Below are positions 1 through 64,000 of a stretch of 64,000 nucleotides of DNA, piece after piece (positions within the stretch are counted from its first letter, which is position 1; each line of letters starts with the position of its first letter). The translations under genes were made by a program, and so were the position numbers. Below the pieces are notes generated by a model that searched no databases, was not told the DNA's origin, and saw only the letters and a program-made list of their open reading frames with translations. This stretch comes from Owenweeksia hongkongensis DSM 17368 (GTDB taxonomy: Bacteria > Bacteroidota > Bacteroidia > Flavobacteriales > Schleiferiaceae): NCBI GenBank assembly GCA_945907425.1, contig CAMDTE010000001.1:1-64000 (forward strand), read 5' to 3'.

Positions 1-146
1 CGACATCTTACGGTTCTTATAGCGGCGCTGTCCCCAACGAAAAAATCACATGGGGAAAATTGGATGCCAATACCCCAAAATTTATTGTCGAATCTGATGC
101 TACAATCGTTACTCCTCTTATATTCGCTTGGATTTTGGGTTGGTAA
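1..146 (+). CDS. 3' end of an unidentified gene (partial)
   Basis: An open frame enters from the left edge (first complete codon at position 3) and stops with TAA at 144-146, giving 47 C-terminal residues. The tail is rich in Thr, Ser and Gly and ends in an aromatic, hydrophobic stretch (PLIFAWILGW). I do not recognise the family. It lies 18 bases upstream of the small acidic-protein gene on the same strand, so the two may be co-transcribed. The call rests on frame continuity and spacing only. Confidence 0.45.
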   Translation, partial: TSYGSYSGAVPNEKITWGKLDANTPKFIVESDATIVTPLIFAWILGW

Positions 147-164
147 AAAACCCTTCTTCGAGCA

Positions 165-515
165 ATGGAAAAGAAGCGAGTAATCATAGACTACAACAAC
201 ATCACGCCAGATTTGCTGGCGTTACTATTGGACAAATACCCGGAAGGATTTGATCCTGCGGTAATGATTACCTACAATAATTCCAAAGGGGAATTGGTGC
301 GAGCGGTTCCCTTGGAAACCCACGATACGAAATACCTTTTCAAAATCAGCGTGGAGTTGCAAAACCGTGTCGATCGTTATCTAGGTGATTTAGATGCGCT
401 AGCCGCCACTACACCAACAGAAGCTTTAGTGGGGGAAGACGATGAATCTTCAGAAGAAGAGGCGGTGGAGGGCGACATGGCTTCGGCGGAGAACGACGCA
501 GACGAAGAAGAATAA
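165..515 (+). CDS. small conserved-looking protein with acidic C-terminal tail
   Basis: This 116-residue protein has a compact N-terminal part (about residues 1-80, starting MEKKRVIIDY) that looks like a small folded domain. The last 35 or so residues are almost entirely Glu, Asp, Ala and Ser and are probably disordered. It has no signal peptide, membrane segment or catalytic motif that I recognise. Its last 139 bases are antisense to the end of dprA, so the acidic Glu/Asp codons read as a Ser/Ala-rich tail in dprA. The folded half does not overlap dprA, and ATG follows the preceding stop by 18 bases. Function unknown. Confidence 0.6.
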   Translation: MEKKRVIIDYNNITPDLLALLLDKYPEGFDPAVMITYNNSKGELVRAVPLETHDTKYLFKISVELQNRVDRYLGDLDALAATTPTEALVGEDDESSEEEAVEGDMASAENDADEEE

Positions 516-1648
516 ATATCAAGTTCCGCATTGTACTTTACTTGCCCTTGTGTCTCCAAATAGCGGAGGGAGTGGTTTATTTGGCTTTTTGCCCATCCCG
601 GACAAAGCCGATGCACATATTCTCGTTTGAAGGAAAGGGGGCCTGCGCGCTTGCGTTTCGCTTCCATCGTTTTTAGCGCCTCCAAAATGGCTAGAGCGCA
701 TCCATTGGGGGCCGTGGCCAAAACGGATTCGGGTGTGGCGCCATTCCATTGCATATCCTCTAGGAACTGGGCTGGCCGAAAAGCCATTTGGCTCTTTTCT
801 GAAGTAAGCAATGCCAAACATCCCTCACTCATGGCATCATCGATACGCCCAGGAACTGCATACACCGGTTTGTTGTAGTCCATAGCCATTCGGGCGGTAA
901 TTAAAGTGCCGCTATGACACCCTGCTTCGGGTATAAAAACAGCATCTCCCAACGCCGCTATCAATCGATTGCGCTGCGGGAATCGTCCTGACTCCGGATC
1001 CACTCCCCATGGCAATTCCGATACCCAACAACCCCCTTCCTGAAGGATAGAATCAGCCAACCGATAGTGGGCTTGAGGTTGTATTGTATGCAGGCCGTGC
1101 GCTAAGACGGCTACCGTCGGCAATCCCCAACGGAGCGCGGCGCGGTGCGCCGCGCTATCGATACCAAAAGCCAATCCGGAAACCAGGGTCGGTTGAGCAG
1201 GCGCAAGCGCTTCCACCCATAAATCCGTGACAGCCATTCCATACGCTGTGGGTTTGCGGGTTCCTACCACGGCTAAGGAGCGGGCGGAGTGAAGACAGGT
1301 GGCATCTCCCTTTACATACAGCACCAGAGGACCATCGGGCATTCGGTCTCGACGGATCCGTATCGGAAAGGAAGAATCCTCGTGCCAAATCACTTGAATG
1401 CAATGGCGTTCCGCCATGGTCAAAGCCAAGTCCGCTTTGTGCAAAAGTTCCGACCATCCTTTCAAAGGTATGCGGACCATAGAATGGGTACGTCCGGCAG
1501 CCAATACGGCAGCGGAAAGTGGAAGAGAATGCAAAGAGGGCAAATCATCGTGTATCGACTGGGCCAAACGCTGCATAGAAATAGGGCCCAGTCCCTCTAG
1601 GAAAGAAAGGGCCACTGCCCATCGTATGTGTTCGTTGTAGGAATTCAT
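377..1648 (-). CDS. dprA: DNA-processing protein DprA
   Basis: DprA loads RecA onto incoming single-stranded DNA during natural transformation. The extended Rossmann core is clear: GTR at 129-131, SGLAFGID at 157-164, PQRNRLIA at 224-231, HSGTLITA at about 245-252 and PGRIDD at 266-271. A winged-helix-like DprA C-terminal domain follows at about residues 315-375. The protein has 423 residues, about 45 more than I expect for the family. The surplus (378-423) is a low-complexity Ser/Ala tail lying wholly antisense to the acidic protein gene, so the C-terminus has run into the convergent gene. A 56-base gap separates its start from the SDR stop upstream, so the two could be co-transcribed. Confidence 0.93.
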   Translation of the reverse strand: MNSYNEHIRWAVALSFLEGLGPISMQRLAQSIHDDLPSLHSLPLSAAVLAAGRTHSMVRIPLKGWSELLHKADLALTMAERHCIQVIWHEDSSFPIRIRRDRMPDGPLVLYVKGDATCLHSARSLAVVGTRKPTAYGMAVTDLWVEALAPAQPTLVSGLAFGIDSAAHRAALRWGLPTVAVLAHGLHTIQPQAHYRLADSILQEGGCWVSELPWGVDPESGRFPQRNRLIAALGDAVFIPEAGCHSGTLITARMAMDYNKPVYAVPGRIDDAMSEGCLALLTSEKSQMAFRPAQFLEDMQWNGATPESVLATAPNGCALAILEALKTMEAKRKRAGPLSFKREYVHRLCPGWAKSQINHSLRYLETQGQVKYNAELDIYSSSSASFSAEAMSPSTASSSEDSSSSPTKASVGVVAASASKSPR

Positions 1649-1704
1649 GCCGACAATTTCGCTCCGGCGAGGCGCGGTAATCGGTAGAAAACGAATACAA
1701 ATGT

Positions 1705-2454
1705 TTACCGCACGCGGGTCACATCTCGGGCGCTCGCTTGGGCCGTGGGTAAAATGAGGACCTCGGCAATGTTGACATGCTCAGGCGCTTTGACCATCCA
1801 CAAAAGAGTTTGTGCAATGTCTTCCGCCGTCAAGGGTTTCATTCCTTCGTACACCGCTTGGGCTTTGCGTTCATCCCCCAAGAATCGCACTCTGGAAAAT
1901 TCTGTGTCTACCATTCCTGGAGCAATAGACGCCACTTTGATGCCGTGAGGAGCGAGATCGATTCGCATGGAACGGGTCAAAGAATCCACTGCAGCCTTGG
2001 TGGCAGAATACACATTTCCTCCAGGATACTCCTGCCTGGCCGCCACAGAAGTGACATGAATGATGTGTCCCTTTTTGGCCTGTATCATTTCTTGGGCCAC
2101 CGTGTGTGATGCGTACAGTATTCCTTTGATATTGGTATCGATCATGTCTTCCCAAAAATCCACATCTCCTTCGTGAAAAGGTTCCATCCCCAAGGCTAGT
2201 CCCGCATTATTGATCAAAACATCTACGGGGCCAATCGCCTTGAATGCATTTTCAACGGCCGTTCGTTTGCGCATGTCCAAGACCATCGGAACAATGACCC
2301 CCGGCTCAAAGCATCTACCCAATTCCGCCATGTCCAGTCGTCTTCTACCCGTAGCAAATACTTGATAACCTTCTTCTGCAAACAGTAGTGCAGTGGCTTT
2401 TCCAATCCCCGACGATGCGCCTGTAATGAGAATTTTTCCTACGTAAGAATCCAT
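1705..2454 (-). CDS. SDR-family NAD(P)-dependent oxidoreductase
   Basis: This is a classical 249-residue short-chain dehydrogenase/reductase. The cofactor motif TGxxxGIG is at 11-18, NNAG at 82-85, the catalytic Ser at 136 and the YxxxK pair at Tyr149 and Lys153, so the catalytic site is complete. ARG/GRR after the second strand (about 36-39) suggests NADP preference. Overall it resembles the YdfG type that acts on 3-hydroxy acids or serine, but the substrate cannot be read from sequence. It lies directly upstream of dprA on the same strand and is divergent from the TonB receptor gene, with 67 bases between the starts. Confidence 0.85.
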   Translation of the reverse strand: MDSYVGKILITGASSGIGKATALLFAEEGYQVFATGRRRLDMAELGRCFEPGVIVPMVLDMRKRTAVENAFKAIGPVDVLINNAGLALGMEPFHEGDVDFWEDMIDTNIKGILYASHTVAQEMIQAKKGHIIHVTSVAARQEYPGGNVYSATKAAVDSLTRSMRIDLAPHGIKVASIAPGMVDTEFSRVRFLGDERKAQAVYEGMKPLTAEDIAQTLLWMVKAPEHVNIAEVLILPTAQASARDVTRVR

Positions 2455-2521
2455 TTTTTTTCCTTTTTAAGTACCTTGTTCGTATGAAGGCAACGCTTTT
2501 AACAGGACAATGTACTGACCT

Positions 2522-4642
2522 ATGATGAAATATTCCCCTCAAGAATCGTTTAATTCACCTAATATGGGCTGGTCGAGAGCCCTTTTCGTGTTTTTGCTGT
2601 GCTGTAATTCAGGGCTTTGGGCGCAAAAAGATACCGTTCGCCTCCAAACCATTGTGGTGTCCGCTGGCCGTTACGCGCAAAGAATGGAGCAAACCACCGT
2701 GAGCATTGATGTTTTGTCTCCTTCGATCCTGAAAAACAAACCTTTACTAAAAATTGAAGACGCGCTTATCCAAGTTCCCGGAGTGACTATTCAAGATGGG
2801 CAGGCCAATATTCGAAGCGGCTCGGGATGGAGTTACGGTGTGGGAAGTCGTGTCCAAGTGCTTTTGGATGGCCTTCCGCTGTTGAGTCCAGATGCGGCTA
2901 CGGCCTCTTGGAGTCTCATTCCTGTAGAAGCCATGAGCCAAGTTGAGGTGGTGAAGGGTGCTGCTAGCGCACTCTATGGTAGCGCCGCACTCAATGGAGT
3001 AATGAACATCCGCACCCTTGAACCGGGATCGGAATGGGTTGTTCGTGCGTCTGTTCAAAGTACAGTGTATGATCAACCGGAACGGCGGTCGTTGCGGTGG
3101 TGGGAGGGCACCGGTCCGCGCACACAGGGAACGATGCGGTTCGCCATCGGGAAAAAAATAAAGAAGGTTGGGTTTTTGATTCACGGACAAGGATTGTGGG
3201 ACGAGGGGTATCAATACGCGGTAACAGAAAAAAGTGCTCGATTCAATGCCAAGGTGGATTACGAGCCCATCAAGGGACTACATATAGGAACACAAGCCTC
3301 TGTACGGGGACTAAAAGGAGCTACCAGTCTTTTGTGGAGCGATTTTCGGACGGGCTATATCCCGTTGGACAGTACAGCAACCAATCAAGGCATCTACCAG
3401 TTGACCGTCAGTCCGTATATAATATACAGAAAAGGACGCTCAGTACACTCCCTGCGAACGCGGTTTATGGCACACAACAATCATTTGACGGCAGGGCTAG
3501 AAGATTATTCCAACGCAGCGCGCACGGGCTATAGTGAGTATACTTTTCATCATTATGGCACCAAAGGACTCCATTATACCGTGGGCGTTTCCGGAACAAG
3601 AAGCATCAGTTTGAACAGTGTGCTTTTTGGGGGGCCACACACCGCCGCATCGAACAGTGTTTTTGGGCAATGGGACAAGATGCTGGGCGCATGGAATTTT
3701 TCATTGGGCGCACGTGTAGAAAACTATGTTTTGGACACTTCCTCCGCTACAGGTCCTGTCTTTCGGGCAGGGGTCAACCGGAAAATAGCCAAAGGTCTGC
3801 ATGTGCGTTCATCCGCTGGGCAGGGCTTTCGTTATCCCACCATCGCTGAAGCCTACACTGTTGCCCAAGCGGGCCCTGTAAAAGTTTTCCCAAATCCGCT
3901 GGCAAGAGCAGAACGGGGGTATACGGCAGAGATAGGAATCAAGCAAATGCTACAATCCGGTAGAGCCAGTGGGTATTTGGATTTGGCTTTGTTTACTAAT
4001 CACTACGATGATATGCTGGAATTTACTTTTGGACAATGGACACCCGCTCCCATTCCTACCTTGGCAAATTTCGGTTTCAAAAGTATCAATGTAGGGCCTG
4101 CTCAAATGACAGGAATAGAATTGACCGCATCCGGTCGATACGATGCTACGGAAGCCATCGCGCTTCAAGGGATGTTAGGGTACACCTATACGCATCCCGT
4201 CGCTTTAAAGCCCGATTCAGCCTATATGATAGATGCCGCAGGAACACCCGTGAGTTATGCTTCCACATCGATGAATACAGAAAATAATTATTTAAAATAC
4301 CGCTACAGGCACGTGGCCAAAGCAGACGTAGAGATATTATACAACCAATGGTCCGCGGGGACCTCCGTTCGTTTCAACAACCGGATGGACAATATGGATG
4401 AACTTTTTGTCAGCGCTTTATTCAATACGCTGGTTCCGGGGGTTCGAGACGCCTACGAATATTTTTTACCCCATTACGATTTATTGATCGATGCACGATT
4501 GAAATACCAATCGAACAAAGACCTGTCTTTCACTTTTCAAGTGAACAATCTGCTCAATCAACTGATTATGCCTCGACCTGCTGCCCTGAATGCGCCGCGC
4601 ACATGGGGAGTGCAAATCACTTACGCTCTCGACGGCCGATAA
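2522..4642 (+). CDS. TonB-dependent outer-membrane receptor
   Basis: This 706-residue receptor has a signal peptide ending near GLWAQ (about residue 35), a plug domain with the typical RVQVLLDGLP and VEVVKGAASALYGS segments (about 110-160), and a long C-terminal beta-barrel whose last strand starts near WGVQITYAL. It has no N-terminal carboxypeptidase-like domain, so it resembles BtuB/FepA-type importers more than SusC. The substrate is not evident; vitamin, siderophore or metal are all possible. An alternative start at 2564 (MGWSRALFVF) gives a more ordinary signal peptide with no 14-residue leader. Transcribed divergently from the SDR. Confidence 0.9.
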   Translation: MMKYSPQESFNSPNMGWSRALFVFLLCCNSGLWAQKDTVRLQTIVVSAGRYAQRMEQTTVSIDVLSPSILKNKPLLKIEDALIQVPGVTIQDGQANIRSGSGWSYGVGSRVQVLLDGLPLLSPDAATASWSLIPVEAMSQVEVVKGAASALYGSAALNGVMNIRTLEPGSEWVVRASVQSTVYDQPERRSLRWWEGTGPRTQGTMRFAIGKKIKKVGFLIHGQGLWDEGYQYAVTEKSARFNAKVDYEPIKGLHIGTQASVRGLKGATSLLWSDFRTGYIPLDSTATNQGIYQLTVSPYIIYRKGRSVHSLRTRFMAHNNHLTAGLEDYSNAARTGYSEYTFHHYGTKGLHYTVGVSGTRSISLNSVLFGGPHTAASNSVFGQWDKMLGAWNFSLGARVENYVLDTSSATGPVFRAGVNRKIAKGLHVRSSAGQGFRYPTIAEAYTVAQAGPVKVFPNPLARAERGYTAEIGIKQMLQSGRASGYLDLALFTNHYDDMLEFTFGQWTPAPIPTLANFGFKSINVGPAQMTGIELTASGRYDATEAIALQGMLGYTYTHPVALKPDSAYMIDAAGTPVSYASTSMNTENNYLKYRYRHVAKADVEILYNQWSAGTSVRFNNRMDNMDELFVSALFNTLVPGVRDAYEYFLPHYDLLIDARLKYQSNKDLSFTFQVNNLLNQLIMPRPAALNAPRTWGVQITYALDGR

Positions 4643-4654
4643 CGAAAGGGTTCC

Positions 4655-4687
4655 TTTTGTGGGGTGTTTTAAGTTGCACTATATTTG
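4655..4687 (+). promoter_or_regulatory. Bacteroidota-type promoter of tRNA-Ala
   Basis: TTTTG at 4655-4659 and TATATTTG (TAnnTTTG) at 4680-4687 are separated by 20 bases. This matches the -33/-7 arrangement of the major Bacteroidota sigma factor. The predicted start lies a few bases before the tRNA at 4697. Confidence 0.75.
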
Positions 4688-4694
4688 CCATCCC

Positions 4695-4770
<76 letters not shown>

Positions 4771-4778
4771 CAAAAAAA

Positions 4779-4812
4779 CAAAACCCCTCCCTTTGGAAGG
4801 GGTTTTGTTTTT
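4779..4812. terminator. intrinsic terminator, probably bidirectional
   Basis: CAAAACCCCT (4779-4788) pairs with AGGGGTTTTG (4798-4807), followed by a T run on the + strand and preceded by an A run. It serves the tRNA on + and could also end the convergent PKD/T9SS gene, which stops at 4811. Confidence 0.85.
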
Positions 4813-6916
4813 ACAAGGACTTGATGGCTTTTCTAACAACCATCTCTCCCTCTGGTGTTTGCAAGAAAACCAAGTACAGTCCCGCAGGCAGAAATCGCAT
4901 ATCCAAGGTTCCGTCTGACTCTACGGGGATTTGAATCACTGCTCCAAAAGGATCCATCACCCGTACATCTCTCCTGTTTTCAGAGGATATTCCGACCCAT
5001 TTCGTGAACGATTGCACAGGGTTTGGAGACAAAAAACTCGCCCTGAATTCTCCTTCGAGAAGGCCAATGCCCGCAATGATCACCTGCTGCGTTGAAGAAT
5101 CAGATGCGCAAGCATTCATGGTTTTTAGTGTTACGGTATAGACTCCATTGGCGGCATACACATGAGATGCCCAGGCAACGGTCGTTCCCAGGGTTCCTCC
5201 GTCACCAAATTTCCAAAAAGAGGAATCGACGGGGGAAGAGGGTCCTGTAAATTGGACGGAGTCTATATACTGCGCATAGGTGAATTGGCTATTCACTCCA
5301 GCACAAACTACTGCCGATATACATAAGGTATCGGATGAGCAAGAGGAGAAAACCCGAGCACAAACCGTGTAGTTCCCTGGGATCAAATAGGTATGAGAGA
5401 CGATGGCATTTGTATCGGAAACGGTCGATCCATCTCCAAAACTCCAGAAGGTTGAATCGCCCTGGAGGCTGCTATTCAAAAACGTAGCGGTTAAATTTTG
5501 TCCTCCTATTTGGGCAATGGAGGCAATAGGTGAAACGCATGGTGTTAAGTCGACTCGCTGTGCATAGGGCCGAATCGTTCCGGAACGGTTTTCCGACCAG
5601 GTGGCTATCACCGCATTGTTGACAATGTTTCCTAAATCAAAGCGCCATTTAATTCCCGTGCTATTTGTCCCAACCGGCAGCGTTTGCGTTGGAAATAAAA
5701 AGTTCCCTAGCGTGTCCAGCCCCACCAGCAGCAAGGGTTTTGAGAATACACCGTTGGAATTCCCATCCGAGATGAGAAAATGAGGTTGATTATTCAAGAG
5801 TCTCAACGCACCATAAGGAGCCCTGTCAGCAGAACCCACCGCAAAAACAACCTTAGCATTGGCGCCCAGCAATTTTGCGCCTGTTTTCTTATGGTATTGT
5901 TGGACATAGGTTCCCTGGTTCGATTGACTGCTCGAAGTCCACTCTGCCACCGCCCAAACCCCTCGACCATCCGTCTCAATTGCAATGTTCGTTGCCCGTT
6001 CCAGTTGTGTTGATTGTGTGGCAAAATCTACTCCCGAAGTGGTCCAAGGCAGCGTTCCGTTGGGATTGATTCGCTGCAAATAGCTTTGAATATTCATTCC
6101 TGCGGCCCCTGAAAAACCAAAATACACGGTGTCCGCATCGGCAAGAAAATCATACCGGGTAAAAGTAGAGGTGTAGACCCCATTGGTCAGCGCCACGGCG
6201 CTTGGCCAGATTGCCAATCCGGCAGTGTTGAATTTTTGTGCGAAAGGCAATCCAGAAGGAGAAAAGCCGGTCCGGTCATGGTACAGTAACATGAATTTCC
6301 CAGAAGCTAACTCTACCAATTCTCCAATGTTTGTTTTGTGTCCAGTAACGGTAGGATTTATGACGATGGGATTGCTCCACGCGGGGACCCCTGCGATAGA
6401 AAGTTTTTGCAATTGACCTATCAATGCGGGTAAATACCCAACCACGGTTTCTCCCGAACTCAAGGGCAACAATTTAACATCATACCCCGTTCCTAAATTG
6501 ACTCCAGAGGTGCCAAACAACTGTAAGCCTGCCGGAGAAATCTTGTGAACCATGGCCGGAGTATTCCCGCCGGTCCCTGTAAAGCCAAGGAGGACGTTAT
6601 TCCAAGCATCCACCGCCATATCCCACGTCACGGTATAGGTGGACATGGGCACGGTCCCGTTGACAAGCAGTCCATTGGTCCCCAATTGCGGGACACCGTT
6701 TTGATCTAACAATTGAACCCGCATTTCATAATTCTGTGGGCTAGAAACGGGATTCCAAAAAGCAACCCAAGTTCGTCCATCGGGCGTGGTCATGCTTTTC
6801 ACATCTTCTGTAGGGCACCCGGCTACCAATGTATTCAGCGTTGTGTTGGAGGTCCACTGTGCAGACAACGAAAGCCCCATCGTCATCGTTAAAAAAACTA
6901 AGAAATATTTTTTCAT
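4811..6916 (-). CDS. secreted PKD-repeat protein with T9SS sorting domain
   Basis: This 701-residue protein starts with a signal peptide (MKKYFLVFLTMTMGLSLSAQ). The first 450 or so residues look like an extracellular beta-propeller-type region. Two PKD domains follow, each with the FWxFGDG...SHxY...G.Y.V signature, at about 485-530 and 560-610. The last 80 residues form a type A T9SS sorting domain: a SPNPV start, a Gly/Leu-Pro-AGLY segment and a basic end. It is predicted to cross the outer membrane by T9SS and end up on the surface or released. The upstream region has TACCTTTA at 6940-6947, a near-consensus -7 box. No catalytic function is visible. Confidence 0.88.
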   Translation of the reverse strand: MKKYFLVFLTMTMGLSLSAQWTSNTTLNTLVAGCPTEDVKSMTTPDGRTWVAFWNPVSSPQNYEMRVQLLDQNGVPQLGTNGLLVNGTVPMSTYTVTWDMAVDAWNNVLLGFTGTGGNTPAMVHKISPAGLQLFGTSGVNLGTGYDVKLLPLSSGETVVGYLPALIGQLQKLSIAGVPAWSNPIVINPTVTGHKTNIGELVELASGKFMLLYHDRTGFSPSGLPFAQKFNTAGLAIWPSAVALTNGVYTSTFTRYDFLADADTVYFGFSGAAGMNIQSYLQRINPNGTLPWTTSGVDFATQSTQLERATNIAIETDGRGVWAVAEWTSSSQSNQGTYVQQYHKKTGAKLLGANAKVVFAVGSADRAPYGALRLLNNQPHFLISDGNSNGVFSKPLLLVGLDTLGNFLFPTQTLPVGTNSTGIKWRFDLGNIVNNAVIATWSENRSGTIRPYAQRVDLTPCVSPIASIAQIGGQNLTATFLNSSLQGDSTFWSFGDGSTVSDTNAIVSHTYLIPGNYTVCARVFSSCSSDTLCISAVVCAGVNSQFTYAQYIDSVQFTGPSSPVDSSFWKFGDGGTLGTTVAWASHVYAANGVYTVTLKTMNACASDSSTQQVIIAGIGLLEGEFRASFLSPNPVQSFTKWVGISSENRRDVRVMDPFGAVIQIPVESDGTLDMRFLPAGLYLVFLQTPEGEMVVRKAIKSL

Positions 6917-6986
6917 AATATGACTATTCTATGTCGAGATAAAGGTAACCATCAAGCCCCCGGATTGATCAATAGAAGCACCTAAC

Positions 6987-7112
6987 TAGTCATTAGTAAT
7001 TAGTAATTAGTCACTAGTAATTAGTAACTACCCAACTATTAACTATTGACTAATGACTATTAACTATTGACTAATGACTATTAACTATTAACTACCCAAC
7101 TATAAACTATTA
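6987..7112. repeat. heptamer repeat array A
   Basis: The period is 7 bases. Six TAGTNNN units (6987-7028) are followed by the eight-base TACCCAAC, then eight units such as TATTAAC, TATTGAC and TAATGAC (7037-7092), a second TACCCAAC (7093-7100), and two more units. The first half is TAGT-like and the second half ACTA-like, so the array is an overall imperfect inverted repeat. It fills the gap between the PKD gene and the FG-GAP gene and supplies that gene's last codons. Confidence 0.9.
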
Positions 7113-7801
7113 ATCCCCTCCACTTCTCTCGGTAAAATCGAATCCGGTACCCAGGGTATGTCTTGGAGGTGAAACTGTGCTTTATGGCCACGAGGAAAAA
7201 TGATTTTGAATCGCTGCTTCGCGTAGACAGCTCGGTGAATCCATTTTTGACCTTGCGGGCCCATCACTACCACGCTGTCAAACGCAGGAAACGCCCTGGA
7301 TTTCATGGATCCAATGGCCATGTGCGCCACCGGATATTCTGCACTCGTTAGGAATATTGCGGGAACGCCTTTCCGGTATCGTCTGTAAAATCGAACTTCT
7401 GAGCCCGTCATGGGATGTCCCAGGATGTCTACGGGCCCTACTGCCAACCATAAACGGTCGGGAAAGTGTGCGGTTGCTTGATTTTCAAAGGCGCGCACGA
7501 CTCCTTTTGAATCCCTCGCGATAACGTCTAAATCACCGTCTTGATCGGCATCAAAAACCTTCCAGAAAACGGGTACAGAAAAGGGGATAAGGGAATCCGG
7601 TGAGCCGTCCAAATCAAAATCAGGCCAGGGCGATGAGGTAGAGTCCCAAGGCGGAATGCGGAGCGAATCTGCGCTCCAGGGCATTTCTTTTCGAAAAGAA
7701 AAAAGGGGACGAGGTTTTTGTACAACAATCCACAGTATGGCTCCTGCTACGCACAACAAACCCCATCTGGCCGAGCGGGACCACCCAAAATCAATGCCCA
7801 C
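7100..7801 (-). CDS. membrane-anchored FG-GAP/UnbV-like protein
   Basis: This 233-residue protein has one N-terminal hydrophobic helix (about 13-27), then two Asp-rich calcium-loop motifs of the FG-GAP/VCBS type (DFDLDGSPD at about 61-69 and DADQDGDLD at about 83-91). A C-terminal part with a GSEVRFYRR segment recalls the ASPIC/UnbV domain of CRTAC1-like proteins. Only about one propeller blade is present, far less than a full family member. The last three codons and the TAG stop come from repeat array A, so truncation is possible. Its start overlaps the end of the MFS gene by 11 bases, as in an operon. Function unknown. Confidence 0.65.
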   Translation of the reverse strand: MGIDFGWSRSARWGLLCVAGAILWIVVQKPRPLFSFRKEMPWSADSLRIPPWDSTSSPWPDFDLDGSPDSLIPFSVPVFWKVFDADQDGDLDVIARDSKGVVRAFENQATAHFPDRLWLAVGPVDILGHPMTGSEVRFYRRYRKGVPAIFLTSAEYPVAHMAIGSMKSRAFPAFDSVVVMGPQGQKWIHRAVYAKQRFKIIFPRGHKAQFHLQDIPWVPDSILPREVEGINSL

Positions 7802-9209
7802 TGGAAGATTCTACATTTTCCAAATCAAACCCTCGATTTTTTAATTCTGTAGACACGCGGACAGCGTAAAAGGCCAAGTAAGCAAAACAGGCGACCCCTA
7901 CGATGTACGATCCTCGAATCCCAAGAAGGTCTGGGCTGGCAAGAAATCCTTGAAGCAAGCTGATGACTCCGCCTCCCATAATCATCATAATCAATGCACT
8001 GGAAGCCTCGGCCGTACGTCTACCCAACCCTGTAATGGTTAAGGTGAAAATGCAGGGCCACAGGGTGGATGCAAAGAGACCCACACTCAAAAAGGCATAA
8101 ATGGCCAAGGGCCCATCGGCTGTCATCCCTAGTACAATGGCAATTATTCCCGCTACCGCATAGTACAGCAATTGTTTAGCAGGGTTTCCTTTGGAAATCC
8201 AATCCAATAGGGTTAAAAAAGCAATGGCAATAGAGAAGGGGAGAAATCCTATCACATCATGACCGGCCGCTGTGTTGACTACCAAAAAAACAACAAAAGC
8301 CGCCGCAGGCAATACGATCCGCATCGCTTGCCGCGCCAACCCCGTCAAGCCCATGGCCCCTGAGGCTGCTGTCCATCTTCCGATCATCAAGGATGCCCAA
8401 TAAAGAGAAATGTAGGGGGCAATGTCCTGGATGGCAATGCCGTGAAAAGACTCCAAGTAAGCGGGCAAATTGCTTTGCGTGGAAACTTCCACCCCAACAT
8501 ACAAGAAAATTGCCAGCATACCCATCCACACTTGCGGCATGGCCAGTGTACTTCCTTCCGATTTTTTTTCGATCGCTTGAAGCGCTGATTCTTCTTCCGG
8601 CCCGCCAAAATCTGACTTCCAAAAAATAGCGGCAAACAAAATAAACAAGGCTCCCAAGAGGATGTAGGGCTCCTTAATGGCGGCAATGTCTAACTCTGTT
8701 GAGGGATTCGTTCCCCATCCAAAAATGGCAAAACTGACTACCAAAGGGCCTAATGTGGTCCCTAAGTTGTTGATTCCGCCAGCCATGCTCAAGCGCTGAG
8801 ATCCTGTTTCTTTGGACCCCAAATGGATGGCCAAAGGGTTCGCGATGGTCTGTTGAAGGGAAAATCCAAGCCCTACCACCAAAAGTCCCAGCAACAAGAG
8901 AGAGAAGGAAGCCGTATCCGCTGCAGGAATGAAAAGCAAAGTACCTAAGGCACTAATGAACAAACCCAAGCCCAAGGATTTGCCGTAGCCGAGCTGCTGC
9001 ACAACATCCCGTTGCAAAAGCTTTGAAATAAGCATGTACAATAATGCTCCCACCGTATAGGCCACATAAAAAATGAACTCGATCATTTGGCCCTGCCACT
9101 GCTCTAAATCCAATTTTTTCTGAAAAACAGGAATGAGAATACTATTACTGGCCGCTACAAAGCCCCAGAAAAAGAAGACGGACACTAAAATGGCAAATGA
9201 TTTTTTCAT
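7791..9209 (-). CDS. FucP-like sugar:H+ symporter (MFS)
   Basis: This 472-residue inner-membrane transporter has about 12 hydrophobic helices and the FHS-family look: an N-terminal FFFWGFVAASN segment and GGINNLGTTLGPL in the middle. Relatives import L-fucose, glucose/galactose or N-acetylglucosamine with protons. The start at 9209 (MKKSFAILVS) was chosen because the frame upstream to 9365 has no membrane character and overlaps nfeD. It lies 34 bases after nfeD on the same strand. A nearby GH92 mannosidase and surface proteins make glycan use plausible, but the substrate is inferred. Confidence 0.85.
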   Translation of the reverse strand: MKKSFAILVSVFFFWGFVAASNSILIPVFQKKLDLEQWQGQMIEFIFYVAYTVGALLYMLISKLLQRDVVQQLGYGKSLGLGLFISALGTLLFIPAADTASFSLLLLGLLVVGLGFSLQQTIANPLAIHLGSKETGSQRLSMAGGINNLGTTLGPLVVSFAIFGWGTNPSTELDIAAIKEPYILLGALFILFAAIFWKSDFGGPEEESALQAIEKKSEGSTLAMPQVWMGMLAIFLYVGVEVSTQSNLPAYLESFHGIAIQDIAPYISLYWASLMIGRWTAASGAMGLTGLARQAMRIVLPAAAFVVFLVVNTAAGHDVIGFLPFSIAIAFLTLLDWISKGNPAKQLLYYAVAGIIAIVLGMTADGPLAIYAFLSVGLFASTLWPCIFTLTITGLGRRTAEASSALIMMIMGGGVISLLQGFLASPDLLGIRGSYIVGVACFAYLAFYAVRVSTELKNRGFDLENVESSSGH

Positions 9210-9243
9210 GGGGGGAAGATAAAAAAAAGCCCCCACCTTCTGG

Positions 9244-9681
9244 CTAAGCTGCTTTGACGTGTAATTCCAATCCTTTGCATTGTACAATAACGGCCTTGCT
9301 TCCCACTTCAAGCGTTTCATTTTCTTCGGAAACTGCGCGCCATCTCGCCCCTTTGTACAGAACAATCCCCGGAGTATTCGGAGTAATTCGCTCCATGACA
9401 GGGACTATTTGTCCGTGGTGTTCTTCAAATCCTTTCGTGGAATTATCCATCGACCGTTTCATCATCGGCCGAAAAACAACAATGAAAAACAAGGAGGAGA
9501 TTCCGGTCAGTGCCCATTGCCACGGTTGGCTGATATCCACCCCCATCCATAACAGTACACCCGTGAGAATCGCGCCTGCGCCAATGAACAAGAGAACAAA
9601 AACGCTCAACGCCAGTTCTAGAACCATCAGTAACAACCCAATAATCATCCAGAGTACTGCGGGAGTAAGCCAGGCTTCCAT
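9244..9681 (-). CDS. NfeD-family membrane protein
   Basis: This 145-residue short-form NfeD protein has three to four membrane helices in the first 75 residues, then a small OB-fold-like C-terminal domain (GIVLYKGARWRAVSEE...GSKAVIVQCKGLELHV). NfeD proteins partner SPFH/stomatin proteins in membrane microdomains. Here the ATG follows the SPFH stop codon immediately (TAAATG), which is strong evidence for translational coupling and a shared complex. Confidence 0.9.
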   Translation of the reverse strand: MEAWLTPAVLWMIIGLLLMVLELALSVFVLLFIGAGAILTGVLLWMGVDISQPWQWALTGISSLFFIVVFRPMMKRSMDNSTKGFEEHHGQIVPVMERITPNTPGIVLYKGARWRAVSEENETLEVGSKAVIVQCKGLELHVKAA

Positions 9682-10605
9682 TTATTTTACAGGTTTATTG
9701 TTTTCTGATTTAATAACGGACATGGCTGCTGATATCATGCTTCCCATATCGGCAAAGTTCGCAGGTAAAATCATGGTGTTGGTTGATTTCGCCAGCTTAC
9801 CGTATTGCTCCACTAAATTCTCAGCCACGCGCAATTGCACCGCTTCCATTCCTCCTTCGGTTTGAATCGCTTCGGCAATTTTTCGAATCCCTTCTGCCGT
9901 AGCATCTGCTACCGACACAATAGCTGCTGCTTGGCCTTCCGCTTGATTTATTTGCTGGATTTTTAAAGCTTCCGATTCCAAAACAACTTTTTGTTTTTGG
10001 CCTTCCGCTACATTGACCGCGCTTTGTTTTTCGCCTTCAGAATACAAAATGGTTGCGCGTTTCTCCCGCTCGGCTTGCATTTGTTTTTCCATGGCCATCA
10101 ATACGGTTTGAGGCGGTGTAATGTTCTTGATTTCGTAGCGAAGAACTTTCACGCCCCATCCCGCTGCTGCTTCATCAATGGCATTGACTACTGCCACATT
10201 TATATTTCCACGCTCTTCAAAACACTTATCTAAAACGATTTTACCTATTTCTGATCGCATGGTGGTTTGCGCCAACTGCGATACGGCGAACATGTAATTA
10301 GAAATACCGTAGGAAGCCAATTTAGGGTCCATTACTTGCAGAAAAACAACTCCATCCACCGCTACTTGCACGTTGTCTTTTGTTATACACACTTGTTCTG
10401 GAATGTCTGCCGCAACCTCCTTCAAGGTGTGCTTGTACGCTAAGCGATCAATGAATGGAATGATCAAATTCAATCCCGGATTCAAGACCGCATGGTATTT
10501 TCCTAGCCTCTCAATGATGTAGGCCGTTTGTTGGGGGACCACTTTTGCCCCCATGTAAAGGGTAAGTACTAATAGCGTGAACAGTACGATGGATAGAGTG
10601 GTCAT
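9682..10605 (-). CDS. SPFH/band-7 (stomatin-like, paraslipin) protein
   Basis: This 307-residue protein has one N-terminal membrane segment (about 3-20), a band-7 domain (about 20-190: PGLNLIIPFIDR, DNVQVAVDGVVFLQV), then an Ala/Glu/Gln-rich coiled coil (EREKRATILYSEGEKQ...). This is the paraslipin arrangement paired with a short NfeD. It probably scaffolds oligomeric membrane microdomains. It heads the operon SPFH-nfeD-MFS-FG-GAP. Upstream, TATCTTTA (fwd TAAAGATA at 10629-10636) is a near-consensus -7 box. Confidence 0.92.
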   Translation of the reverse strand: MTTLSIVLFTLLVLTLYMGAKVVPQQTAYIIERLGKYHAVLNPGLNLIIPFIDRLAYKHTLKEVAADIPEQVCITKDNVQVAVDGVVFLQVMDPKLASYGISNYMFAVSQLAQTTMRSEIGKIVLDKCFEERGNINVAVVNAIDEAAAGWGVKVLRYEIKNITPPQTVLMAMEKQMQAEREKRATILYSEGEKQSAVNVAEGQKQKVVLESEALKIQQINQAEGQAAAIVSVADATAEGIRKIAEAIQTEGGMEAVQLRVAENLVEQYGKLAKSTNTMILPANFADMGSMISAAMSVIKSENNKPVK

Positions 10606-10727
10606 TTTTTACGGATTTTATTGTCCTATAAAGATAGTGGGAATCTAGTTCTCTTTATTTTGTAATCATGATGATTCTTTCAACAATTTGGAATGCTTTG
10701 TACTCCAATTTCACAGGTATGTTGCAT

Positions 10728-10757
10728 AAAAAACGCCCAACCTTTCGGTTGGGCGTT
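10728..10757 (-). terminator. terminator of the cold-shock gene
   Basis: The stem ACGCCCAACC/GGTTGGGCGT has a four-base loop and a run of six T on the minus strand (A run 10728-10733). It lies 41 bases downstream of the cold-shock stop. Confidence 0.9.
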
Positions 10758-10798
10758 CGAAGCAACAAAGAAATCAAAGCGGACGAGCCGCTGAACGA

Positions 10799-10993
10799 TT
10801 AGATTTTGCTGACGTTCACGGCGTTCAAACCACGCTTGCCATCTTTCAGCTCAAAAGTGACTTCGTCACCATCAGCGATGGGTTGGTTGATGCCTGTAGC
10901 GTGCACGAAGTAATCTTCTGAGCCGCCTTCTTCTTTGATAAAGCCGAAACCTTTAGTGGCATCGAAAAACTTTACCGTTCCACGTTTTGACAT
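10799..10993 (-). CDS. cold-shock protein (CspA family)
   Basis: This 64-residue single cold-shock domain has the nucleic-acid-binding motifs RNP1 (KGFGFI, 14-19) and RNP2 (YFVHA, 28-32). It acts as an RNA chaperone or antiterminator in the cytoplasm. It is a monocistronic gene with its own promoter (TTG at 11078-11080, TACTTTTG at 11052-11059), a leader of about 50 bases and its own terminator. The leader is long compared with other genes here, as expected if it helps temperature-dependent translation. Confidence 0.97.
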   Translation of the reverse strand: MSKRGTVKFFDATKGFGFIKEEGGSEDYFVHATGINQPIADGDEVTFELKDGKRGLNAVNVSKI

Positions 10994-11051
10994 GGGAAAT
11001 GGGGTAAAAATTGATACTTGGGGTCCGTCAACGCAACGTGCCCTCTGACTG

Positions 11052-11080
11052 CAAAAGTACCTATTAATTCTTTACCTCAA
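11052..11080 (-). promoter_or_regulatory. promoter of the cold-shock gene
   Basis: On the minus strand TTG (11078-11080) is followed after 18 bases by TACTTTTG (11052-11059), an exact TAnnTTTG with good -33 spacing. It overlaps the stop region of the upstream DUF4403 gene at 11064. Confidence 0.8.
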
Positions 11081-12491
11081 GTATTCCGATTGATTTTATA
11101 TAAATAATTAAACCTTCTTGTGTAGGCAGTGCTTCCAAAATGTCGAGTTGTTTCAAGTTCCCACGCACCTCTAAACCACCTCCGATGGGGTATCCTTGCA
11201 GCATCTGATCTGCCATTTTTTTGTATTCTATTAGATACGACCCAAACTCAAATTTCTCTGCGGCCATTGCCTTTTCCAGTCGTCCATTGAGCATCCATGC
11301 CGCTGCACCTAGGAGGGCATTCTTGCTTTTTAGCTCAAATTGGATGTCGGAAAAAGACATCGTTTTGGTAGCCATATCAATTACCGGTTTTGCGGTTAAA
11401 AAGACATGTCCTTTCCATGGCTTTTTTCCCTCCAAAACTTTGCCCGACTTGTTTAATTTTAGAACGCGGAAGTCTAGCCCCACTTGGATTCTTTCTCCAC
11501 GGGGAGAAAAGGACCAAGTATCGATCAATAATCGACGGGAAACGTCGGGAAAATCAAAGGGTTCATCCGCAAAGGCCTGTTGCATTTCCTTTGCTAATTG
11601 TGGGTAAGGAATCGCTACCGAGAAAACGACTTGAAATCCCTTGGCGTCTCCCAATTTACTGGATGCTTTGGGCAACGGTGTAGGCGAAGCAACTACAGGC
11701 GGGGCAGTAAGTCCGGTGACAATACGTGCCTTTGTCTGCATCACGGCTCCTGTGTGCATGGCCCGACCGTCCGCTCGAAAAGGCTGAACAGCGAGCGCAG
11801 AGGGCGTCAATACCAAGTAAGCGCCCCTCTCTTTATCCAATTCCATAGGCATTTGGACCGTTTTCCAGGCGGATTCTATTTCTTTTCGAAGTTCCAATTG
11901 ATCCGCAATGGCTTTGTCTACTTCACTGCCTATTCGGTTCAATTGACGCTCCAAAACGGCATCCAATACCCTTCGAATGGGAATTTTTAGGGGTCCCACT
12001 TCTAAAACAGGAGATTCTTGCCAAGCAATGTGGGGTGTAGTCTTGGTTTCTAAACCCCAATCGGTCCGAATTTTCATCCGGGTACTCAGGGTGACAATGG
12101 GTTTTAGGGAAATGTCTTTTTCCACGGTTAAGGCAGTAATTCCTCCCGGTACATAACGTCCCTTTGCCCAGATGTGGACAGGTGCCGTAATCATCAAACT
12201 ATCTCCATACCCGATAATTTGAAAGGCGCCCGCTTTGGTGACGCGTACGAGTAGATTGTCTCCTTCAAACGAATCGTCCTCGTACAATACGCCTTGAAAA
12301 GCAGCATTGATTTCTTTTTCTAAAGCAGAAAAGAAAATAGAAATAGGGATGGACACTGTAGAGGTCGGGACTTCTGGAGAAGGATTCACAAAAGTGGTAG
12401 TTGAGGGTTCCACAAGGATATTTTTAGGACCAGAACAGCTGGTCAAAAGAATGGTGACGACAAAAGTGACTGAATAAGGAAGATAGCGCAT
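11064..12491 (-). CDS. DUF4403-family lipoprotein
   Basis: This protein of 475 residues starts MRYLPYSV and has a lipoprotein signal peptide ending LLTSC, so it is predicted to be anchored in the outer or inner membrane. The body matches the DUF4403 family of Bacteroidota and Proteobacteria, which I recall as tandem lipid-binding-like (TULIP-type) domains; no enzyme motif is visible. A GTG at 12512 in the same frame overlaps the GH92 stop, but ATG 12491 gives a normal signal peptide 18 bases after that stop. It lies downstream of GH92 in the same operon. Confidence 0.85.
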   Translation of the reverse strand: MRYLPYSVTFVVTILLTSCSGPKNILVEPSTTTFVNPSPEVPTSTVSIPISIFFSALEKEINAAFQGVLYEDDSFEGDNLLVRVTKAGAFQIIGYGDSLMITAPVHIWAKGRYVPGGITALTVEKDISLKPIVTLSTRMKIRTDWGLETKTTPHIAWQESPVLEVGPLKIPIRRVLDAVLERQLNRIGSEVDKAIADQLELRKEIESAWKTVQMPMELDKERGAYLVLTPSALAVQPFRADGRAMHTGAVMQTKARIVTGLTAPPVVASPTPLPKASSKLGDAKGFQVVFSVAIPYPQLAKEMQQAFADEPFDFPDVSRRLLIDTWSFSPRGERIQVGLDFRVLKLNKSGKVLEGKKPWKGHVFLTAKPVIDMATKTMSFSDIQFELKSKNALLGAAAWMLNGRLEKAMAAEKFEFGSYLIEYKKMADQMLQGYPIGGGLEVRGNLKQLDILEALPTQEGLIIYIKSIGILEVKN

Positions 12492-12508
12492 GGTTTGGGG
12501 AAAATTGA

Positions 12509-15382
12509 TCACGGTATAAGTTGCAATTCATCGAGAAAGAAAAATGTCTGACCCCCCGCTCCCGGATGGTATGCAGGCAATACTCCCGCATTGATTATTT
12601 TAATTCGCAAAAACCGGGCCCTCTGCTTCCCGATGGAAACACTTATTTCGCGGCGCTCGCTAGGGGATGGGGTAAGGGATTCTTCCCATAAATCAACCGT
12701 CCCCAGGGAAGCCCATTCGGAAGATAATTCTGTTTGTCCTTTGCCATAAAAAAAGGACACTTCTCCCGGAAGAGCAATCCAGGAACCGATATCCTTTAAA
12801 AGTCCCAAGGAAACACCAGAGAATTTTCGCTTCTTTCCTAAGTCAATCGTAAGAATCAGATCCTTTCCCTGAAGCCCAACCCAATGCCCTTTGCGCCACT
12901 CTTCATCCCCTTGGATGCCATCCACCAAGGCATCCGAAGATCCTCCCGTGTATTGTCCATTGGGTTCTGAACTGTAGTGTACCGTATAATGGTGAGGAAT
13001 ATGGGTGGACGTGGCTTCCGCAGATGCACCAAACGATCCATCCGGCAGGCGATGGGCTGCCCATAGTCGCGTTGATTTCTGCAATTCCAAAGTGTACTCT
13101 GTTGGAATGAACGTGGCTTTCCCCTCGTTGATTCGCAAAAACAAAGAATCATTGGGCGATTGGCTGATGATGTGCGCAACAGCTCCTCCTTTAAAGGTTC
13201 GGGGAACTTTAATAATAGGCGCTGCTGTCGCTGGTATCTCTACCCCATTGATGTACGGTGAATTCTTAGCCCAAGAAGTAGGGCCTTTGGTTTGGTGTAC
13301 CGTCCAATCGCCCCCCTCCATTAATTCAGCATGATCCACATAGGCTTGTTGTATGGATCGTCCGTTGAAATACACATTTTCCACAGAGGGGCCTTCTCCC
13401 ATTTTTTGCATGCGCAACGTTTTTCCTGTGGGCAGTTGCACCTCGGCCTTTTCCCACAACATTCCCCCGATGGCGTATCTTGACTCTCCGGGTACCAAAG
13501 GGTATAATCCCAAAGAAGCCATCACATACCACGCACTCATTTGGCCGCAATCTTCGTTCCCGCTCAAGCCGTTGGGTTCATTGGAATACAGGGTGGTCAG
13601 AATTTGATGCACCTTTTCTTGGCCTTTCCAAGGGTTTGCGGTGGCATTGTACAAATACGCAATAGCGTGCGACGGCTCGTTCCCGTGAGCGTATTGACCT
13701 ATCAACCCTGTGATATCGGCCTGTTCTCTTCCTATGGTCTGAGAAGTAGCCCCAAAGAGAGCATCTAATTGCGCTTCTAACCGGGCTTGGCCATTGGCCA
13801 CATCTCCTTTCCCAAGGATACGCATCCAACCGCGGAGATCGTGCACGGGAGAAAATGAATATTGCCAGGCATTGGCTTCCGTATAGTGGTTATTGACTTC
13901 GCGCGGTTCAAAGGGGTCTAGCCATCCGCCATTGTCTCTCGGTCGTGCCCATCCTGTTTCTCTATCCGTTACATGTCGGTAGGCAGTGGATCTTAACAGG
14001 TATCGATGGGCCGTGAATGGGTCGCCGGCAGCCAAGGCCAATTGGGCAATGCACCAATCATCGTACGCATATTCCAACGTCTTAGAAACGGATTCCGATG
14101 CGTTTTGTATCGTTAAGTAGCCTTGTTTTTGGTAGGCTTGCAGTCCAAAAACAGGCGCCTCGGCAGTGGCCGTAGCCGCTTTAATGGCGCGTTGCAGATC
14201 AAAACCTCGGTATCCTTTGGCGTAGGCATCCGCCAAGACGGACACGGCGTGGTATCCAATCATACAGTTGGTTTCGTTGGCCGCTAATTCCCACACGGGC
14301 AACCGTCCGCTGTGGTCAAAATGATCCAAAATCGTGGCTAAAAATCCCTCCATACGCTCTGGCTGTAGTAATGCATACAACGGATGCGCCGTTCTGTAGG
14401 TATCCCAAAGAGAAAAAACAGTGTAACGCTCAAGAGATGTGTCTTGATGGATTTGGTCGTCCATCCCGCGGAATCGACCGTCCACATCACTCCAAAGATT
14501 AGGAACAGAAAAGGCATGATAAAGGGCCGTGCTCAAAATGATTTGATCGTTCGGTTGGCCTTCCACTTTCACTTTGCTTAATTCCGTCAGCCACGCTTTT
14601 TTAGTTTCCAAAAGGGTTTGGTCAAACGACCTGTTCTCCACCTCTGCAGACCAATTTTTTTCTGCCCCCTCTTCATCCACCCCGGACAAGGCAACATCCA
14701 CTTCTACCCGTCCATCGGATGGTTCAAATTCTAAAACATACACTCCGGGCTGGCCCTCTGACAAAACAAAAGGAACCGATGCATGAATGGAGAAAAACAA
14801 TCGTTGTTTCGTAGCCCACGCCTTGGAATGCCGATGGCCTTTTGCCGATGTGCTCCCTGTAGCACGGAGAGCATAATCGAAGGCATGGTCCCTGTGTTGC
14901 ATCGGAATCCAAATTCGGAAAGCCGAACCGGGAGGAATGGAATACCGATGCCTTCCTACGCGTTCTGAACTCGTGCATTCCACCTTTATTTTTTCCGTTG
15001 GCAAATCCACCGCGTAATATCCCGGTACTGCCGTTTCTGCGTTGTGCCTAAAGGGCATGGGAAGAAAGTCTGCCCGAAGAGGGCCTGTTTGCGGACGGAA
15101 CAAGACGTCTCCATAATCACTAACCCCTGTGCCAGACAAATGGGTATGTGAGAATCCAAACAGCAAAGAGTCTGAGTAATGGTATCCAGAACAGCCATCC
15201 CAGCCATCCAGGCGCGTATCCGGTCCTAATTGCACCATTCCAAAAGGCCTTTGCGCCGCTGGATGCGTATGTCCGTGCCCTCCCGTGCCGATAAACACAT
15301 TGGGAAGAACCACGTTTTGTGCAGTGAGGAAAAAAGAAATCTGCATTCCCGCAAAAAGGGTGGCAAGGAAAAACGATCGCAT
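12509..15382 (-). CDS. GH92-family alpha-mannosidase, secreted
   Basis: This 957-residue protein has a signal peptide (MRSFFLATLF...). The N-terminal GH92 beta-sandwich carries FIGTGGHGHTHPAAQRPFGMVQLGPD, split by the family-typical Gly/His loop, and SGYHYSD. The (alpha/alpha)6 barrel has EANAWQYSFSPVHD and SGNEDCGQMSAWYV, the regions holding the catalytic acid and base. A C-terminal region of about 250 residues with beta-rich, discoidin-like segments follows. GH92 enzymes are calcium-dependent exo-alpha-mannosidases acting on N-glycans. The start at 15382 was chosen because the 15-codon extension to 15427 would overlap the divergent gene and lies upstream of the -7 box. Confidence 0.92.
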   Translation of the reverse strand: MRSFFLATLFAGMQISFFLTAQNVVLPNVFIGTGGHGHTHPAAQRPFGMVQLGPDTRLDGWDGCSGYHYSDSLLFGFSHTHLSGTGVSDYGDVLFRPQTGPLRADFLPMPFRHNAETAVPGYYAVDLPTEKIKVECTSSERVGRHRYSIPPGSAFRIWIPMQHRDHAFDYALRATGSTSAKGHRHSKAWATKQRLFFSIHASVPFVLSEGQPGVYVLEFEPSDGRVEVDVALSGVDEEGAEKNWSAEVENRSFDQTLLETKKAWLTELSKVKVEGQPNDQIILSTALYHAFSVPNLWSDVDGRFRGMDDQIHQDTSLERYTVFSLWDTYRTAHPLYALLQPERMEGFLATILDHFDHSGRLPVWELAANETNCMIGYHAVSVLADAYAKGYRGFDLQRAIKAATATAEAPVFGLQAYQKQGYLTIQNASESVSKTLEYAYDDWCIAQLALAAGDPFTAHRYLLRSTAYRHVTDRETGWARPRDNGGWLDPFEPREVNNHYTEANAWQYSFSPVHDLRGWMRILGKGDVANGQARLEAQLDALFGATSQTIGREQADITGLIGQYAHGNEPSHAIAYLYNATANPWKGQEKVHQILTTLYSNEPNGLSGNEDCGQMSAWYVMASLGLYPLVPGESRYAIGGMLWEKAEVQLPTGKTLRMQKMGEGPSVENVYFNGRSIQQAYVDHAELMEGGDWTVHQTKGPTSWAKNSPYINGVEIPATAAPIIKVPRTFKGGAVAHIISQSPNDSLFLRINEGKATFIPTEYTLELQKSTRLWAAHRLPDGSFGASAEATSTHIPHHYTVHYSSEPNGQYTGGSSDALVDGIQGDEEWRKGHWVGLQGKDLILTIDLGKKRKFSGVSLGLLKDIGSWIALPGEVSFFYGKGQTELSSEWASLGTVDLWEESLTPSPSERREISVSIGKQRARFLRIKIINAGVLPAYHPGAGGQTFFFLDELQLIP

Positions 15383-15385
15383 GCC

Positions 15386-15393
15386 CAAATATA
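15386..15393 (-). promoter_or_regulatory. -7 box of GH92 gene, 3 bases before ATG
   Basis: TATATTTG on the minus strand (fwd CAAATATA) is an exact TAnnTTTG. Only three bases (15383-15385) separate it from the ATG, predicting a transcript that starts at or next to the start codon. Confidence 0.6.
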
Positions 15394-15397
15394 GCCG

Positions 15398-15405
15398 TAT
15401 TTTTG
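15398..15405 (+). promoter_or_regulatory. -7 box of reeler-like operon, 5 bases before ATG
   Basis: TATTTTTG is an exact TAnnTTTG five bases upstream of ATG 15411 and four bases from the divergent GH92 box. No clear -33 TTG is visible at usual spacing. Confidence 0.6.
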
Positions 15406-15410
15406 CGCCC

Positions 15411-16193
15411 ATGAATCTAAAAAACATACTCCTTCTGACGGGCCTGGTGACCTTTTCAGCACTGACTCTTTTCTCCTATCCCCAAGGGTCCCCGGTGAAC
15501 CGTACCGGCTCTCCTGCCAGCAACTCTTTGACATGTACTTCTTGCCACAATCCTGTGACCGCTGCAGGTGAAGCCATAAATATCACCACCACTATTCCCT
15601 CTACTGGTTTTGTGGCCAATACAGACTACACCATCACTGTAGTGGGAACGGCTGTCAACACTCCCCGCATGGGATTTTCAGCGTCTGTTGAACAGGGTGG
15701 GGCTTTTGCTGGAACCGTTTACCCCATGCCGAACAATCAAAAACTGGGAGACAACATTACACACATCACTACATCAACGGCCACAACCAACGGTCAAAAC
15801 AGCTGGACCTTTCGTTGGAACTCAGGAAGTGCTACCACGGGAGCCACGGTGTATGTTGCCATGCTTTTTGGCAACGGGAACGGTAATAACAGCGGGGATC
15901 GCACCAAAACAGCGCAGTTGGTCTTGACCAAAAGCACCATTGGCCTGGAAGAAAATTCGTTGGTATCCCCATCGTTTACCCCTAATCCCGCCCATGCACT
16001 AACCCGTATGCATGTACCTTCCGCTGAGACAAACCGCGTTCTTTCCATCGTGGATGTCACCGGGCGTTTGGTGGCAAAAGAAACTTTACTCGCCGGGGAA
16101 AGCACCTTATTTCTGGAGGTTTCTCATTGGAAGAACGGTTCCTATTTCATCAGCGGCCCCGGCTTACGAGGCACATTGGTGGTGGCTCACTAA
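15411..16193 (+). CDS. reeler-like (choice-of-anchor V) secreted protein with CTSCH motif and T9SS tail
   Basis: This 260-residue protein has a signal peptide (about 1-24). A CTSCH motif at 42-46 looks like a single c-type heme site. A reeler-like beta domain follows (about 45-180: MGFSASVEQGG, WTFRWNSGS, VYVAMLFGNGNG). The last 75 residues, from SPSFTPNP onward, form a T9SS sorting domain. Bacteroidota have many such proteins, but their function is not established. The start at 15411 is set by the signal peptide and the -7 box; the frame to 15285 would run antisense into GH92. It is the first gene of an operon with NlpC and CotH. Confidence 0.82.
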   Translation: MNLKNILLLTGLVTFSALTLFSYPQGSPVNRTGSPASNSLTCTSCHNPVTAAGEAINITTTIPSTGFVANTDYTITVVGTAVNTPRMGFSASVEQGGAFAGTVYPMPNNQKLGDNITHITTSTATTNGQNSWTFRWNSGSATTGATVYVAMLFGNGNGNNSGDRTKTAQLVLTKSTIGLEENSLVSPSFTPNPAHALTRMHVPSAETNRVLSIVDVTGRLVAKETLLAGESTLFLEVSHWKNGSYFISGPGLRGTLVVAH

Positions 16194-16205
16194 ATCAGGA
16201 GAGGA

Positions 16206-16739
16206 ATGCAACGGTACTTGTTCTGGGTGTGTGCACTCCTCTGTTTCCACTCTCTACAAGGGCAAGAAGTTCCCCTTTGGGGCGGCGTAAGAGATTCCAT
16301 TGTGCTGCCGGCAGATTCTTCTCTGGTTTTGATTCCCAATGATGCGTACATCGACGAAATTGTTGCTTTTGGTAAGTCCCTCCTAGGACGACCTTACCGA
16401 TCTGGCGGAAAAACTCCCGCAGGATTTGATTGCAGTGGATTTCTCTACTACACCTTTGGGAATTTTGGATACAAAATGCCCTCACACAGCGGAGACTATG
16501 CGCACCGCGGTGCGGCTGTTTCCTATGGCCAGTGGGAGAAAGGCGATTTTTTGCTCTTTTCCGGGCGAGGTCGTCGGGGGATTGGACACGTCGCTTTGGT
16601 CATTGCTGTTGAACCCGGCGCGGTCTGGATGCTCCATTCCGGAAGTCCAGGTGTTGTGGTTCAGAATTTCTTGGCCATGCCCTATTATACCAGGCGATAC
16701 GTTGGCGCGCGTAGACTCTTTATGACGCCCTATCTTTGA
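16206..16739 (+). CDS. NlpC/P60-family secreted peptidase
   Basis: This 177-residue protein has a signal peptide ending near LQGQ (residue 20) and an NlpC/P60 domain: catalytic Cys76 in GFDCSGF and His128 in GIGHVALV, with His144 as the likely third polar residue. Such enzymes cut gamma-D-Glu-diaminopimelate bonds in peptidoglycan stems in the periplasm. GGAGAGGA just before the ATG is one of the few Shine-Dalgarno-like sites in the window, which suits an internal operon gene 12 bases after the preceding stop. Confidence 0.92.
   Translation: MQRYLFWVCALLCFHSLQGQEVPLWGGVRDSIVLPADSSLVLIPNDAYIDEIVAFGKSLLGRPYRSGGKTPAGFDCSGFLYYTFGNFGYKMPSHSGDYAHRGAAVSYGQWEKGDFLLFSGRGRRGIGHVALVIAVEPGAVWMLHSGSPGVVVQNFLAMPYYTRRYVGARRLFMTPYL
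16731..16738 (+). promoter_or_regulatory. possible -7 box overlapping nlpC stop
   Basis: TATCTTTG is an exact TAnnTTTG, four bases before the CotH-gene ATG at 16743. It also encodes the last Tyr-Leu codons and most of the stop of the NlpC gene, so it may be coincidence. Confidence 0.35.
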
Positions 16740-16742
16740 TAG

Positions 16743-18968
16743 ATGCGTCTTTTCCTCCTTCTTGGATTTTTTGGTAGTCTTTTAACGCCCTTCTCTCCCC
16801 GCGTATGGGCACAAGGGATTCCCAATCCTTCCCCTGGAGCATTGTATGCAGACTCTACTGTCCCGCGTATAGATCTATGGATTCCCATCGATTCATTGAA
16901 TGCCCTCTTCGACCATCCGCAAAGTGATCACGAATACAGGGTTGTTTTTTCCTTTTGGGGCAATGGTCTTCGGGACACAGTGACAGATGTGGGTTTTCGA
17001 CTCAAGGGAAACACTTCCCGCTCCTCTGCAAAAAAATCATTTAAAATTTCATTCAACACATTTTCGGCAGGACGTCGTTGGCAATCCGTCAAAGACATCA
17101 ATCTCCATGGGGAACACAACGACCCTAGCATCAGCCGAGCCCGCGTGGGGTGGAATCTCGCTCGACAATTGGGATTGGCCGCTTGCCGAGTGAATCATGT
17201 TCAATTGTACATCAACGGTCAATACTTTGGAGTGTATGCTAACGTGGAACACATCAACGATGATTATGTTCAACAACGCTTTGGTTCCGATGACGGAAAT
17301 CTCTACAAATGTTTGTACCCAGCGCCCCTTCTCTATTTGTCCGATAACCCAAACGCTTACAAATATGTTGCTCAGGGCCGTCGGGCTTATGAATTAAAAA
17401 CCAACGAATTAGCAGACGACTATTCCGATTTGTCCACCTTGATCAAGGTGTTAAACCAAACGCCCTCCGCACAATTGATCTGTGCGTTGGACACCCTTTT
17501 AGACCTCAATGAATTTTTATTGACCCTTGCCTTGGAAGTGAATCTTGGGCATTGGGACGATTATGCCATCAATAAAAACAACTATTACCTGTACAAGAGT
17601 CCTGTAGACCAGCGTTTTCATTTCTTGTTGTACGATATAGACAACACCCTGGGCATCGACTGGTTTGGTATTGATTGGGCCACTCGTCCGCTATACATGT
17701 GGAGTACGTCAAACCATCCCCTGTACTCTCGGTTGATGGCCCATCCGGAAATTAAAGCTCGATTTTCTACCTATGTAGCCATGGTTTCTTCCCAAATGAA
17801 CAGCACTGCTTTCCGCTTGCAGGTACTGGGATACCGAGACCAACTCTATCCCTATATAGGAAATGATTTGTACCGAACCTATGATTATGGATTTACCTCC
17901 AACGACTTTGTTCAATCGTTTACCAGCGCGTACGGCAGCCATGTGACCTACGGTTTGCTACCCTTTATTTCGCAGCGCGTTGCCTCTACCGCCAGTCAAT
18001 TACTGACCCCAAGCGCCCATCCCTTGTTGCATTCGCCGACGCTTTTGGGTCAGCAACGGAGGTTGTCCTTCTCAGCAGAAATGTGTGTGTTAGATACTGA
18101 CTCTGTAACGAAGGTAGGTCTTAGGATAGCGGCGGGTGCCACTGTAGATACCGTCTGGCTGACGCCGACGGAGAAAACAAACCAGTATGCCGCATCCTTT
18201 CTTTGGCCCTTGGAGGGCAGTTCATGCTCGTATCAGTTTTTTGCACAAGACCTTGCAGGTCATGTTTCCCGATGGCCTTGCGCTCCTAAGTCCTATCCTT
18301 TCGTTGAATCTTCTTCGATTTATCTCAACGAACTTTCCGCTTCTCATGCGAGTGGAGATTGGATAGAGCTATTCAATCCCACACCGGACAGTGTCTTTTT
18401 AGGAGACTATTATCTCTCCAATAAGGCTACTTTTTCCGAGGCCCGACTCTTGCCTGCGGTGACCTTGGCCCCAGGTTCCTTTTATCTTCTCTGGGCGAGC
18501 GGAGACAGCGTTTTGGATGCATCTCATCTGCCCTTTGTTTTAGCGCGAGAAGGAGAAACACTTTCCTTGTGGAAAGCAGGGGGTACATTAATGGACCAAG
18601 TCACTTACCCTTCCCTGGAAGAGGGGCAGTGGTATGCCCGCATTGTAGACGGATACGGGGCCTGGGCATTGTTCCGCAGAAGTACCCGAGGACACAGCAA
18701 CCGAGGCCGATACGATGTAGACATTCAACCCGTGGTGTCCCCTAATCCACACGGCACAATCCTTTCCATTCACAATCCGCTCCCCTTTCCGCTGGAGGCC
18801 AGTGTCTTTTCCGCCGATGGGCAATGCCTTGGATCGTATCGACTGCAGCCGCAGAGCAAAACTTCTTGGGTCGATGTACATCCACCCGGAGTGCGCCATT
18901 GGGTATTTTACACGTTGGACGGCATGCCTTGGGGGAACGAATGGATACTCAAAGGTTTAGAAAATTAA
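16743..18968 (+). CDS. CotH-kinase-family secreted protein with lamin-tail domain
   Basis: This 741-residue protein has a signal peptide (ending near VWAQG). A CotH-type kinase-like region lies at about residues 40-400, with RLKGNTSRSSAKKSFKISF, INLHGEHNDPSISR, NGQYFGVYANVEHI and FLLYDIDNTLGID. A lamin-tail domain follows at about 530-640 (IYLNELSASHASGDWIELFN), then a T9SS-type C-terminus starting VSPNP. CotH proteins phosphorylate spore-coat proteins in Bacillus; the role of the secreted Bacteroidota versions is unknown. It is the third gene of the operon, four bases after the NlpC stop. Confidence 0.9.
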   Translation: MRLFLLLGFFGSLLTPFSPRVWAQGIPNPSPGALYADSTVPRIDLWIPIDSLNALFDHPQSDHEYRVVFSFWGNGLRDTVTDVGFRLKGNTSRSSAKKSFKISFNTFSAGRRWQSVKDINLHGEHNDPSISRARVGWNLARQLGLAACRVNHVQLYINGQYFGVYANVEHINDDYVQQRFGSDDGNLYKCLYPAPLLYLSDNPNAYKYVAQGRRAYELKTNELADDYSDLSTLIKVLNQTPSAQLICALDTLLDLNEFLLTLALEVNLGHWDDYAINKNNYYLYKSPVDQRFHFLLYDIDNTLGIDWFGIDWATRPLYMWSTSNHPLYSRLMAHPEIKARFSTYVAMVSSQMNSTAFRLQVLGYRDQLYPYIGNDLYRTYDYGFTSNDFVQSFTSAYGSHVTYGLLPFISQRVASTASQLLTPSAHPLLHSPTLLGQQRRLSFSAEMCVLDTDSVTKVGLRIAAGATVDTVWLTPTEKTNQYAASFLWPLEGSSCSYQFFAQDLAGHVSRWPCAPKSYPFVESSSIYLNELSASHASGDWIELFNPTPDSVFLGDYYLSNKATFSEARLLPAVTLAPGSFYLLWASGDSVLDASHLPFVLAREGETLSLWKAGGTLMDQVTYPSLEEGQWYARIVDGYGAWALFRRSTRGHSNRGRYDVDIQPVVSPNPHGTILSIHNPLPFPLEASVFSADGQCLGSYRLQPQSKTSWVDVHPPGVRHWVFYTLDGMPWGNEWILKGLEN

Positions 18969-18984
18969 TGGATGCCATTAAACT

Positions 18985-19001
18985 TTGGCACGGCCTTTGC
19001 A
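18985..19001 (+). promoter_or_regulatory. sigma-54 (-24/-12) promoter
   Basis: TTGGCACGGCCTTTGCA matches the RpoN consensus YTGGCACGrNNNTTGCW at every fixed position, with GG and GC spaced correctly. It lies 17 bases after the CotH stop and points into a stretch without a gene. Predicted start is near 19012. Confidence 0.7.
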
Positions 19002-19011
19002 TCTTTACTAC

Positions 19012-19099
19012 AAAGAGTTCTACGTTTTAGGTGATTTTTGTGTTAACGTTCGAATTCCTTCTGAGTTGAGAACCCCGCCGGAAACGGCGGGGTTTTTTT
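19012..19099 (+). ncRNA. candidate sigma-54-dependent small RNA
   Basis: The stretch from the predicted RpoN start to the end of the intrinsic terminator is about 88 bases and holds no recognisable gene on the + strand; the next gene is convergent. It contains a 12-codon GTG frame (19032-19070, hydrophobic) with no evidence of translation. The RNA is inferred from a promoter and terminator that bound it; no known RNA family is recognised. Confidence 0.4.
19071..19099 (+). terminator. strong intrinsic terminator
   Basis: AACCCCGCCG, loop GAAA, CGGCGGGGTT, then a run of T to 19099. The GNRA-type loop and GC stem are textbook. It can end both the CotH operon and the candidate small RNA. The ALDH stop on the other strand lies inside its T run (19098). 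Confidence 0.92.
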
Positions 19100-20537
19100 A
19101 TAAGGAAATGCACACATTTTTTGGTTCCGTGAAAAACCGAAGGGCTTCAAATCCGCCCTCTCTCCCAATACCGCTGCTTTTGACTCCTCCAAAAGGCGTT
19201 CTCAAATCACGAACCAGCCAGCAATTCACCCAAACAATGCCCACTTCCAAGGCGGCAGCCATTCGGTGCGCCCGTGTCAAGTGAGAAGTCCATACCGTGG
19301 CGGATAAACCATAACGCGTACTATTGGCCAAAGACAAGGCTTCTTCCTCCGTGTCGAAAGGCATAACGGTGACCACGGGACCAAAAATTTCTTCTTGATT
19401 GGTCCTGCACTGCATGGGGAGACCCGTGATAACGGTGGGTTCCAAATAGTATCCCCCGGATTGTTCTCCAGACAGCACAACTCGCTTCCCGCCACAGGCT
19501 ATCACTCCGCCCTCTTCTTGAGCCAAGGCAATGTATCCCAGCACTTTTTCCATGTGCGATTCACTGACGACCGCTCCTATTTGAGTAGCTTCCTCAAGGG
19601 GTGACCCCACGCGTAATGCTTTTGTTCTCTGCACAAATGCTTCTATAAATCGAGGATACAATGAGCGCTCTACCAAAATTCGACTTCCGCACAAACAAAT
19701 TTGGCCTTGATTAGCAAAGGATGAGCGCACAGTAGTACTCAACATCGCTTCAAAATCACCATCGGCAAAAAGAAGGGTGGGATTCTTACCCCCTAGTTCC
19801 AAACTCAGCTTTTTAAACAGTGGGGCAGCCTGAGCAGCAATTCGAGCTCCTGTGGCCGTGCCTCCCGTAAAAGAAATCAGCGGGACATCCGGATGCGCCA
19901 CCAACGCCTCCCCCACGCGAGGCCCCGTGCCGTGAACAATATTCAACACCCCTGGAGGAAGACCCGCTTCCATACAAATCCGACTCAACAGAAAGGCAGT
20001 TGCTGGAGTGACTTCCGATGGCTTAGCAACCACCGTGTTCCCCGCCGCCAAAGCAGGGGCAATTTTCCATGTAAACAAGTACAACGGCAAATTCCATGGA
20101 CTAATACAGCCCGCTACCCCGATGGGCCTGCGCAAGGTGTAATTGAATCCCGCCGAACCCATGTCGTGTGTCTCCGATGCATCGTGCAAAATGGCCGTAG
20201 CGTAAAAAGCAAAATTGTCACGGGCCCGCGGAATGTCTACCGTTCGGGCCAATTTGACCGGTTTGCCATTGTCCTTGGACTCGGCTTGTGCCAACGATTC
20301 TAGCTGATCTTCAATTCCTTGGCTCACCCGGAGTAAAATGCGGCTTCTTTCTGTCGCTGACAATCCAGACCAAGCAGGGAAGGCCTTTCGCGCAGCCTGC
20401 ACGGCTTGCTCCACATCTTCTGGTCCCGAATCAGGGATTTGACCATATACTCTCCCCGTGGAAGGGTCCATATTGTCTAAAAATCGACCCTCTATGGGGT
20501 CCACATATTCGCCGTTGATGTAATTCTGCAGCTTCAT
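19098..20537 (-). CDS. aldehyde dehydrogenase, probably 2-aminomuconic semialdehyde dehydrogenase
   Basis: This 479-residue NAD-dependent aldehyde dehydrogenase has Asn149, Lys172 (AKPSE), Glu247 (LELGG) and catalytic Cys281 (GQICLC), all in the expected order. The N-terminus (NYINGEYV) and overall sequence resemble hydroxymuconic/aminomuconic semialdehyde dehydrogenases. HAAO and ACMSD at 35-37 kb in the same window support a role in 2-aminomuconate formation during kynurenine breakdown; this is inference. The start at 20537 (MKLQNYING) was chosen since the longer frame to 20579 overlaps the SDR end. Last gene of the pepP-hydrolase-SDR-ALDH operon. Confidence 0.85.
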   Translation of the reverse strand: MKLQNYINGEYVDPIEGRFLDNMDPSTGRVYGQIPDSGPEDVEQAVQAARKAFPAWSGLSATERSRILLRVSQGIEDQLESLAQAESKDNGKPVKLARTVDIPRARDNFAFYATAILHDASETHDMGSAGFNYTLRRPIGVAGCISPWNLPLYLFTWKIAPALAAGNTVVAKPSEVTPATAFLLSRICMEAGLPPGVLNIVHGTGPRVGEALVAHPDVPLISFTGGTATGARIAAQAAPLFKKLSLELGGKNPTLLFADGDFEAMLSTTVRSSFANQGQICLCGSRILVERSLYPRFIEAFVQRTKALRVGSPLEEATQIGAVVSESHMEKVLGYIALAQEEGGVIACGGKRVVLSGEQSGGYYLEPTVITGLPMQCRTNQEEIFGPVVTVMPFDTEEEALSLANSTRYGLSATVWTSHLTRAHRMAAALEVGIVWVNCWLVRDLRTPFGGVKSSGIGREGGFEALRFFTEPKNVCISL

Positions 20538-20541
20538 TGGG

Positions 20542-21330
20542 TCACAAGTTGGGCGTTCGCCCTCCATCCACCGGCACATTGATTCCCGTGATGTAGCTCG
20601 CGGCCGGAGACACCAAAAAGGCTACTGCTTCTGCGATTTCAGAAGGTTTTGCAAATCGTCCCATGGGAATTTCTGATGTCATTTCTACGCGAATCTCTTC
20701 TGTGGTTCGACCGCTTCGGGCCGCTTTATTTTCAATAATCGTTGTCAATCGCTCTGTCTGGGTAGCTCCTGGCAAAACATTATTCACCGTGATTCCGTCC
20801 TTCGCTACTTCATTGGCTAAGGTTTTGGACCAATTGGCTACGGCTGCCCGAATCGTATTGCTCACGCCCAATCCGTGCAATGGAACCTTTACGCTGGTGC
20901 TGATTAAGTTGATGATTCGCCCGTACCCGGACTCCCGCATTCCGGGCAAAATCCGGCGCACCAAATTATGGTTGTTGATGAGATGATTAGTGAACGCTTG
21001 ATAGAACGCCTCTTCGGTCGCTTCTACAATGGGTCCTGCGGGGGGTCCTCCCGTGTTGTTCACCAAAATATGAATGCAATGCCCCTCTTCCAAATAGGCT
21101 TCCAATGCGCCCGTAACGGATTCGGGATCGCTGAAATCTGCGACCAAATAGCTGTGGTATTGGCCGTCCCGACGATCCAATTCCAGTAATGTTTGCTCTA
21201 ATTTATCTCTGTTTCTGGCCAATAAGACCACATTGGCTCCGCGCAATGCCAACAACTTTGCAACCGCTTTTCCAATGCCCTGTGTGCTTCCGCCCACCAA
21301 AGCTGTTTTTCCTGATAAGGGATGATCCAT
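20542..21330 (-). CDS. SDR-like protein with altered catalytic site
   Basis: This 262-residue SDR fold has a degenerate cofactor motif (GGSTQGIG, 13-20) and NNTGG at 91-95 where NNAG is usual. Ser144 is present, but the YxxxK pair is replaced: Ser157 and Arg161 occupy the positions of Tyr and Lys (VSNTIRAA). I recall an SDR subgroup resembling 3-oxoacyl-ACP reductases with this same loss. It may bind a substrate without classical reductase chemistry. Its stop is four bases before the ALDH start, and its start is three bases after the hydrolase stop, so it belongs to the operon; a link to kynurenine breakdown is inferred. Confidence 0.85.
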   Translation of the reverse strand: MDHPLSGKTALVGGSTQGIGKAVAKLLALRGANVVLLARNRDKLEQTLLELDRRDGQYHSYLVADFSDPESVTGALEAYLEEGHCIHILVNNTGGPPAGPIVEATEEAFYQAFTNHLINNHNLVRRILPGMRESGYGRIINLISTSVKVPLHGLGVSNTIRAAVANWSKTLANEVAKDGITVNNVLPGATQTERLTTIIENKAARSGRTTEEIRVEMTSEIPMGRFAKPSEIAEAVAFLVSPAASYITGINVPVDGGRTPNL

Positions 21331-21333
21331 GGG

Positions 21334-22134
21334 TTAAATGTACGAAGTGGCTTTGATTAGCACTTTTGGATCTTCTAAGAAACTCAAATGCCCACCGGAA
21401 TGCAAGCAACGCGACGTGATGGCCGGTAAGGCCCAATAGGATTCCGTCAGAGAAAGGGGGATGATGGGATCGCGATGCCCCGCAACCACAACGATTGGGA
21501 AAGGCCACCTTTTCGCAAGAAGATCCCTGCGATCCACGCGTTGCATCATGCCTTCTTGGGCCGCGATGATGCCCTGCACAGTGAGGCCCCTGGCCTCACT
21601 GTGCATTTTTTCCAACTCCGCGGTGAGCTGTTGTACATGGGATGGATCCACTAAGGCGGTAATCGCCGCGCCCACGTAGGCGTGCCGAGCTTGCTTGGCC
21701 AAGGCCATGGCGCGGCGGCGGTTGCGCTTGCGTTCTTCAGAGTCTGCAAAAGGATGGGTGTTCAACAACAAAACTCCGCGCAACCGATGCGGCATGAGGG
21801 CTATCAACTCCAAGGCGATGTACCCGCCCAAGGAATGGCCGGCCACACGAAAAAAACGGATGTGCAAATGCCGCAGTACCGCCCAAGCGGCTTCGGCAAA
21901 GTCGCGCATGGTGTGTACATACCCTAAGTTTCCAGAATCTCCGTGACCTATTAAATCGACCGTTACTACGCGAAAGCGTTTGGCCCAGTGCTGCGCTACA
22001 AAATCAAAAGAGGAACGCGTTTCTAAAAAACCAGGCAATACCAAAAGTACAGGGGCTCCGGGGCGACCGTACGCGGTATACCCTATGGGAATCCCTTTGA
22101 AATCTACGGAATTCTTAATCCCAAGAGAGCTCAT
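21334..22134 (-). CDS. alpha/beta-fold hydrolase
   Basis: This 266-residue hydrolase has the nucleophile elbow GHSLGG (Ser101), an oxyanion-side LPGF loop (about 33-36), a candidate acid Asp in AGHRDPIIP and His in SGGHLSFLE near the C-terminus. The lid region is Arg-rich (ERKRNRRRAMALAKQARHA). No signal peptide, so cytoplasmic. The substrate is unknown; position between an aminopeptidase and the SDR/ALDH pair is compatible with a ring-cleavage hydrolase, but the sequence alone does not show it. Confidence 0.85.
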   Translation of the reverse strand: MSSLGIKNSVDFKGIPIGYTAYGRPGAPVLLVLPGFLETRSSFDFVAQHWAKRFRVVTVDLIGHGDSGNLGYVHTMRDFAEAAWAVLRHLHIRFFRVAGHSLGGYIALELIALMPHRLRGVLLLNTHPFADSEERKRNRRRAMALAKQARHAYVGAAITALVDPSHVQQLTAELEKMHSEARGLTVQGIIAAQEGMMQRVDRRDLLAKRWPFPIVVVAGHRDPIIPLSLTESYWALPAITSRCLHSGGHLSFLEDPKVLIKATSYI

Positions 22135-22137
22135 GGG

Positions 22138-23454
22138 CTATCCCTGCTCTAAGCGTGCGTTCCGCGCTTCCGCCATCAACGCTTCTATCTCCTCTATTTC
22201 TTTTGGAATGGCGCGTGTCAAATTAGTATGGCCCCCCTCCGTGATAACAATATTGTCTTCTATTCGAATGCCCAATCCTTCTTCTGGAATGTAAATCCCT
22301 GGCTCCACTGTGAAAACCATCCCGCATTGCATCGGCACATCCCACAAACCATAATCGTGCACATCCAATCCCAAATAATGGCTGGTTCCATGCATAAAAT
22401 ATTTTTTATAGGCGGGCCATTCGGGGTTTTGCTGCGCTACTTCTTCGGCTGTAATAAGTCCGAGATTCATCAATTCAGCCGTCATCAAGTCCCCCACTTT
22501 CGCATGGTACTCCTGAATAAACGTCCCCGGACGAAGCAGGGCAATCGCTCCTTTCTGGACACGAAGAACGGCCTCGTAAACCTGGCGTTGCCGAGGCGTA
22601 AACTGTCCATTGACAGGGAAGCATCGGGTCACATCGCAGGCATAATTGGCGTACACCGCACCGACATCAAACAAAACCACTTCGCCCTCTTCGCAGGGGG
22701 AATTGTTTTCAATGTAATGAAGCACGCACGCATTGGATCCACTTCCGATGATGGGAGTGTATGCAAATCCATCGGATCTTCTGCGAATGAATTCGTGTAG
22801 AAATTCTGCTTCCAACTCAAATTCCCACACCCCTGGGCGTAAAAAACGCAAAATTCTATCGTATCCGGCAGCCGTGATGGTGGCTGCCGTCTGCATGGCT
22901 TCCCATTCTGCGGGTTGCTTAATGGCGCGCAGGGCATTCAATAAGGGGGCCGACCGGAGGAACTGATGGTTTGGGAAGGCGGCCTTAATTTTGGCTCCTT
23001 CGCGCTCCTCACGGGTTTCCACTTCCGTTTTACGACGCAAATGTTCATGGGTTACCAAGTACACATTCTCCACTTGGGCCATGAGCTCCTTCAAAACACT
23101 TTCGTATTCCTGAAGCCAGTACACCGATTTGATTCCGCTGGTTTCAAATGCCTGTTCCTTGGTCAGTTTGGCTCCTTCCCACACGGCAATGGTTTCGTTC
23201 GTTTCTTTTAAAAAGAGTATTTCCCGGTGCTCTGGCTTAAAGGCCTCGGGGAAAACTAGCAAGATGCTCTCTTCTTGGTCCACCCCGCTCATCCACAAAA
23301 TATCCGTGGCTTGTTTGAAAGGGAAGGATCCGTCCGCACTCGTTGGATAAATATCCGCAGAATGAAAAATAGCCAAACTTTTGGCGGTCAAGTGCGCTGC
23401 AAATCGTTCTCTGTTGCGCACATAGAGAGAGGAAGGAAGGCGGTAGTATTTCAT
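22138..23454 (-). CDS. pepP: Xaa-Pro aminopeptidase (aminopeptidase P)
   Basis: This 438-residue metallopeptidase of the M24 family has an N-terminal creatinase-like domain (about 1-160) and a pita-bread catalytic domain. The metal ligands appear in order: Asp in LFDVGAVYANYACDVTR (two Asp), His in HGTSHYLGLDVHDYG, Glu in FTVEPGIYI and Glu in GIRIEDN. It removes N-terminal residues before proline in the cytoplasm. First gene of the operon; TATCTTCG (fwd CGAAGATA, 23473-23480) is a near-match -7 box 18 bases before the ATG. Confidence 0.93.
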   Translation of the reverse strand: MKYYRLPSSLYVRNRERFAAHLTAKSLAIFHSADIYPTSADGSFPFKQATDILWMSGVDQEESILLVFPEAFKPEHREILFLKETNETIAVWEGAKLTKEQAFETSGIKSVYWLQEYESVLKELMAQVENVYLVTHEHLRRKTEVETREEREGAKIKAAFPNHQFLRSAPLLNALRAIKQPAEWEAMQTAATITAAGYDRILRFLRPGVWEFELEAEFLHEFIRRRSDGFAYTPIIGSGSNACVLHYIENNSPCEEGEVVLFDVGAVYANYACDVTRCFPVNGQFTPRQRQVYEAVLRVQKGAIALLRPGTFIQEYHAKVGDLMTAELMNLGLITAEEVAQQNPEWPAYKKYFMHGTSHYLGLDVHDYGLWDVPMQCGMVFTVEPGIYIPEEGLGIRIEDNIVITEGGHTNLTRAIPKEIEEIEALMAEARNARLEQG

Positions 23455-23580
23455 GCGATGTTTTTACTACACCGAAGATACCACCGACAGAAGGGATTTC
23501 GCTTAAAATCTATAATCTAAACTGGCCGCAGAATAATTTTTCATCCCAACTCCTGTGGATGAAAGCGGTTGTTCCCCTTT

Positions 23581-24894
23581 TCATTTGTCTAAATTTTTTA
23601 ATAAGAATTCACGAAGATCAGCTGGCGTTAATCCCTTTGCAGCAATAGAAAGCTGAGGATCTAAAACTAAGAGTGTCGGAGTTGTTGGTATATAATAGTA
23701 ATGTCTAAAATTAATCTGCCCCATTCGGTTGTCGTATCCATTGACCCAATCGTACTGATTTTTCGTAATATAACTCTGCCACTCCTCCATGGTTGTCTCC
23801 GTTGAAATAGCAATCACATTTAATTTCGACTTAAACTCAGAAAATAGAGAGAAAATCATAGGCGTTACCTCCAGACAATGTTGGCAGGTAGCATCGTAAA
23901 AATACAATATTGTCCATTTTCCTTTGTAGTCATTCAAATGCTTCAATTGGCCTGTTGATTGGATAAATTCGAAGTTTGGAGCTACACTACCTATTAGATT
24001 CCATTGCAATTCATCGCTTTTAGCCACTATTTTTTTTAAGGTTTCAGGGGTTTCCCATTTGACCCTTCCCTTCTTGTAAAATTTATTTACAACATGCACG
24101 AACACCGCATCGTGACCCATGATTTTAGAATTTTCAAAATGATTGGCGAGCCAAGCAATGCAAAAGTTCTCAACCAAACTATCCATCTCCCTATTCCATA
24201 GGATATCAATAGCTACATTGATAGAATCCGCATCGGGATAAAACGCTTTCTCGAAAAAAGTTTGAAGGGAAGATTGTAAAAATGGGGAGCGCAGTAAAGC
24301 GGGATCGGAGAGAGGAACTTTCCCCCAGTATTGCTTCACCCAAAATTCAATTCCTCCCTTGGGTATTTCCGTTACTTGCAAAAGGGGATTACTCGCTTGT
24401 AATAATTTTGATATCCGAGCGTTCTCATGGGTCGCATGCCAATAGACTATTTGCTGATCGTATAGATTCTGTGCATCTTCCGCCGTTATACTGCCCGATT
24501 GAAACTGTTGGTTAATATTTGCGCCGATTTGTTGAAATTCAACGAACGATTTGTTTGCATCGTCTTTCCAGGTAACAGATGGCCACGGATCAGATTGTAA
24601 AGAAAGGTGGATATCCTCTTCCCCGACAAAAAAGTCCAAGGTTCTAGCAGAGTCTATGGAAATAAAATAAAATCCGGGTTTCAAGATGCCCTTGTTTTGA
24701 AAACAACCTTTCTTATCAAATACAATACTGTCTTCCAGTAATTTTTGACTACCCAAGTAATATCCAAGCACTCCTTTGGAGCGATCTACTCCTTGTATAC
24801 AGCCCGATAGGTTTTGGCTTCTTACGGGTAGAAACCATAAGAAGCCAATAATCAACGCTATGCTCTTAACGTACAATGTGCAATTTCTCAGCAT
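23581..24894 (-). CDS. TlpA/ResA-type thiol-disulfide protein with N-terminal DUF4369/DUF5106-like region
   Basis: This 437-residue protein has a signal peptide (to about residue 26) and a Bacteroidota-specific N-terminal and middle region resembling DUF4369 plus DUF5106. A thioredoxin fold occupies the last 130 residues with the redox motif CQHC after LYFYDAT, and a cis-proline-like PTTPTLLVLD. It probably reduces or exchanges disulfides in the periplasm. The gene is visibly more A/T-rich than its neighbours. It stands alone between the pepP operon and sdhCAB. Confidence 0.85.
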   Translation of the reverse strand: MLRNCTLYVKSIALIIGFLWFLPVRSQNLSGCIQGVDRSKGVLGYYLGSQKLLEDSIVFDKKGCFQNKGILKPGFYFISIDSARTLDFFVGEEDIHLSLQSDPWPSVTWKDDANKSFVEFQQIGANINQQFQSGSITAEDAQNLYDQQIVYWHATHENARISKLLQASNPLLQVTEIPKGGIEFWVKQYWGKVPLSDPALLRSPFLQSSLQTFFEKAFYPDADSINVAIDILWNREMDSLVENFCIAWLANHFENSKIMGHDAVFVHVVNKFYKKGRVKWETPETLKKIVAKSDELQWNLIGSVAPNFEFIQSTGQLKHLNDYKGKWTILYFYDATCQHCLEVTPMIFSLFSEFKSKLNVIAISTETTMEEWQSYITKNQYDWVNGYDNRMGQINFRHYYYIPTTPTLLVLDPQLSIAAKGLTPADLREFLLKNLDK

Positions 24895-25079
24895 GAATTA
24901 GTTGTTTGTTTGTTTTTATGTATTACTGAATACAACCCTTGGTGCAATATAATACTTATACTAAATCGTCAACTTGGACTCCACTGTCCTTTTTGCTATT
25001 GCCTGTCAATCCCCAATAAGCCCAAGGAGCGAATTGCGCTTTCTGGAAAATCCGGCATACAACGGAGCTGTTTGCCCCC

Positions 25080-25087
25080 TACTTTTG
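25080..25087 (+). promoter_or_regulatory. -7 box of the sdh operon
   Basis: TACTTTTG, an exact TAnnTTTG, 30 bases before the sdhC ATG. A -33 TTG at ideal spacing is not obvious. The 220-base region upstream (24895-25079) shows no gene or RNA that I recognise. Confidence 0.6.
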
Positions 25088-25117
25088 CACGGTACAAACT
25101 CATTGTGATTTTAATTT

Positions 25118-25798
25118 ATGGCAACTGGAAAAGGTCTTTTTGGCAGCTCTATAGCCCGCAAATACTGGATGGCCTTGACGGGCCTGTTTTTGTGTAGCTT
25201 CTTGGTTATTCACCTATTGGGAAATATACCCTTGATGCTGGGCCATCAAGACGATTTCAACCTATACGCTCGGTTCATGACCACCTTCCCGGTCATTAAA
25301 GCCGTGAGCTACTTATTGTACGCGAGCTTTGTTGTGCATGCTGTGGATGGGATCCTCTTGATGCGTCAAAATGCCGCAGCCCGCCCCGTGAAATACGCTG
25401 CGTACAACGGAGCGGCCAATGCCTCGTGGTCCAGTAGAAACATGGGCCTTTTGGGCGTTTTTACCTTGGTCTTTATTGTCGTTCACTTGAAAAGTTTTTG
25501 GTACGAAATGCATTTTGGAAAAATCCCCGTGTACATCTATGAGGACGGAACAGAGCTGAAAGACTTGTACACCCTAACAGTGACTGCTTTTCAAGAACTT
25601 TGGTACACCGTCTTTTATGTCGTTTCCATGGCTCTGTTGGGTCTTCATTTATGGCATGGCTTTTCTTCGGCCTTTCAGTCGTTGGGCCTGACCCACCCGA
25701 AATACACTCCGATGATAAAAATCGCAGGCGCTTTTTTTGCCCTTGTGATTCCCGCCGTCTTTGCTGCCATCCCTGTGGTCATTTATTTGGCTTCCTAA
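25118..25798 (+). CDS. sdhC: succinate dehydrogenase cytochrome b subunit
   Basis: This 226-residue integral membrane protein has five hydrophobic helices, the single-subunit diheme type of Bacteroidota and Wolinella. Heme-ligand candidates are the His residues in helices 1-2 and 4-5 (SFLVIHLLGN, SFVVHAVDG, FIVVHLKSF, MALLGLHLWHG). It anchors SdhA/SdhB and passes electrons to menaquinone. First gene of sdhCAB, 13 bases before sdhA. Confidence 0.93.
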   Translation: MATGKGLFGSSIARKYWMALTGLFLCSFLVIHLLGNIPLMLGHQDDFNLYARFMTTFPVIKAVSYLLYASFVVHAVDGILLMRQNAAARPVKYAAYNGAANASWSSRNMGLLGVFTLVFIVVHLKSFWYEMHFGKIPVYIYEDGTELKDLYTLTVTAFQELWYTVFYVVSMALLGLHLWHGFSSAFQSLGLTHPKYTPMIKIAGAFFALVIPAVFAAIPVVIYLAS

Positions 25799-25811
25799 GA
25801 ATTGAGTTGAC

Positions 25812-27815
25812 ATGAAAGTAGATGCACGCATCCCCCAAGGTCCTATTGCAGACAAGTGGACAGAATACAAAGGCCATGTGCCGTTGGTTAGCCCTGCCAA
25901 TAAACGCCGAATCGATATCATCGTTGTGGGAACCGGTCTTGCGGGCAGTTCCGCCGCGGCTTCTTTGGCGGAATTGGGTTACAATGTAAAAGCCTTTTGT
26001 TTTCAAGATTCTCCGCGCCGGGCTCACTCCATTGCAGCGCAAGGGGGCATCAATGCCGCCAAAAATTACCAAAACGATGGAGATTCTACTTTCCGATTGT
26101 TTTATGACACCGTAAAAGGCGGCGACTACCGCAGCCGCGAGGCCAATGTGCATCGCTTGGCCGAAGTAAGTGCCAGTATTATTGATCAATGTGTGGCTCA
26201 GGGGGTTCCTTTTGCTAGGGATTACGGCGGCCAGTTGGACAATCGCTCCTTTGGGGGCGTTCAGGTTAGCCGTACTTTTTATGCCAAAGGCCAAACGGGG
26301 CAACAACTCCTATTGGGGGCCTACTCTGCACTTTCCAGACAAATTGCCAAGGGCCGTGTGAAAATGTACAATCGCCACGAGATGGTAGATGTGGTGATGG
26401 TCGATGGAAAGGCGCGGGGGATTATCGCCAAAGATTTGTTGACAGGTCAGATGGAAAGACACGGTGCGCACGCTGTTTTGCTGTGCACAGGCGGATACGG
26501 CAATGTGTTTTATTTGAGTACCAATGCGATGGGCTCCAACGTAACGGCCGCATGGAAGGCGCACAAAAAAGGTGCTTTCATGGCCAATCCTTGTTTTACG
26601 CAAATTCACCCCACCTGCATCCCTCTCAGCGGTGATCATCAGTCCAAATTGACTTTGATGTCCGAATCTCTACGGAACGATGGAAGGATTTGGGTTCCTG
26701 CGCGCAAAGAAGATGCATTGGCCATTCGGGAAGGTCGATTGAAGCCTACCGATTTACCAGAAGAGTTGCGCGATTATTATTTGGAACGACGTTACCCTGC
26801 CTTCGGAAATCTCGTGCCGCGTGACGTGGCTTCTCGAGCAGCCAAAGAGCGGTGCGACGAAGGGCATGGAGTGAACGCCACCGGTGAAGCCGTTTATTTA
26901 GATTTTGCGGCCGCGATTGAACGGTACGGAAAGGAACAAGCCACTTTGAAGGGGTTGCACCACGCTACGGTGGAGGAAATCCAAACGATGGGTACCGCTA
27001 TTGTCGAAAGCAAATACGGCAACCTCTTTCAGATGTACGAGAAAATCACGGCGAACAATCCTTACCTCACGCCCATGATGATCTATCCGGCCGTTCACTA
27101 TACTATGGGTGGATTGTGGGTGGATTACAATCTCATGACCACCGTTCCGGGGCTGTTTGCCTTGGGCGAGGCCAATTTCTCTGATCACGGAGCCAATCGT
27201 TTGGGCGCTTCCGCTTTGATGCAAGGGTTGGCAGACGGCTATTTTGTCATTCCTTATACCATCGGAGAATTTTTGGCCGATGATATTCGAACCGGCAGCA
27301 TTTCTACCGATTCCCCGGAATTTACCGCTGCGGAAAAATCCGCTACCGATCGCCAATCGGCCTTGTTGAATGCCAAGGGAGCCACACCAGTAGACGTGTT
27401 TCATCGCCGTTTAGGGAAAATCATGTGGGACAAATGCGGTATGGCCAGAAATGCGCAGGGTTTACAAGAGGCCATTGCTGAGATTAGAAAACTCCGAGAA
27501 GAATTCTACCAAGAGGTGCGGATACCTGGAAAGGCGGAAGGTCTCAATGTGGAACTCGATAAAGCGGGCCGTGTGGCTGATTTCTTAGAATTGGGCGAAC
27601 TGATGTGCCTGGATGCCTTGGCGCGGGAAGAATCCTGTGGTGGTCATTTCCGCGAAGAACACCAATCCCCAGAAGGAGAGGCGCTTCGGGACGATGCTCG
27701 CTTTGCTCACGTGGCCCTATGGGAACAAGTGCAGGGAGATCCCGGTCAATCCATTCGCCACGTAGAAGAACTCGTTTTTGAAAATGTAAAACTCATTACC
27801 CGTAGTTACAAATGA
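25812..27815 (+). CDS. sdhA: succinate dehydrogenase/fumarate reductase flavoprotein
   Basis: This 667-residue catalytic subunit has an FAD-binding [10 protein letters not shown] (about 37-46), the flavinylation region [14 protein letters not shown] (His near residue 72), substrate-site residues in [11 protein letters not shown] and the catalytic Arg region [12 protein letters not shown], and a C-terminal helical domain with the CGGHFREEH segment. It oxidises succinate to fumarate, or the reverse. The length (about 640-670) is usual for the Bacteroidota type. Its last four bases overlap the sdhB start (ATGA). Confidence 0.96.
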
Positions 27816-28555
27816 ACTTCATCCTAAAAATTTGGCGCCAAAGCGGCCCCTCTGAGGCCGGTCAAATGGTTACCTACCCCGTTTCTCATGTGAGTCAGGA
27901 TATGTCTTTCTTGGAAATGATCGATGAACTCAATATAGATCTCATTCAAAAAGGAGAAGAACCCGTTGTTTTTGACCACGATTGCCGCGAAGGTATTTGC
28001 GGAATGTGCTCCCTCTTCATCAATGGAGAGGCGCACGGTCCCGGCAGAGCTGTGACGACGTGTCAACTGCACATGCGTGAGTTCAAAGAGGGCGATGTCA
28101 TCACGATTGAACCGTGGCGCGCAGAAGCTTTTCCGGTGATCAAAGACTTGATGGTCGACCGCACGGCTTTTGATCGCATCATTCAGGCAGGAGGCTATGT
28201 TTCGGTGAACACCTCTGGAAACATCCCGGATGCCAATGCTCTTTTGGTTCCCAAAGTAGATGCAGATGCGGCTTTCGATGCGGCCTCTTGCATTGGTTGT
28301 GGTGCGTGCGTAGCCACTTGTAAAAATGCTTCCGCCATGTTGTTTGTTTCAGCGAAAGTGAGCCAATTTGCTCTGTTGCCGCAAGGCCGAGTGGAAGCGG
28401 CTGAACGAGTTCAAAACATGGTGCGCCAAATGGATTTGGAAGGCTTTGGAAGCTGCACCAATACAGGCGCGTGCGAAGTAGAATGTCCGGCCGGTATCAG
28501 TATTGAAAACATTGCGCGTATGAACCGCGAATTTTTAAAGGCTTCTCTGGGGTAA
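27812..28555 (+). CDS. sdhB: succinate dehydrogenase iron-sulfur subunit
   Basis: This 247-residue protein has an N-terminal [2Fe-2S] ferredoxin domain (Cys in [11 protein letters not shown] and TTCQLH) and a C-terminal bacterial ferredoxin domain with [13 protein letters not shown] and, later, [10 protein letters not shown], providing ligands for the [4Fe-4S] and [3Fe-4S] clusters. It links SdhA to the SdhC hemes. Start overlaps sdhA by four bases. Confidence 0.95.
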
Positions 28556-28576
28556 CCCCTTGCCGTTCTGATCAAT

Positions 28577-28604
28577 AAAAAGGGCGCCTTCGGCGCCCTT
28601 TTTA
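28577..28604. terminator. bidirectional terminator between sdhB and secA
   Basis: AAAAAGGGCGCC, loop TTC, GGCGCCCTTTTT: a near-perfect hairpin with A and T runs on both sides, between two convergent genes. Confidence 0.93.
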
Positions 28605-28614
28605 TTTTTCCTGC

Positions 28615-31600
28615 TTACGACAAAATCGTCCAGCCCTGTTGTAGCAACGGCTCGGCCACTTTGAACTTTACTTGTTTTTGCTCTCCGGTCAACAAGTTTC
28701 CTATGGTAACCGTGTCGTTTCGGCCGTATTGTTTCCCAGTTTTCACCACCGGTGTTTGAGGTGCGCGAGGGGCAGGACGATGAGCCATGCCAGCGGCCGA
28801 AGCTACCCCTGCAACAGCCGATGTGGAAGCCGGAGCATCAGGCCCTCCGGGGCCAGACGTAGTCAATACTTCCCGACGAGGAGCCGGGCGCGTTGGGGCT
28901 GCCGTTGGCGCGGGAGCATTCTCTTGAGGAATGGACGCCCCGAACAAAAACGAAATAGCCGTTTTATTCATCTCGTCGACCATTTCTTGGAACAACTTGT
29001 ACGCCTCGTGCTTGTAAATAAGCAAGGGATCTTTCTGCTCGTAAACGGCCCCTTGTACATTGGTACGAAGGTCATCCATGTTCCTCAAATGCTCTTTCCA
29101 GGCATCGTCAATGGTAGACAAAACCACAAATTTTTCCAATTCGCGCAAGGCGGCGTGGGCTTTGCTGTCCACTGCTTTTTCCAACGGAACACTGACTTGC
29201 AATCCACGTCTTCCATCCGTAAACGGAATCATGATGTTTTGAACTTGCCCTTTCTGCTCTCTGTACACATTTTCCAACACGGGGAACATGGTTTGGGCCA
29301 AGGATTCGTTGCGTTGAGCCAAGCGATTCATCGATGCCTCGTACAACGCCAGAGTCGCCTCTTGTGTTGAGATCTTGTTCCACTCAGCCGCCGTTACGGG
29401 AGGCGTTTCCAGCTGGAACAAAGTGAATGCATCCATCGCAAAGGCCTCGAAGTTTCTGTCTCCAATGGTGTTAGCAACCACATTGGCGCACGCGTCATAG
29501 ACCATATTGGCCAGGTCGACTTGCAATCGCTCTCCGTACAGTGCATTCCGGCGACGGCGGTAAATACCTTCTCGCTGGAAGTTCATCACGTTGTCGTAGT
29601 CCAATAACCGCTTTCTAACGCCAAAGTTGTTTTCCTCCACTTTTTTCTGCGCCCTTTCAATGCTATTGGACACCATGCGGTGCTGAATTACTTCGCCCTC
29701 CACGTGGCCCATTCGATCCATCAAACCAGCAATCCGTTCCGATCCAAACAAACGCATCAAGTTATCTTCCAATGAGACAAAAAACTGCGAACTGCCTGGA
29801 TCTCCTTGACGTCCTGCTCTACCGCGCAATTGTCTATCCACCCGGCGCGAATCGTGACGTTCCGTTCCAATGATGGCTAATCCTCCGGCCGCTTTCGCTT
29901 CTGGAGATAATTTGATGTCCGTTCCGCGACCCGCCATGTTAGTGGCTATAGTCACAGCGCCCGATTGCCCCGCTTCGGCCACAATTTCTGCCTCTCGTTG
30001 GTGCAATTTCGCGTTCAATACATTGTGCGGTATTTGTCGAATTTTCAAGGCGCGGCTGAGCAATTCGGAAATTTCCACCGAGGTGGTTCCTACCAAAATA
30101 GGACGGCCTGCCCCGCGAAGTTTTTCAATCTCCTCAATGACAGCGTTGTACTTCTCGCGCTTTGTTTTATACACCAAATCGTCCTGATCCTTCCGAACGA
30201 TGTCGCGATTCGTAGGAATGACGGTGACATCCAACTTGTAGATTTCCCAAAATTCCCCTGCTTCGGTTTCCGCCGTACCGGTCATCCCCGCTAGTTTTTT
30301 GTACATGCGGAAATAATTCTGCAATGTCACGGTAGCATACGTTTGGGTTGCTGCTTCTATTCGAACATTTTCCTTTGCTTCAATGGCTTGGTGCAGCCCA
30401 TCGGAATAGCGACGACCCTCCATGATGCGACCGGTCTGTTCGTCAACGATTTTAATTTTTCCGTCCATTAAAACGTATTCCACATCTTTTTCAAAGAGGG
30501 TATACGCCTTGAGCAGCTGGCTCATCGTGTGGACGCGCTCGCTCTTGATACGGTAATCACGCAAAACAGCTTCCTTTTCGTTGGCGCGTTCCGACGTTGG
30601 TACACCGGAACGCTCAATGGCCGCGAGGGCTGTTGAAATGTCCGGCATCACAAAGAACGAATCGTTCGTTCGGCTCGCAAGTAGTTCCATGCCGCGGTCC
30701 GTCAACTGAACCTGGTTGTTTTTCTCCTCTATGGTGAAATAAAGAACCTCATCTATCAAGCGCATTTCACGACCGTGATCTTGCATGTAGACCCCTTCTG
30801 TTTTTTGCAGCAAGGCTTTGTTTCCCTCTTCGCTTAAAAATTTAATCAGAGGTTTATTCTTGGGCAATCCTCGGTACGCTCGAAGCAACTGAAATCCACC
30901 GTCTTTGGTGTTTTTCTCGGCCAATAGTTCTTTTGCCTTTTGCAACGCTTCCACGGCGACCTTTTTTTGCGCCTCCATCAAATCGATAACATGCGGCTTC
31001 AATTCATTGAATTCGTGCCTATCCCCATCGGGTGTTGGCCCTGAAATAATCAAAGGCGTTCGAGCGTCGTCGATCAAAACCGAATCGACCTCGTCTACAA
31101 TCGCAAAATTATGGCCACGCTGAACGAGCTCTTCTGGGAACCGCGCCATGTTGTCTCGCAAATAGTCAAATCCAAACTCGTTGTTTGTGCCGAACGTAAT
31201 GTCCGCCAGATAGGCTTGTCGTCTAGCGTCGCTATTGGGTTGATGGCGATCGATACAATCTACCGACAGTCCGTGAAACTGATACAACGGCCCCATCCAC
31301 TCGGCATCCCGCTTGGCGAGGTAATCGTTTACGGTAACCAAATGGACACCAAACCCGGTGAGTGCATTGAGGTAAACGGGCAGCGTAGCCACTAATGTTT
31401 TTCCCTCTCCGGTAGCCATTTCATTGATGCGTCCCAAATGAAGCACCGTTCCACCAATCAACTGAACGTTGTAGTGAACCATATTCCAAACCACACGCGT
31501 ACCGGCTGCTGTCCATTCATTTTGCCATACTGCTTCGTCGCCTTCTATGCGCACGGCATCCATGGTCTTTGCCCATTGTCGATCGCTTTCCGTGGCTTGT

Positions 31601-31983
31601 ACGCGCAGGTTTCCAGCGCTCATCCGTTTGGCTGTTTCGCGCACGACAGCGAAGGCTTCCGGAAGGAGGGTCAACAATACTTCTTCTGTCTTGGCGTAGA
31701 TAGACTTCTCTATCGTGTCAATTTCTTGAAAAAATTCTTCTTTTTTATCGGGATCATCCTGTGCGTTGGCTGCTTCTCGGAGCTCAGCCATTTTGGCACG
31801 ATCGCTTGCCTGGGCCTCTGCCAACTTCGACTTAAACTCAGTCGTTTTGGCACGAAGCTCGTCATTACTCAACGATTGAATGGACGGCTCAACCGCCAGA
31901 ATGCGGTCTATATAGGGTTGAATCTCTTTGAGGTCCCGGTCGGACTTGTTCCCAAAGATTTTTTCTAAAATTTTTTGAATCAT
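28615..31983 (-). CDS. secA: preprotein translocase ATPase SecA
   Basis: This 1,122-residue SecA has Walker A (ATGEGKT, about 191-197), DEVDS, the preprotein cross-linking domain, NMAGRGTDI and the [15 protein letters not shown] motif of the second ATPase fold. The C-terminal helical scaffold ends near ASIPQEN. It drives Sec-dependent export. A long Ala/Pro linker follows, ending in a conserved-looking tail ([17 protein letters not shown]) that lacks the CxC...CH zinc motif found in E. coli SecA. A TATTTTTG box lies eight bases before the ATG. Confidence 0.97.
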
Positions 31984-31991
31984 GACAAGGG

Positions 31992-31999
31992 CAAAAATA
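31992..31999 (-). promoter_or_regulatory. -7 box of secA, 8 bases before ATG
   Basis: TATTTTTG on the minus strand (fwd CAAAAATA), an exact TAnnTTTG. Predicts a leader of about four bases or none. Confidence 0.5.
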
Positions 32000-32038
32000 C
32001 AAAGCCCATGCCACGTATGCGGGAAAAAACGCTTAGAA

Positions 32039-32263
32039 TCAGTATTCTTCTTCGTTCCAAAGAAAATCTTCGTCAGAAGGGTAGTCTGGCCAAATCTCTT
32101 CGATGGATTCGTAGATCTCTCCTTCCTCTTCCTCGATGGCTTGTAAATTCTCTACAACCTCTAAGGGAGCGCCCGTGCGGATGGCGTAATCAATCAATTC
32201 GTCTTTGGATGCGGGCCAAGGGGCGTCGCTCAAATAGGAAGCAAGTTCAAGTGTCCAGTACAT
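32039..32263 (-). CDS. DUF2795-family small acidic protein
   Basis: This 74-residue protein starts [17 protein letters not shown] and has the DUF2795 pattern: an N-terminal helix, the [16 protein letters not shown]-like core, and a Glu/Asp-rich end. It is strongly conserved in Bacteroidota and, as I recall, is usually found beside secA, as here (55 bases upstream). Its function is unknown. Confidence 0.9.
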
Positions 32264-32289
32264 GGCTCTTTTATGGATTTAATATGGGG

Positions 32290-32297
32290 CAAAAATA
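32290..32297 (-). promoter_or_regulatory. -7 box of the DUF2795 gene
   Basis: TATTTTTG on the minus strand (fwd CAAAAATA), 26 bases before the ATG. Confidence 0.5.
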
Positions 32298-32326
32298 AAA
32301 AAAGGAATGACCTGTGCAACCCTTTT

Positions 32327-32917
32327 TTATTGTCCCGATTTTTTTGACAGCCATACCGTTTCTGATGCGCCATACTGTTTTGATCCCCAGCGACTTAATA
32401 CAAATAAATAATCGCTCATTCGATTCAAAAATACCAAAGCCAACGAAGGCACTTGTACAGCTTGAGGGTCATTGGACAATTCTTCCGCCAACTGGACGGC
32501 CCATCGTTCTGCTCTTCGGCAAACGGTTCGAGCCACATGCACCTGACTCACCCATGCGTGTCCGCCGGGAAGAATAAAATGCCGCATGGGGTCTAGCGAC
32601 TTCTCCATTTCGTCTATGGCATGTTCCAACATCTCCACGGCCGATGCCTCCACCAAGGGTAACTTATCTGCGAATTCCAACGAATCATTGGCCAAATGGC
32701 TCCCAAGCGCAAACAGTTCGCTTTGTGCTGTCAACAAAATTTCCAAACAATCCGCCACGGGGCCCTCCGGATCCACTCCATCGCGGACCACCCCTAGCCA
32801 TGCATTCAGTTCATCCATCGTGCCGTAGGCATGCAATCGCAAGTCTGCCTTGCTCACGCGCTGACCGCTATAAAGACCTGTGGTCCCTTGATCCCCGGTT
32901 CGGGTATAGATTTTCAT
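32327..32917 (-). CDS. cob(I)yrinic acid a,c-diamide adenosyltransferase (PduO type)
   Basis: This 196-residue enzyme transfers adenosyl from ATP to cob(I)alamin. The PduO-family N-terminus TRTGDQGTTGL (5-15) binds ATP; the helical core has RTVCRRAERW and a C-terminal FLNRMSDYLFVLSR, all family hallmarks. It implies use of adenosylcobalamin, made or imported. The start codon is followed upstream, within a dozen bases, by heptamer array B, so its promoter must lie within or beyond the array. Confidence 0.93.
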   Translation of the reverse strand: MKIYTRTGDQGTTGLYSGQRVSKADLRLHAYGTMDELNAWLGVVRDGVDPEGPVADCLEILLTAQSELFALGSHLANDSLEFADKLPLVEASAVEMLEHAIDEMEKSLDPMRHFILPGGHAWVSQVHVARTVCRRAERWAVQLAEELSNDPQAVQVPSLALVFLNRMSDYLFVLSRWGSKQYGASETVWLSKKSGQ

Positions 32918-32928
32918 GAGGGGGGTAA

Positions 32929-33284
32929 TGGTTTATGGTTGATAGTTTATAGTTTATAGTCATTAGTCACTGGTCGCTGGTCACTGGTCACTGGTCACTG
33001 GTCCCTCGTCCCTCGTCCCTCGTTGAATGGAATAAAAATATCGACTACAAACGAATGAACGACAAACTAATGACTAATGACTATTTACTATAAACTGGTC
33101 ACTGGTCGGTAGTCACTGGCCCATGTCCCTCGTTCAATGGAATAAAAATATCGCCTACAAACGAATGAACGACAAACTAATGACTATTGACTAATGACTA
33201 TTGACTAATGACTATTTACTAATGACTAATGACCATTTACTAATGACTATTTACTATAAACTGGTCACTGACCCCTAGTCCCTC
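32929..33284. repeat. heptamer repeat array B with a 110-base internal duplication
   Basis: Thirteen uninterrupted heptamers (TGGTTTA, TAGTCAC, TGGTCAC, TCGTCCC and similar) fill 32929-33019. A segment from GTCCCTCGTT (33015) is repeated from 33125 with few changes over the first 60 bases (period 110), each followed by ACTAATGACTA-type heptamers in the opposite sense and by TATAAACTGGTCACTG. The whole 365-base gap between the adenosyltransferase and the PurF-like gene is this repeat; no gene is seen in it. Confidence 0.9.
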
Positions 33285-35184
33285 AATACGCCCTCTGGTT
33301 TTTTCCTTCCATGTAATTCACAAAAGCTCGGTTGGCCACGCGAATTCCGCCAGGAGTCGGGTAATTTCCAGTAAAATACCAATCACCTTGGTGCTCTGGG
33401 ATGGCTGCATGAAGATTTTCAATGCTCTGATAGAACACCTCCACCTTTGCTTTCATTCCTTTTGGGGTGAGCAATTCTGCAATTTTTGCGTTGATGTCTT
33501 CAATGGCCAGTGATTTGTACACGGGCAAAACCGCATTGATTTGTTCCTCTTTGGGCAAAGCCAGTTGGGCTTTGGCGCTCAGAAAGGCATCCTTTAAAAT
33601 GTGTTCCGTTCCTCTTTCTTTGTGCAGTTGTACCGCTGCTTGAAAAGCAATGAAATCTCCCATTTTCGCCATATCGATTCCGTAACAATCGGGGAAACGA
33701 ATTTGCGGAGCGCTAGAGACAATGAGTACTCGTTTGGGGCCTAGACGATCGAGCATCTTTAAAATACTCTGCTTCAACGTGGTGCCTCGAACGATGGAAT
33801 CATCCATAACGACGAGTGTGTCGGTAGGTTGTATTACCCCGTAGGTAGAATCGTATACGTGAGCGACCAAATCATCCCGGGAAGCATCTTCCGTTATAAA
33901 GGTGCGGAGCTTTACGTCTTTCCAGGCGATTTTTTCCACCCGAGGACGCTGGTTCATTCGTTTTGTAAACGCTTCTTCGTCCTGAATAAGCGCGGGATTG
34001 GCGAGCAGTTCGGTTCGAATTCTTGAGTAAATAGACTCTTCTACTCCTTTGACTAAACCATGGAAGGCAACCTCCGCCGTGTTGGGGATGAAACTGAAGA
34101 CTGTGTGATCGACGTCGTGTTGCACCTGGGCCAAAATCGGCTCCGCCAAAAGTCGTCCCAGCTGCAATCGCTCTTGGTAAATTTCGGCATCGTTTCCGCG
34201 TGAAAAATAAATGCGTTCAAAAGAACACGCTTTTCTTTCTTTGGGTTCGCGCACTTTCTCTATCGTAATTTCTGCGTTGGCCTTCACCCAAAAAACATGT
34301 CCCGGGGGAATTTCATGGATATCTTCAAAAGGAGCGCCAAAAGCGGTTTGTATGACAGGCCGTTCGGATGCGACGACCGCCACCTCGTCATTGTAGTAGT
34401 AATACGCTGGCCGTATGCCGTTGGGATCGCGTAGAACAAAAGCATCTCCATTGCCCACGAGTCCAGCCATGGCGTACCCGCCGTCCCATCGTTTAGAAGC
34501 TTTGCGCAAAACAGAGGTGATGTCTAAATGCGCTCCTTGGTAACGAGCCCTTTCCGATTTGTTCAAGCCCTGATCCTTTGCCGCTTCGTATAGCTGGGAG
34601 TTTTCCTTGTCCAAGAAATGGCCGATTTTTTCCATGATGGTAATCGTATCCGCCTTCTCCTTGGGGTGTTGACCTAAGTTCACCAATTGCTCAAACAACT
34701 CGTCCACATTGGTCATGTTGAAATTGCCCGCGACGATTAAATTTCGGCTCTTGTAATTGCTTTGGCGCAAAAACGGATGGCACGATTCAATGGCATTCTT
34801 TCCGTAGGTGCCGTACCGCAAATGCCCCAAATAGATTTCTCCCAAAACGGGAATGGAAGATTTTAAATAGGCGACATCCTTTAATCCTTCCGGATTTACC
34901 TCCAATGCGCCATCAATGCGCGACTGTATTCGAGAAAATATATCGGCAATGGGTTTGGAATCCACGCTTCGGTACCGGCTGAGAAAACGTTCTCCTGGCG
35001 GCATGTCCAATTTGATGGAGACGAGCCCCGCGCCGTCTTGGCCGCGGTTGTGCTGCTTTTCCATCAGAAGATACATTTTGTTCAAGCCATAAAAAGCCGT
35101 TCCGTATTTCTCCAGGTAGTATTCCAGGGGTTTGCGGAGCCGAACAAGGGCAATTCCACATTCGTGCTGGATGGCGTCGCTCAT
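33283..35184 (-). CDS. purF: amidophosphoribosyltransferase-like (PurF-type) protein, long form
   Basis: This 633-residue protein has an N-terminal class II glutamine amidotransferase with a short propeptide and nucleophile Cys9 (QHECGIA), then HNRGQDGAG and GHLRYGTYG. The C-terminal phosphoribosyltransferase has the PRPP loop VVMDDSIVRGTT and MGDFIAFQAA. It would make phosphoribosylamine in purine synthesis. It is over 100 residues longer than E. coli PurF; Bacteroidota often carry this long version, sometimes next to a normal purF, so an altered role is possible. The start at 35184 puts Cys9 in place; the 14-codon extension is unsupported. The TGA stop touches array B. Confidence 0.85.
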   Translation of the reverse strand: MSDAIQHECGIALVRLRKPLEYYLEKYGTAFYGLNKMYLLMEKQHNRGQDGAGLVSIKLDMPPGERFLSRYRSVDSKPIADIFSRIQSRIDGALEVNPEGLKDVAYLKSSIPVLGEIYLGHLRYGTYGKNAIESCHPFLRQSNYKSRNLIVAGNFNMTNVDELFEQLVNLGQHPKEKADTITIMEKIGHFLDKENSQLYEAAKDQGLNKSERARYQGAHLDITSVLRKASKRWDGGYAMAGLVGNGDAFVLRDPNGIRPAYYYYNDEVAVVASERPVIQTAFGAPFEDIHEIPPGHVFWVKANAEITIEKVREPKERKACSFERIYFSRGNDAEIYQERLQLGRLLAEPILAQVQHDVDHTVFSFIPNTAEVAFHGLVKGVEESIYSRIRTELLANPALIQDEEAFTKRMNQRPRVEKIAWKDVKLRTFITEDASRDDLVAHVYDSTYGVIQPTDTLVVMDDSIVRGTTLKQSILKMLDRLGPKRVLIVSSAPQIRFPDCYGIDMAKMGDFIAFQAAVQLHKERGTEHILKDAFLSAKAQLALPKEEQINAVLPVYKSLAIEDINAKIAELLTPKGMKAKVEVFYQSIENLHAAIPEHQGDWYFTGNYPTPGGIRVANRAFVNYMEGKNQRAY

Positions 35185-35202
35185 AGAGGTGCTTCTAAGA
35201 CA

Positions 35203-35210
35203 CAAAGGTA
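35203..35210 (-). promoter_or_regulatory. -7 box of the PurF-like gene
   Basis: TACCTTTG on the minus strand (fwd CAAAGGTA), an exact TAnnTTTG 18 bases before the ATG at 35184. It sits back to back with the ACMSD box, two bases apart. Confidence 0.55.
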
Positions 35211-35212
35211 AG

Positions 35213-35220
35213 TATCTTCG
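35213..35220 (+). promoter_or_regulatory. near-consensus -7 box of nbaD, 4 bases before ATG
   Basis: TATCTTCG matches TAnnTTTG except for one base, and ends four bases before ATG 35225. Forms a divergent pair with the PurF-like box. Confidence 0.4.
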
Positions 35221-35224
35221 TCTC

Positions 35225-36223
35225 ATGATTGTCGATATTCACACCCACATTCTGCCGGAAAAGTTTCCTGCGTACGCGCAGCGATTTGGATACGGCGGTT
35301 TTGTTTCCATGGACCATCACTGTGCGGGGTGCGCGCGCATGATGGTTGACAACACTTTTTTTCGAGAAGTAGAGGCCAATAGTTGGGATCCGAGTGTGCG
35401 CATCGCCCAATGCGATCATTACGGTGTACACAAACAAGTATTATCTACCGTTCCCGTGCTTTTTTATTATTGGGCCAAGGCCAAAGACAATCTGGAGATT
35501 GCTCGTTTTTTAAACGATCACATCGCCGATGTAGTCCGCCGTTATCCCGCCCGTTTTGAAGGGTTGGGAACCGTCCCTTTGCAAGATCCTGAGCTCGCCA
35601 TTGCTGAATTGGAACGATTTTCCTCTTTGGGACTTCGGGGAGTAGAAATCGGTTCTCACGTGAACGATTGGAACCTAGACGCTCCGGAACTTTTTCCTTT
35701 TTTTGAAGCTTGCGCTCGCCTAAATATGGCCGTTTTCGTACACCCATGGGACATGATGGCCAAAGAAAAAATGAAAAAATACTGGCTTCCGTGGTTGGTG
35801 GGGATGCCCGCGGAAAGCTCCTTGGCTTTGTGTTCTCTTATTTTTGGGGGTGTTTTGGAGCGATTGCCCTCCCTCCGAGTGGCCATAGCGCACGGCGGGG
35901 GTTCCTTTCCCTTTACCATGGGGCGAATTCAACATGGTTTTGAGGTTCGGCCCGACTTGGTAGCTGTCGACAATCCCTATCCACCCAAATCGTACCTAGG
36001 AAAATTTTGGGTCGACTCCTTGGTCCACGATCCCGTTGCCCTTCAATACCTCGTCGATTTGTTTGGCGCCAACCGTGTAGCCATCGGCTCTGATTATCCG
36101 TTTCCTTTGGGAGAATTGGAGCCAGGAAAACTCGTCGCTTCCATGCCTTGGGACGTGCAAACCAAGAAATGGGTACAAAGTGGAGCAGCCCTTGAGTGGC
36201 TTGGCATCCCGGTGAATCCGTAG
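35225..36223 (+). CDS. nbaD: 2-amino-3-carboxymuconate-6-semialdehyde decarboxylase (ACMSD)
   Basis: This 332-residue amidohydrolase-fold decarboxylase converts the 3-hydroxyanthranilate ring-cleavage product to 2-aminomuconic semialdehyde. The zinc ligands match the known enzyme: His6 and His8 (DIHTH), His173 (FVHPWD) and Asp290 (IGSDYPF); the catalytic His is His223 (IAHGGG). The start at 35225 gives the canonical MIVDIHTH N-terminus. HAAO follows 12 bases later on the same strand, which makes the assignment firm. Confidence 0.95.
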   Translation: MIVDIHTHILPEKFPAYAQRFGYGGFVSMDHHCAGCARMMVDNTFFREVEANSWDPSVRIAQCDHYGVHKQVLSTVPVLFYYWAKAKDNLEIARFLNDHIADVVRRYPARFEGLGTVPLQDPELAIAELERFSSLGLRGVEIGSHVNDWNLDAPELFPFFEACARLNMAVFVHPWDMMAKEKMKKYWLPWLVGMPAESSLALCSLIFGGVLERLPSLRVAIAHGGGSFPFTMGRIQHGFEVRPDLVAVDNPYPPKSYLGKFWVDSLVHDPVALQYLVDLFGANRVAIGSDYPFPLGELEPGKLVASMPWDVQTKKWVQSGAALEWLGIPVNP

Positions 36224-36235
36224 TATATTTATTCT

Positions 36236-36769
36236 ATGATTCGCGACACCCTCCACTTTCATCGCTGGCTAGAAGAACACCGTCACGAACTGGTTCCGCC
36301 CGTCGGCAATAAAAATCTCTACTCAGAAAGTGACGATTATATTGTGATGGTTGTTGCGGGACCCAATGCCCGAAAAGATTACCACTACAATGAAACAGAA
36401 GAGTGGTTTTTTCAATTAGAGGGACATATTACGGTGCGCATCCAAGAAGACGGCCAGCCACGCGATGTTCGGTTAGGCCCTGGCGATATGTTTTTGTGTC
36501 CTGCAAAAATCCCCCACAGCCCCGTTCGCGAGCCCGGTTCCGTTGGCTTGGTGATGGAAAGAAAACGGGCCGGTAAGGGGTTCACCGATGGCCTCCTTTG
36601 GTTCTGTGAAAAGTGCAATCATCCACTCCACGCAGCCTATTTTGAATTGCACAATATCGAAAAGGATTTTCTACCCCACTTCAAGGAATATTATGCTTCC
36701 CTTGAAAAGCGAACATGTACACAGTGCGCCCACGTAATGGAAACCGATCCTCGGTTTGTGAGCGAATAA
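36236..36769 (+). CDS. nbaC: 3-hydroxyanthranilate 3,4-dioxygenase
   Basis: This 177-residue cupin dioxygenase opens the ring of 3-hydroxyanthranilate. Iron ligands are His50, Glu56 and His94; substrate residues Arg46, Arg98 and Glu108 are present. The bacterial-type second, rubredoxin-like iron site is complete: Cys124, Cys127, Cys161 and Cys164. Its product is the substrate of the ACMSD just upstream, so the two form an operon. TATATTTA five bases before the ATG resembles a -7 box. Kynurenine 3-monooxygenase and kynureninase are not in the window. Confidence 0.96.
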   Translation: MIRDTLHFHRWLEEHRHELVPPVGNKNLYSESDDYIVMVVAGPNARKDYHYNETEEWFFQLEGHITVRIQEDGQPRDVRLGPGDMFLCPAKIPHSPVREPGSVGLVMERKRAGKGFTDGLLWFCEKCNHPLHAAYFELHNIEKDFLPHFKEYYASLEKRTCTQCAHVMETDPRFVSE

Positions 36770-36787
36770 AAAGCAGGGATCCTCTCC

Positions 36788-37735
36788 CTATTTTCGGCGG
36801 TAACTCAAAACTTTTGGGCGACCAATAAACACTCTTTCGCTGAGCAGAAAATAATCTCCCTGCGGTGACCAAGCAAAAATTTCGCCCTGCAATTCACGTG
36901 GTTTATAAGGTAGTTTTGTAGGGGTTCTTTGTAGCGCGTGTTCTATGGATTCACGCGGTTTCTTTTCCCATCGATACAAAGATTCGTACGTCCGAATAGC
37001 TATTTCCACTCCCCCTGAAGGCAACAATCTTGCTGCCGCCCCCGTGGTATAGGTTAACGGGATTTCCCCTCTGAATTGTGCGAGTTCTGCATCGGTGTTC
37101 GATGATTCCTTTTCCCACGGCAAGACGTATACCCGATTGGCCGCCTCTCGTTTGCTCACCACAAAAATCTGTCCCGTAACGGGGTGAATAAAAAGCGATT
37201 CGGCATCCCTTGGGCCATCCGCATAGGAGAACTCTCTACTTCTGAGTGAGGATGGCTCATACTCCACTGTATCCCCAGGCTCTCCTTCTATTTCGGAGGC
37301 TTTGGGCTCATGAAAACAATACAATTGCACCCGATTTCGGGTTCCCTCGTTATCGCCAATATCTCCAATCACCAACCACCGTTTGCCAGAAACATCGCGC
37401 CATTCCGCTAATTCCTCCCAATCCTGATTGACAACTCCTTCTATTCTAATCCTTTTGATGACCGCTCCAGAGGCCGTTTCCACCAAATACAGATAGGCTG
37501 ACGTTCCCCCATCTTCCACAACCCATAAGCATCCGGGGAACGATTCCGATACAACGGCCCCAGAGGACTCGGTTAAATCAACATACCCGATGCTTTGCGT
37601 TGCCACTGTATCAAACAAAGGATCCAACTGTGCGCTGGACAACAAATAATCGGCCTTAAAAGGTTTGCGCGAGGGTCCTGTTTCAGTACAAGAATCCATG
37701 ACAACCACCGCAAGGAGGAGAAAAAGAAAACGCAT
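36788..37735 (-). CDS. exported beta-propeller-like protein
   Basis: This 315-residue protein starts MRFLFLLLAVVVMDSC, a short hydrophobic signal with a poor lipobox, so it may be a lipoprotein. The body has repeated beta-rich motifs seen in uncharacterised propeller proteins: ESSGAVVSESFPGCLWVVEDGG, split as ESSG...LWVVEDGG, QDWEELAEW, VIGDIGDNEG, and DAESLFIHPVTGQIFVVSK. No catalytic residues can be assigned. ATG 37735 was chosen over 37768 because the upstream 11 codons lack signal character and a TATCTTTA box (37739-37746) ends three bases before it. Convergent with HAAO. Confidence 0.75.
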   Translation of the reverse strand: MRFLFLLLAVVVMDSCTETGPSRKPFKADYLLSSAQLDPLFDTVATQSIGYVDLTESSGAVVSESFPGCLWVVEDGGTSAYLYLVETASGAVIKRIRIEGVVNQDWEELAEWRDVSGKRWLVIGDIGDNEGTRNRVQLYCFHEPKASEIEGEPGDTVEYEPSSLRSREFSYADGPRDAESLFIHPVTGQIFVVSKREAANRVYVLPWEKESSNTDAELAQFRGEIPLTYTTGAAARLLPSGGVEIAIRTYESLYRWEKKPRESIEHALQRTPTKLPYKPRELQGEIFAWSPQGDYFLLSERVFIGRPKVLSYRRK

Positions 37736-37764
37736 GTTTAAAGATACAAAGAGGGGGGGAATAG

Positions 37765-37939
37765 TCAATAGTTGATAGTTTATAGTGGGTAGTCAATGGT
37801 TGATAGTCAATGGTTGATAGTTGATAGTCAATAGTTTGTAGTTGATAGTTTGTAGTCAATAGTTGATAGTCAATAGTTTGTAGTTGATAGTTTGTAGTCA
37901 ATAGTTTGTAGTCAATAGTTTATAGTCAATAGTTTATAG
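37765..37939 (+). repeat. heptamer repeat array C (25 perfect-phase units)
   Basis: Twenty-five uninterrupted 7-base units, mainly TCAATAG, TTGATAG, TTTGTAG and TTTATAG, with no phase slip over 175 bases; degenerate edges extend to about 37760 and 37950. Read in this orientation each unit ends in TAG. The following 178 bases (37951-38128) hold no gene or RNA that I can recognise. Confidence 0.95.
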
Positions 37940-38128
37940 TTAGTTGGTAGGCATTGGTTGTGGGAGGAATGCGTGTTTGGTGACTTCATACTCCCGGCGC
38001 TTTTGTACCCATTTGTACTCATCGGGGTGACTAAAAAGATATATTCTTGCAGTGATGCATTCAAAGCAATTTCAATAGCCAGATAGAGATTGGAAATAAT
38101 ACAAAAGTCTCCTTTTAATTAAATTGAA

Positions 38129-38590
38129 ATGTTATACAAAGAATTACAAGAGAGTGAATGGACGGGAAACAAAGTGCCTTTAATCCAAATGGGGGCATTG
38201 TTTATCCTAAAGGGACGGGAGAGAATCATGGATGTTTTTGATTCCCTTTTTAATCGGTTTTCCATCGGGGAATTTTCCATTCAGCCAAACAAGAAACTAA
38301 AATCGTTGACTTCTGAATTTAAAAAGACATTTCGTTTGACTTTGGTCGTTTATAAGGACGGTGATATTGCTAATGAAGATCTAACCTTGGCCGGTTTTAA
38401 CAAACGATTTTCTAAAAATATCAATCTTAGGGGATGTGGTTGGTATATAGGCGCGCAAATGAAAATTGGCGCTGTAGAAAAATTATTTGAAAAGCATTTT
38501 TGTGTTTCCGTTCAAATAAAAGACGATTTTGGGCAACATATTATTCCAAAGGAGTTTACTTTGGAAGAAGCCGCCAGAAAGATTTTTTAA
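38129..38590 (+). CDS. unknown protein in A/T-rich island
   Basis: This 153-residue protein has no signal peptide or membrane helix. It shows a mixed alpha/beta pattern with a Lys-rich middle (NKKLKSLTSEFKKTF) and ends with EFTLEEAARKIF. I recognise no family. Composition and codon use are more A/T-rich than in neighbours. With the next gene it lies between arrays C and D. It may be a recently acquired accessory gene; a small regulatory or toxin/antitoxin-like role cannot be judged. Confidence 0.6.
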   Translation: MLYKELQESEWTGNKVPLIQMGALFILKGRERIMDVFDSLFNRFSIGEFSIQPNKKLKSLTSEFKKTFRLTLVVYKDGDIANEDLTLAGFNKRFSKNINLRGCGWYIGAQMKIGAVEKLFEKHFCVSVQIKDDFGQHIIPKEFTLEEAARKIF

Positions 38591-38658
38591 TCCCTTTGGA
38601 GTTACTGAGGGGCAGACAAAACTTCACTTTCTCCTTTTCTTCTCCGTGTAGATTGCAG

Positions 38659-38666
38659 TACTTTTG
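38659..38666 (+). promoter_or_regulatory. -7 box of the 38683 gene
   Basis: TACTTTTG, an exact TAnnTTTG, 16 bases before ATG 38683. It shows the second island gene has its own promoter. Confidence 0.5.
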
Positions 38667-38682
38667 AATCAAGTTTGATTCT

Positions 38683-39900
38683 ATGCCGGCAGCTGTATTA
38701 CAATTCACCTCTCTAAATCGCAATGGATTAAAAAATGCCCTTCAGGCGAAATCGGGAATTTCGCTAGTGGATACCTATTCATGCAAATTGCTTTCTGAAT
38801 TAATCTATACGGCCACCGGGGAATTAGTGAACTACAATACGCTTAGGCGCGTATTGGGCATTATTAATTCTGTCGGCGCTCCAAGTGACTATACCCTTTC
38901 TGTTCTTGCGAAGTTTTTAGGCTTTCCGGATTGGCAGGGCTATAGGAATTGGGAAGAACAACTCGACAATGAGCGCTTTTTGATAAAGAGTCAATTAGTG
39001 ACTGGCTTTGGAAAGTACGAAATGCGTTGGATCAAAGATTTCAAGGACCAATTGACCTTTAGAAATTGGATTGAATTTTTTCAATTAAAATCTTTGGTAG
39101 ACGCGGCTATTCAACATAGAGACCAGGAACTACTCTTGTTAATTACTGATTTAAATATTCAGGATTCAGATCCTTTAGTGTTCCAACGATTGTTTATGTC
39201 CTTCGAATCGGTCATCTGGAAATCTCAGCGATCCGAAAAGGATTACTGGGAATGGATTGGGGAGGTTTTACTGCGCAGACCTGTATTTCGTCAGGTAATT
39301 TTAGAATTGTATGTGAACGAAAATGCATTGGAAGGGTATTTTGGATATTGGTTGAATCTACCCTATCCCGTTGTTTCGAAGGAGTTTACAGTTTTTAGAC
39401 GGCTTTTGAACGGGCAATTGGAGGTAACGTCCAATCAGGATGACACTTTATTTAAAGAGTTTATCCAGAGTACCATTCAAGGCAATGATTGGAAGGAGTT
39501 TCACCCCATCATCAAAGGACGGTTGGCGGCGTGGTCTTATATATTGGACATTACGGACATCTCAGCGGAGGAATTGTTTGCGGAATGCAAAGCAGATTCT
39601 GACAAGATTGCATTTATCTCTTTTTATTATCGATTGATCTGGCTTATCAAGGGAATCAACAGTCCTATTGCCTTGAATTGGAAATCCTTAGACCGTCCCC
39701 GAGGCTTACTGTCCACTTTTGAGTACGTAGATTGGAATAACTATTTTACCATACAAGCCATAAATGCTCGTCTCGCAGGGGATAGAGAATGCTGTCAGTC
39801 GTTCATTTCCAAGGTAGATCCCTATCTATTCTCGTCGGATTACTTTGAATGGTTTAAAGTGCACTACGATGCATGCAGGGAGTTTGCTCAAGCAACTTGA
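38683..39900 (+). CDS. Bacteroidota-type putative regulator with N-terminal HTH-like region
   Basis: This 405-residue protein has an N-terminal part (about 20-90) resembling a helix-turn-helix seen in many uncharacterised Bacteroidota proteins: a CKLLSELIYTATG segment, NYNTLRRVLG, then PSDYTLSVLAKFLGF and W-rich residues. The rest is helical and Trp-rich, without catalytic motifs or membrane segments, and may form helical repeats. A/T-rich like its neighbour. It could sense or regulate something local to the island, but the function is unknown. Confidence 0.65.
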   Translation: MPAAVLQFTSLNRNGLKNALQAKSGISLVDTYSCKLLSELIYTATGELVNYNTLRRVLGIINSVGAPSDYTLSVLAKFLGFPDWQGYRNWEEQLDNERFLIKSQLVTGFGKYEMRWIKDFKDQLTFRNWIEFFQLKSLVDAAIQHRDQELLLLITDLNIQDSDPLVFQRLFMSFESVIWKSQRSEKDYWEWIGEVLLRRPVFRQVILELYVNENALEGYFGYWLNLPYPVVSKEFTVFRRLLNGQLEVTSNQDDTLFKEFIQSTIQGNDWKEFHPIIKGRLAAWSYILDITDISAEELFAECKADSDKIAFISFYYRLIWLIKGINSPIALNWKSLDRPRGLLSTFEYVDWNNYFTIQAINARLAGDRECCQSFISKVDPYLFSSDYFEWFKVHYDACREFAQAT

Positions 39901-39996
39901 ACTAGCCTCCTGGTTGGTTTGACACCAGCCAACAAAAATGGATTTTCTTTCTGCATTTTAAGTGCGCCGCTTTGGAACTATTCACGCGGGATAACC

Positions 39997-40136
39997 ATAA
40001 ACCACTGACTATAAACTATAAACCAGCAACTATAAACTATAAACTAGCGACTATAAACCAGCGACTATAAACTATAAACCACTGACTATAAACTATAAAC
40101 CACCAACTATAAACTATAAACCACTGACTATAAACC
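39997..40136 (-). repeat. heptamer repeat array D (20 perfect-phase units)
   Basis: Twenty uninterrupted 7-base units, mainly ATAAACC, ATAAACT, ACTGACT and AGCGACT on the + strand. On the minus strand these read as the TTTATAG/AGTCAGT type, so array D is inverted relative to array C. It sits between the island and the padR promoter. The 96 bases from 39901 to 39996 hold no gene. Confidence 0.95.
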
Positions 40137-40177
40137 ATTCCAACTACTCTGCATAACATAATACCAATTATTACACA

Positions 40178-40185
40178 TATCTTTG
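40178..40185 (+). promoter_or_regulatory. -7 box of padR, 7 bases before ATG
   Basis: TATCTTTG, an exact TAnnTTTG; seven bases separate it from ATG 40193. Confidence 0.55.
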
Positions 40186-40192
40186 CCTTACC

Positions 40193-40510
40193 ATGAACGA
40201 AGAAAATGCAAAGGCGCAAATGCGCAAAGGAGTATTGGAACTCTGTGTTTTACGTATAGTGCGCGCCGATGAAGTGTATACATCCGACATCACTGAACGG
40301 TTGAAGGCGGCGGAAATGCTCGTTGTGGAAGGCACTTTGTATCCATTGCTCACGCGCATGAAAAATGCCGGATGGCTTTCATATCGATGGGAGGAAAGCA
40401 AATCGGGGCCCCCCAGAAAGTATTATCAAATCACCCCCTCTGGCGAAATTTTCCTTGGTCAGTTGGAAAAAGAATGGAAAGCATTTACTCAAGCTGTTGA
40501 TTCATTGTAA
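40193..40510 (+). CDS. PadR-family transcriptional regulator
   Basis: This 105-residue protein has the PadR winged helix: KGVLELCVLRIV, an ITERLKAAEM recognition region and the hallmark EGTLYPLLTRMKNAGWLSYRW, split as EGTLYPLL...GWLSYRW, then PPRKYYQITPSG. No long C-terminal dimer domain, so it is the short PadR-s2 type. It probably represses its own operon with the PspC gene 11 bases downstream, a pairing common in Bacteroidota. Confidence 0.93.
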   Translation: MNEENAKAQMRKGVLELCVLRIVRADEVYTSDITERLKAAEMLVVEGTLYPLLTRMKNAGWLSYRWEESKSGPPRKYYQITPSGEIFLGQLEKEWKAFTQAVDSL

Positions 40511-40521
40511 AAAATAAAGTC

Positions 40522-42120
40522 ATGAAAAAAACCATAGACATCCATTTGGCAGGATTGCGATTTCATTTGGACGAAGACGCCTATTTTCGGTTGAACGAAT
40601 ATTTGGAATCGCTCCGTAAAGCACTGGCCAGCACCCTGGGAAGTGAGGAGATTCTGTCGGATATAGAAGGGAGAATAGCGGAGTTGTTCCATGGGATGCT
40701 GATGGCTTCGAAACAGGTCATTGCTTTGAACGAGGTGGATCGTGTGATCGCTTTGCTCGGGAATCCAGAGGAATACGTGGACTCTGCTGATGCGATGGAA
40801 TCCGTTGGAAAACCAGAAACTAAACGATTGTTTAGGGATCCGGACGACCAGATTATTGGAGGTGTTGCGTCGGGAATCTCGGCCTATTTTTCTATCGACC
40901 CGGTCATTATTCGCGTTATCATGGCCTTGCTGTTTTTCGTGGGCGGCTTTGGGGCTGGGTTTTATATTTTGCTCTGGATAGTCATCCCCGAGGCAAAATC
41001 GACCTCCGACAGACTGCGCATGCGGGGTGAAAAAATCACCTGGCAAAACATTCAAAAAACAGTGCACGATGAACTGGATGGCGTCGCGAACAGATCCTCT
41101 CGGTTTACCAAAGGCCAAAGTTTTCGTCAAACCAAAAACAAAGCCGGACAAGTCGTAAGCGAAGCCTTTGACTCGATCGGACAAATTTTGATGTACATCC
41201 TCCATTTTGTCGCCAAAGCGATCGGTGTGGTGCTAATGATCGTCAGTATTTCTGTAGGAATCTCCGTAGCTGTCATACTTTTTGGAGAAGGAATCAACGT
41301 CAATGGGGCGCTGATTGCGCCCCAACAATTGCAAACGTTAGTAGACGTGTTTGCTCCCGCGGGATTTTCAATGACCTCGCTCGTTTTGCTCCTTATCCTT
41401 CTATTATTGGGGCCTATTTTTGGGATTTTCAGCCTGGGGGCGCGTATTCTTTTCAATATTCCCTGGAAAACGCCCGCTCTGCGCCTGTTGAATGGGGGGG
41501 CAACCCTATTGTTTATCTCCGCCACCATCCTTTTGTTTTATTTTGGATCCAAAACGGGTCGAGAATTTCATGAAGAAGCCTCCATCACCCGTAGCCTGAC
41601 CCTTCCTACTGTACAGCGGTGGTCTGTCGTTGCCGTGGATGCACCTATTCCTCCGGTAACGTTAGAATTCAGTTTCAACGAAGAGGAGTACAACAGCAAA
41701 GAATGGGTATTTACCGAAGATCACGTGTACACCAGCTTGGTGTACTTTGATGTGGTCCCCAGCGCGGATGGAAAAGCACGCGTAGATGTTCAAGCCAAGG
41801 CCAACGGATCCACCAGAAGAAGTGCCAGAGAAAGGGCTGGCTCGGTAGGGTACAACGCCAGCGTGGACAGCGCAGGGAAAATTGCTTTGGATTCCTATTT
41901 GTCTTTCGCAAAACAGGATCGGTTCCGGGGGCAAAACATTCAGGTTACACTGTATTTACCCATCGGCCATAGTGTGTATTTGGATCCTTCCAGCATCGAA
42001 TTAATCTACGATATTGAAAACGTAGAAAATGTTTACGATGCGGATATGGTCGGTCAATGGTGGTTAATGACCGAAGTTGGACTGGTTCCTCATTCGTCTG
42101 GGATGCCCCTAATGGATTAA
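40522..42120 (+). CDS. PspC-domain membrane protein
   Basis: This 532-residue protein has a soluble N-terminal region (about 1-90), a PspC domain (about 93-160: RDPDDQIIGGVASGISAYFSIDP, split as DQIIGGV...AYFSIDP, then a helix ending LLWIVIPEA), further membrane helices around 215-245, 280-310 and 325-345, and a C-terminal beta-rich part. PspC proteins respond to envelope stress. It is co-transcribed with PadR. Its TAA stop shares bases with the stop of convergent msrA (4-base overlap). Confidence 0.9.
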   Translation: MKKTIDIHLAGLRFHLDEDAYFRLNEYLESLRKALASTLGSEEILSDIEGRIAELFHGMLMASKQVIALNEVDRVIALLGNPEEYVDSADAMESVGKPETKRLFRDPDDQIIGGVASGISAYFSIDPVIIRVIMALLFFVGGFGAGFYILLWIVIPEAKSTSDRLRMRGEKITWQNIQKTVHDELDGVANRSSRFTKGQSFRQTKNKAGQVVSEAFDSIGQILMYILHFVAKAIGVVLMIVSISVGISVAVILFGEGINVNGALIAPQQLQTLVDVFAPAGFSMTSLVLLLILLLLGPIFGIFSLGARILFNIPWKTPALRLLNGGATLLFISATILLFYFGSKTGREFHEEASITRSLTLPTVQRWSVVAVDAPIPPVTLEFSFNEEEYNSKEWVFTEDHVYTSLVYFDVVPSADGKARVDVQAKANGSTRRSARERAGSVGYNASVDSAGKIALDSYLSFAKQDRFRGQNIQVTLYLPIGHSVYLDPSSIELIYDIENVENVYDADMVGQWWLMTEVGLVPHSSGMPLMD

Positions 42121-42596
42121 AACAGCCGGCGGTATCCGTGACAATACGGCACCGCTCCTTGATGGTTGTAGTAATCTTGGTGGTAATTCTCCGCGACATA
42201 AAATTTTGACGCTGGCAACAGAACGGTCGCGATCGCAAGCCCTTTGGCTTCCAACAGTCCCATCAACATTTCAGCGATTGTCTTTTGTTCCGCCGATTGA
42301 TAGAAAATAGCACTCCGGTATTGCGGTCCGAGGTCTGGTCCCTGGCCATCGCTCTGGGTGGGGTCGTGCGTCTCAAAAAATACCCGCAATACTTGCTCGT
42401 AGGGTATGATCGCGGGGTCAAAATCTACTAAACATGCCTCGTAATGGCCTGTCGTTTTTTCACACACTTGAGCATACGTAGGATTCTCCACATGACCCCC
42501 TATGTAGCCAACCGTTGTTTGGAGAATTCCCGTCTCCTTTTTTAAGAAAAACTCAGTGCCCCAAAAACACCCTGAGGCCACAATCGCTTGCTCCAT
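42117..42596 (-). CDS. msrA: peptide-methionine (S)-S-oxide reductase
   Basis: This 159-residue enzyme has the catalytic GCFWG motif (Cys10), followed by GYIGG and the YHQDYY region near the C-terminus. It repairs oxidised methionine. The start at 42596 (MEQAIVASG) was preferred because the longer frame to 42620 overlaps the TonB receptor stop. No N-terminal signal, so cytoplasmic. It follows the receptor gene by 13 bases on the same strand. Confidence 0.95.
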   Translation of the reverse strand: MEQAIVASGCFWGTEFFLKKETGILQTTVGYIGGHVENPTYAQVCEKTTGHYEACLVDFDPAIIPYEQVLRVFFETHDPTQSDGQGPDLGPQYRSAIFYQSAEQKTIAEMLMGLLEAKGLAIATVLLPASKFYVAENYHQDYYNHQGAVPYCHGYRRLF

Positions 42597-42609
42597 TCCG
42601 CTACGGTTT

Positions 42610-45066
42610 TTACATTTCAATCATTTCCGATCCTCCTCCGTTGCTGGGCATCCCTCCTCGGTTGCTGCGGCTGCGCGGATTTTGTAGCTGACCAAATCGA
42701 TACTGAACATTGACAAAGAAAATACGGCTTTCTCTTGAGCGAGTGTATTCAAAATAAAGCGTCTCTCTGTCTTGAATCATTCCGAATTTTTTGGTGTTGA
42801 ATACATCACTTAATCGGGCGGAAACACTTACTTTTCGATGAAACAAATCTACTTTGTAGCCAATGTCTACTCCTCCCATAGGCTTCCGCCATCCTTGCCC
42901 TGTGGGGCCCGCCCCCATTTGCATATAGGTCAGCTGCACTTGTTGGATCTTATTCAAATCGATACTCGCATTGGCGCGGGCATTCCAGCTCAAACCACTT
43001 TGCTGTAGGCCTGCAGACAAATTCGTTCCGTTGATGGTGGTGAAGTACACATCGGCACTCGTCTGCAAATTCATCCAAGGAAGGAATCGACCCATGGCCG
43101 ACCCACTGAATCCATAGCTCTGTTTGGTATTGTAATTTTCCCACGTAACCACCACGATTCCCGTAGGGTCTACCACCAGGTAACGAGAGAACATATTTGT
43201 AGTGTGCCGGAAATAGGTGGATCCGCTAATGGATCCCTTTTTTGAGAATTTCACCCGACTCAACTCTACCGCGTGTGTGTACTGCGGCTTTAAGTTGGGA
43301 TTCCCTTTCCTTATGCTCTGAGGATTCGTGTAGTCCACAATCGGGTTCAAACTCTCTTGTCCCGGACGATCCACTTTCATAGAGTAACTCCATTGAATCT
43401 CCGTTCCTTTCTTCGGTGTATAGGTCGCAAATACCGATGGGAAAAGCCCAGGGAAAACACGGGACAAGGTGGATCCATCGCGCAGTAAAAATTTCAAATT
43501 CGCTTGCTCGTACCGAACTCCTGCTTGGGCTTTCCATTTCGTGTTAAAAACGTAGCCGTAGGTCATGTAGGCCGCATTCAACCACTGGGTACTTTCAATC
43601 AGGAACGAGCGCAAGGAATCCTGCACGACAGGCCCCATGGGCGTAAACTGTTGCGTTGCTACTTGGTTTTTTTGATGATAAAACTGGGTACTTCTTGCTC
43701 CCCACTCTAGTTTTCCTCCTTTTCCAACGGCTCGTTCAGCGTCGGTTTGGAAATTCCATGTTTGCCCTTTGCCTGTGGTGCCAAACATTTGCATGTAGGC
43801 CCCGTGTGTTAACGTAAGGGGGTAAAATGCGTCCCACGTCCAATAGTTGCTGCTATGTTTTTCAGATGCATTGTCTGAAAAGCTCACATCCGCTGTCCAT
43901 TTACGGTTTTCTATTTTGTATTTGTACTCGTACCGCAACGCGACATCGTAGTTGAAATCCTTGCTGGTATTTGAATCCCGCTGAGAAGCATACGTTCTGA
44001 ACGTAGTATCTATTCCAACACGGCTATGGGTAGATTGATTTTTATACCGAGTCGTATCCGCCCCCTCTCTGTTGCCGTCATTGATTCCTGCGGATAGATT
44101 GAACGAGTGCTGCTTCCCGAGGACAAAATCCATTCCCCCTCTCAGATTGATACCGGCATTGTGATCTAGACTTTGGCTTCTGTGCAAAAAGGTAAACCCT
44201 GTATCTGGCATGTATTTGTATTCTCTAAAGGTCCTTCCGGCTCCAGACAGGAAGCGATCATCCCAGGACGCGTTGAGAAATAGATTGGTTTCGTTTACTT
44301 TCTTGGACACATTCAGTGCCGATGTGTATTTATCGCCCGATCCCATCCCCACCATTAGGTCTCCGTTCAGTCCGTTTTTGGTGTTTTTTGTCGTAATAAT
44401 GTTTAAGATTCCTCCGGTGCCGTCCGCTTGAAACTTGGCCCCCGGGTTGGTCAATACTTCCACCTTGGAAATGCCAGAAGCGGGGATTCGGTCGAAGGCA
44501 TTCATTCCTGACATTCCTAGCATGGCAGCGGGTCTTCCATCGATCAAAATTGTCACGTTTTCTTGTCCGCGAAGGGCAATATTCCCGTCAATATCCACCG
44601 ATACATTGGGTACTTGACGCAGCACATCGGTGCCCGACCCTCCCTGCACTTGCAGATCTGTTTTGACATCGTAGACTTTTCTGTCGAGTCCGTTCAACAG
44701 GTCTGGCCCTTTGCTGATCACCTCCGCTTGCTTCAATTCAGTCGTTGACGCCGTTGCTTTTAAAACTCCCACTCGCGTCAATTTTCCGTCTTCCACAACG
44801 ATGGATTTCATGACAGGCGCATACCCAAAGGGCTTTGCCACCAACCGATACTCACCGCTTTTTACATTTTTTATTTCAAAGGCACCGTCCGTTCCAGAAA
44901 GTGCTTGGGCCACCGGTGTTCTGTCTTGCATGATCCGAATCGGCGCCGCAATCAAAGGCTCACCGGAAGTCGCATCCACAATACTGCCGCTAACGGAGGA
45001 TTGGGCACTGGCGTAGAAAGGGAAGAAAAATAGAAGGGAAATAGTGGATAGTGTAGTAAATCTCAT
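42610..45066 (-). CDS. TonB-dependent receptor, outer-membrane beta-barrel type with carboxypeptidase-like N-domain
   Basis: This 818-residue protein has a signal peptide (to about 22), a carboxypeptidase D regulatory-like domain (about 24-105: SGSIVDATSGEPLIAAPI), a plug (about 125-230: DVLRQVPNVSVD, ILIDGRPAA, VEVLTNPGAKF) and a barrel of about 570 residues ending in FVNVQYRFGQ plus a Gly/Ser/Asn-rich tail. It resembles the OMP_b-brl_3 family. No SusD partner is adjacent, so the substrate is unknown. Confidence 0.9.
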   Translation of the reverse strand: MRFTTLSTISLLFFFPFYASAQSSVSGSIVDATSGEPLIAAPIRIMQDRTPVAQALSGTDGAFEIKNVKSGEYRLVAKPFGYAPVMKSIVVEDGKLTRVGVLKATASTTELKQAEVISKGPDLLNGLDRKVYDVKTDLQVQGGSGTDVLRQVPNVSVDIDGNIALRGQENVTILIDGRPAAMLGMSGMNAFDRIPASGISKVEVLTNPGAKFQADGTGGILNIITTKNTKNGLNGDLMVGMGSGDKYTSALNVSKKVNETNLFLNASWDDRFLSGAGRTFREYKYMPDTGFTFLHRSQSLDHNAGINLRGGMDFVLGKQHSFNLSAGINDGNREGADTTRYKNQSTHSRVGIDTTFRTYASQRDSNTSKDFNYDVALRYEYKYKIENRKWTADVSFSDNASEKHSSNYWTWDAFYPLTLTHGAYMQMFGTTGKGQTWNFQTDAERAVGKGGKLEWGARSTQFYHQKNQVATQQFTPMGPVVQDSLRSFLIESTQWLNAAYMTYGYVFNTKWKAQAGVRYEQANLKFLLRDGSTLSRVFPGLFPSVFATYTPKKGTEIQWSYSMKVDRPGQESLNPIVDYTNPQSIRKGNPNLKPQYTHAVELSRVKFSKKGSISGSTYFRHTTNMFSRYLVVDPTGIVVVTWENYNTKQSYGFSGSAMGRFLPWMNLQTSADVYFTTINGTNLSAGLQQSGLSWNARANASIDLNKIQQVQLTYMQMGAGPTGQGWRKPMGGVDIGYKVDLFHRKVSVSARLSDVFNTKKFGMIQDRETLYFEYTRSRESRIFFVNVQYRFGQLQNPRSRSNRGGMPSNGGGSEMIEM

Positions 45067-45110
45067 GCGGGTTGGATGCTTTGGAGGAAGGGAGGTTTAA
45101 TGGCGTTGTG

Positions 45111-46106
45111 TCATTTCAAAAATCCTGCCGCGAGCAATGTTTCCGCAATTTGAATGGCATTGGTTGCCGCTCCTTTTCTCAGGTTGTCGGACACTATCCA
45201 CAATTGAATGGATTTGGGGCTGGAAACATCCTTCCGGATGCGTCCCACAAAAACCTCGTCTTTGTTTTGTGCCTGCAAAGGCATAGGGTATTCACTTTTC
45301 GATGGATTGTCTATCACCGCGATACCAGGCGACTGCGCAAGGCACGCTTTCACCTCTTCTGGCGTGGGCACCTCTTGCACAAATTCAATATTCACAGACT
45401 CTGAATGTCCTCCTTGCACCGGTACGCGAACGGCTGTCGCGGAAACCTTTACCGAAGGATCTCCTAATATTTTAACCGTTTCATGGGTCAATTTCATTTC
45501 CTCTTTGGTGTATCCGTTTTCAAGGAATACGTCGCATTGCGGAATGCAATTGAGATCAATGGTGTGGGGATAAATTTTGGGCCCCTCTATCCCTTGACGC
45601 TCATCGGCCAGTTGTTGAACCGCCCGCATTCCTGTGCCCGTAATACTTTGGTAGGTACTGACAATCACTCTTTGAATGGGCCACTGTTTGTGCAAGGCGT
45701 TCAAAACCATGACCAATTGAATCGTAGAACAGTTTGGGTTGGCAATGATTTTGTCCGAGGATCGTACCACAGCTCCGTTTACTTCGGGTACAATAAGCGG
45801 AATTTCTGGATCCATTCTCCAAGCACTGGAATTGTCGATGACGGTACATCCGACCGCCGCAAATCGTGGCGCCCATTCTTTGGAAACATCGCCTCCGGCA
45901 GAGAACAGGGCCAAATCAGGTTGTGCGTCCACTGCCTGCTGTAAGGTCATGGCTTTGTATTCCTTTCCCCGAAACAAAACGGGCAATCCCTCCGATGCAT
46001 CGGAAGCGACAGCAAAAAATTCCGAAACAGGGAACCGACGCTCCGCGAGTATTTTCCGCATTTGCTCCCCTACCATGCCTGTGGCACCAACTACCGCTAC
46101 TTTCAT
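45111..46106 (-). CDS. asd: aspartate-semialdehyde dehydrogenase
   Basis: This 331-residue enzyme makes aspartate semialdehyde for lysine, diaminopimelate, threonine and methionine. NADP motif GATGMVG (7-13), catalytic Cys126 (NPNCSTIQ) and His234 (GGHSES) are present. The start at 46106 (MKVAVVGATG) is the family start; the 14-codon extension is not. TACCTTTG (fwd CAAAGGTA at 46126-46133) lies 19 bases upstream. Confidence 0.97.
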   Translation of the reverse strand: MKVAVVGATGMVGEQMRKILAERRFPVSEFFAVASDASEGLPVLFRGKEYKAMTLQQAVDAQPDLALFSAGGDVSKEWAPRFAAVGCTVIDNSSAWRMDPEIPLIVPEVNGAVVRSSDKIIANPNCSTIQLVMVLNALHKQWPIQRVIVSTYQSITGTGMRAVQQLADERQGIEGPKIYPHTIDLNCIPQCDVFLENGYTKEEMKLTHETVKILGDPSVKVSATAVRVPVQGGHSESVNIEFVQEVPTPEEVKACLAQSPGIAVIDNPSKSEYPMPLQAQNKDEVFVGRIRKDVSSPKSIQLWIVSDNLRKGAATNAIQIAETLLAAGFLK

Positions 46107-46125
46107 TGCGAAGAAATTAAGACTG

Positions 46126-46133
46126 CAAAGGTA
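46126..46133 (-). promoter_or_regulatory. -7 box of asd
   Basis: TACCTTTG on the minus strand, an exact TAnnTTTG, predicting a leader of about 13 bases. Confidence 0.55.
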
Positions 46134-46195
46134 AATAAACACATACAAGCGTTTTCCATCGATTTTCGCAGAAAAGAACGAATGTTCTTTGCCCC

Positions 46196-48439
46196 ATGAT
46201 GGGTGCGTTGGTAGATACTCTTTGGATTACTTCCTGGGAAACCGGGTGGGTGCATCCTACGCGTTGGTACGGAGATACGGCCCATTTTCAGAAAGACAGT
46301 GTACAGGATTGGATTCGTTTGAAAGGTCCTTCCGCAGGAAAAACATGGTTGTGGTCCGAGTGTCAGGCGGGAAAAAACGCTTCGTGGGAAGGATCTCTCT
46401 CTTTGGATTGCAACCCATCCAGCAGTAATTATGTGGAAATTCGACTCTCCACTGATGGGCTCGGGAATGGATATGCGGTCCGTCTGGGCGCCTCCGACGA
46501 TGCTATCGCTTTCGGAAAACTCTCCAAAAACTCCTTTACTACCTTGGCTAAGTCTCCTCTGGGGATTTTGGACCAGGCGAGTACTCGGGTGCATTTGCGC
46601 ATGGAGCGATCCAAAAAAAGCCATTGGTTTTTATCCTATTCCCTCTCATCCGATGGTTTGAAGGGGACTTTACAAGCCGTTGACAGCACCTTTCAGCCAG
46701 GGGATTGGTTCGGATTCAAGTATGTGTACACTTCCACCCGGGTGCGTTCTTTCGCCATCGGCCCTTGGTTTGCTTTGGGCCGGCCTGATCCTCCGATACT
46801 TCCCCCATCGCCGGATGTACGAAGACCTGCTTGGGAACAAAAGCACTTACCCATAACAGAAGTACTCGCTGCCGTTGACCCCAAGCCGCACCCATCGGCT
46901 GCTCGTGGTGAGTTTATCGAACTAGTGAACAAGGGGGCCGATACGTTGTATGCCATGGGTTGGAGTGTGAAAATCAATGGAAACAGGTATGCTTTGCCTC
47001 CTATGCGCTTACCCAAGGATTCCGTCGTTTTAATTGCTGATTCGTCGCTGGGCCCTTGGTCTGGCATGGTCTGGCACACCAAAGTAAATGTGTTGTCCGG
47101 TGGTTGTTGGATTCAGGTGCTAGATAACTACGGGCGCACGATTACCCACACGATGTATAATCCCGAGTATCACACACCGCCAGAGAAAGCCACGGGAGGA
47201 TATTCCTTGGAGGCCAGGGATTTTCTTTCCTCTTGTTTTGGAGGTTCGTTTTGGTCCACTTCCGTTTCTGCAAAGGGTAGTACACCGGGAAGGATCCCTC
47301 AGTTAGACACCGCTGCTCCCCTGCTCCCTGCATTGAAGCTTTCGTGGTGGGGAAGAGTAGATCCTTTCACGATGGATTTTCAGACTCTCGTTCCGTTTCT
47401 TCCTTTGCACGACCATTTGCCTTTGGTGAATCGTCTTGGAATGGACTGCGACACGGCCTGGCTTGTGAACCCCTTCACAATGCGCGTGCGGTGGGCTTCC
47501 ATGGCCCAGCCGGGAGAAAGGGGGGCTATCCATTTTTCTCTTCCTTTTTGTCAAGGATTTGTTTTGGACACCACCATGCTCTGGGGAGAACCTCTGCCTT
47601 TTTCCTTACTGGATTCGATTCGAATGACCGAGGTTCTTTTGAACCCCGCTGCCTACCACGAACGCTTCGTAGAAATTTACAATGCGGGGACGCATTGGGT
47701 AGATGTGGGTTTGTTGCGCATGGGTTCCTGCCGAACCATTCCTTGTTCCCCGGAAGAGTGGCGGTCTTTGGCCCCGCCGGGAACCCTGTTGGCGCCAAAA
47801 TCCGTGTTGGCTTTTGCTTCTGGATGGGACGGAGCGGATACTCTCCCGTGGGAAGGGAATCCTTGGCGCTGGGTGAGCGGAAGCGACGCGCTGCCTTTTT
47901 CCGACGAAGGCGGATACGTGGGTTTGTTTCAAACCAATGGGAATGTCCTCGATGTGGTTCTGCTTTCGGAGAGGTTCCATCATCCGGGATTGATTTCAAC
48001 GGAAGGGCATTCCTTGACTCGTCGCCATTGGAATGCCAACGGTGTGGATTCCGCCAGCTGGATGACCGATCCATCGGGGTGGGGATCTCCGGGTGTTGCT
48101 CATTTTGCGCACGGACCTCCAACCCTTCGGCTGGGGCAATGGAAGATGATGTCTTCCCGCGTGGGCGTACACGGTCCGGCTTTTCTTTATTACAAATTGC
48201 CGGAAACGGCCGAAGATCAATGGGTCGCCAATGCTTCTGTGTATTCTCTCCGCGGCGAGCGATTGTACGAAATCTGGAACAACCGGGTACTTCCCCTGGA
48301 AGGTGAATTGGTTTGGAATGGTCGATTGGCCTCCGGGGCTCCCGCCCCTCCGGGAACCTATTTTTTGTCCCTCTCCTTTTTCAACCCCCAAGGACAATGG
48401 AACAGCAAGTCCTTTGCCGTAAGCGTCGATTGGAGGTAG
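46196..48439 (+). CDS. lamin-tail-domain protein without visible signal peptide
   Basis: This 747-residue protein resembles large surface proteins of Bacteroidota. An N-terminal beta-sandwich begins WYGDTAHFQ; two lamin-tail-like domains lie at about 220-330 (ITEVLAAVDP...GEFIELVNKG) and 485-600 (MTEVLLNPAAYHERFVEIYN); the C-terminus has a FlgD-like pattern (YSLRGERLYE...PPGTYFLSL). Related proteins carry a signal peptide, but here the frame opens with MMGALVDTLW and has a stop at 46136-46138 and no upstream ATG between. It may have lost its export signal. Divergent from asd. Confidence 0.8.
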   Translation: MMGALVDTLWITSWETGWVHPTRWYGDTAHFQKDSVQDWIRLKGPSAGKTWLWSECQAGKNASWEGSLSLDCNPSSSNYVEIRLSTDGLGNGYAVRLGASDDAIAFGKLSKNSFTTLAKSPLGILDQASTRVHLRMERSKKSHWFLSYSLSSDGLKGTLQAVDSTFQPGDWFGFKYVYTSTRVRSFAIGPWFALGRPDPPILPPSPDVRRPAWEQKHLPITEVLAAVDPKPHPSAARGEFIELVNKGADTLYAMGWSVKINGNRYALPPMRLPKDSVVLIADSSLGPWSGMVWHTKVNVLSGGCWIQVLDNYGRTITHTMYNPEYHTPPEKATGGYSLEARDFLSSCFGGSFWSTSVSAKGSTPGRIPQLDTAAPLLPALKLSWWGRVDPFTMDFQTLVPFLPLHDHLPLVNRLGMDCDTAWLVNPFTMRVRWASMAQPGERGAIHFSLPFCQGFVLDTTMLWGEPLPFSLLDSIRMTEVLLNPAAYHERFVEIYNAGTHWVDVGLLRMGSCRTIPCSPEEWRSLAPPGTLLAPKSVLAFASGWDGADTLPWEGNPWRWVSGSDALPFSDEGGYVGLFQTNGNVLDVVLLSERFHHPGLISTEGHSLTRRHWNANGVDSASWMTDPSGWGSPGVAHFAHGPPTLRLGQWKMMSSRVGVHGPAFLYYKLPETAEDQWVANASVYSLRGERLYEIWNNRVLPLEGELVWNGRLASGAPAPPGTYFLSLSFFNPQGQWNSKSFAVSVDWR

Positions 48440-48447
48440 TACATTTG
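48440..48447 (+). promoter_or_regulatory. -7 box of the arginase-purQ operon, 7 bases before ATG
   Basis: TACATTTG, an exact TAnnTTTG, seven bases before ATG 48455. TTTG at 48413-48416 could be a -33 element at 23-base spacing. It lies 1 base after the lamin-tail gene stop. Confidence 0.55.
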
Positions 48448-48454
48448 CAGTATT

Positions 48455-49516
48455 ATGACTTCCAAAGAACAAAAAATCGCTGGATTTGATCCCAATGGAT
48501 TGGCTGCGCCGGGCGCCGTATTCGGTTTGCCTTTTCTGCCGTCCGAAGCCGAGGTGGTATTGTTCCCCGTTCCGTGGGAAGTTACGGTCAGTTATGCGGC
48601 AGGGACTGCTTTGGGCCCAGAGGCCATTCGCGAAGCGAGCGGGCAAGTGGATTTGTACGATCCCCGCTTGGTGGATGCGTGGAAAATGGGTATTTGGATG
48701 GCTCCTTCCGATGTTTCATTGGTAGAAAAGTCAGAGAAAAACAGAAAAAGGGCGGTTGATTATTTAGAGGCTTTCACGGTAGGTTCTCTAGGAGAAAAAT
48801 CGGAAAGGGTGTTGGAAAAAATAAATAGTGCCTGTGCCGAGATGGTAGACTGGGTAGAGGACTCTGTTGAATTCTACTTATCCAATGGTCAGCTCGTTGG
48901 ACTGGTGGGGGGTGACCACAGCACTCCGCTAGGTTACTTGCGCGCTTTGGGAAAAATACACGGATCTTTTGGCATTCTGCAAATCGATGCCCACATGGAT
49001 TTACGCGTTGCCTACGAAGGCTTTGAGTTTTCGCATGCCTCTATCATGTACAATGCTTTGCGCAGTTCCGCGATTGAAAAATTAGTGCAGGTGGGAATTC
49101 GCGATTATTGTCAAGCGGAAATGGATTATGTACAAACAGATCCGCGCGTTGTTACTTTTTTCGATCGCGACATGAAGCGTGCCCATTACGAGGGCGTTAC
49201 ATGGCAGCAGCAGGTGGAGAAAATCGTACAATGTCTACCGCAAAAAGTATATCTCAGCTTTGACATTGATGGTCTTGATCCCAAGCTGTGCCCAAATACC
49301 GGCACACCGGTAGCCGGTGGCCTAGAATCAGAACAAGTGCTTTATTTATTGGAACAAGTGATTGACAGCGGAAGAACGCTCATTGGTTTCGATCTCAACG
49401 AAGTGGCACCCGGGATCGAAGGCGATTGGGACGCCAATGTGGCTTCCAGAATCTTGTATCGCTTGTGCAATTTACTCGGCGAGAGCAACGGTCGTCATCG
49501 TACCTTTGCCCCATGA
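48455..49516 (+). CDS. arginase/agmatinase/formiminoglutamase-family hydrolase
   Basis: This 353-residue ureohydrolase has the binuclear manganese ligands in order: His155 in GGDHS, Asp178, His180 and Asp182 in DAHMD, Asp270 and Asp272 in SFDIDGLDP. It has an unusually polar insert at about 85-130. Substrate could be arginine, agmatine or formiminoglutamate; sequence does not decide. Its last four bases (ATGA) overlap the purQ start, so it is translationally coupled to a purine gene. Confidence 0.88.
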   Translation: MTSKEQKIAGFDPNGLAAPGAVFGLPFLPSEAEVVLFPVPWEVTVSYAAGTALGPEAIREASGQVDLYDPRLVDAWKMGIWMAPSDVSLVEKSEKNRKRAVDYLEAFTVGSLGEKSERVLEKINSACAEMVDWVEDSVEFYLSNGQLVGLVGGDHSTPLGYLRALGKIHGSFGILQIDAHMDLRVAYEGFEFSHASIMYNALRSSAIEKLVQVGIRDYCQAEMDYVQTDPRVVTFFDRDMKRAHYEGVTWQQQVEKIVQCLPQKVYLSFDIDGLDPKLCPNTGTPVAGGLESEQVLYLLEQVIDSGRTLIGFDLNEVAPGIEGDWDANVASRILYRLCNLLGESNGRHRTFAP

Positions 49517-50214
49517 AATTTGGTGTCGTTACTTTTCCCGGATCGAATTGCGATCAGGACATGATTTTAGCCTTGCGCGAAGGCATGGGTTGTGAAACGG
49601 TGTCTTTGTGGCACAAGGACACTTCTCTGCAAGGCGTGGATATGGTGGTTCTTCCCGGCGGGTTTTCCTACGGTGATTATTTGCGCTCTGGGGCTATCGC
49701 GCGCTTTTCTCCCATCATGGGAGAGGTTGTAAAACACGCAGCTCGCGGTGGATATGTACTGGGCGTGTGCAATGGATTTCAAATTCTTACCGAGTCCGGT
49801 TTGTTGCCAGGGGCCTTGCTCCACAACGAATCGTATACGTTTGTTGGCAAAAATGTATACCTGAAAGCCGTTTCGCCCCTCAGTCCAATCACCGCTGGTT
49901 TGAGTGAGACGAGGGCCTACAAGATTCCTATTGCGCACGGTGAAGGAAGATACCATGCCGATGCAGAGACACTTCAGTCGATCAACGACAACGGTCAAGT
50001 GATTTTTCGCTATTGCGATGCCGATACAGCCATTACAGACGCCGCAAATCCCAACGGATCAACGCAGAACATTGCGGGCATTGTGAATAAAACGCGCAAC
50101 GTCATGGGCATGATGCCTCACCCGGAGCGTGCTATGGATAGTAATTTGGGAAACACAGATGGTTTTGCCTTGATAGAAAGCATGATTGGCCATATGGTTT
50201 CTTTGGCGAAATAA
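49513..50214 (+). CDS. purQ: phosphoribosylformylglycinamidine synthase subunit PurQ
   Basis: This 233-residue class I glutamine amidotransferase has Cys86 in GYVLGVCNGFQ and the His-Glu pair in MPHPERAMD. It supplies ammonia to PurL in purine synthesis. A separate PurQ implies the three-part PurLQS system rather than a fused PurL. The start at 49513 (MKFGVVTFPGSN) is the family start; the 29-codon extension lies inside the arginase gene. Confidence 0.95.
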   Translation: MKFGVVTFPGSNCDQDMILALREGMGCETVSLWHKDTSLQGVDMVVLPGGFSYGDYLRSGAIARFSPIMGEVVKHAARGGYVLGVCNGFQILTESGLLPGALLHNESYTFVGKNVYLKAVSPLSPITAGLSETRAYKIPIAHGEGRYHADAETLQSINDNGQVIFRYCDADTAITDAANPNGSTQNIAGIVNKTRNVMGMMPHPERAMDSNLGNTDGFALIESMIGHMVSLAK

Positions 50215-50230
50215 AAGATTCACTCCATAA

Positions 50231-50257
50231 AAAAACCCGGGCGCCGCCCGGGTTTTT
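50231..50257. terminator. bidirectional terminator after purQ
   Basis: AAAAACCCGGGC, loop GCC, GCCCGGGTTTTT. Lies between two convergent genes. Confidence 0.93.
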
Positions 50258-50262
50258 ACTTC

Positions 50263-53200
50263 CTATTTTTTTATCACCTTCGCCGCAAAAGTCCCGTGGG
50301 AATCCAGACACTTCACCGTGTATACCCCGGCTGGGAAATCGGATAAATCCAACGGAATGATCACCTCTCGAGAGGAGCTGACCCCGGTAAGTCGGTGCAC
50401 CAAGGCGCCGGCCGGGTCGAACATTTCCAAAAGGTATTCCCCTCCACTCGGAACGGTGAAACGCACCGCAAAGGGGCCCGAGGTAGGAGTCGGAGAAACG
50501 GAGAATTTTCGAGACTCTGCCCTCCACTCTTCTTGAGAAACCACAACAAACGTATTGGATTCGGAAAAACACGACCCCACCGAAACACGAACATAGTATG
50601 GGCCGGGAGTGGTGGCTTTGAAAATGCGTTGGGTAGCCCCCGGAACGGCAAGGCCTGTTGTGGCTTCGTACCATTGGTACTTCACCCCGAGGGACGCACA
50701 CACCAAGGAATCTCCATAGGCATCCACCCAGGGTTTTGTGGGCGTTGCAAAAACATGGACCGTATCAAACCGCGTTACCACACAAAGGGCGGATTCATAG
50801 GTATAACTGACAACGTGCATTCCGGGTCCTAAGTTGAGTGGATTAACCACGGCCCCACCGCCACCGTTGATTCGGTAGGTTCCGCCAAAAGGATACCCCG
50901 TGTTCAACGTAAAAGGAGGGTCGTTCACACACACGGTATCCTGCGGCGTATAAAAAAATACGACGGGTTTTTGCTCCACTTTAATCACCGTAGTGGCCGT
51001 ATTAACACACCCGCTCGTGCTGGTGTACGTGTAATTCACCGTATAAGTTCCTGGGCCTACAGCGGAAGGGTCAAAATTAGATCCCGATACACCCGAACCG
51101 GAAAATGTACCTCCAGAAGGAGTTCCTGCCAAGGCAAATGGAGCGCTTCCCTGACAAACATCACTATAAGTCCCCGCCGAAACCGTCGGCAGCTGCAAAA
51201 TATTCATCACCACCGGTGCAGAAAGTACTCCTTGCGCAGAAGCACAGGGTTCGGACGATTGCATGCGTACACGTACTGTATCCCCCGTTTGCAAATACGA
51301 AGTGGTGAACGTGGGGCCATTGTTTCCCTTTGCCATTCTGTTGACCGTCCAGAAATACACCGGGTTTGTACCTGTCGATGTGCCGCTGGCCGTAAATACT
51401 GCGGGTACGCCCAAACACGCCGTCGAGTTTCCATTGATCACCAGGGTTGGGGTGACAGTGGATCCAACAGTGACGTATCCGTTTTTTGTGTTCGTGCCAG
51501 AACCGGATGCGTTGGTGGCCGTTAACCCTGCCGAATAGGCTCCCGGTGAAGAATACACCACTACTGGGTTTTGCATCGTGCTCGTAGCAGGCGTTCCTCC
51601 TGGAAAAGTCCACGCCCATGCGGTGGGTTGATTTGCGCTGATATCGTAAAATGCAACAGGGCGATTGGCACACGCCGCCCCGTTGGCAAAAAAGTCCGCA
51701 CCGGGCGCGGAGGAAATTCCTTTGAGATGGATGTTGTCCAAGTAGAGGTTATTTCCGTTGTTGTTACGGGCCACAAAGGCAATGCGAACGCCTGATTGAG
51801 AAGCATAGGCCGCCAAGGAAATGCTATCGCGTTTCCAATCCGATGCAATGGCGGGAACAAACGCCGTTGTCAACGCCGCCCCCGACGCAAGACTCCCCGT
51901 TCCATTGTCTCCGTACGCCTGCAAAAGGGTCCACGATTGACCACAGTTGGTGGAAATGAATACAGACAAGGAATCGGTCCCTGTTCCCACTCTTCTCCTG
52001 TACGCAACATCAAACACGACCCGAGGGTTGGTTACTCCAACAGTAGATAATGGTCGCGACACCAATTTGTCTTTCGAGCCCACGGCCGAATAGCCGAAGG
52101 CCGGAAATACTACGGCCGATGTTCCGGGCGTAGTTCCACCCACCGTGACAGGCATCCATGTGTGCGATTGATCTGGGTTTTCCACTGTCCATCGCTCAGG
52201 AATAGCTGCATCCATAGCGTCCGCGAAGGGCAATCGAACCCCTCCTATGTGGATTGTTTTCACAGAAACGGTAGTGTCTGATCCGTATTTGTTGGTCGCA
52301 ATGAGCTGCACTGTGTATTGTCCGGGGGCTTGAAAAATAACCCGTGGCTCCTGTGAATTAGCGTTAGTTCCGCCAACAAAACTCACCGTGGCCGGCGCAA
52401 GGGTCCATTGCCAAGCAGTGGGCAAATAAGCGGAGCGGTCAATCAACTGGACTGTATCCGTCAACAAGCAAGTCGCAGCAGGGGCTGCCGAAAACTGAGC
52501 AGCGGGTTTTCGCAAAAATCCGTTCACCACCGGAGATTCCCAAACCCCTCGTCCGTACGTTCCGGCACGAATAATACCGGGGCCCATCAAGATTTCCAAA
52601 TCATTGACAACGGTCGTCGGCAATCCGTTCATGTACGGTATCCACTGCGTCATGCTCGCATCTCTATAAAAAACACCCAAATCCGTCCCCACATACACCG
52701 CACCGTTGCTCCCGGGTTGTTCTATAATGCAGTTGGTTGGAGTGTTCGGCAAATTCGCGCTCACATTGGACCACGACAGGCCTCCATTGAACGATTCGTA
52801 CACCTTTTGTCCGGCGGAAAACCCGCTTTTGCTCACCCAAAGGTGGTTTGGGTCATTGGAAGAAATCGTCACCCCCGTGACGGCAGAGGAATTTCCGATT
52901 CCATTGGAAATGATGTTCCAAGAGGATCCTCCATTGACCGACCTGTATACATATTGGCCGTAGCAGGCAATCAACACATTGGGGTTCGATGGGGATTCCG
53001 CCAAAACACTCAAGTTGTTGGATCCGTTGAGGGCAGGGGAAGTGGCCGTAAACGACTGGCCCGCATTGGTAGATTTCCATACTTGGGTGAAGCCCGCGTA
53101 CAAAACAGAGGAATTGTGCTTGCTGACCAAAAACGGCGTCACCCATGCACCCGATCCCGCTGGTGGCAAAGAAAAAGGAGCATTGAAGGATTGCCCTCCG

Positions 53201-54846
53201 TTGGTGCTCTTGTCAAACTCTCCATAATAAATGGAACCATACATGACGTTGGGATCCACTTGACTGATGCCGCAATCCATTCCGTCTCCTCCGAGCACCC
53301 GTGCCCAGCTTGCCTTTTTTAAATGCGTTCCGTTGTCTTGTGATCCCGCTAGGGTGTAACTTGTTTCGGATGGCGTCACCGCTATTTTGTAGTATTGGGT
53401 GATGGCCAATCCGGCGTTCTGAGATGACCAGCTGAGTCCCGCATCGGGAGATTTGTACATTCCCCCGTCACACCCTGCCCATACTTCTGTTGTTCCAGGT
53501 TTGAATACCAGGGCATGGTGATCTGCGTGCACAAAAGGAGCACCTCCTCCGCCCCACCAATGACCGCTCAATGACCAGTTCGCTCCGCCGTTGACGGATC
53601 TCCATACATTGACCCCGCCACAAAGGAGCACATCCTTATTGACCGGTGATGCGGCCAAGGTCAAATCGTACCAAGCCTGCCCTCCGGAACCATTACCGTT
53701 TGTGCTCCAATCGAGTAAATTGGGGGTGGCCCCCTGCATTTGTGTCCACGTTACTCCTTTGTTCGTGGATTTGTAGACTCCAAACAACCCGTTGTTGCTC
53801 GCACCAAAAATGGCGTACACGTAATTGGTGTCGGCGGCCGTGGTCGCCAACTCGGAGCGAACACAAGCATTGGAAGAAGGCAATCCTGAAGACGAGGGAA
53901 CCGCGGTCCATGTTGCTCCAAAGTTTTGAGAACGAAATATTTGGGAGTTACTGTAAGTGGATGCGTAGAGCAATCTACCGTTCCCTGCTACGGATTTAAT
54001 CGTTTGAAAGGATCCGCCCTGAACCATCGTCCACGTTGCGGCACCATCCGTTGAGCGGTAGATTCCGCTGCGCGTGGAAAGGACAAGGGTCTGTGTTTGC
54101 GTAGGGTGTATAACCATCCCCGTTATGCGGTAATTCTGAGTGATATTGAAGGTCAACCCTGTCGGCTTCCAACTGGCTCCCGCATCTGTGCTTTTCAAAA
54201 CCCCTATGGCATAGGTATCGCCAGCGTCTCGGTCTCCCGTTCCGATATACATGGTGTCCGGATGCAGGGGGTCTATCCCGATGGCGCTCACTCCCAAGTT
54301 GGGCAGGAAATCCGTATTGGTTGTCCACGTTTGACCTCCATTATCGGAACGCCAAAGCCCTCCCGCCGGTGCCCCACAAAATATTCTTCCCGCAACGATC
54401 GGATGGAAGGCAATGGCATTGATGCGACCAATTCCTCCGATGGGATCCCCATTGAAAGGCCCTACAGGTGTCCAATTTCCAATGCCTGGCCCAGATTCTA
54501 CCCCGAAACTTGCTCCTTTTTGAAGGGTTAGTTGCTCTTGTAGCTCTGTATACGCCTCGTACAACACGGCTGGATTCGGACGGTCTCCGGTGGGATACAC
54601 ACGAGGTTCCATAAACGCTTGCCACCGGCGAAATTGTTTCCATCCTTTCCCTTTCTCAATCGGCCTGTCTTTCCAGTACGATTCAAAGAGAGACACAGCA
54701 TCGTACACGTTGACGTTGCGGTCCATCATAGCATCGACCCACGGGGAGGGCGACGCGGTTTCCTCTTCTTCTTTTTGAGCCCACACAGAACCTGCGGAAC
54801 ATAAAAAGACGCCTAAGAACAAGATTCGGGCAGAAATAATGCGCAT
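50263..54846 (-). CDS. giant secreted BNR/sortilin-like and PKD protein with T9SS tail
   Basis: This 1,527-residue surface protein has a signal peptide ending VWAQ. Residues about 110-770 form a propeller of sortilin/BNR-type repeats: many copies of the S.DGG..W pattern (WRSDNGGQTW, YRSTDGAATW, YKSTNKGVTW, WRSVNGGANW). PKD-like domains follow at about 790-880 and 1070-1140, with a jellyroll region between them, more PKD-like or immunoglobulin-like modules to 1,440, and a type A T9SS sorting domain at the end (VSPTPTSGPFAVRF). It may bind or degrade polysaccharide or protein; no catalytic site is identified. Confidence 0.88.
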   Translation of the reverse strand: MRIISARILFLGVFLCSAGSVWAQKEEEETASPSPWVDAMMDRNVNVYDAVSLFESYWKDRPIEKGKGWKQFRRWQAFMEPRVYPTGDRPNPAVLYEAYTELQEQLTLQKGASFGVESGPGIGNWTPVGPFNGDPIGGIGRINAIAFHPIVAGRIFCGAPAGGLWRSDNGGQTWTTNTDFLPNLGVSAIGIDPLHPDTMYIGTGDRDAGDTYAIGVLKSTDAGASWKPTGLTFNITQNYRITGMVIHPTQTQTLVLSTRSGIYRSTDGAATWTMVQGGSFQTIKSVAGNGRLLYASTYSNSQIFRSQNFGATWTAVPSSSGLPSSNACVRSELATTAADTNYVYAIFGASNNGLFGVYKSTNKGVTWTQMQGATPNLLDWSTNGNGSGGQAWYDLTLAASPVNKDVLLCGGVNVWRSVNGGANWSLSGHWWGGGGAPFVHADHHALVFKPGTTEVWAGCDGGMYKSPDAGLSWSSQNAGLAITQYYKIAVTPSETSYTLAGSQDNGTHLKKASWARVLGGDGMDCGISQVDPNVMYGSIYYGEFDKSTNGGQSFNAPFSLPPAGSGAWVTPFLVSKHNSSVLYAGFTQVWKSTNAGQSFTATSPALNGSNNLSVLAESPSNPNVLIACYGQYVYRSVNGGSSWNIISNGIGNSSAVTGVTISSNDPNHLWVSKSGFSAGQKVYESFNGGLSWSNVSANLPNTPTNCIIEQPGSNGAVYVGTDLGVFYRDASMTQWIPYMNGLPTTVVNDLEILMGPGIIRAGTYGRGVWESPVVNGFLRKPAAQFSAAPAATCLLTDTVQLIDRSAYLPTAWQWTLAPATVSFVGGTNANSQEPRVIFQAPGQYTVQLIATNKYGSDTTVSVKTIHIGGVRLPFADAMDAAIPERWTVENPDQSHTWMPVTVGGTTPGTSAVVFPAFGYSAVGSKDKLVSRPLSTVGVTNPRVVFDVAYRRRVGTGTDSLSVFISTNCGQSWTLLQAYGDNGTGSLASGAALTTAFVPAIASDWKRDSISLAAYASQSGVRIAFVARNNNGNNLYLDNIHLKGISSAPGADFFANGAACANRPVAFYDISANQPTAWAWTFPGGTPATSTMQNPVVVYSSPGAYSAGLTATNASGSGTNTKNGYVTVGSTVTPTLVINGNSTACLGVPAVFTASGTSTGTNPVYFWTVNRMAKGNNGPTFTTSYLQTGDTVRVRMQSSEPCASAQGVLSAPVVMNILQLPTVSAGTYSDVCQGSAPFALAGTPSGGTFSGSGVSGSNFDPSAVGPGTYTVNYTYTSTSGCVNTATTVIKVEQKPVVFFYTPQDTVCVNDPPFTLNTGYPFGGTYRINGGGGAVVNPLNLGPGMHVVSYTYESALCVVTRFDTVHVFATPTKPWVDAYGDSLVCASLGVKYQWYEATTGLAVPGATQRIFKATTPGPYYVRVSVGSCFSESNTFVVVSQEEWRAESRKFSVSPTPTSGPFAVRFTVPSGGEYLLEMFDPAGALVHRLTGVSSSREVIIPLDLSDFPAGVYTVKCLDSHGTFAAKVIKK

Positions 54847-54888
54847 AGCGAGTATTTTTTTATTCTCCTGGCTGCGCGCCAGAAAAAA

Positions 54889-56634
54889 TCATTCGTGAAT
54901 TTTCAAACTCAATTCGTCCAGCTGGGTTTTTGCGATAGCGCTCGGCGCATCGATCATCACATCCCGTCCGGAATTGTTTTTCGGGAAGGCAATATAGTCC
55001 CGAATCACTTCATCTCCGCCCATCAACGCAACCAATCGGTCGAATCCAAAGGCGATTCCACCGTGCGGAGGGGCTCCGTATTCAAAGGCTCGCAACAAAA
55101 ATCCAAACTGTTCCAAGGCCTCTTCGGGCGTGAACCCCAAAAGAGAGAACATGCGCTCTTGCACCGTTCTATCGTGTATTCGTATGGAACCGCCGCCTAT
55201 TTCGTTTCCGTTGAGAACAATGTCGTAGGCATTGGCCCGAACCGCTCCTGGGTTTGACTCCAACAGGGAAATATCTTCCGGTTTTGGGCTCGTAAAGGGA
55301 TGGTGCATAGCAAACCAACGATGAGCCTCTTCGTTCCACTCCAGCAACGGGAAATCCAATACCCACAAAGGGGCGAATTCTTTAGGGTTTCGCAGTCCCA
55401 GCTCTTCTGCCAAGTGTAAGCGCAATTCAGACAAGGCTTTGCGGGTTTTTCCTTCGGCTCCGGCTACAATCAAGACCAAATCACCGGGGCCCGCTGCCCA
55501 TTTCTCTGCCCAAGCGCGCAACGTCTGTTCGTCAAAAAACTTGTTTACAGAAGATGCCGGGGTTCCTTGTTCATCCCATCGCACCCAAATCAATCCGGAC
55601 ATTCCTAATTGCGGACGTTTGACATACTCTGTGAGTGCGTCCAATTGTTTTCGGGTATAGTGTGCGCACCCCTCGGCTTTGATTCCTACCACCAATTCCG
55701 CTGAATCAAACACAGGAAATCCACAGCCTTTGACGGAATCTGTCAACTCCACAAAGGTCATCCCAAACCGAATATCGGGCTTGTCGTTCCCGTACAATCG
55801 CATCGATTCTGCATAGGTCATACGGGGAAAAGGCCCTAGAATGACCCCGTGAACTTCCCCAATAATATGCCGGACCAATTCTTCAAATGTTTGCAAAATA
55901 TCCTCTTGCTCCACAAACGCCATTTCGCAATCAATCTGTGTGAATTCCGGCTGACGGTCTGCACGCAAATCCTCGTCACGAAAGCAGCGCACAATCTGAT
56001 AATACCGATCCATTCCAGCCACCATGAGCAATTGCTTGAATGTTTGCGGCGATTGGGGCAAGGCGTAAAATTGCCCGGCGTTCATTCGGCTGGGTACGAC
56101 AAAATCCCGCGCACCTTCCGGTGTAGATTTAATCAGAAACGGGGTTTCCACATCCACAAAATCGCGCGCTGATAAAAAATTGCGGACCAGTAAATTGATT
56201 TTGTTGCGAAGCAATAAATTCTCCCGAACGGGTGCGCGACGAATATCCAAATAGCGGTACTTCATCCGCAAATCTTCTCCTCCATCCGTTTGGTCTTCGA
56301 TCGTAAACGGTGGGGTTTGGGAAGTGCTGAGGATCGTCAGCGATGTTACCTTCATCTCGATATCTCCGGTGAGAAGCTGCGCATTTTTATTCTCTCTTTC
56401 AACCACCACGCCCGTGGCTTGTACAACATATTCTCTGCCCAATGAGCGGGCCATGGCTACTACCTCTGCATCCGATAAATCATTGAATGACAATTGTGTG
56501 CGTCCAAATCTATCGCGTAAATCGACAAAGGTCATGCCGCCCAAATCGCGGCGGCGGTGTACCCAGCCAGCCAACGTCACCGATTGGCCTTGATGAGCCA
56601 AACGCAATTCTCCACAGGTATGTGTTCTGTACAT
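54889..56634 (-). CDS. aspS: aspartyl-tRNA synthetase
   Basis: This 581-residue class II synthetase has an N-terminal OB-fold anticodon-binding domain ([27 protein letters not shown]), the GAD insert of the bacterial type at about 290-410 and class II motifs ([18 protein letters not shown], split as FRDEDLR...[20 protein letters not shown]). The start at 56634 gives the conserved [11 protein letters not shown]; the two-codon GTG extension is not needed. The TACCTTTG box ends five bases before the ATG. Confidence 0.96.
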
Positions 56635-56639
56635 GTCCA

Positions 56640-56647
56640 CAAAGGTA
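56640..56647 (-). promoter_or_regulatory. -7 box of aspS, 5 bases before ATG
   Basis: TACCTTTG on the minus strand (fwd CAAAGGTA), exact TAnnTTTG. Divergent partner of an identical box for tadA, 11 bases away. Confidence 0.6.
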
Positions 56648-56658
56648 CGATTCCCGTT

Positions 56659-56666
56659 TACCTTTG
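56659..56666 (+). promoter_or_regulatory. -7 box of tadA, 5 bases before ATG
   Basis: TACCTTTG, exact TAnnTTTG, identical to the aspS box and equally placed relative to its ATG (56672). Confidence 0.6.
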
Positions 56667-56671
56667 GTAGT

Positions 56672-57118
56672 ATGGAATTGCCGATGGACTTGGATATTCA
56701 TTACATGCGGGAAGCTATCAAAGAAGCGGTAAAAGCTTATGAGGTAGACGAGGTTCCTGTGGGGGCAGTGGTTGTGGCCAATGGCAGGATTATCGCGCGT
56801 GCCCACAATCTGACGGAGCGGCTTGTAGATGTTACCGCGCATGCAGAGATGCAGGCCATCACCGCTGCGGCTCATTCCATAGGCGCAAAATACCTGATCG
56901 ATTGCACCTTGTACGTCACCTTAGAACCTTGTTCCATGTGTTGCGGTGCTCTGTTTTGGAGTCAAATCGGTCGGGTTGTTTACGGTGCCTCGGATGAAAA
57001 GCGTGGATTTTCTACGCAAGGGGGCAATTTTCATCCCAAAACGGAAATCAAATCGGGCGTGGAAGCAGAAACGTGTGGCGATTTACTGTCCGCGTTTTTT
57101 CGCGCCAAAAGAAAATAA
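56672..57118 (+). CDS. tadA: nucleoside/tRNA-adenosine deaminase (TadA-like)
   Basis: This 148-residue zinc deaminase has His57 and Glu59 (HAE) and Cys87 and Cys90 (PCSMC). It probably makes inosine at the wobble position of tRNA-Arg(ACG), though guanine deaminases share the motif. The start at 56672 ([10 protein letters not shown]) fits the -7 box; a start at 56633 would overlap aspS. First gene of a four-gene cluster with the MBL-fold, methyltransferase and M1 genes. Confidence 0.88.
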
Positions 57119-57121
57119 CCG

Positions 57122-57970
57122 ATGAAGTTGCATTCTATACCTACAGGATATTTTAAGCTGGACGGTGGAGCCATGTTCGGCGTGGTGCCTAAATCTTTGT
57201 GGCAACGTACCAATCCTGCAGACGAAAACAATTTGTGCACCTGGGCCATGCGACTTTTGTTGGTGGAAAACGGCGATCGGTTAACGCTCATCGATACCGG
57301 CATAGGTCAAAAGCAAGACGAGAAATTTTACGCACATTATTTTTTACACGGTACCGATACCTTGGACAAAAGCTTGGCCTCGGCGGGTTTTCATCGATCC
57401 GATATTACCGATGTTTTTTTGACTCATTTGCATTTTGATCACGTGGGGGGTGCTGTGGAAAGGCGCTCAGACGGACTCCTGGTTCCTGCTTTCCCAAACG
57501 CTCACTTTTGGAGCAATGAACGCCATTGGCACTGGGCGACGGAACCCAACCTGCGGGAAAAAGCCAGTTTTCTGAAAGAAAATATTTTGCCCTTGCAGGA
57601 AAGCGGACAACTACGCTTTGTGGCTGCGCCAGCAGGTGAAACACGGATACAAACGGAGCTCGGTTTTGACGTACTTCTGGCCAATGGGCACACCGAAGCG
57701 CAAATGCTGCCATTGATTCCTTACGGCGGAAGTCAGCTTCTGTACACGGCCGACCTTCTCCCCTCTATTGGACATATTCCTTTGCCGTATGTGATGGGAT
57801 ATGATACCCGCCCCTTATTGACATTGGAAGAAAAGTCGCGTATACTGCAGCAAGCGGCAACGGAACAATGGACCTTGTTTCTAGAGCACGATGCCGTCAA
57901 CACGTGGTGTCGATTGATGCAAACTGAAAAAGGTCCTCGCCTGGCCGAACAAGGCGATTCCTTAACGTAA
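57122..57970 (+). CDS. MBL-fold metallo-hydrolase
   Basis: This 282-residue protein has the metallo-beta-lactamase motif HLHFDH at 102-107, preceded by LIDTG (57-61), and later His/Asp ligands (LANGHTEAQM, YTADLLPS, LEHDA). Family members include glyoxalase II, lactonases and RNases. No signal peptide, so cytoplasmic. Three bases after tadA, so co-transcribed. Confidence 0.9.
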   Translation: MKLHSIPTGYFKLDGGAMFGVVPKSLWQRTNPADENNLCTWAMRLLLVENGDRLTLIDTGIGQKQDEKFYAHYFLHGTDTLDKSLASAGFHRSDITDVFLTHLHFDHVGGAVERRSDGLLVPAFPNAHFWSNERHWHWATEPNLREKASFLKENILPLQESGQLRFVAAPAGETRIQTELGFDVLLANGHTEAQMLPLIPYGGSQLLYTADLLPSIGHIPLPYVMGYDTRPLLTLEEKSRILQQAATEQWTLFLEHDAVNTWCRLMQTEKGPRLAEQGDSLT

Positions 57971-57985
57971 TGTAAAAACGATTCT

Positions 57986-58600
57986 ATGAACCCTTCTCGA
58001 ACAGAACATTGGGACAGCATTTACGCGACCAAAACACCCGATCAGGTGAGTTGGACACAAGCGATTCCTACCCATTCCTTGGAACGGATAGAAAAGCTTC
58101 ACTTATCTAAGAACGCCAAAATTGTAGACGTCGGTGGTGGAGATAGTTTATTGGTCGACTCTTTGCTCGATCAGGGATACACAGATATTACCGTTGTGGA
58201 TATTTCAGCGTTGGCCTTGAAGCGCGCCCAGGCACGGCTTGGTTTTCGGGCGCAGCAAGTGAAATGGGTCGCTTGTGATATTGTGGAGTTTCAGCCCGAT
58301 GAAAACTTTGATCTGTGGCACGATAGGGCTGCTTTTCACTTTCTAAACCGACCAGAAGAAATACAGGCATACATGGATCTAGTCTGCCGGAAAGTTTCTG
58401 GACACGCCATTGTGGGCACATTTTCTGTCGACGGGCCCACGAAGTGCAGTGCTTTGCAGGTTCAACAGTACGATGAAAATTCCCTCTCTGGCATGTTTCA
58501 ATCCCATGGGTTTCGCTCTCTTGAATGTGCACGCGAACTACACACCACTCCTTCTGGTGGTTCGCAAGAATTTCTTTTTTGCACGTTTTCTAAATCCTAA
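57986..58600 (+). CDS. class I SAM-dependent methyltransferase
   Basis: This 204-residue protein has SAM-binding motif I (VDVGGGDS, 47-54), the acidic end of strand 2 (VVDIS) and WVACDI at the third position. It resembles small methyltransferases of the tellurite-resistance/trans-aconitate group, with VSWTQ near the N-terminus. Substrate unknown. It lies 15 bases after the MBL gene. Confidence 0.88.
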   Translation: MNPSRTEHWDSIYATKTPDQVSWTQAIPTHSLERIEKLHLSKNAKIVDVGGGDSLLVDSLLDQGYTDITVVDISALALKRAQARLGFRAQQVKWVACDIVEFQPDENFDLWHDRAAFHFLNRPEEIQAYMDLVCRKVSGHAIVGTFSVDGPTKCSALQVQQYDENSLSGMFQSHGFRSLECARELHTTPSGGSQEFLFCTFSKS

Positions 58601-58633
58601 TCCTTTGAAGTCGAAATTCTTAGCCTCTCTCGC

Positions 58634-60508
58634 ATGAGCCGTATTCTCTTTAACTTGATCATTACTGTGGTCTTTTTCCCTTTTTCTTCTTCTTCGCTTT
58701 TAGCGCAAAGGGGTTATTGGCAAAACCGCACGGACTACACCCTGAATGTGTCCCTGAATACCGTCAACCATCAATTCGACGGCACGGAAAAATTGGTTTT
58801 CACCAACCACAGTCCCGATACCATAACAGACGTTTTTTATCATCTCTATTTCAATGCCTTTCAGCCGGAAAGCATGATGGACATTCGGTCCAGAAATAGT
58901 TCCGATCCGGACAGTCGTGTGCGCAATAAAATTGGCCAATTGAAACCTCACGAAATAGGACGGCAGACAGTATCCCTTTTGGCGCAAGACGGAGTTGCCT
59001 TGTTTTATACGGTAGAAGGAACCCTGTTGAAAGCCACTTTGGCTGAACCTCTTTTGCCCGGAGAAGAAACCACATTGGAGTGTCGTTTTTCAGGGCAAGT
59101 TCCTGTGCATATTCGACGAGCGGGGAGAGACAATGCAGAAGGAGTGGATTATTCCATGGCGCAATGGTATCCCAAGCTGGCCGTGTACGATCGGGAGGGG
59201 TGGCACCCCGACCCCTATGTGGCGCGCGAATTTTTTGGCGAGTTTGGAACCTTCGATGTGCGCATTACATTGCCGCAGAAATACACTGTAGCCGCAACCG
59301 GGATGCCCCAAAAGGTTACAGACGTTTCGTCCAAAAAATCCCCCCTTTCCCCTAAGACCTGGCACTTTATTGCTGAAAATGTGCATGACTTTGTATGGGC
59401 AGCAGATCCGGAATTCGTGCACACACAACAGCAAGTTCCCGAGGGTCCTTTGCTCCATTTTTATCATTTGTCCGATGCCAAAAGCAGCAAACACTGGGAT
59501 CGTTTGGCCAAAGACGCGCCCTTGTTTTTTGCCTTTATGGCGCACAAATTTGGCCCGTACGCCTATCCTCAATTCTCCGTTATCCAAGGCGGGGACGGGG
59601 GAATGGAGTACCCCATGGCCACATTGATGATGACGCAAGGGGAAAAATACAATGGATTTTTAGGGTTGTTTGTTCACGAGGCGTGTCACTCTTGGTATTA
59701 TGGAATGATAGCTACCAATGAACAGGCCTACCCGTGGATGGACGAAGGCTTTGCCACCTTTGCAGAGGACGAGGCCATGAATTTTCTAACGGGGGAAAAC
59801 AAGCTCAATGCCCACGAAAGTTCCTACAGCGCATACCTAGCCCTTCGCAAACGAAATATCCAAGAGCCTCTGACCACCCCGGCTGATTTGTATCATTTAA
59901 ACAGAGCTTATTCGGTCGCCAGTTACTCTATGGGCTCCCTGTTCTTGGTCCAATTGCGCGCCATCATTGGCGAGGAGGCCTTTTGGAAGACCATGCGCAA
60001 ATACTATGACGTGTGGAAGTTCAAACACCCTCGGCCAGAAGATTTTCTTCGGGTAGCAGAAAAGGAATCGGGTCAAGTATTGGATTGGTATCTTTCCTTG
60101 TGGACAGGTACCACCAAAGGGATTGACTACGGTATACAAGAGGTTCGGTCCATGGGAAATGGCGCGGCGGAAGTGATCATCCAGCGGATCGGCGAAATGC
60201 CCATGCCGCTAGAGGTGCGCGTTACCTTGACCAACGGGGCAAAATTTACTTACTCCATTCCCTTAACGCTTACTGAAGGGGGAAGAAAAAGCGATCCCCA
60301 CACGCCTTCCTTGCCCTGGGCCTGGACGCACCCAACGTATGCGCTGCGGGTTGGGGCAGGCATGAGTAAAATCGCTAAAATAGAACTCGACCCCGTGGGT
60401 TGGCTGGCTGATGTGGACCGATTGAACAATGTCTACGTTGCGCCCCTAGAGAACGATCCGGCTTCTCAAGTGGATATTCGGCCCGCTACAGAAGAGGAAA
60501 AAGAGTAG
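58634..60508 (+). CDS. M1-family metallopeptidase, secreted
   Basis: This 624-residue zinc peptidase has a signal peptide ending near LLAQ. The gluzincin site is intact: His348, Glu349 and His352 in HEACH, and Glu371 in MDEGFATF. The M1-type exopeptidase segment GGMEYP lies about 20 residues before (GDGGMEYPM). It probably trims peptides in the periplasm or outside. Its stop is three bases from the convergent rnr stop; no terminator is seen between. Confidence 0.93.
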   Translation: MSRILFNLIITVVFFPFSSSSLLAQRGYWQNRTDYTLNVSLNTVNHQFDGTEKLVFTNHSPDTITDVFYHLYFNAFQPESMMDIRSRNSSDPDSRVRNKIGQLKPHEIGRQTVSLLAQDGVALFYTVEGTLLKATLAEPLLPGEETTLECRFSGQVPVHIRRAGRDNAEGVDYSMAQWYPKLAVYDREGWHPDPYVAREFFGEFGTFDVRITLPQKYTVAATGMPQKVTDVSSKKSPLSPKTWHFIAENVHDFVWAADPEFVHTQQQVPEGPLLHFYHLSDAKSSKHWDRLAKDAPLFFAFMAHKFGPYAYPQFSVIQGGDGGMEYPMATLMMTQGEKYNGFLGLFVHEACHSWYYGMIATNEQAYPWMDEGFATFAEDEAMNFLTGENKLNAHESSYSAYLALRKRNIQEPLTTPADLYHLNRAYSVASYSMGSLFLVQLRAIIGEEAFWKTMRKYYDVWKFKHPRPEDFLRVAEKESGQVLDWYLSLWTGTTKGIDYGIQEVRSMGNGAAEVIIQRIGEMPMPLEVRVTLTNGAKFTYSIPLTLTEGGRKSDPHTPSLPWAWTHPTYALRVGAGMSKIAKIELDPVGWLADVDRLNNVYVAPLENDPASQVDIRPATEEEKE

Positions 60509-60511
60509 CCC

Positions 60512-62752
60512 TTATCGTTTTTTTCTGTGGGTTTGTTGCCCTCTCCGAGGAGAAGGAGAGGTGTCCGCCCATTTTCCTGGTTGTTGAACATTTCTTGGTT
60601 CCTCCGTGGATACCAAGCCGAAATCGATTTGCTTCCGTAGTATGTCGACCTGCTTGACGATGATTCGCACCGCATCCCCTAACTGGTATGATTTTCCATA
60701 CCGCTCGCCCATGAGTCGATGGTTGGCGGTGTCTACGCTGTAGTAATCATCTGAAAAATCGCGCAAACGGATCAATCCCTCGCAACCCGTGAGAGGAATT
60801 TCAACGAAAACACCCCATTCCGTGATTCCAGAAATGACTCCATCCAATTCTTGTCCTACGAACTGTTCCATGTAGACCGCCTGCATGAACTTTATGGATG
60901 CGCGTTCTGCTTCCGAAGCCGCTTTTTCTCTTTCCGAGGAATGCAAGCAGGCAGGATCCAAATCGTTGTTTTTCTGCGATGTGACTCCGTCCAAATACGA
61001 TTGCAATAACCGGTGCACCATCATGTCTGGATAGCGTCGAATGGGAGAAGTGAAGTGGGTATAATAATCGAATGCCAAGCCATAGTGGCCCACATTCCCT
61101 GTGGAATACACCGCTTTGGCCATGGTTCTGACCGCTAATGTTTCAATCAGGTTTGCCTCAGGGGTTCCTTTTACCTGCGCCAACATAGCATTCAGGGATT
61201 TCCGAATGGCGTTTCGGCCATCGATGGCCACGGCATATCCAAAAGGACGAACAAAGAGACTCAAATCCGTCAATTTGGAAGGATCGGGATCGTCGTGGAT
61301 TCGGTACACCATCGGTTTCCCGGAAGCTTTGTTCCCGGCTCGTCCAATCCATTCCGCTACGCTCACATTGGCTAACAACATGAATTCTTCAATCAGCTTA
61401 TTGGAATCTTTGGCCTCCTTTAAAAAGGCCCCGATAGGTTTGTTGTTTTCGTCTAGTTTGAATTTTATTTCGGCTCGATCAAAAGCAATCGCGCCGTTTT
61501 TCATTCTCCTTCCGCGCAGAATTTTAGCCAATCGATCCAGATGCCGAATCTCCTGTGCAATGGGATCCTCCTTTCCTTCCAATACTCCTTGTGCTTCTTC
61601 GTAGGAGAATCGACGAACGGAATGGATAACCGTTCGGCCAAACCATTGATTCACAATCCCCGCTTCGTTGTCCAATTCCAACACGCACGAAAAAGTAAAC
61701 TTGTCTTCCTTTGGGCGAAGAGAGCACACTTGATTGCTCAATACCTCGGGAAGCATGGGAACGACTCGATCCACCAAATACACAGAGGTAGCTCGGTTGT
61801 ATGCTTCCGCCTCTAGAATGCTGCCCGGCTGAACGTAATGGGTGACGTCTGCAATGTGGATTCCTACCTCCGTGTTCCCGTTGGGCAATCGTTGATAGGA
61901 AAGGGCATCGTCAAAATCTTTAGCATCTGCCGGATCGATGGTAAAAGTTAAAATATCTCTGAAGTCACGGCGACGCGCTACTTCTTTAGGGTCCAACGTC
62001 AACGAAATAGCGGCGGCCTCTTGTTCCACTTCCACAGGAAAATCATAAGGCAATCCGTATTCTTCCAAAATCGCGTGAATCTCTGTGGCATGTTCTCCGG
62101 GCTTTCCTAACACTTTGATCACTTCCCCTAGGGGGTTGAATTTGGAATTGTTCCATTCCATCAACTGAACAACCACGACGTCGCCATTTTTAGCGCCGTT
62201 CAACTTGTCTTTGGGGAGGTAAAAATCCTTTCCGACCCGCCGATTGTCCGTCAACAAAAAGGCATGTTGAGGTGTAAGGTCCAATGTCCCAACAAACGAA
62301 GTTCTCTTCCGGTGAATTACTTCGACGATTTCTCCTTCTTGCCGACCCCTTTGTTTCGATGAAAACAAGAGAACCTTCACTTTGTCTCCATTGAAAGCCG
62401 TTCCGGTATGATTTTCTCGAATGTATACATCCTCTGGCAGACCGGTTCCTGTAATATATCCCGTTCCCGATTGCGTCAAATCCAATGTGCCTTCCACGTA
62501 GCGCTCTTCAAAATAGAGTCGAAATACATTGACTGGTTCTTCCACGGCTTGCTGTGTGCGCACCAACAACTCCAAAGCGCTGCGCACCAACGGTCTTCCG
62601 CCTGCATGGGGCAATCCGATGTCTACGGCTAAATCATCCAGTGCGAACCGCCTTCCCGGACTGTTCTGTAGTCGTTTGAATATTTTGGTGGCCAAGGTCG
62701 ATACGTCCATCGAACGATGCACCTTGTTTTTTTTAGGGCCTTTTTTCGGCAT
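60512..62752 (-). CDS. rnr: ribonuclease R
   Basis: This 746-residue 3'-5' exoribonuclease has N-terminal winged-helix and cold-shock domains (about 1-240), the RNB catalytic domain with the metal-binding Asp cluster (TIDPADAKDFDDALSY, split as DPADAKDFDDA) and HYGLAFDYYTHFTSPIRRYPD (HYGLAFDYYTHFTSP), then an S1 domain (about 640-720) and a short basic tail. It degrades structured RNA and aids quality control. Confidence 0.96.
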   Translation of the reverse strand: MPKKGPKKNKVHRSMDVSTLATKIFKRLQNSPGRRFALDDLAVDIGLPHAGGRPLVRSALELLVRTQQAVEEPVNVFRLYFEERYVEGTLDLTQSGTGYITGTGLPEDVYIRENHTGTAFNGDKVKVLLFSSKQRGRQEGEIVEVIHRKRTSFVGTLDLTPQHAFLLTDNRRVGKDFYLPKDKLNGAKNGDVVVVQLMEWNNSKFNPLGEVIKVLGKPGEHATEIHAILEEYGLPYDFPVEVEQEAAAISLTLDPKEVARRRDFRDILTFTIDPADAKDFDDALSYQRLPNGNTEVGIHIADVTHYVQPGSILEAEAYNRATSVYLVDRVVPMLPEVLSNQVCSLRPKEDKFTFSCVLELDNEAGIVNQWFGRTVIHSVRRFSYEEAQGVLEGKEDPIAQEIRHLDRLAKILRGRRMKNGAIAFDRAEIKFKLDENNKPIGAFLKEAKDSNKLIEEFMLLANVSVAEWIGRAGNKASGKPMVYRIHDDPDPSKLTDLSLFVRPFGYAVAIDGRNAIRKSLNAMLAQVKGTPEANLIETLAVRTMAKAVYSTGNVGHYGLAFDYYTHFTSPIRRYPDMMVHRLLQSYLDGVTSQKNNDLDPACLHSSEREKAASEAERASIKFMQAVYMEQFVGQELDGVISGITEWGVFVEIPLTGCEGLIRLRDFSDDYYSVDTANHRLMGERYGKSYQLGDAVRIIVKQVDILRKQIDFGLVSTEEPRNVQQPGKWADTSPSPRRGQQTHRKKR

Positions 62753-62821
62753 ACTGTAAAGGTCGGTATAATAATCGGGGTGTTTCTTGTGAAAAGGTTA
62801 AACTTTGCCTTGTTTTCATTG

Positions 62822-62837
62822 TGGCACAATCCTTGCC
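62822..62837 (+). promoter_or_regulatory. sigma-54 (-24/-12) promoter of the outer-membrane protein gene
   Basis: TGGCACAATCCTTGCC has GG and GC at the correct RpoN spacing and matches TGGCAC-N5-TTGC; only the last base departs from the W of the consensus. Predicted start near 62848, giving a leader of about 69 bases to ATG 62917. Confidence 0.6.
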
Positions 62838-62916
62838 TTTTCGCTCTTGGCCTTGTCTGATGGTTTTTCTATCGGCTTTCGGCTGATTGTATAAATAGTT
62901 CTTAAACCACCTACAC

Positions 62917-63801
62917 ATGAAAAATTATTTTATCAAAACTATTTCCATTGCTTTTACTATGTTCCTGTCTTTCAGCATGTTCGGACAAGAAGTAACAACT
63001 CCAGCTGTCCCAGCCAATAACAAGGCGGAAGAAACCATCGTCCCCATTTTGCCATCAGAGGTTGCAGATAGCGTTGCTCTGGAAGTGGAACTTAGCATCG
63101 AGGACGGCGAAAGGATCATCAAAAAGAAAAAATGGAAGAGCAGTTACCAAACCTTTGATGTTTCCACAGGGGCATCTTTCTGGCTCGTCCCCAATGAATT
63201 CTCAGACGCTTGGACAAACTATTCGGGTACAGGCGCTCTTTCAGAGAAATCTCATTTTTTACAACTGGCGCACTACACTCATCATCGTCTGTTTTTTAAG
63301 CGCTCCCCCCTTTGGCTTAAAACAGGTGTACAGCTGAATACTCAACTGTACTCTTTTGACCAAAATGTCAATGTGATCAAATACAATGATATTCTCGGAT
63401 ACGATGGAATACTCTTTGAAAACATCACGCAAAACGGAGAGACCGCCCGCCACAATTCCTTGTCTGTTTCTACACTGGAAATTCCCTTGCTGTTGGTTTT
63501 TGATCCGAGCCGTAGGGGAGATAAGAAATTCACGGTAGCCGCCGGAGGATATGCTGGACTTCGCCTCGGAGGTGCTACGCGATTTGTTGTCTACCGGGAT
63601 TATAGCGGGGCCATTTACCGAGAGGAAACCGTTAACGACTTTTACACCAGCCGTGTTTCTTATGGTTTGCAAGCACAGGTGGGCTACAAACACGTAAAAT
63701 TGAGCGGTCGTTTGGGAATGAATACTGTTTTTAGACAAGACAAGGACGATGCCACCGGAGGTGTAGTACCTGCATCCGTTGGATTGGGCTGGTCTTTTTG
63801 A
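62917..63801 (+). CDS. outer-membrane beta-barrel protein
   Basis: This 294-residue protein has a signal peptide ending FGQ, a 40-residue polar, Glu-rich linker, then alternating aromatic/polar strands typical of an OmpA-like or PorT-like barrel (GASFWLVPNEF, FTVAAGGYAGLRLGG, SYGLQAQVGYKHVKLSGRL, split as SYGLQAQVGY), ending in a C-terminal Phe. No peptidoglycan-binding domain. It has its own sigma-54-type promoter and a long terminator. Function unknown; a structural or surface role is likely. Confidence 0.83.
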   Translation: MKNYFIKTISIAFTMFLSFSMFGQEVTTPAVPANNKAEETIVPILPSEVADSVALEVELSIEDGERIIKKKKWKSSYQTFDVSTGASFWLVPNEFSDAWTNYSGTGALSEKSHFLQLAHYTHHRLFFKRSPLWLKTGVQLNTQLYSFDQNVNVIKYNDILGYDGILFENITQNGETARHNSLSVSTLEIPLLLVFDPSRRGDKKFTVAAGGYAGLRLGGATRFVVYRDYSGAIYREETVNDFYTSRVSYGLQAQVGYKHVKLSGRLGMNTVFRQDKDDATGGVVPASVGLGWSF

Positions 63802-63816
63802 TCGGGGGTAAAGCGG

Positions 63817-63866
63817 GGTAATCCGCGGTATCAAGGAATCTCCTTGACGCCGCTGATTACCTTTTT
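63817..63866 (+). terminator. long imperfect hairpin terminator
   Basis: GGTAATC-c-GCGG (63817-63828) pairs with CCGC-t-GATTACC (63850-63861), enclosing an inner stem TCAAGGA/TCCTTGA, then TTTTT. It also overlaps the stop of the convergent M23 gene. Confidence 0.85.
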
Positions 63867-64000
63867 ATCCAAAACGACGGATCCTGGTTATAGGTATCCT
63901 TCCACAGTTCAAAATGCAGGGTCGCTTGATCTGTTTCTGCGTCCGTAGCAATTTTCCCTAACGACTGCTTGTGGCTGACTTTATCTCCCGCCTTTACAAA
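63857..64000 (-). CDS. 3' end of an M23-family peptidase (partial)
   Basis: A minus-strand frame enters from the right edge and stops at 63857-63859, giving 47 residues. They contain the end of a LytM/M23 peptidase: VKAGDKVSHKQSLGKIA, then LHFELWKDTYNQDPSFW. The LHFEL motif holds a conserved His of the zinc site. The rest of the gene lies outside the window. Confidence 0.85.
   Translation of the reverse strand, partial: FVKAGDKVSHKQSLGKIATDAETDQATLHFELWKDTYNQDPSFWIKR

Follow-up and report, generated by a model that had tools for sequence, protein, structure and literature searches.

Arrays C and D, two heptamer arrays that face each other across a two-gene island in Owenweeksia hongkongensis, are best read as the arms of a single, lineage-specific convergent heptamer locus situated in dispensable spacer DNA, with horizontally acquired DNA between them. 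On this reading, the arrays would not terminate a mobile element. We assign this reading a probability of roughly 0.7. The window, by which we mean the whole 64-kb stretch that was analyzed, is part of a 96-kb contig in a draft genome of 1.55 Mb (124 contigs, 91% complete), the only genome of its species that was analyzed. Features of the locus are listed in Table 1.

Table 1. Coordinates of the array C/D locus and of array pairs A and B within the window.
Feature	Position	Strand	Remarks
Array pair A	6987..7097		TRGT then ACYA; no gene inside
Array pair B	32929..33259		TRGT, repeated in part, followed by ACYA; empty of genes; congener spacer ~50 bp, array-free
Left ancestral flank gene, 326 aa as listed	36788..37768	-	Secreted, unknown function; conserved beside PadR-PspC in both congeners (G001, G002), 38% identity
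Array C	37762-37943, degenerate units trailing to ~37957	+	~26 in-phase TRGTYNN heptamers
Spacer, array C to island gene 1	37958..38128		No gene remnant or repeat found
Island gene 1, 153 aa	38129..38590	+	Belongs to no family; weak prediction of a tandem beta-grasp (ubiquitin-like) fold
Island gene 2, 405-aa putative regulator	38683..39900	+	HTH-like N-terminal domain followed by helical repeats; weakly RRNPP-like architecture
Spacer, island gene 2 to array D	39901..39990		
Array D	39994-40140	- (ACYA on plus)	~21 in-phase heptamers of array C's family
Right ancestral flank gene, PadR-family regulator	40193..40510	+	Pfam PF03551, E 2.5e-17; kept in congeners
PspC-domain envelope protein, downstream of PadR	40522..42120	+	Pfam PF04024; 48% identical in both congeners

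Arrays C and D share a family but are not inverted copies

An earlier note, made from the sequence alone, had described C (25 units, plus sense) and D (20 units, minus sense) as phase-perfect period-7 arrays of one family, inverted relative to each other. The arrays are real and far beyond chance. Array C comprises 26 TRGT-type units in one in-phase run and array D comprises 21, also in one in-phase run, on the opposite strand; in the 64-kb window, three consecutive TAGTNNN units were matched 43 times, against 0 expected from 100 dinucleotide shuffles. The common family and opposite strands were likewise upheld, but the two arms are not inverted copies, since unit order and unit variants differ between them. 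The longest exact match between array C and the reverse complement of array D is 14 bp and lies inside the tandem arrays, and with only 14 bp identical, the idea that C and D recombine as long homologous inverted repeats was rejected. Pooled over the whole genome, the heptamer reads T(A/G)GT(T/C)(A/G/T)N, with an invariant G at position 3 and T at position 4, an invariance that is partly by construction because the parser required GT there. Each of the two arrays abuts an ancestral flank gene, which is what a pair native to this spacer would be expected to do. The left flank gene likely starts at an ATG near 37735, and the promoter-like sequence that precedes padR is retained to the right of array D.

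Arrays and island are both absent from the congeners

In congeners G001 and G002 the 326-aa gene adjoins padR-pspC, with about 160 bp between them and neither array nor island. Because both have only this short spacer at the same site, the island is an insertion. The earlier note had proposed comparing 37.7-40.1 kb across strains, and had taken presence and synteny of the island genes in all relatives, including those without arrays, as the outcome that would speak against its reading; island and arrays proved to be missing from 2/2 congeners, in which the flank genes are adjacent. From this comparison of sequences, the arrays and the island both appear to be new in this lineage. Loss of both in the lineage of the congeners seems less likely, because every other array locus is also array-free there.

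The composition of the island is foreign. GC content is 35.7% in island gene 1 and 41.1% in island gene 2, which places them at the 0.1 and 0.8 percentiles of the genome's genes (mean gene GC, 48.3 +/- 2.6%). The description of two A/T-rich genes without recognizable function between the arrays was thus confirmed, and neither gene had a match in Pfam, NCBIfam, PADLOC or PHROGs. The empty PADLOC search led us to reject a defense-system family. A phage or plasmid origin was rejected as well: the 153-aa gene was unmatched in phages and viral contigs, the 405-aa gene was unmatched in plasmids, and PHROGs returned nothing.

Homologues of the 405-aa protein were found in 10/78 relatives, in ordinary chromosomal settings without arrays; one of them, 25% identical, is present at a different locus in congener G002. 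The window also contains, at 21334-28555, an sdhCAB-thioredoxin-aminopeptidase-hydrolase block that in G002 (L106) has a 405-aa-type gene beside the hydrolase, and this gene is missing there in the window. Members of the 405-aa family are Bacteroidota proteins with an N-terminal SYNTxRRFFGL HTH-like domain followed by helical repeats, and have no Pfam match. The 153-aa protein has few homologues, which lie in array-free settings beside a KAP NTPase or MORN-repeat gene. This family consists of small proteins, with tandem duplicates in relatives beside a KAP NTPase gene (L246 1492-1848, L247 1212-1899).

Searches by sequence gave no convincing PDB relatives. The AlphaFold model of the 405-aa protein has an N-terminal helical domain with the look of an HTH (pLDDT ~90) and a helical C-terminal remainder of low confidence. 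ComR, PrgX, AimR and Rap recurred among its weak Foldseek matches (E >= 0.24), with ComR and PrgX appearing again at Z 5-6, and the family is possibly one of RRNPP-like regulators. For the 153-aa protein, nearly all top Foldseek matches were ISG15 or (di)ubiquitin, and these were weak (E >= 0.05, Z <= 5, mean pLDDT 71). The models hint at a beta-grasp, ubiquitin-like protein and an RRNPP-like one, and neither assignment is secure.

TRGTYNN arrays fill spacers throughout the genome

A scan for lag-7 repetition, which covered 1.365 of the 1.55 Mb, recovered 20 stretches, all of the TRGTYNN family, while control periods of 5, 6, 8, 9, 10 and 11 gave 0-3 each. Apart from C/D, the family occupies about 15 loci, most of which enclose no gene. 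Its arrays lie in spacers whatever the orientation of the adjacent genes, and some are inside the pyrH-frr, cox3-cox4 and metH-metF operons (names read from translations). Three-unit TAGT matches numbered 128 in this genome and 0 in either congener genome. Spacers that hold arrays measure 365, 205, 217, 118 and 750 bp here, as opposed to ~50, 42-63, 3-18, 40-46 and 105-127 bp, respectively, in the congeners, whose values are approximate because distances were taken from protein matches. The exception is the pyrH-frr spacer, which is longer in the congeners.

Most pairs hold no captured DNA, but on contig C27 (L109; G000; 4876-5612) a decayed IS3-family OrfA (MKKERRKYSAQFKTKVALEAIKE..., identified by eye from its translation) lies between the arms of a convergent pair, in a convergent-gene spacer that measures 105-127 bp in the congeners. 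Because this pair also holds foreign DNA, such DNA has settled in the middle of a pair more than once.

Contigs C29, C38, C62 and C66 of the draft end inside arrays. Next to the arrays at the ends of C66 (L115, 6812-6952) and C62 (L114, 1-140) lie genes for an Lrp-type regulator and GAPDH that adjoin each other in a congener, so the assembly broke in the array, and the two contigs probably join there.

Paired arrays have a fixed polarity and lie close to their 5' neighbors

In this genome, paired arrays run in the order TRGT...ACYA, i.e., they converge, in 6 cases and in the reversed order in 0. We also examined 80 loci, drawn from named genomes in a scan of the whole database, and defined a partner as an array of at least 3 units within 300 bp. 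The partner lay downstream at 16 distinct loci and upstream at 0 (chance, 0.1), and the 16 loci include Nitrospirae, Clostridia, Planctomycetes, cyanobacteria, Atribacterota, Elusimicrobia, a deltaproteobacterium and Bacteroidetes. At the wider separation of 0.5-1.5 kb there were 3 reversed neighbors (L269, L278 and L307), that of L269 beyond a gene. When exact patterns were sought in 395 Bacteroidota genomes, the TRGT...ACYA order was found in 8 genomes and the reverse order in 2, but both reverse-order genomes and 1 forward genome owe their matches to tandem arrays of ACTAGTN, a palindromic unit that satisfies both patterns trivially. With palindromic-unit arrays excluded, 8 loci in 7 Bacteroidota genomes had the TRGT...ACYA order and 0 the reverse. 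Long tandem arrays of the self-palindromic unit, unlike the convergent pairs seen elsewhere, are found on contigs C6, C15 and C19 of G426 (33-34 pattern matches).

Position relative to genes is also biased. Here, 14/16 arrays are nearer to the 5' neighboring gene (mean distance 16 vs. 184 nt; p = 0.004). Genes were called with a simple ORF caller. C and D both conform when measured from the ancestral flank genes. The rule is weaker in the cross-phylum sample: 46/68 arrays are nearer to the 5' neighbor (median 16.5 vs. 86.5 nt), and in spacers shorter than 1 kb a gene lies within 30 nt on the 5' side in 38/62 cases, as compared with 14/62 on the other side. A Nitrospirae array hairpin (L264, 2421-2502) sits directly between two tRNA-like sequences, and its arms share unit types in shifted order. 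An Oscillospiraceae pair (L320, 317-389) begins 2 nt past a stop codon and has arms made of the same four heptamers in a different order. At L408 (G014:C7, 3046-7136), a cluster of TRGT arrays on a single strand, with higher-order repeats of ~50 bp, lies among several small genes.

Comparison with known heptamer systems

Rehm et al. (2015) described GGGAATC heptamers in Xanthomonas that form 70-75 convergent pairs and have no known function or mechanism (PMC4692102). The GGGAATC and GGGGA(C/T)T arrays of Xanthomonas and Nostoc/Anabaena resemble those reported here in consisting of degenerate 7-bp intergenic units that are dispersed, occur on both strands and include many convergent pairs (PMC4692102). 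Both kinds lie close to the 5' neighboring ORF, in the Rehm arrays whatever the orientation of that ORF, and the Xanthomonas GGGAATC arrays average 28 nt to the 5' ORF and 160 nt to the downstream one (PMC4692102). In contrast to the Rehm arrays, which are G-rich (GGGANTN) and G-quadruplex-capable (PMC4692102), the TRGTYNN unit is devoid of G-tracts and therefore forms no G-quadruplex. Loci are shared at a level of 90% between two Xanthomonas species (PMC4692102), whereas none is shared here with the congeners, and foreign genes inside a pair, as found here, are not described for the Rehm arrays (PMC4692102).

TAACTGA direct repeats, for which a role in translational control was proposed, occur in Beggiatoaceae, cyanobacteria and some Bacteroidetes (MacGregor 2015, PMC4679880). 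They have the general form of the TRGTYNN heptamer, reading CAGTTAT in TRGT phase, and lie mostly in ACYA-type orientation before a start codon, with one case of the reversed orientation after a stop codon (PMC4679880). As in this genome, the corresponding spacers of relatives are shorter and free of repeats, and the arrays break assemblies (PMC4679880). They differ in having one fixed unit in mostly short direct sets, with a single inverted case in BOGUAY (PMC4679880), where the arrays studied here have many unit variants and convergent pairs. The exact TAACTGA unit, CAGTTAT in phase, was absent from the 270 units parsed from this genome.

Degenerate TDNGATT or NNTGAGT heptamers on the two stem arms of the Nostoc trnL intron P6b (Kaasalainen et al. 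2015, PMC4476775) are also gained and lost in whole 7-nt steps, but these belong to a folded RNA within one group I intron and are not dispersed in spacers. The TRGTYNN arrays are a new motif of convergent intergenic heptamer arrays of the Rehm type, and a member of neither the GGGAATC nor the TAACTGA family. In our synthesis, the data of Rehm and of MacGregor, when read in one frame, obey the same rule as the TRGTYNN arrays.

Origin of the C/D locus

On the reading that we favor, the convergent C/D locus would have arisen solely in this lineage, in the spacer that separates the 326-aa gene from padR. Strand-directional expansion, through polymerase slippage or an equivalent 3'-extension, would have spread the arrays by lengthening the TRGT strand away from the gene edge, and the arrays would be largely neutral spacer sequence. 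The two-gene island was presumably acquired horizontally, and would sit in the middle of the pair because the middle is the dispensable part of the spacer. It may have entered an existing C/D pair, or it may have been captured while the pair formed; the material at hand, one genome of the species and two array-free congeners, includes no known intermediate with a C/D pair but no island at this site. A caveat is that slippage by itself leaves the constant strand order unexplained.

That polarity is better explained by healing of a double-strand break, in which both 3' ends would be extended by TRGTYNN and the island captured at joining, so that arrays and island would date from one event. From the gene edge the TRGT strand invariably extends in the 3' direction, the arrays abut genes, the arms have independent unit orders, and foreign DNA lies mid-pair twice, as the island here and as the IS3 remnant in C27. 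Nonetheless, no heptamer-adding enzyme is known, and most pairs are free of captured DNA. This genome, 91% complete, lacks Ku, so that Ku-dependent end joining was rejected, and arrays do not track Ku across relatives. We regard break healing with capture as unlikely. A broader proposal, in which a directional process spanning phyla adds degenerate heptamers to 3' ends at the borders of genes, with the TRGT strand pointing outward, and takes up foreign DNA at the meeting point of the two ends, is likewise unlikely and a shade more doubtful.

The earlier note had taken the arrays to bound a mobile or recombinogenic cassette, which would make them terminal inverted repeats at which a recombinase or transposase inserts, excises or inverts the island. 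Like inverted-repeat-bounded islands and composite transposons, the locus has foreign genes between inverted sequences and is absent in relatives; the island is A/T-rich and missing from this site in both congeners. It differs from them in lacking exact terminal inverted repeats and a target-site duplication and in that the flanking family mostly carries no cargo. Arrays of the same TRGT...ACYA polarity fill many spacers without cargo, and homologues of both island genes occur without arrays. No transposase or recombinase was found in the island or among the flanks scanned with Pfam. The remark in the same note that no known insertion sequence bounds the island holds. The island is single-copy, with no copies or remnants elsewhere in the genome, its inner edges have no direct or inverted repeat of at least 9 bp, and exact identity between the arms does not exceed 14 bp. 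The cassette is not supported by these observations, and we hold it to be quite improbable.

Slightly less probable again, and by our estimate very improbable, is that paired arrays are functional hairpins, serving as terminators, mRNA stabilizers or protein-binding sites that set expression of the flank genes. Compared with shuffles, pairs do fold much better (z -5 to -9; z -15 for C and D joined), arrays hug gene ends, and MacGregor proposed translational control for TAACTGA arrays (PMC4679880). Inverted arrays, however, fold by construction, and some single arrays (C71, D) fold no better than shuffles. There is no counterpart in the congeners, and since arrays lie between genes of all orientations and inside the three operons named above, a terminator or operator role was rejected as the main account. 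An assembly artefact, in which unrelated contigs were joined through repeats, is scarcely credible: several contigs of the draft do end in arrays, but in both congeners the sequences flanking C and D lie side by side, so that the outside join is right, and the same array pairs are present in isolate and complete genomes.

For this window, the reading of C and D as arms of one expanded spacer locus corrects a tempting interpretation, in that inverted arrays around foreign genes need not be mobile-element ends. It also links a local pattern to a property of heptamer repeats that is both general and unexplained, namely a fixed strand order and a position at gene edges that hold across phyla and across heptamers, and the origin of the arrays thereby becomes testable. 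Should heptamers be added to 3' ends and foreign DNA be captured between them, the process would resemble, in bacteria, the addition of terminal repeats to broken ends and would at the same time be a route of gene acquisition.
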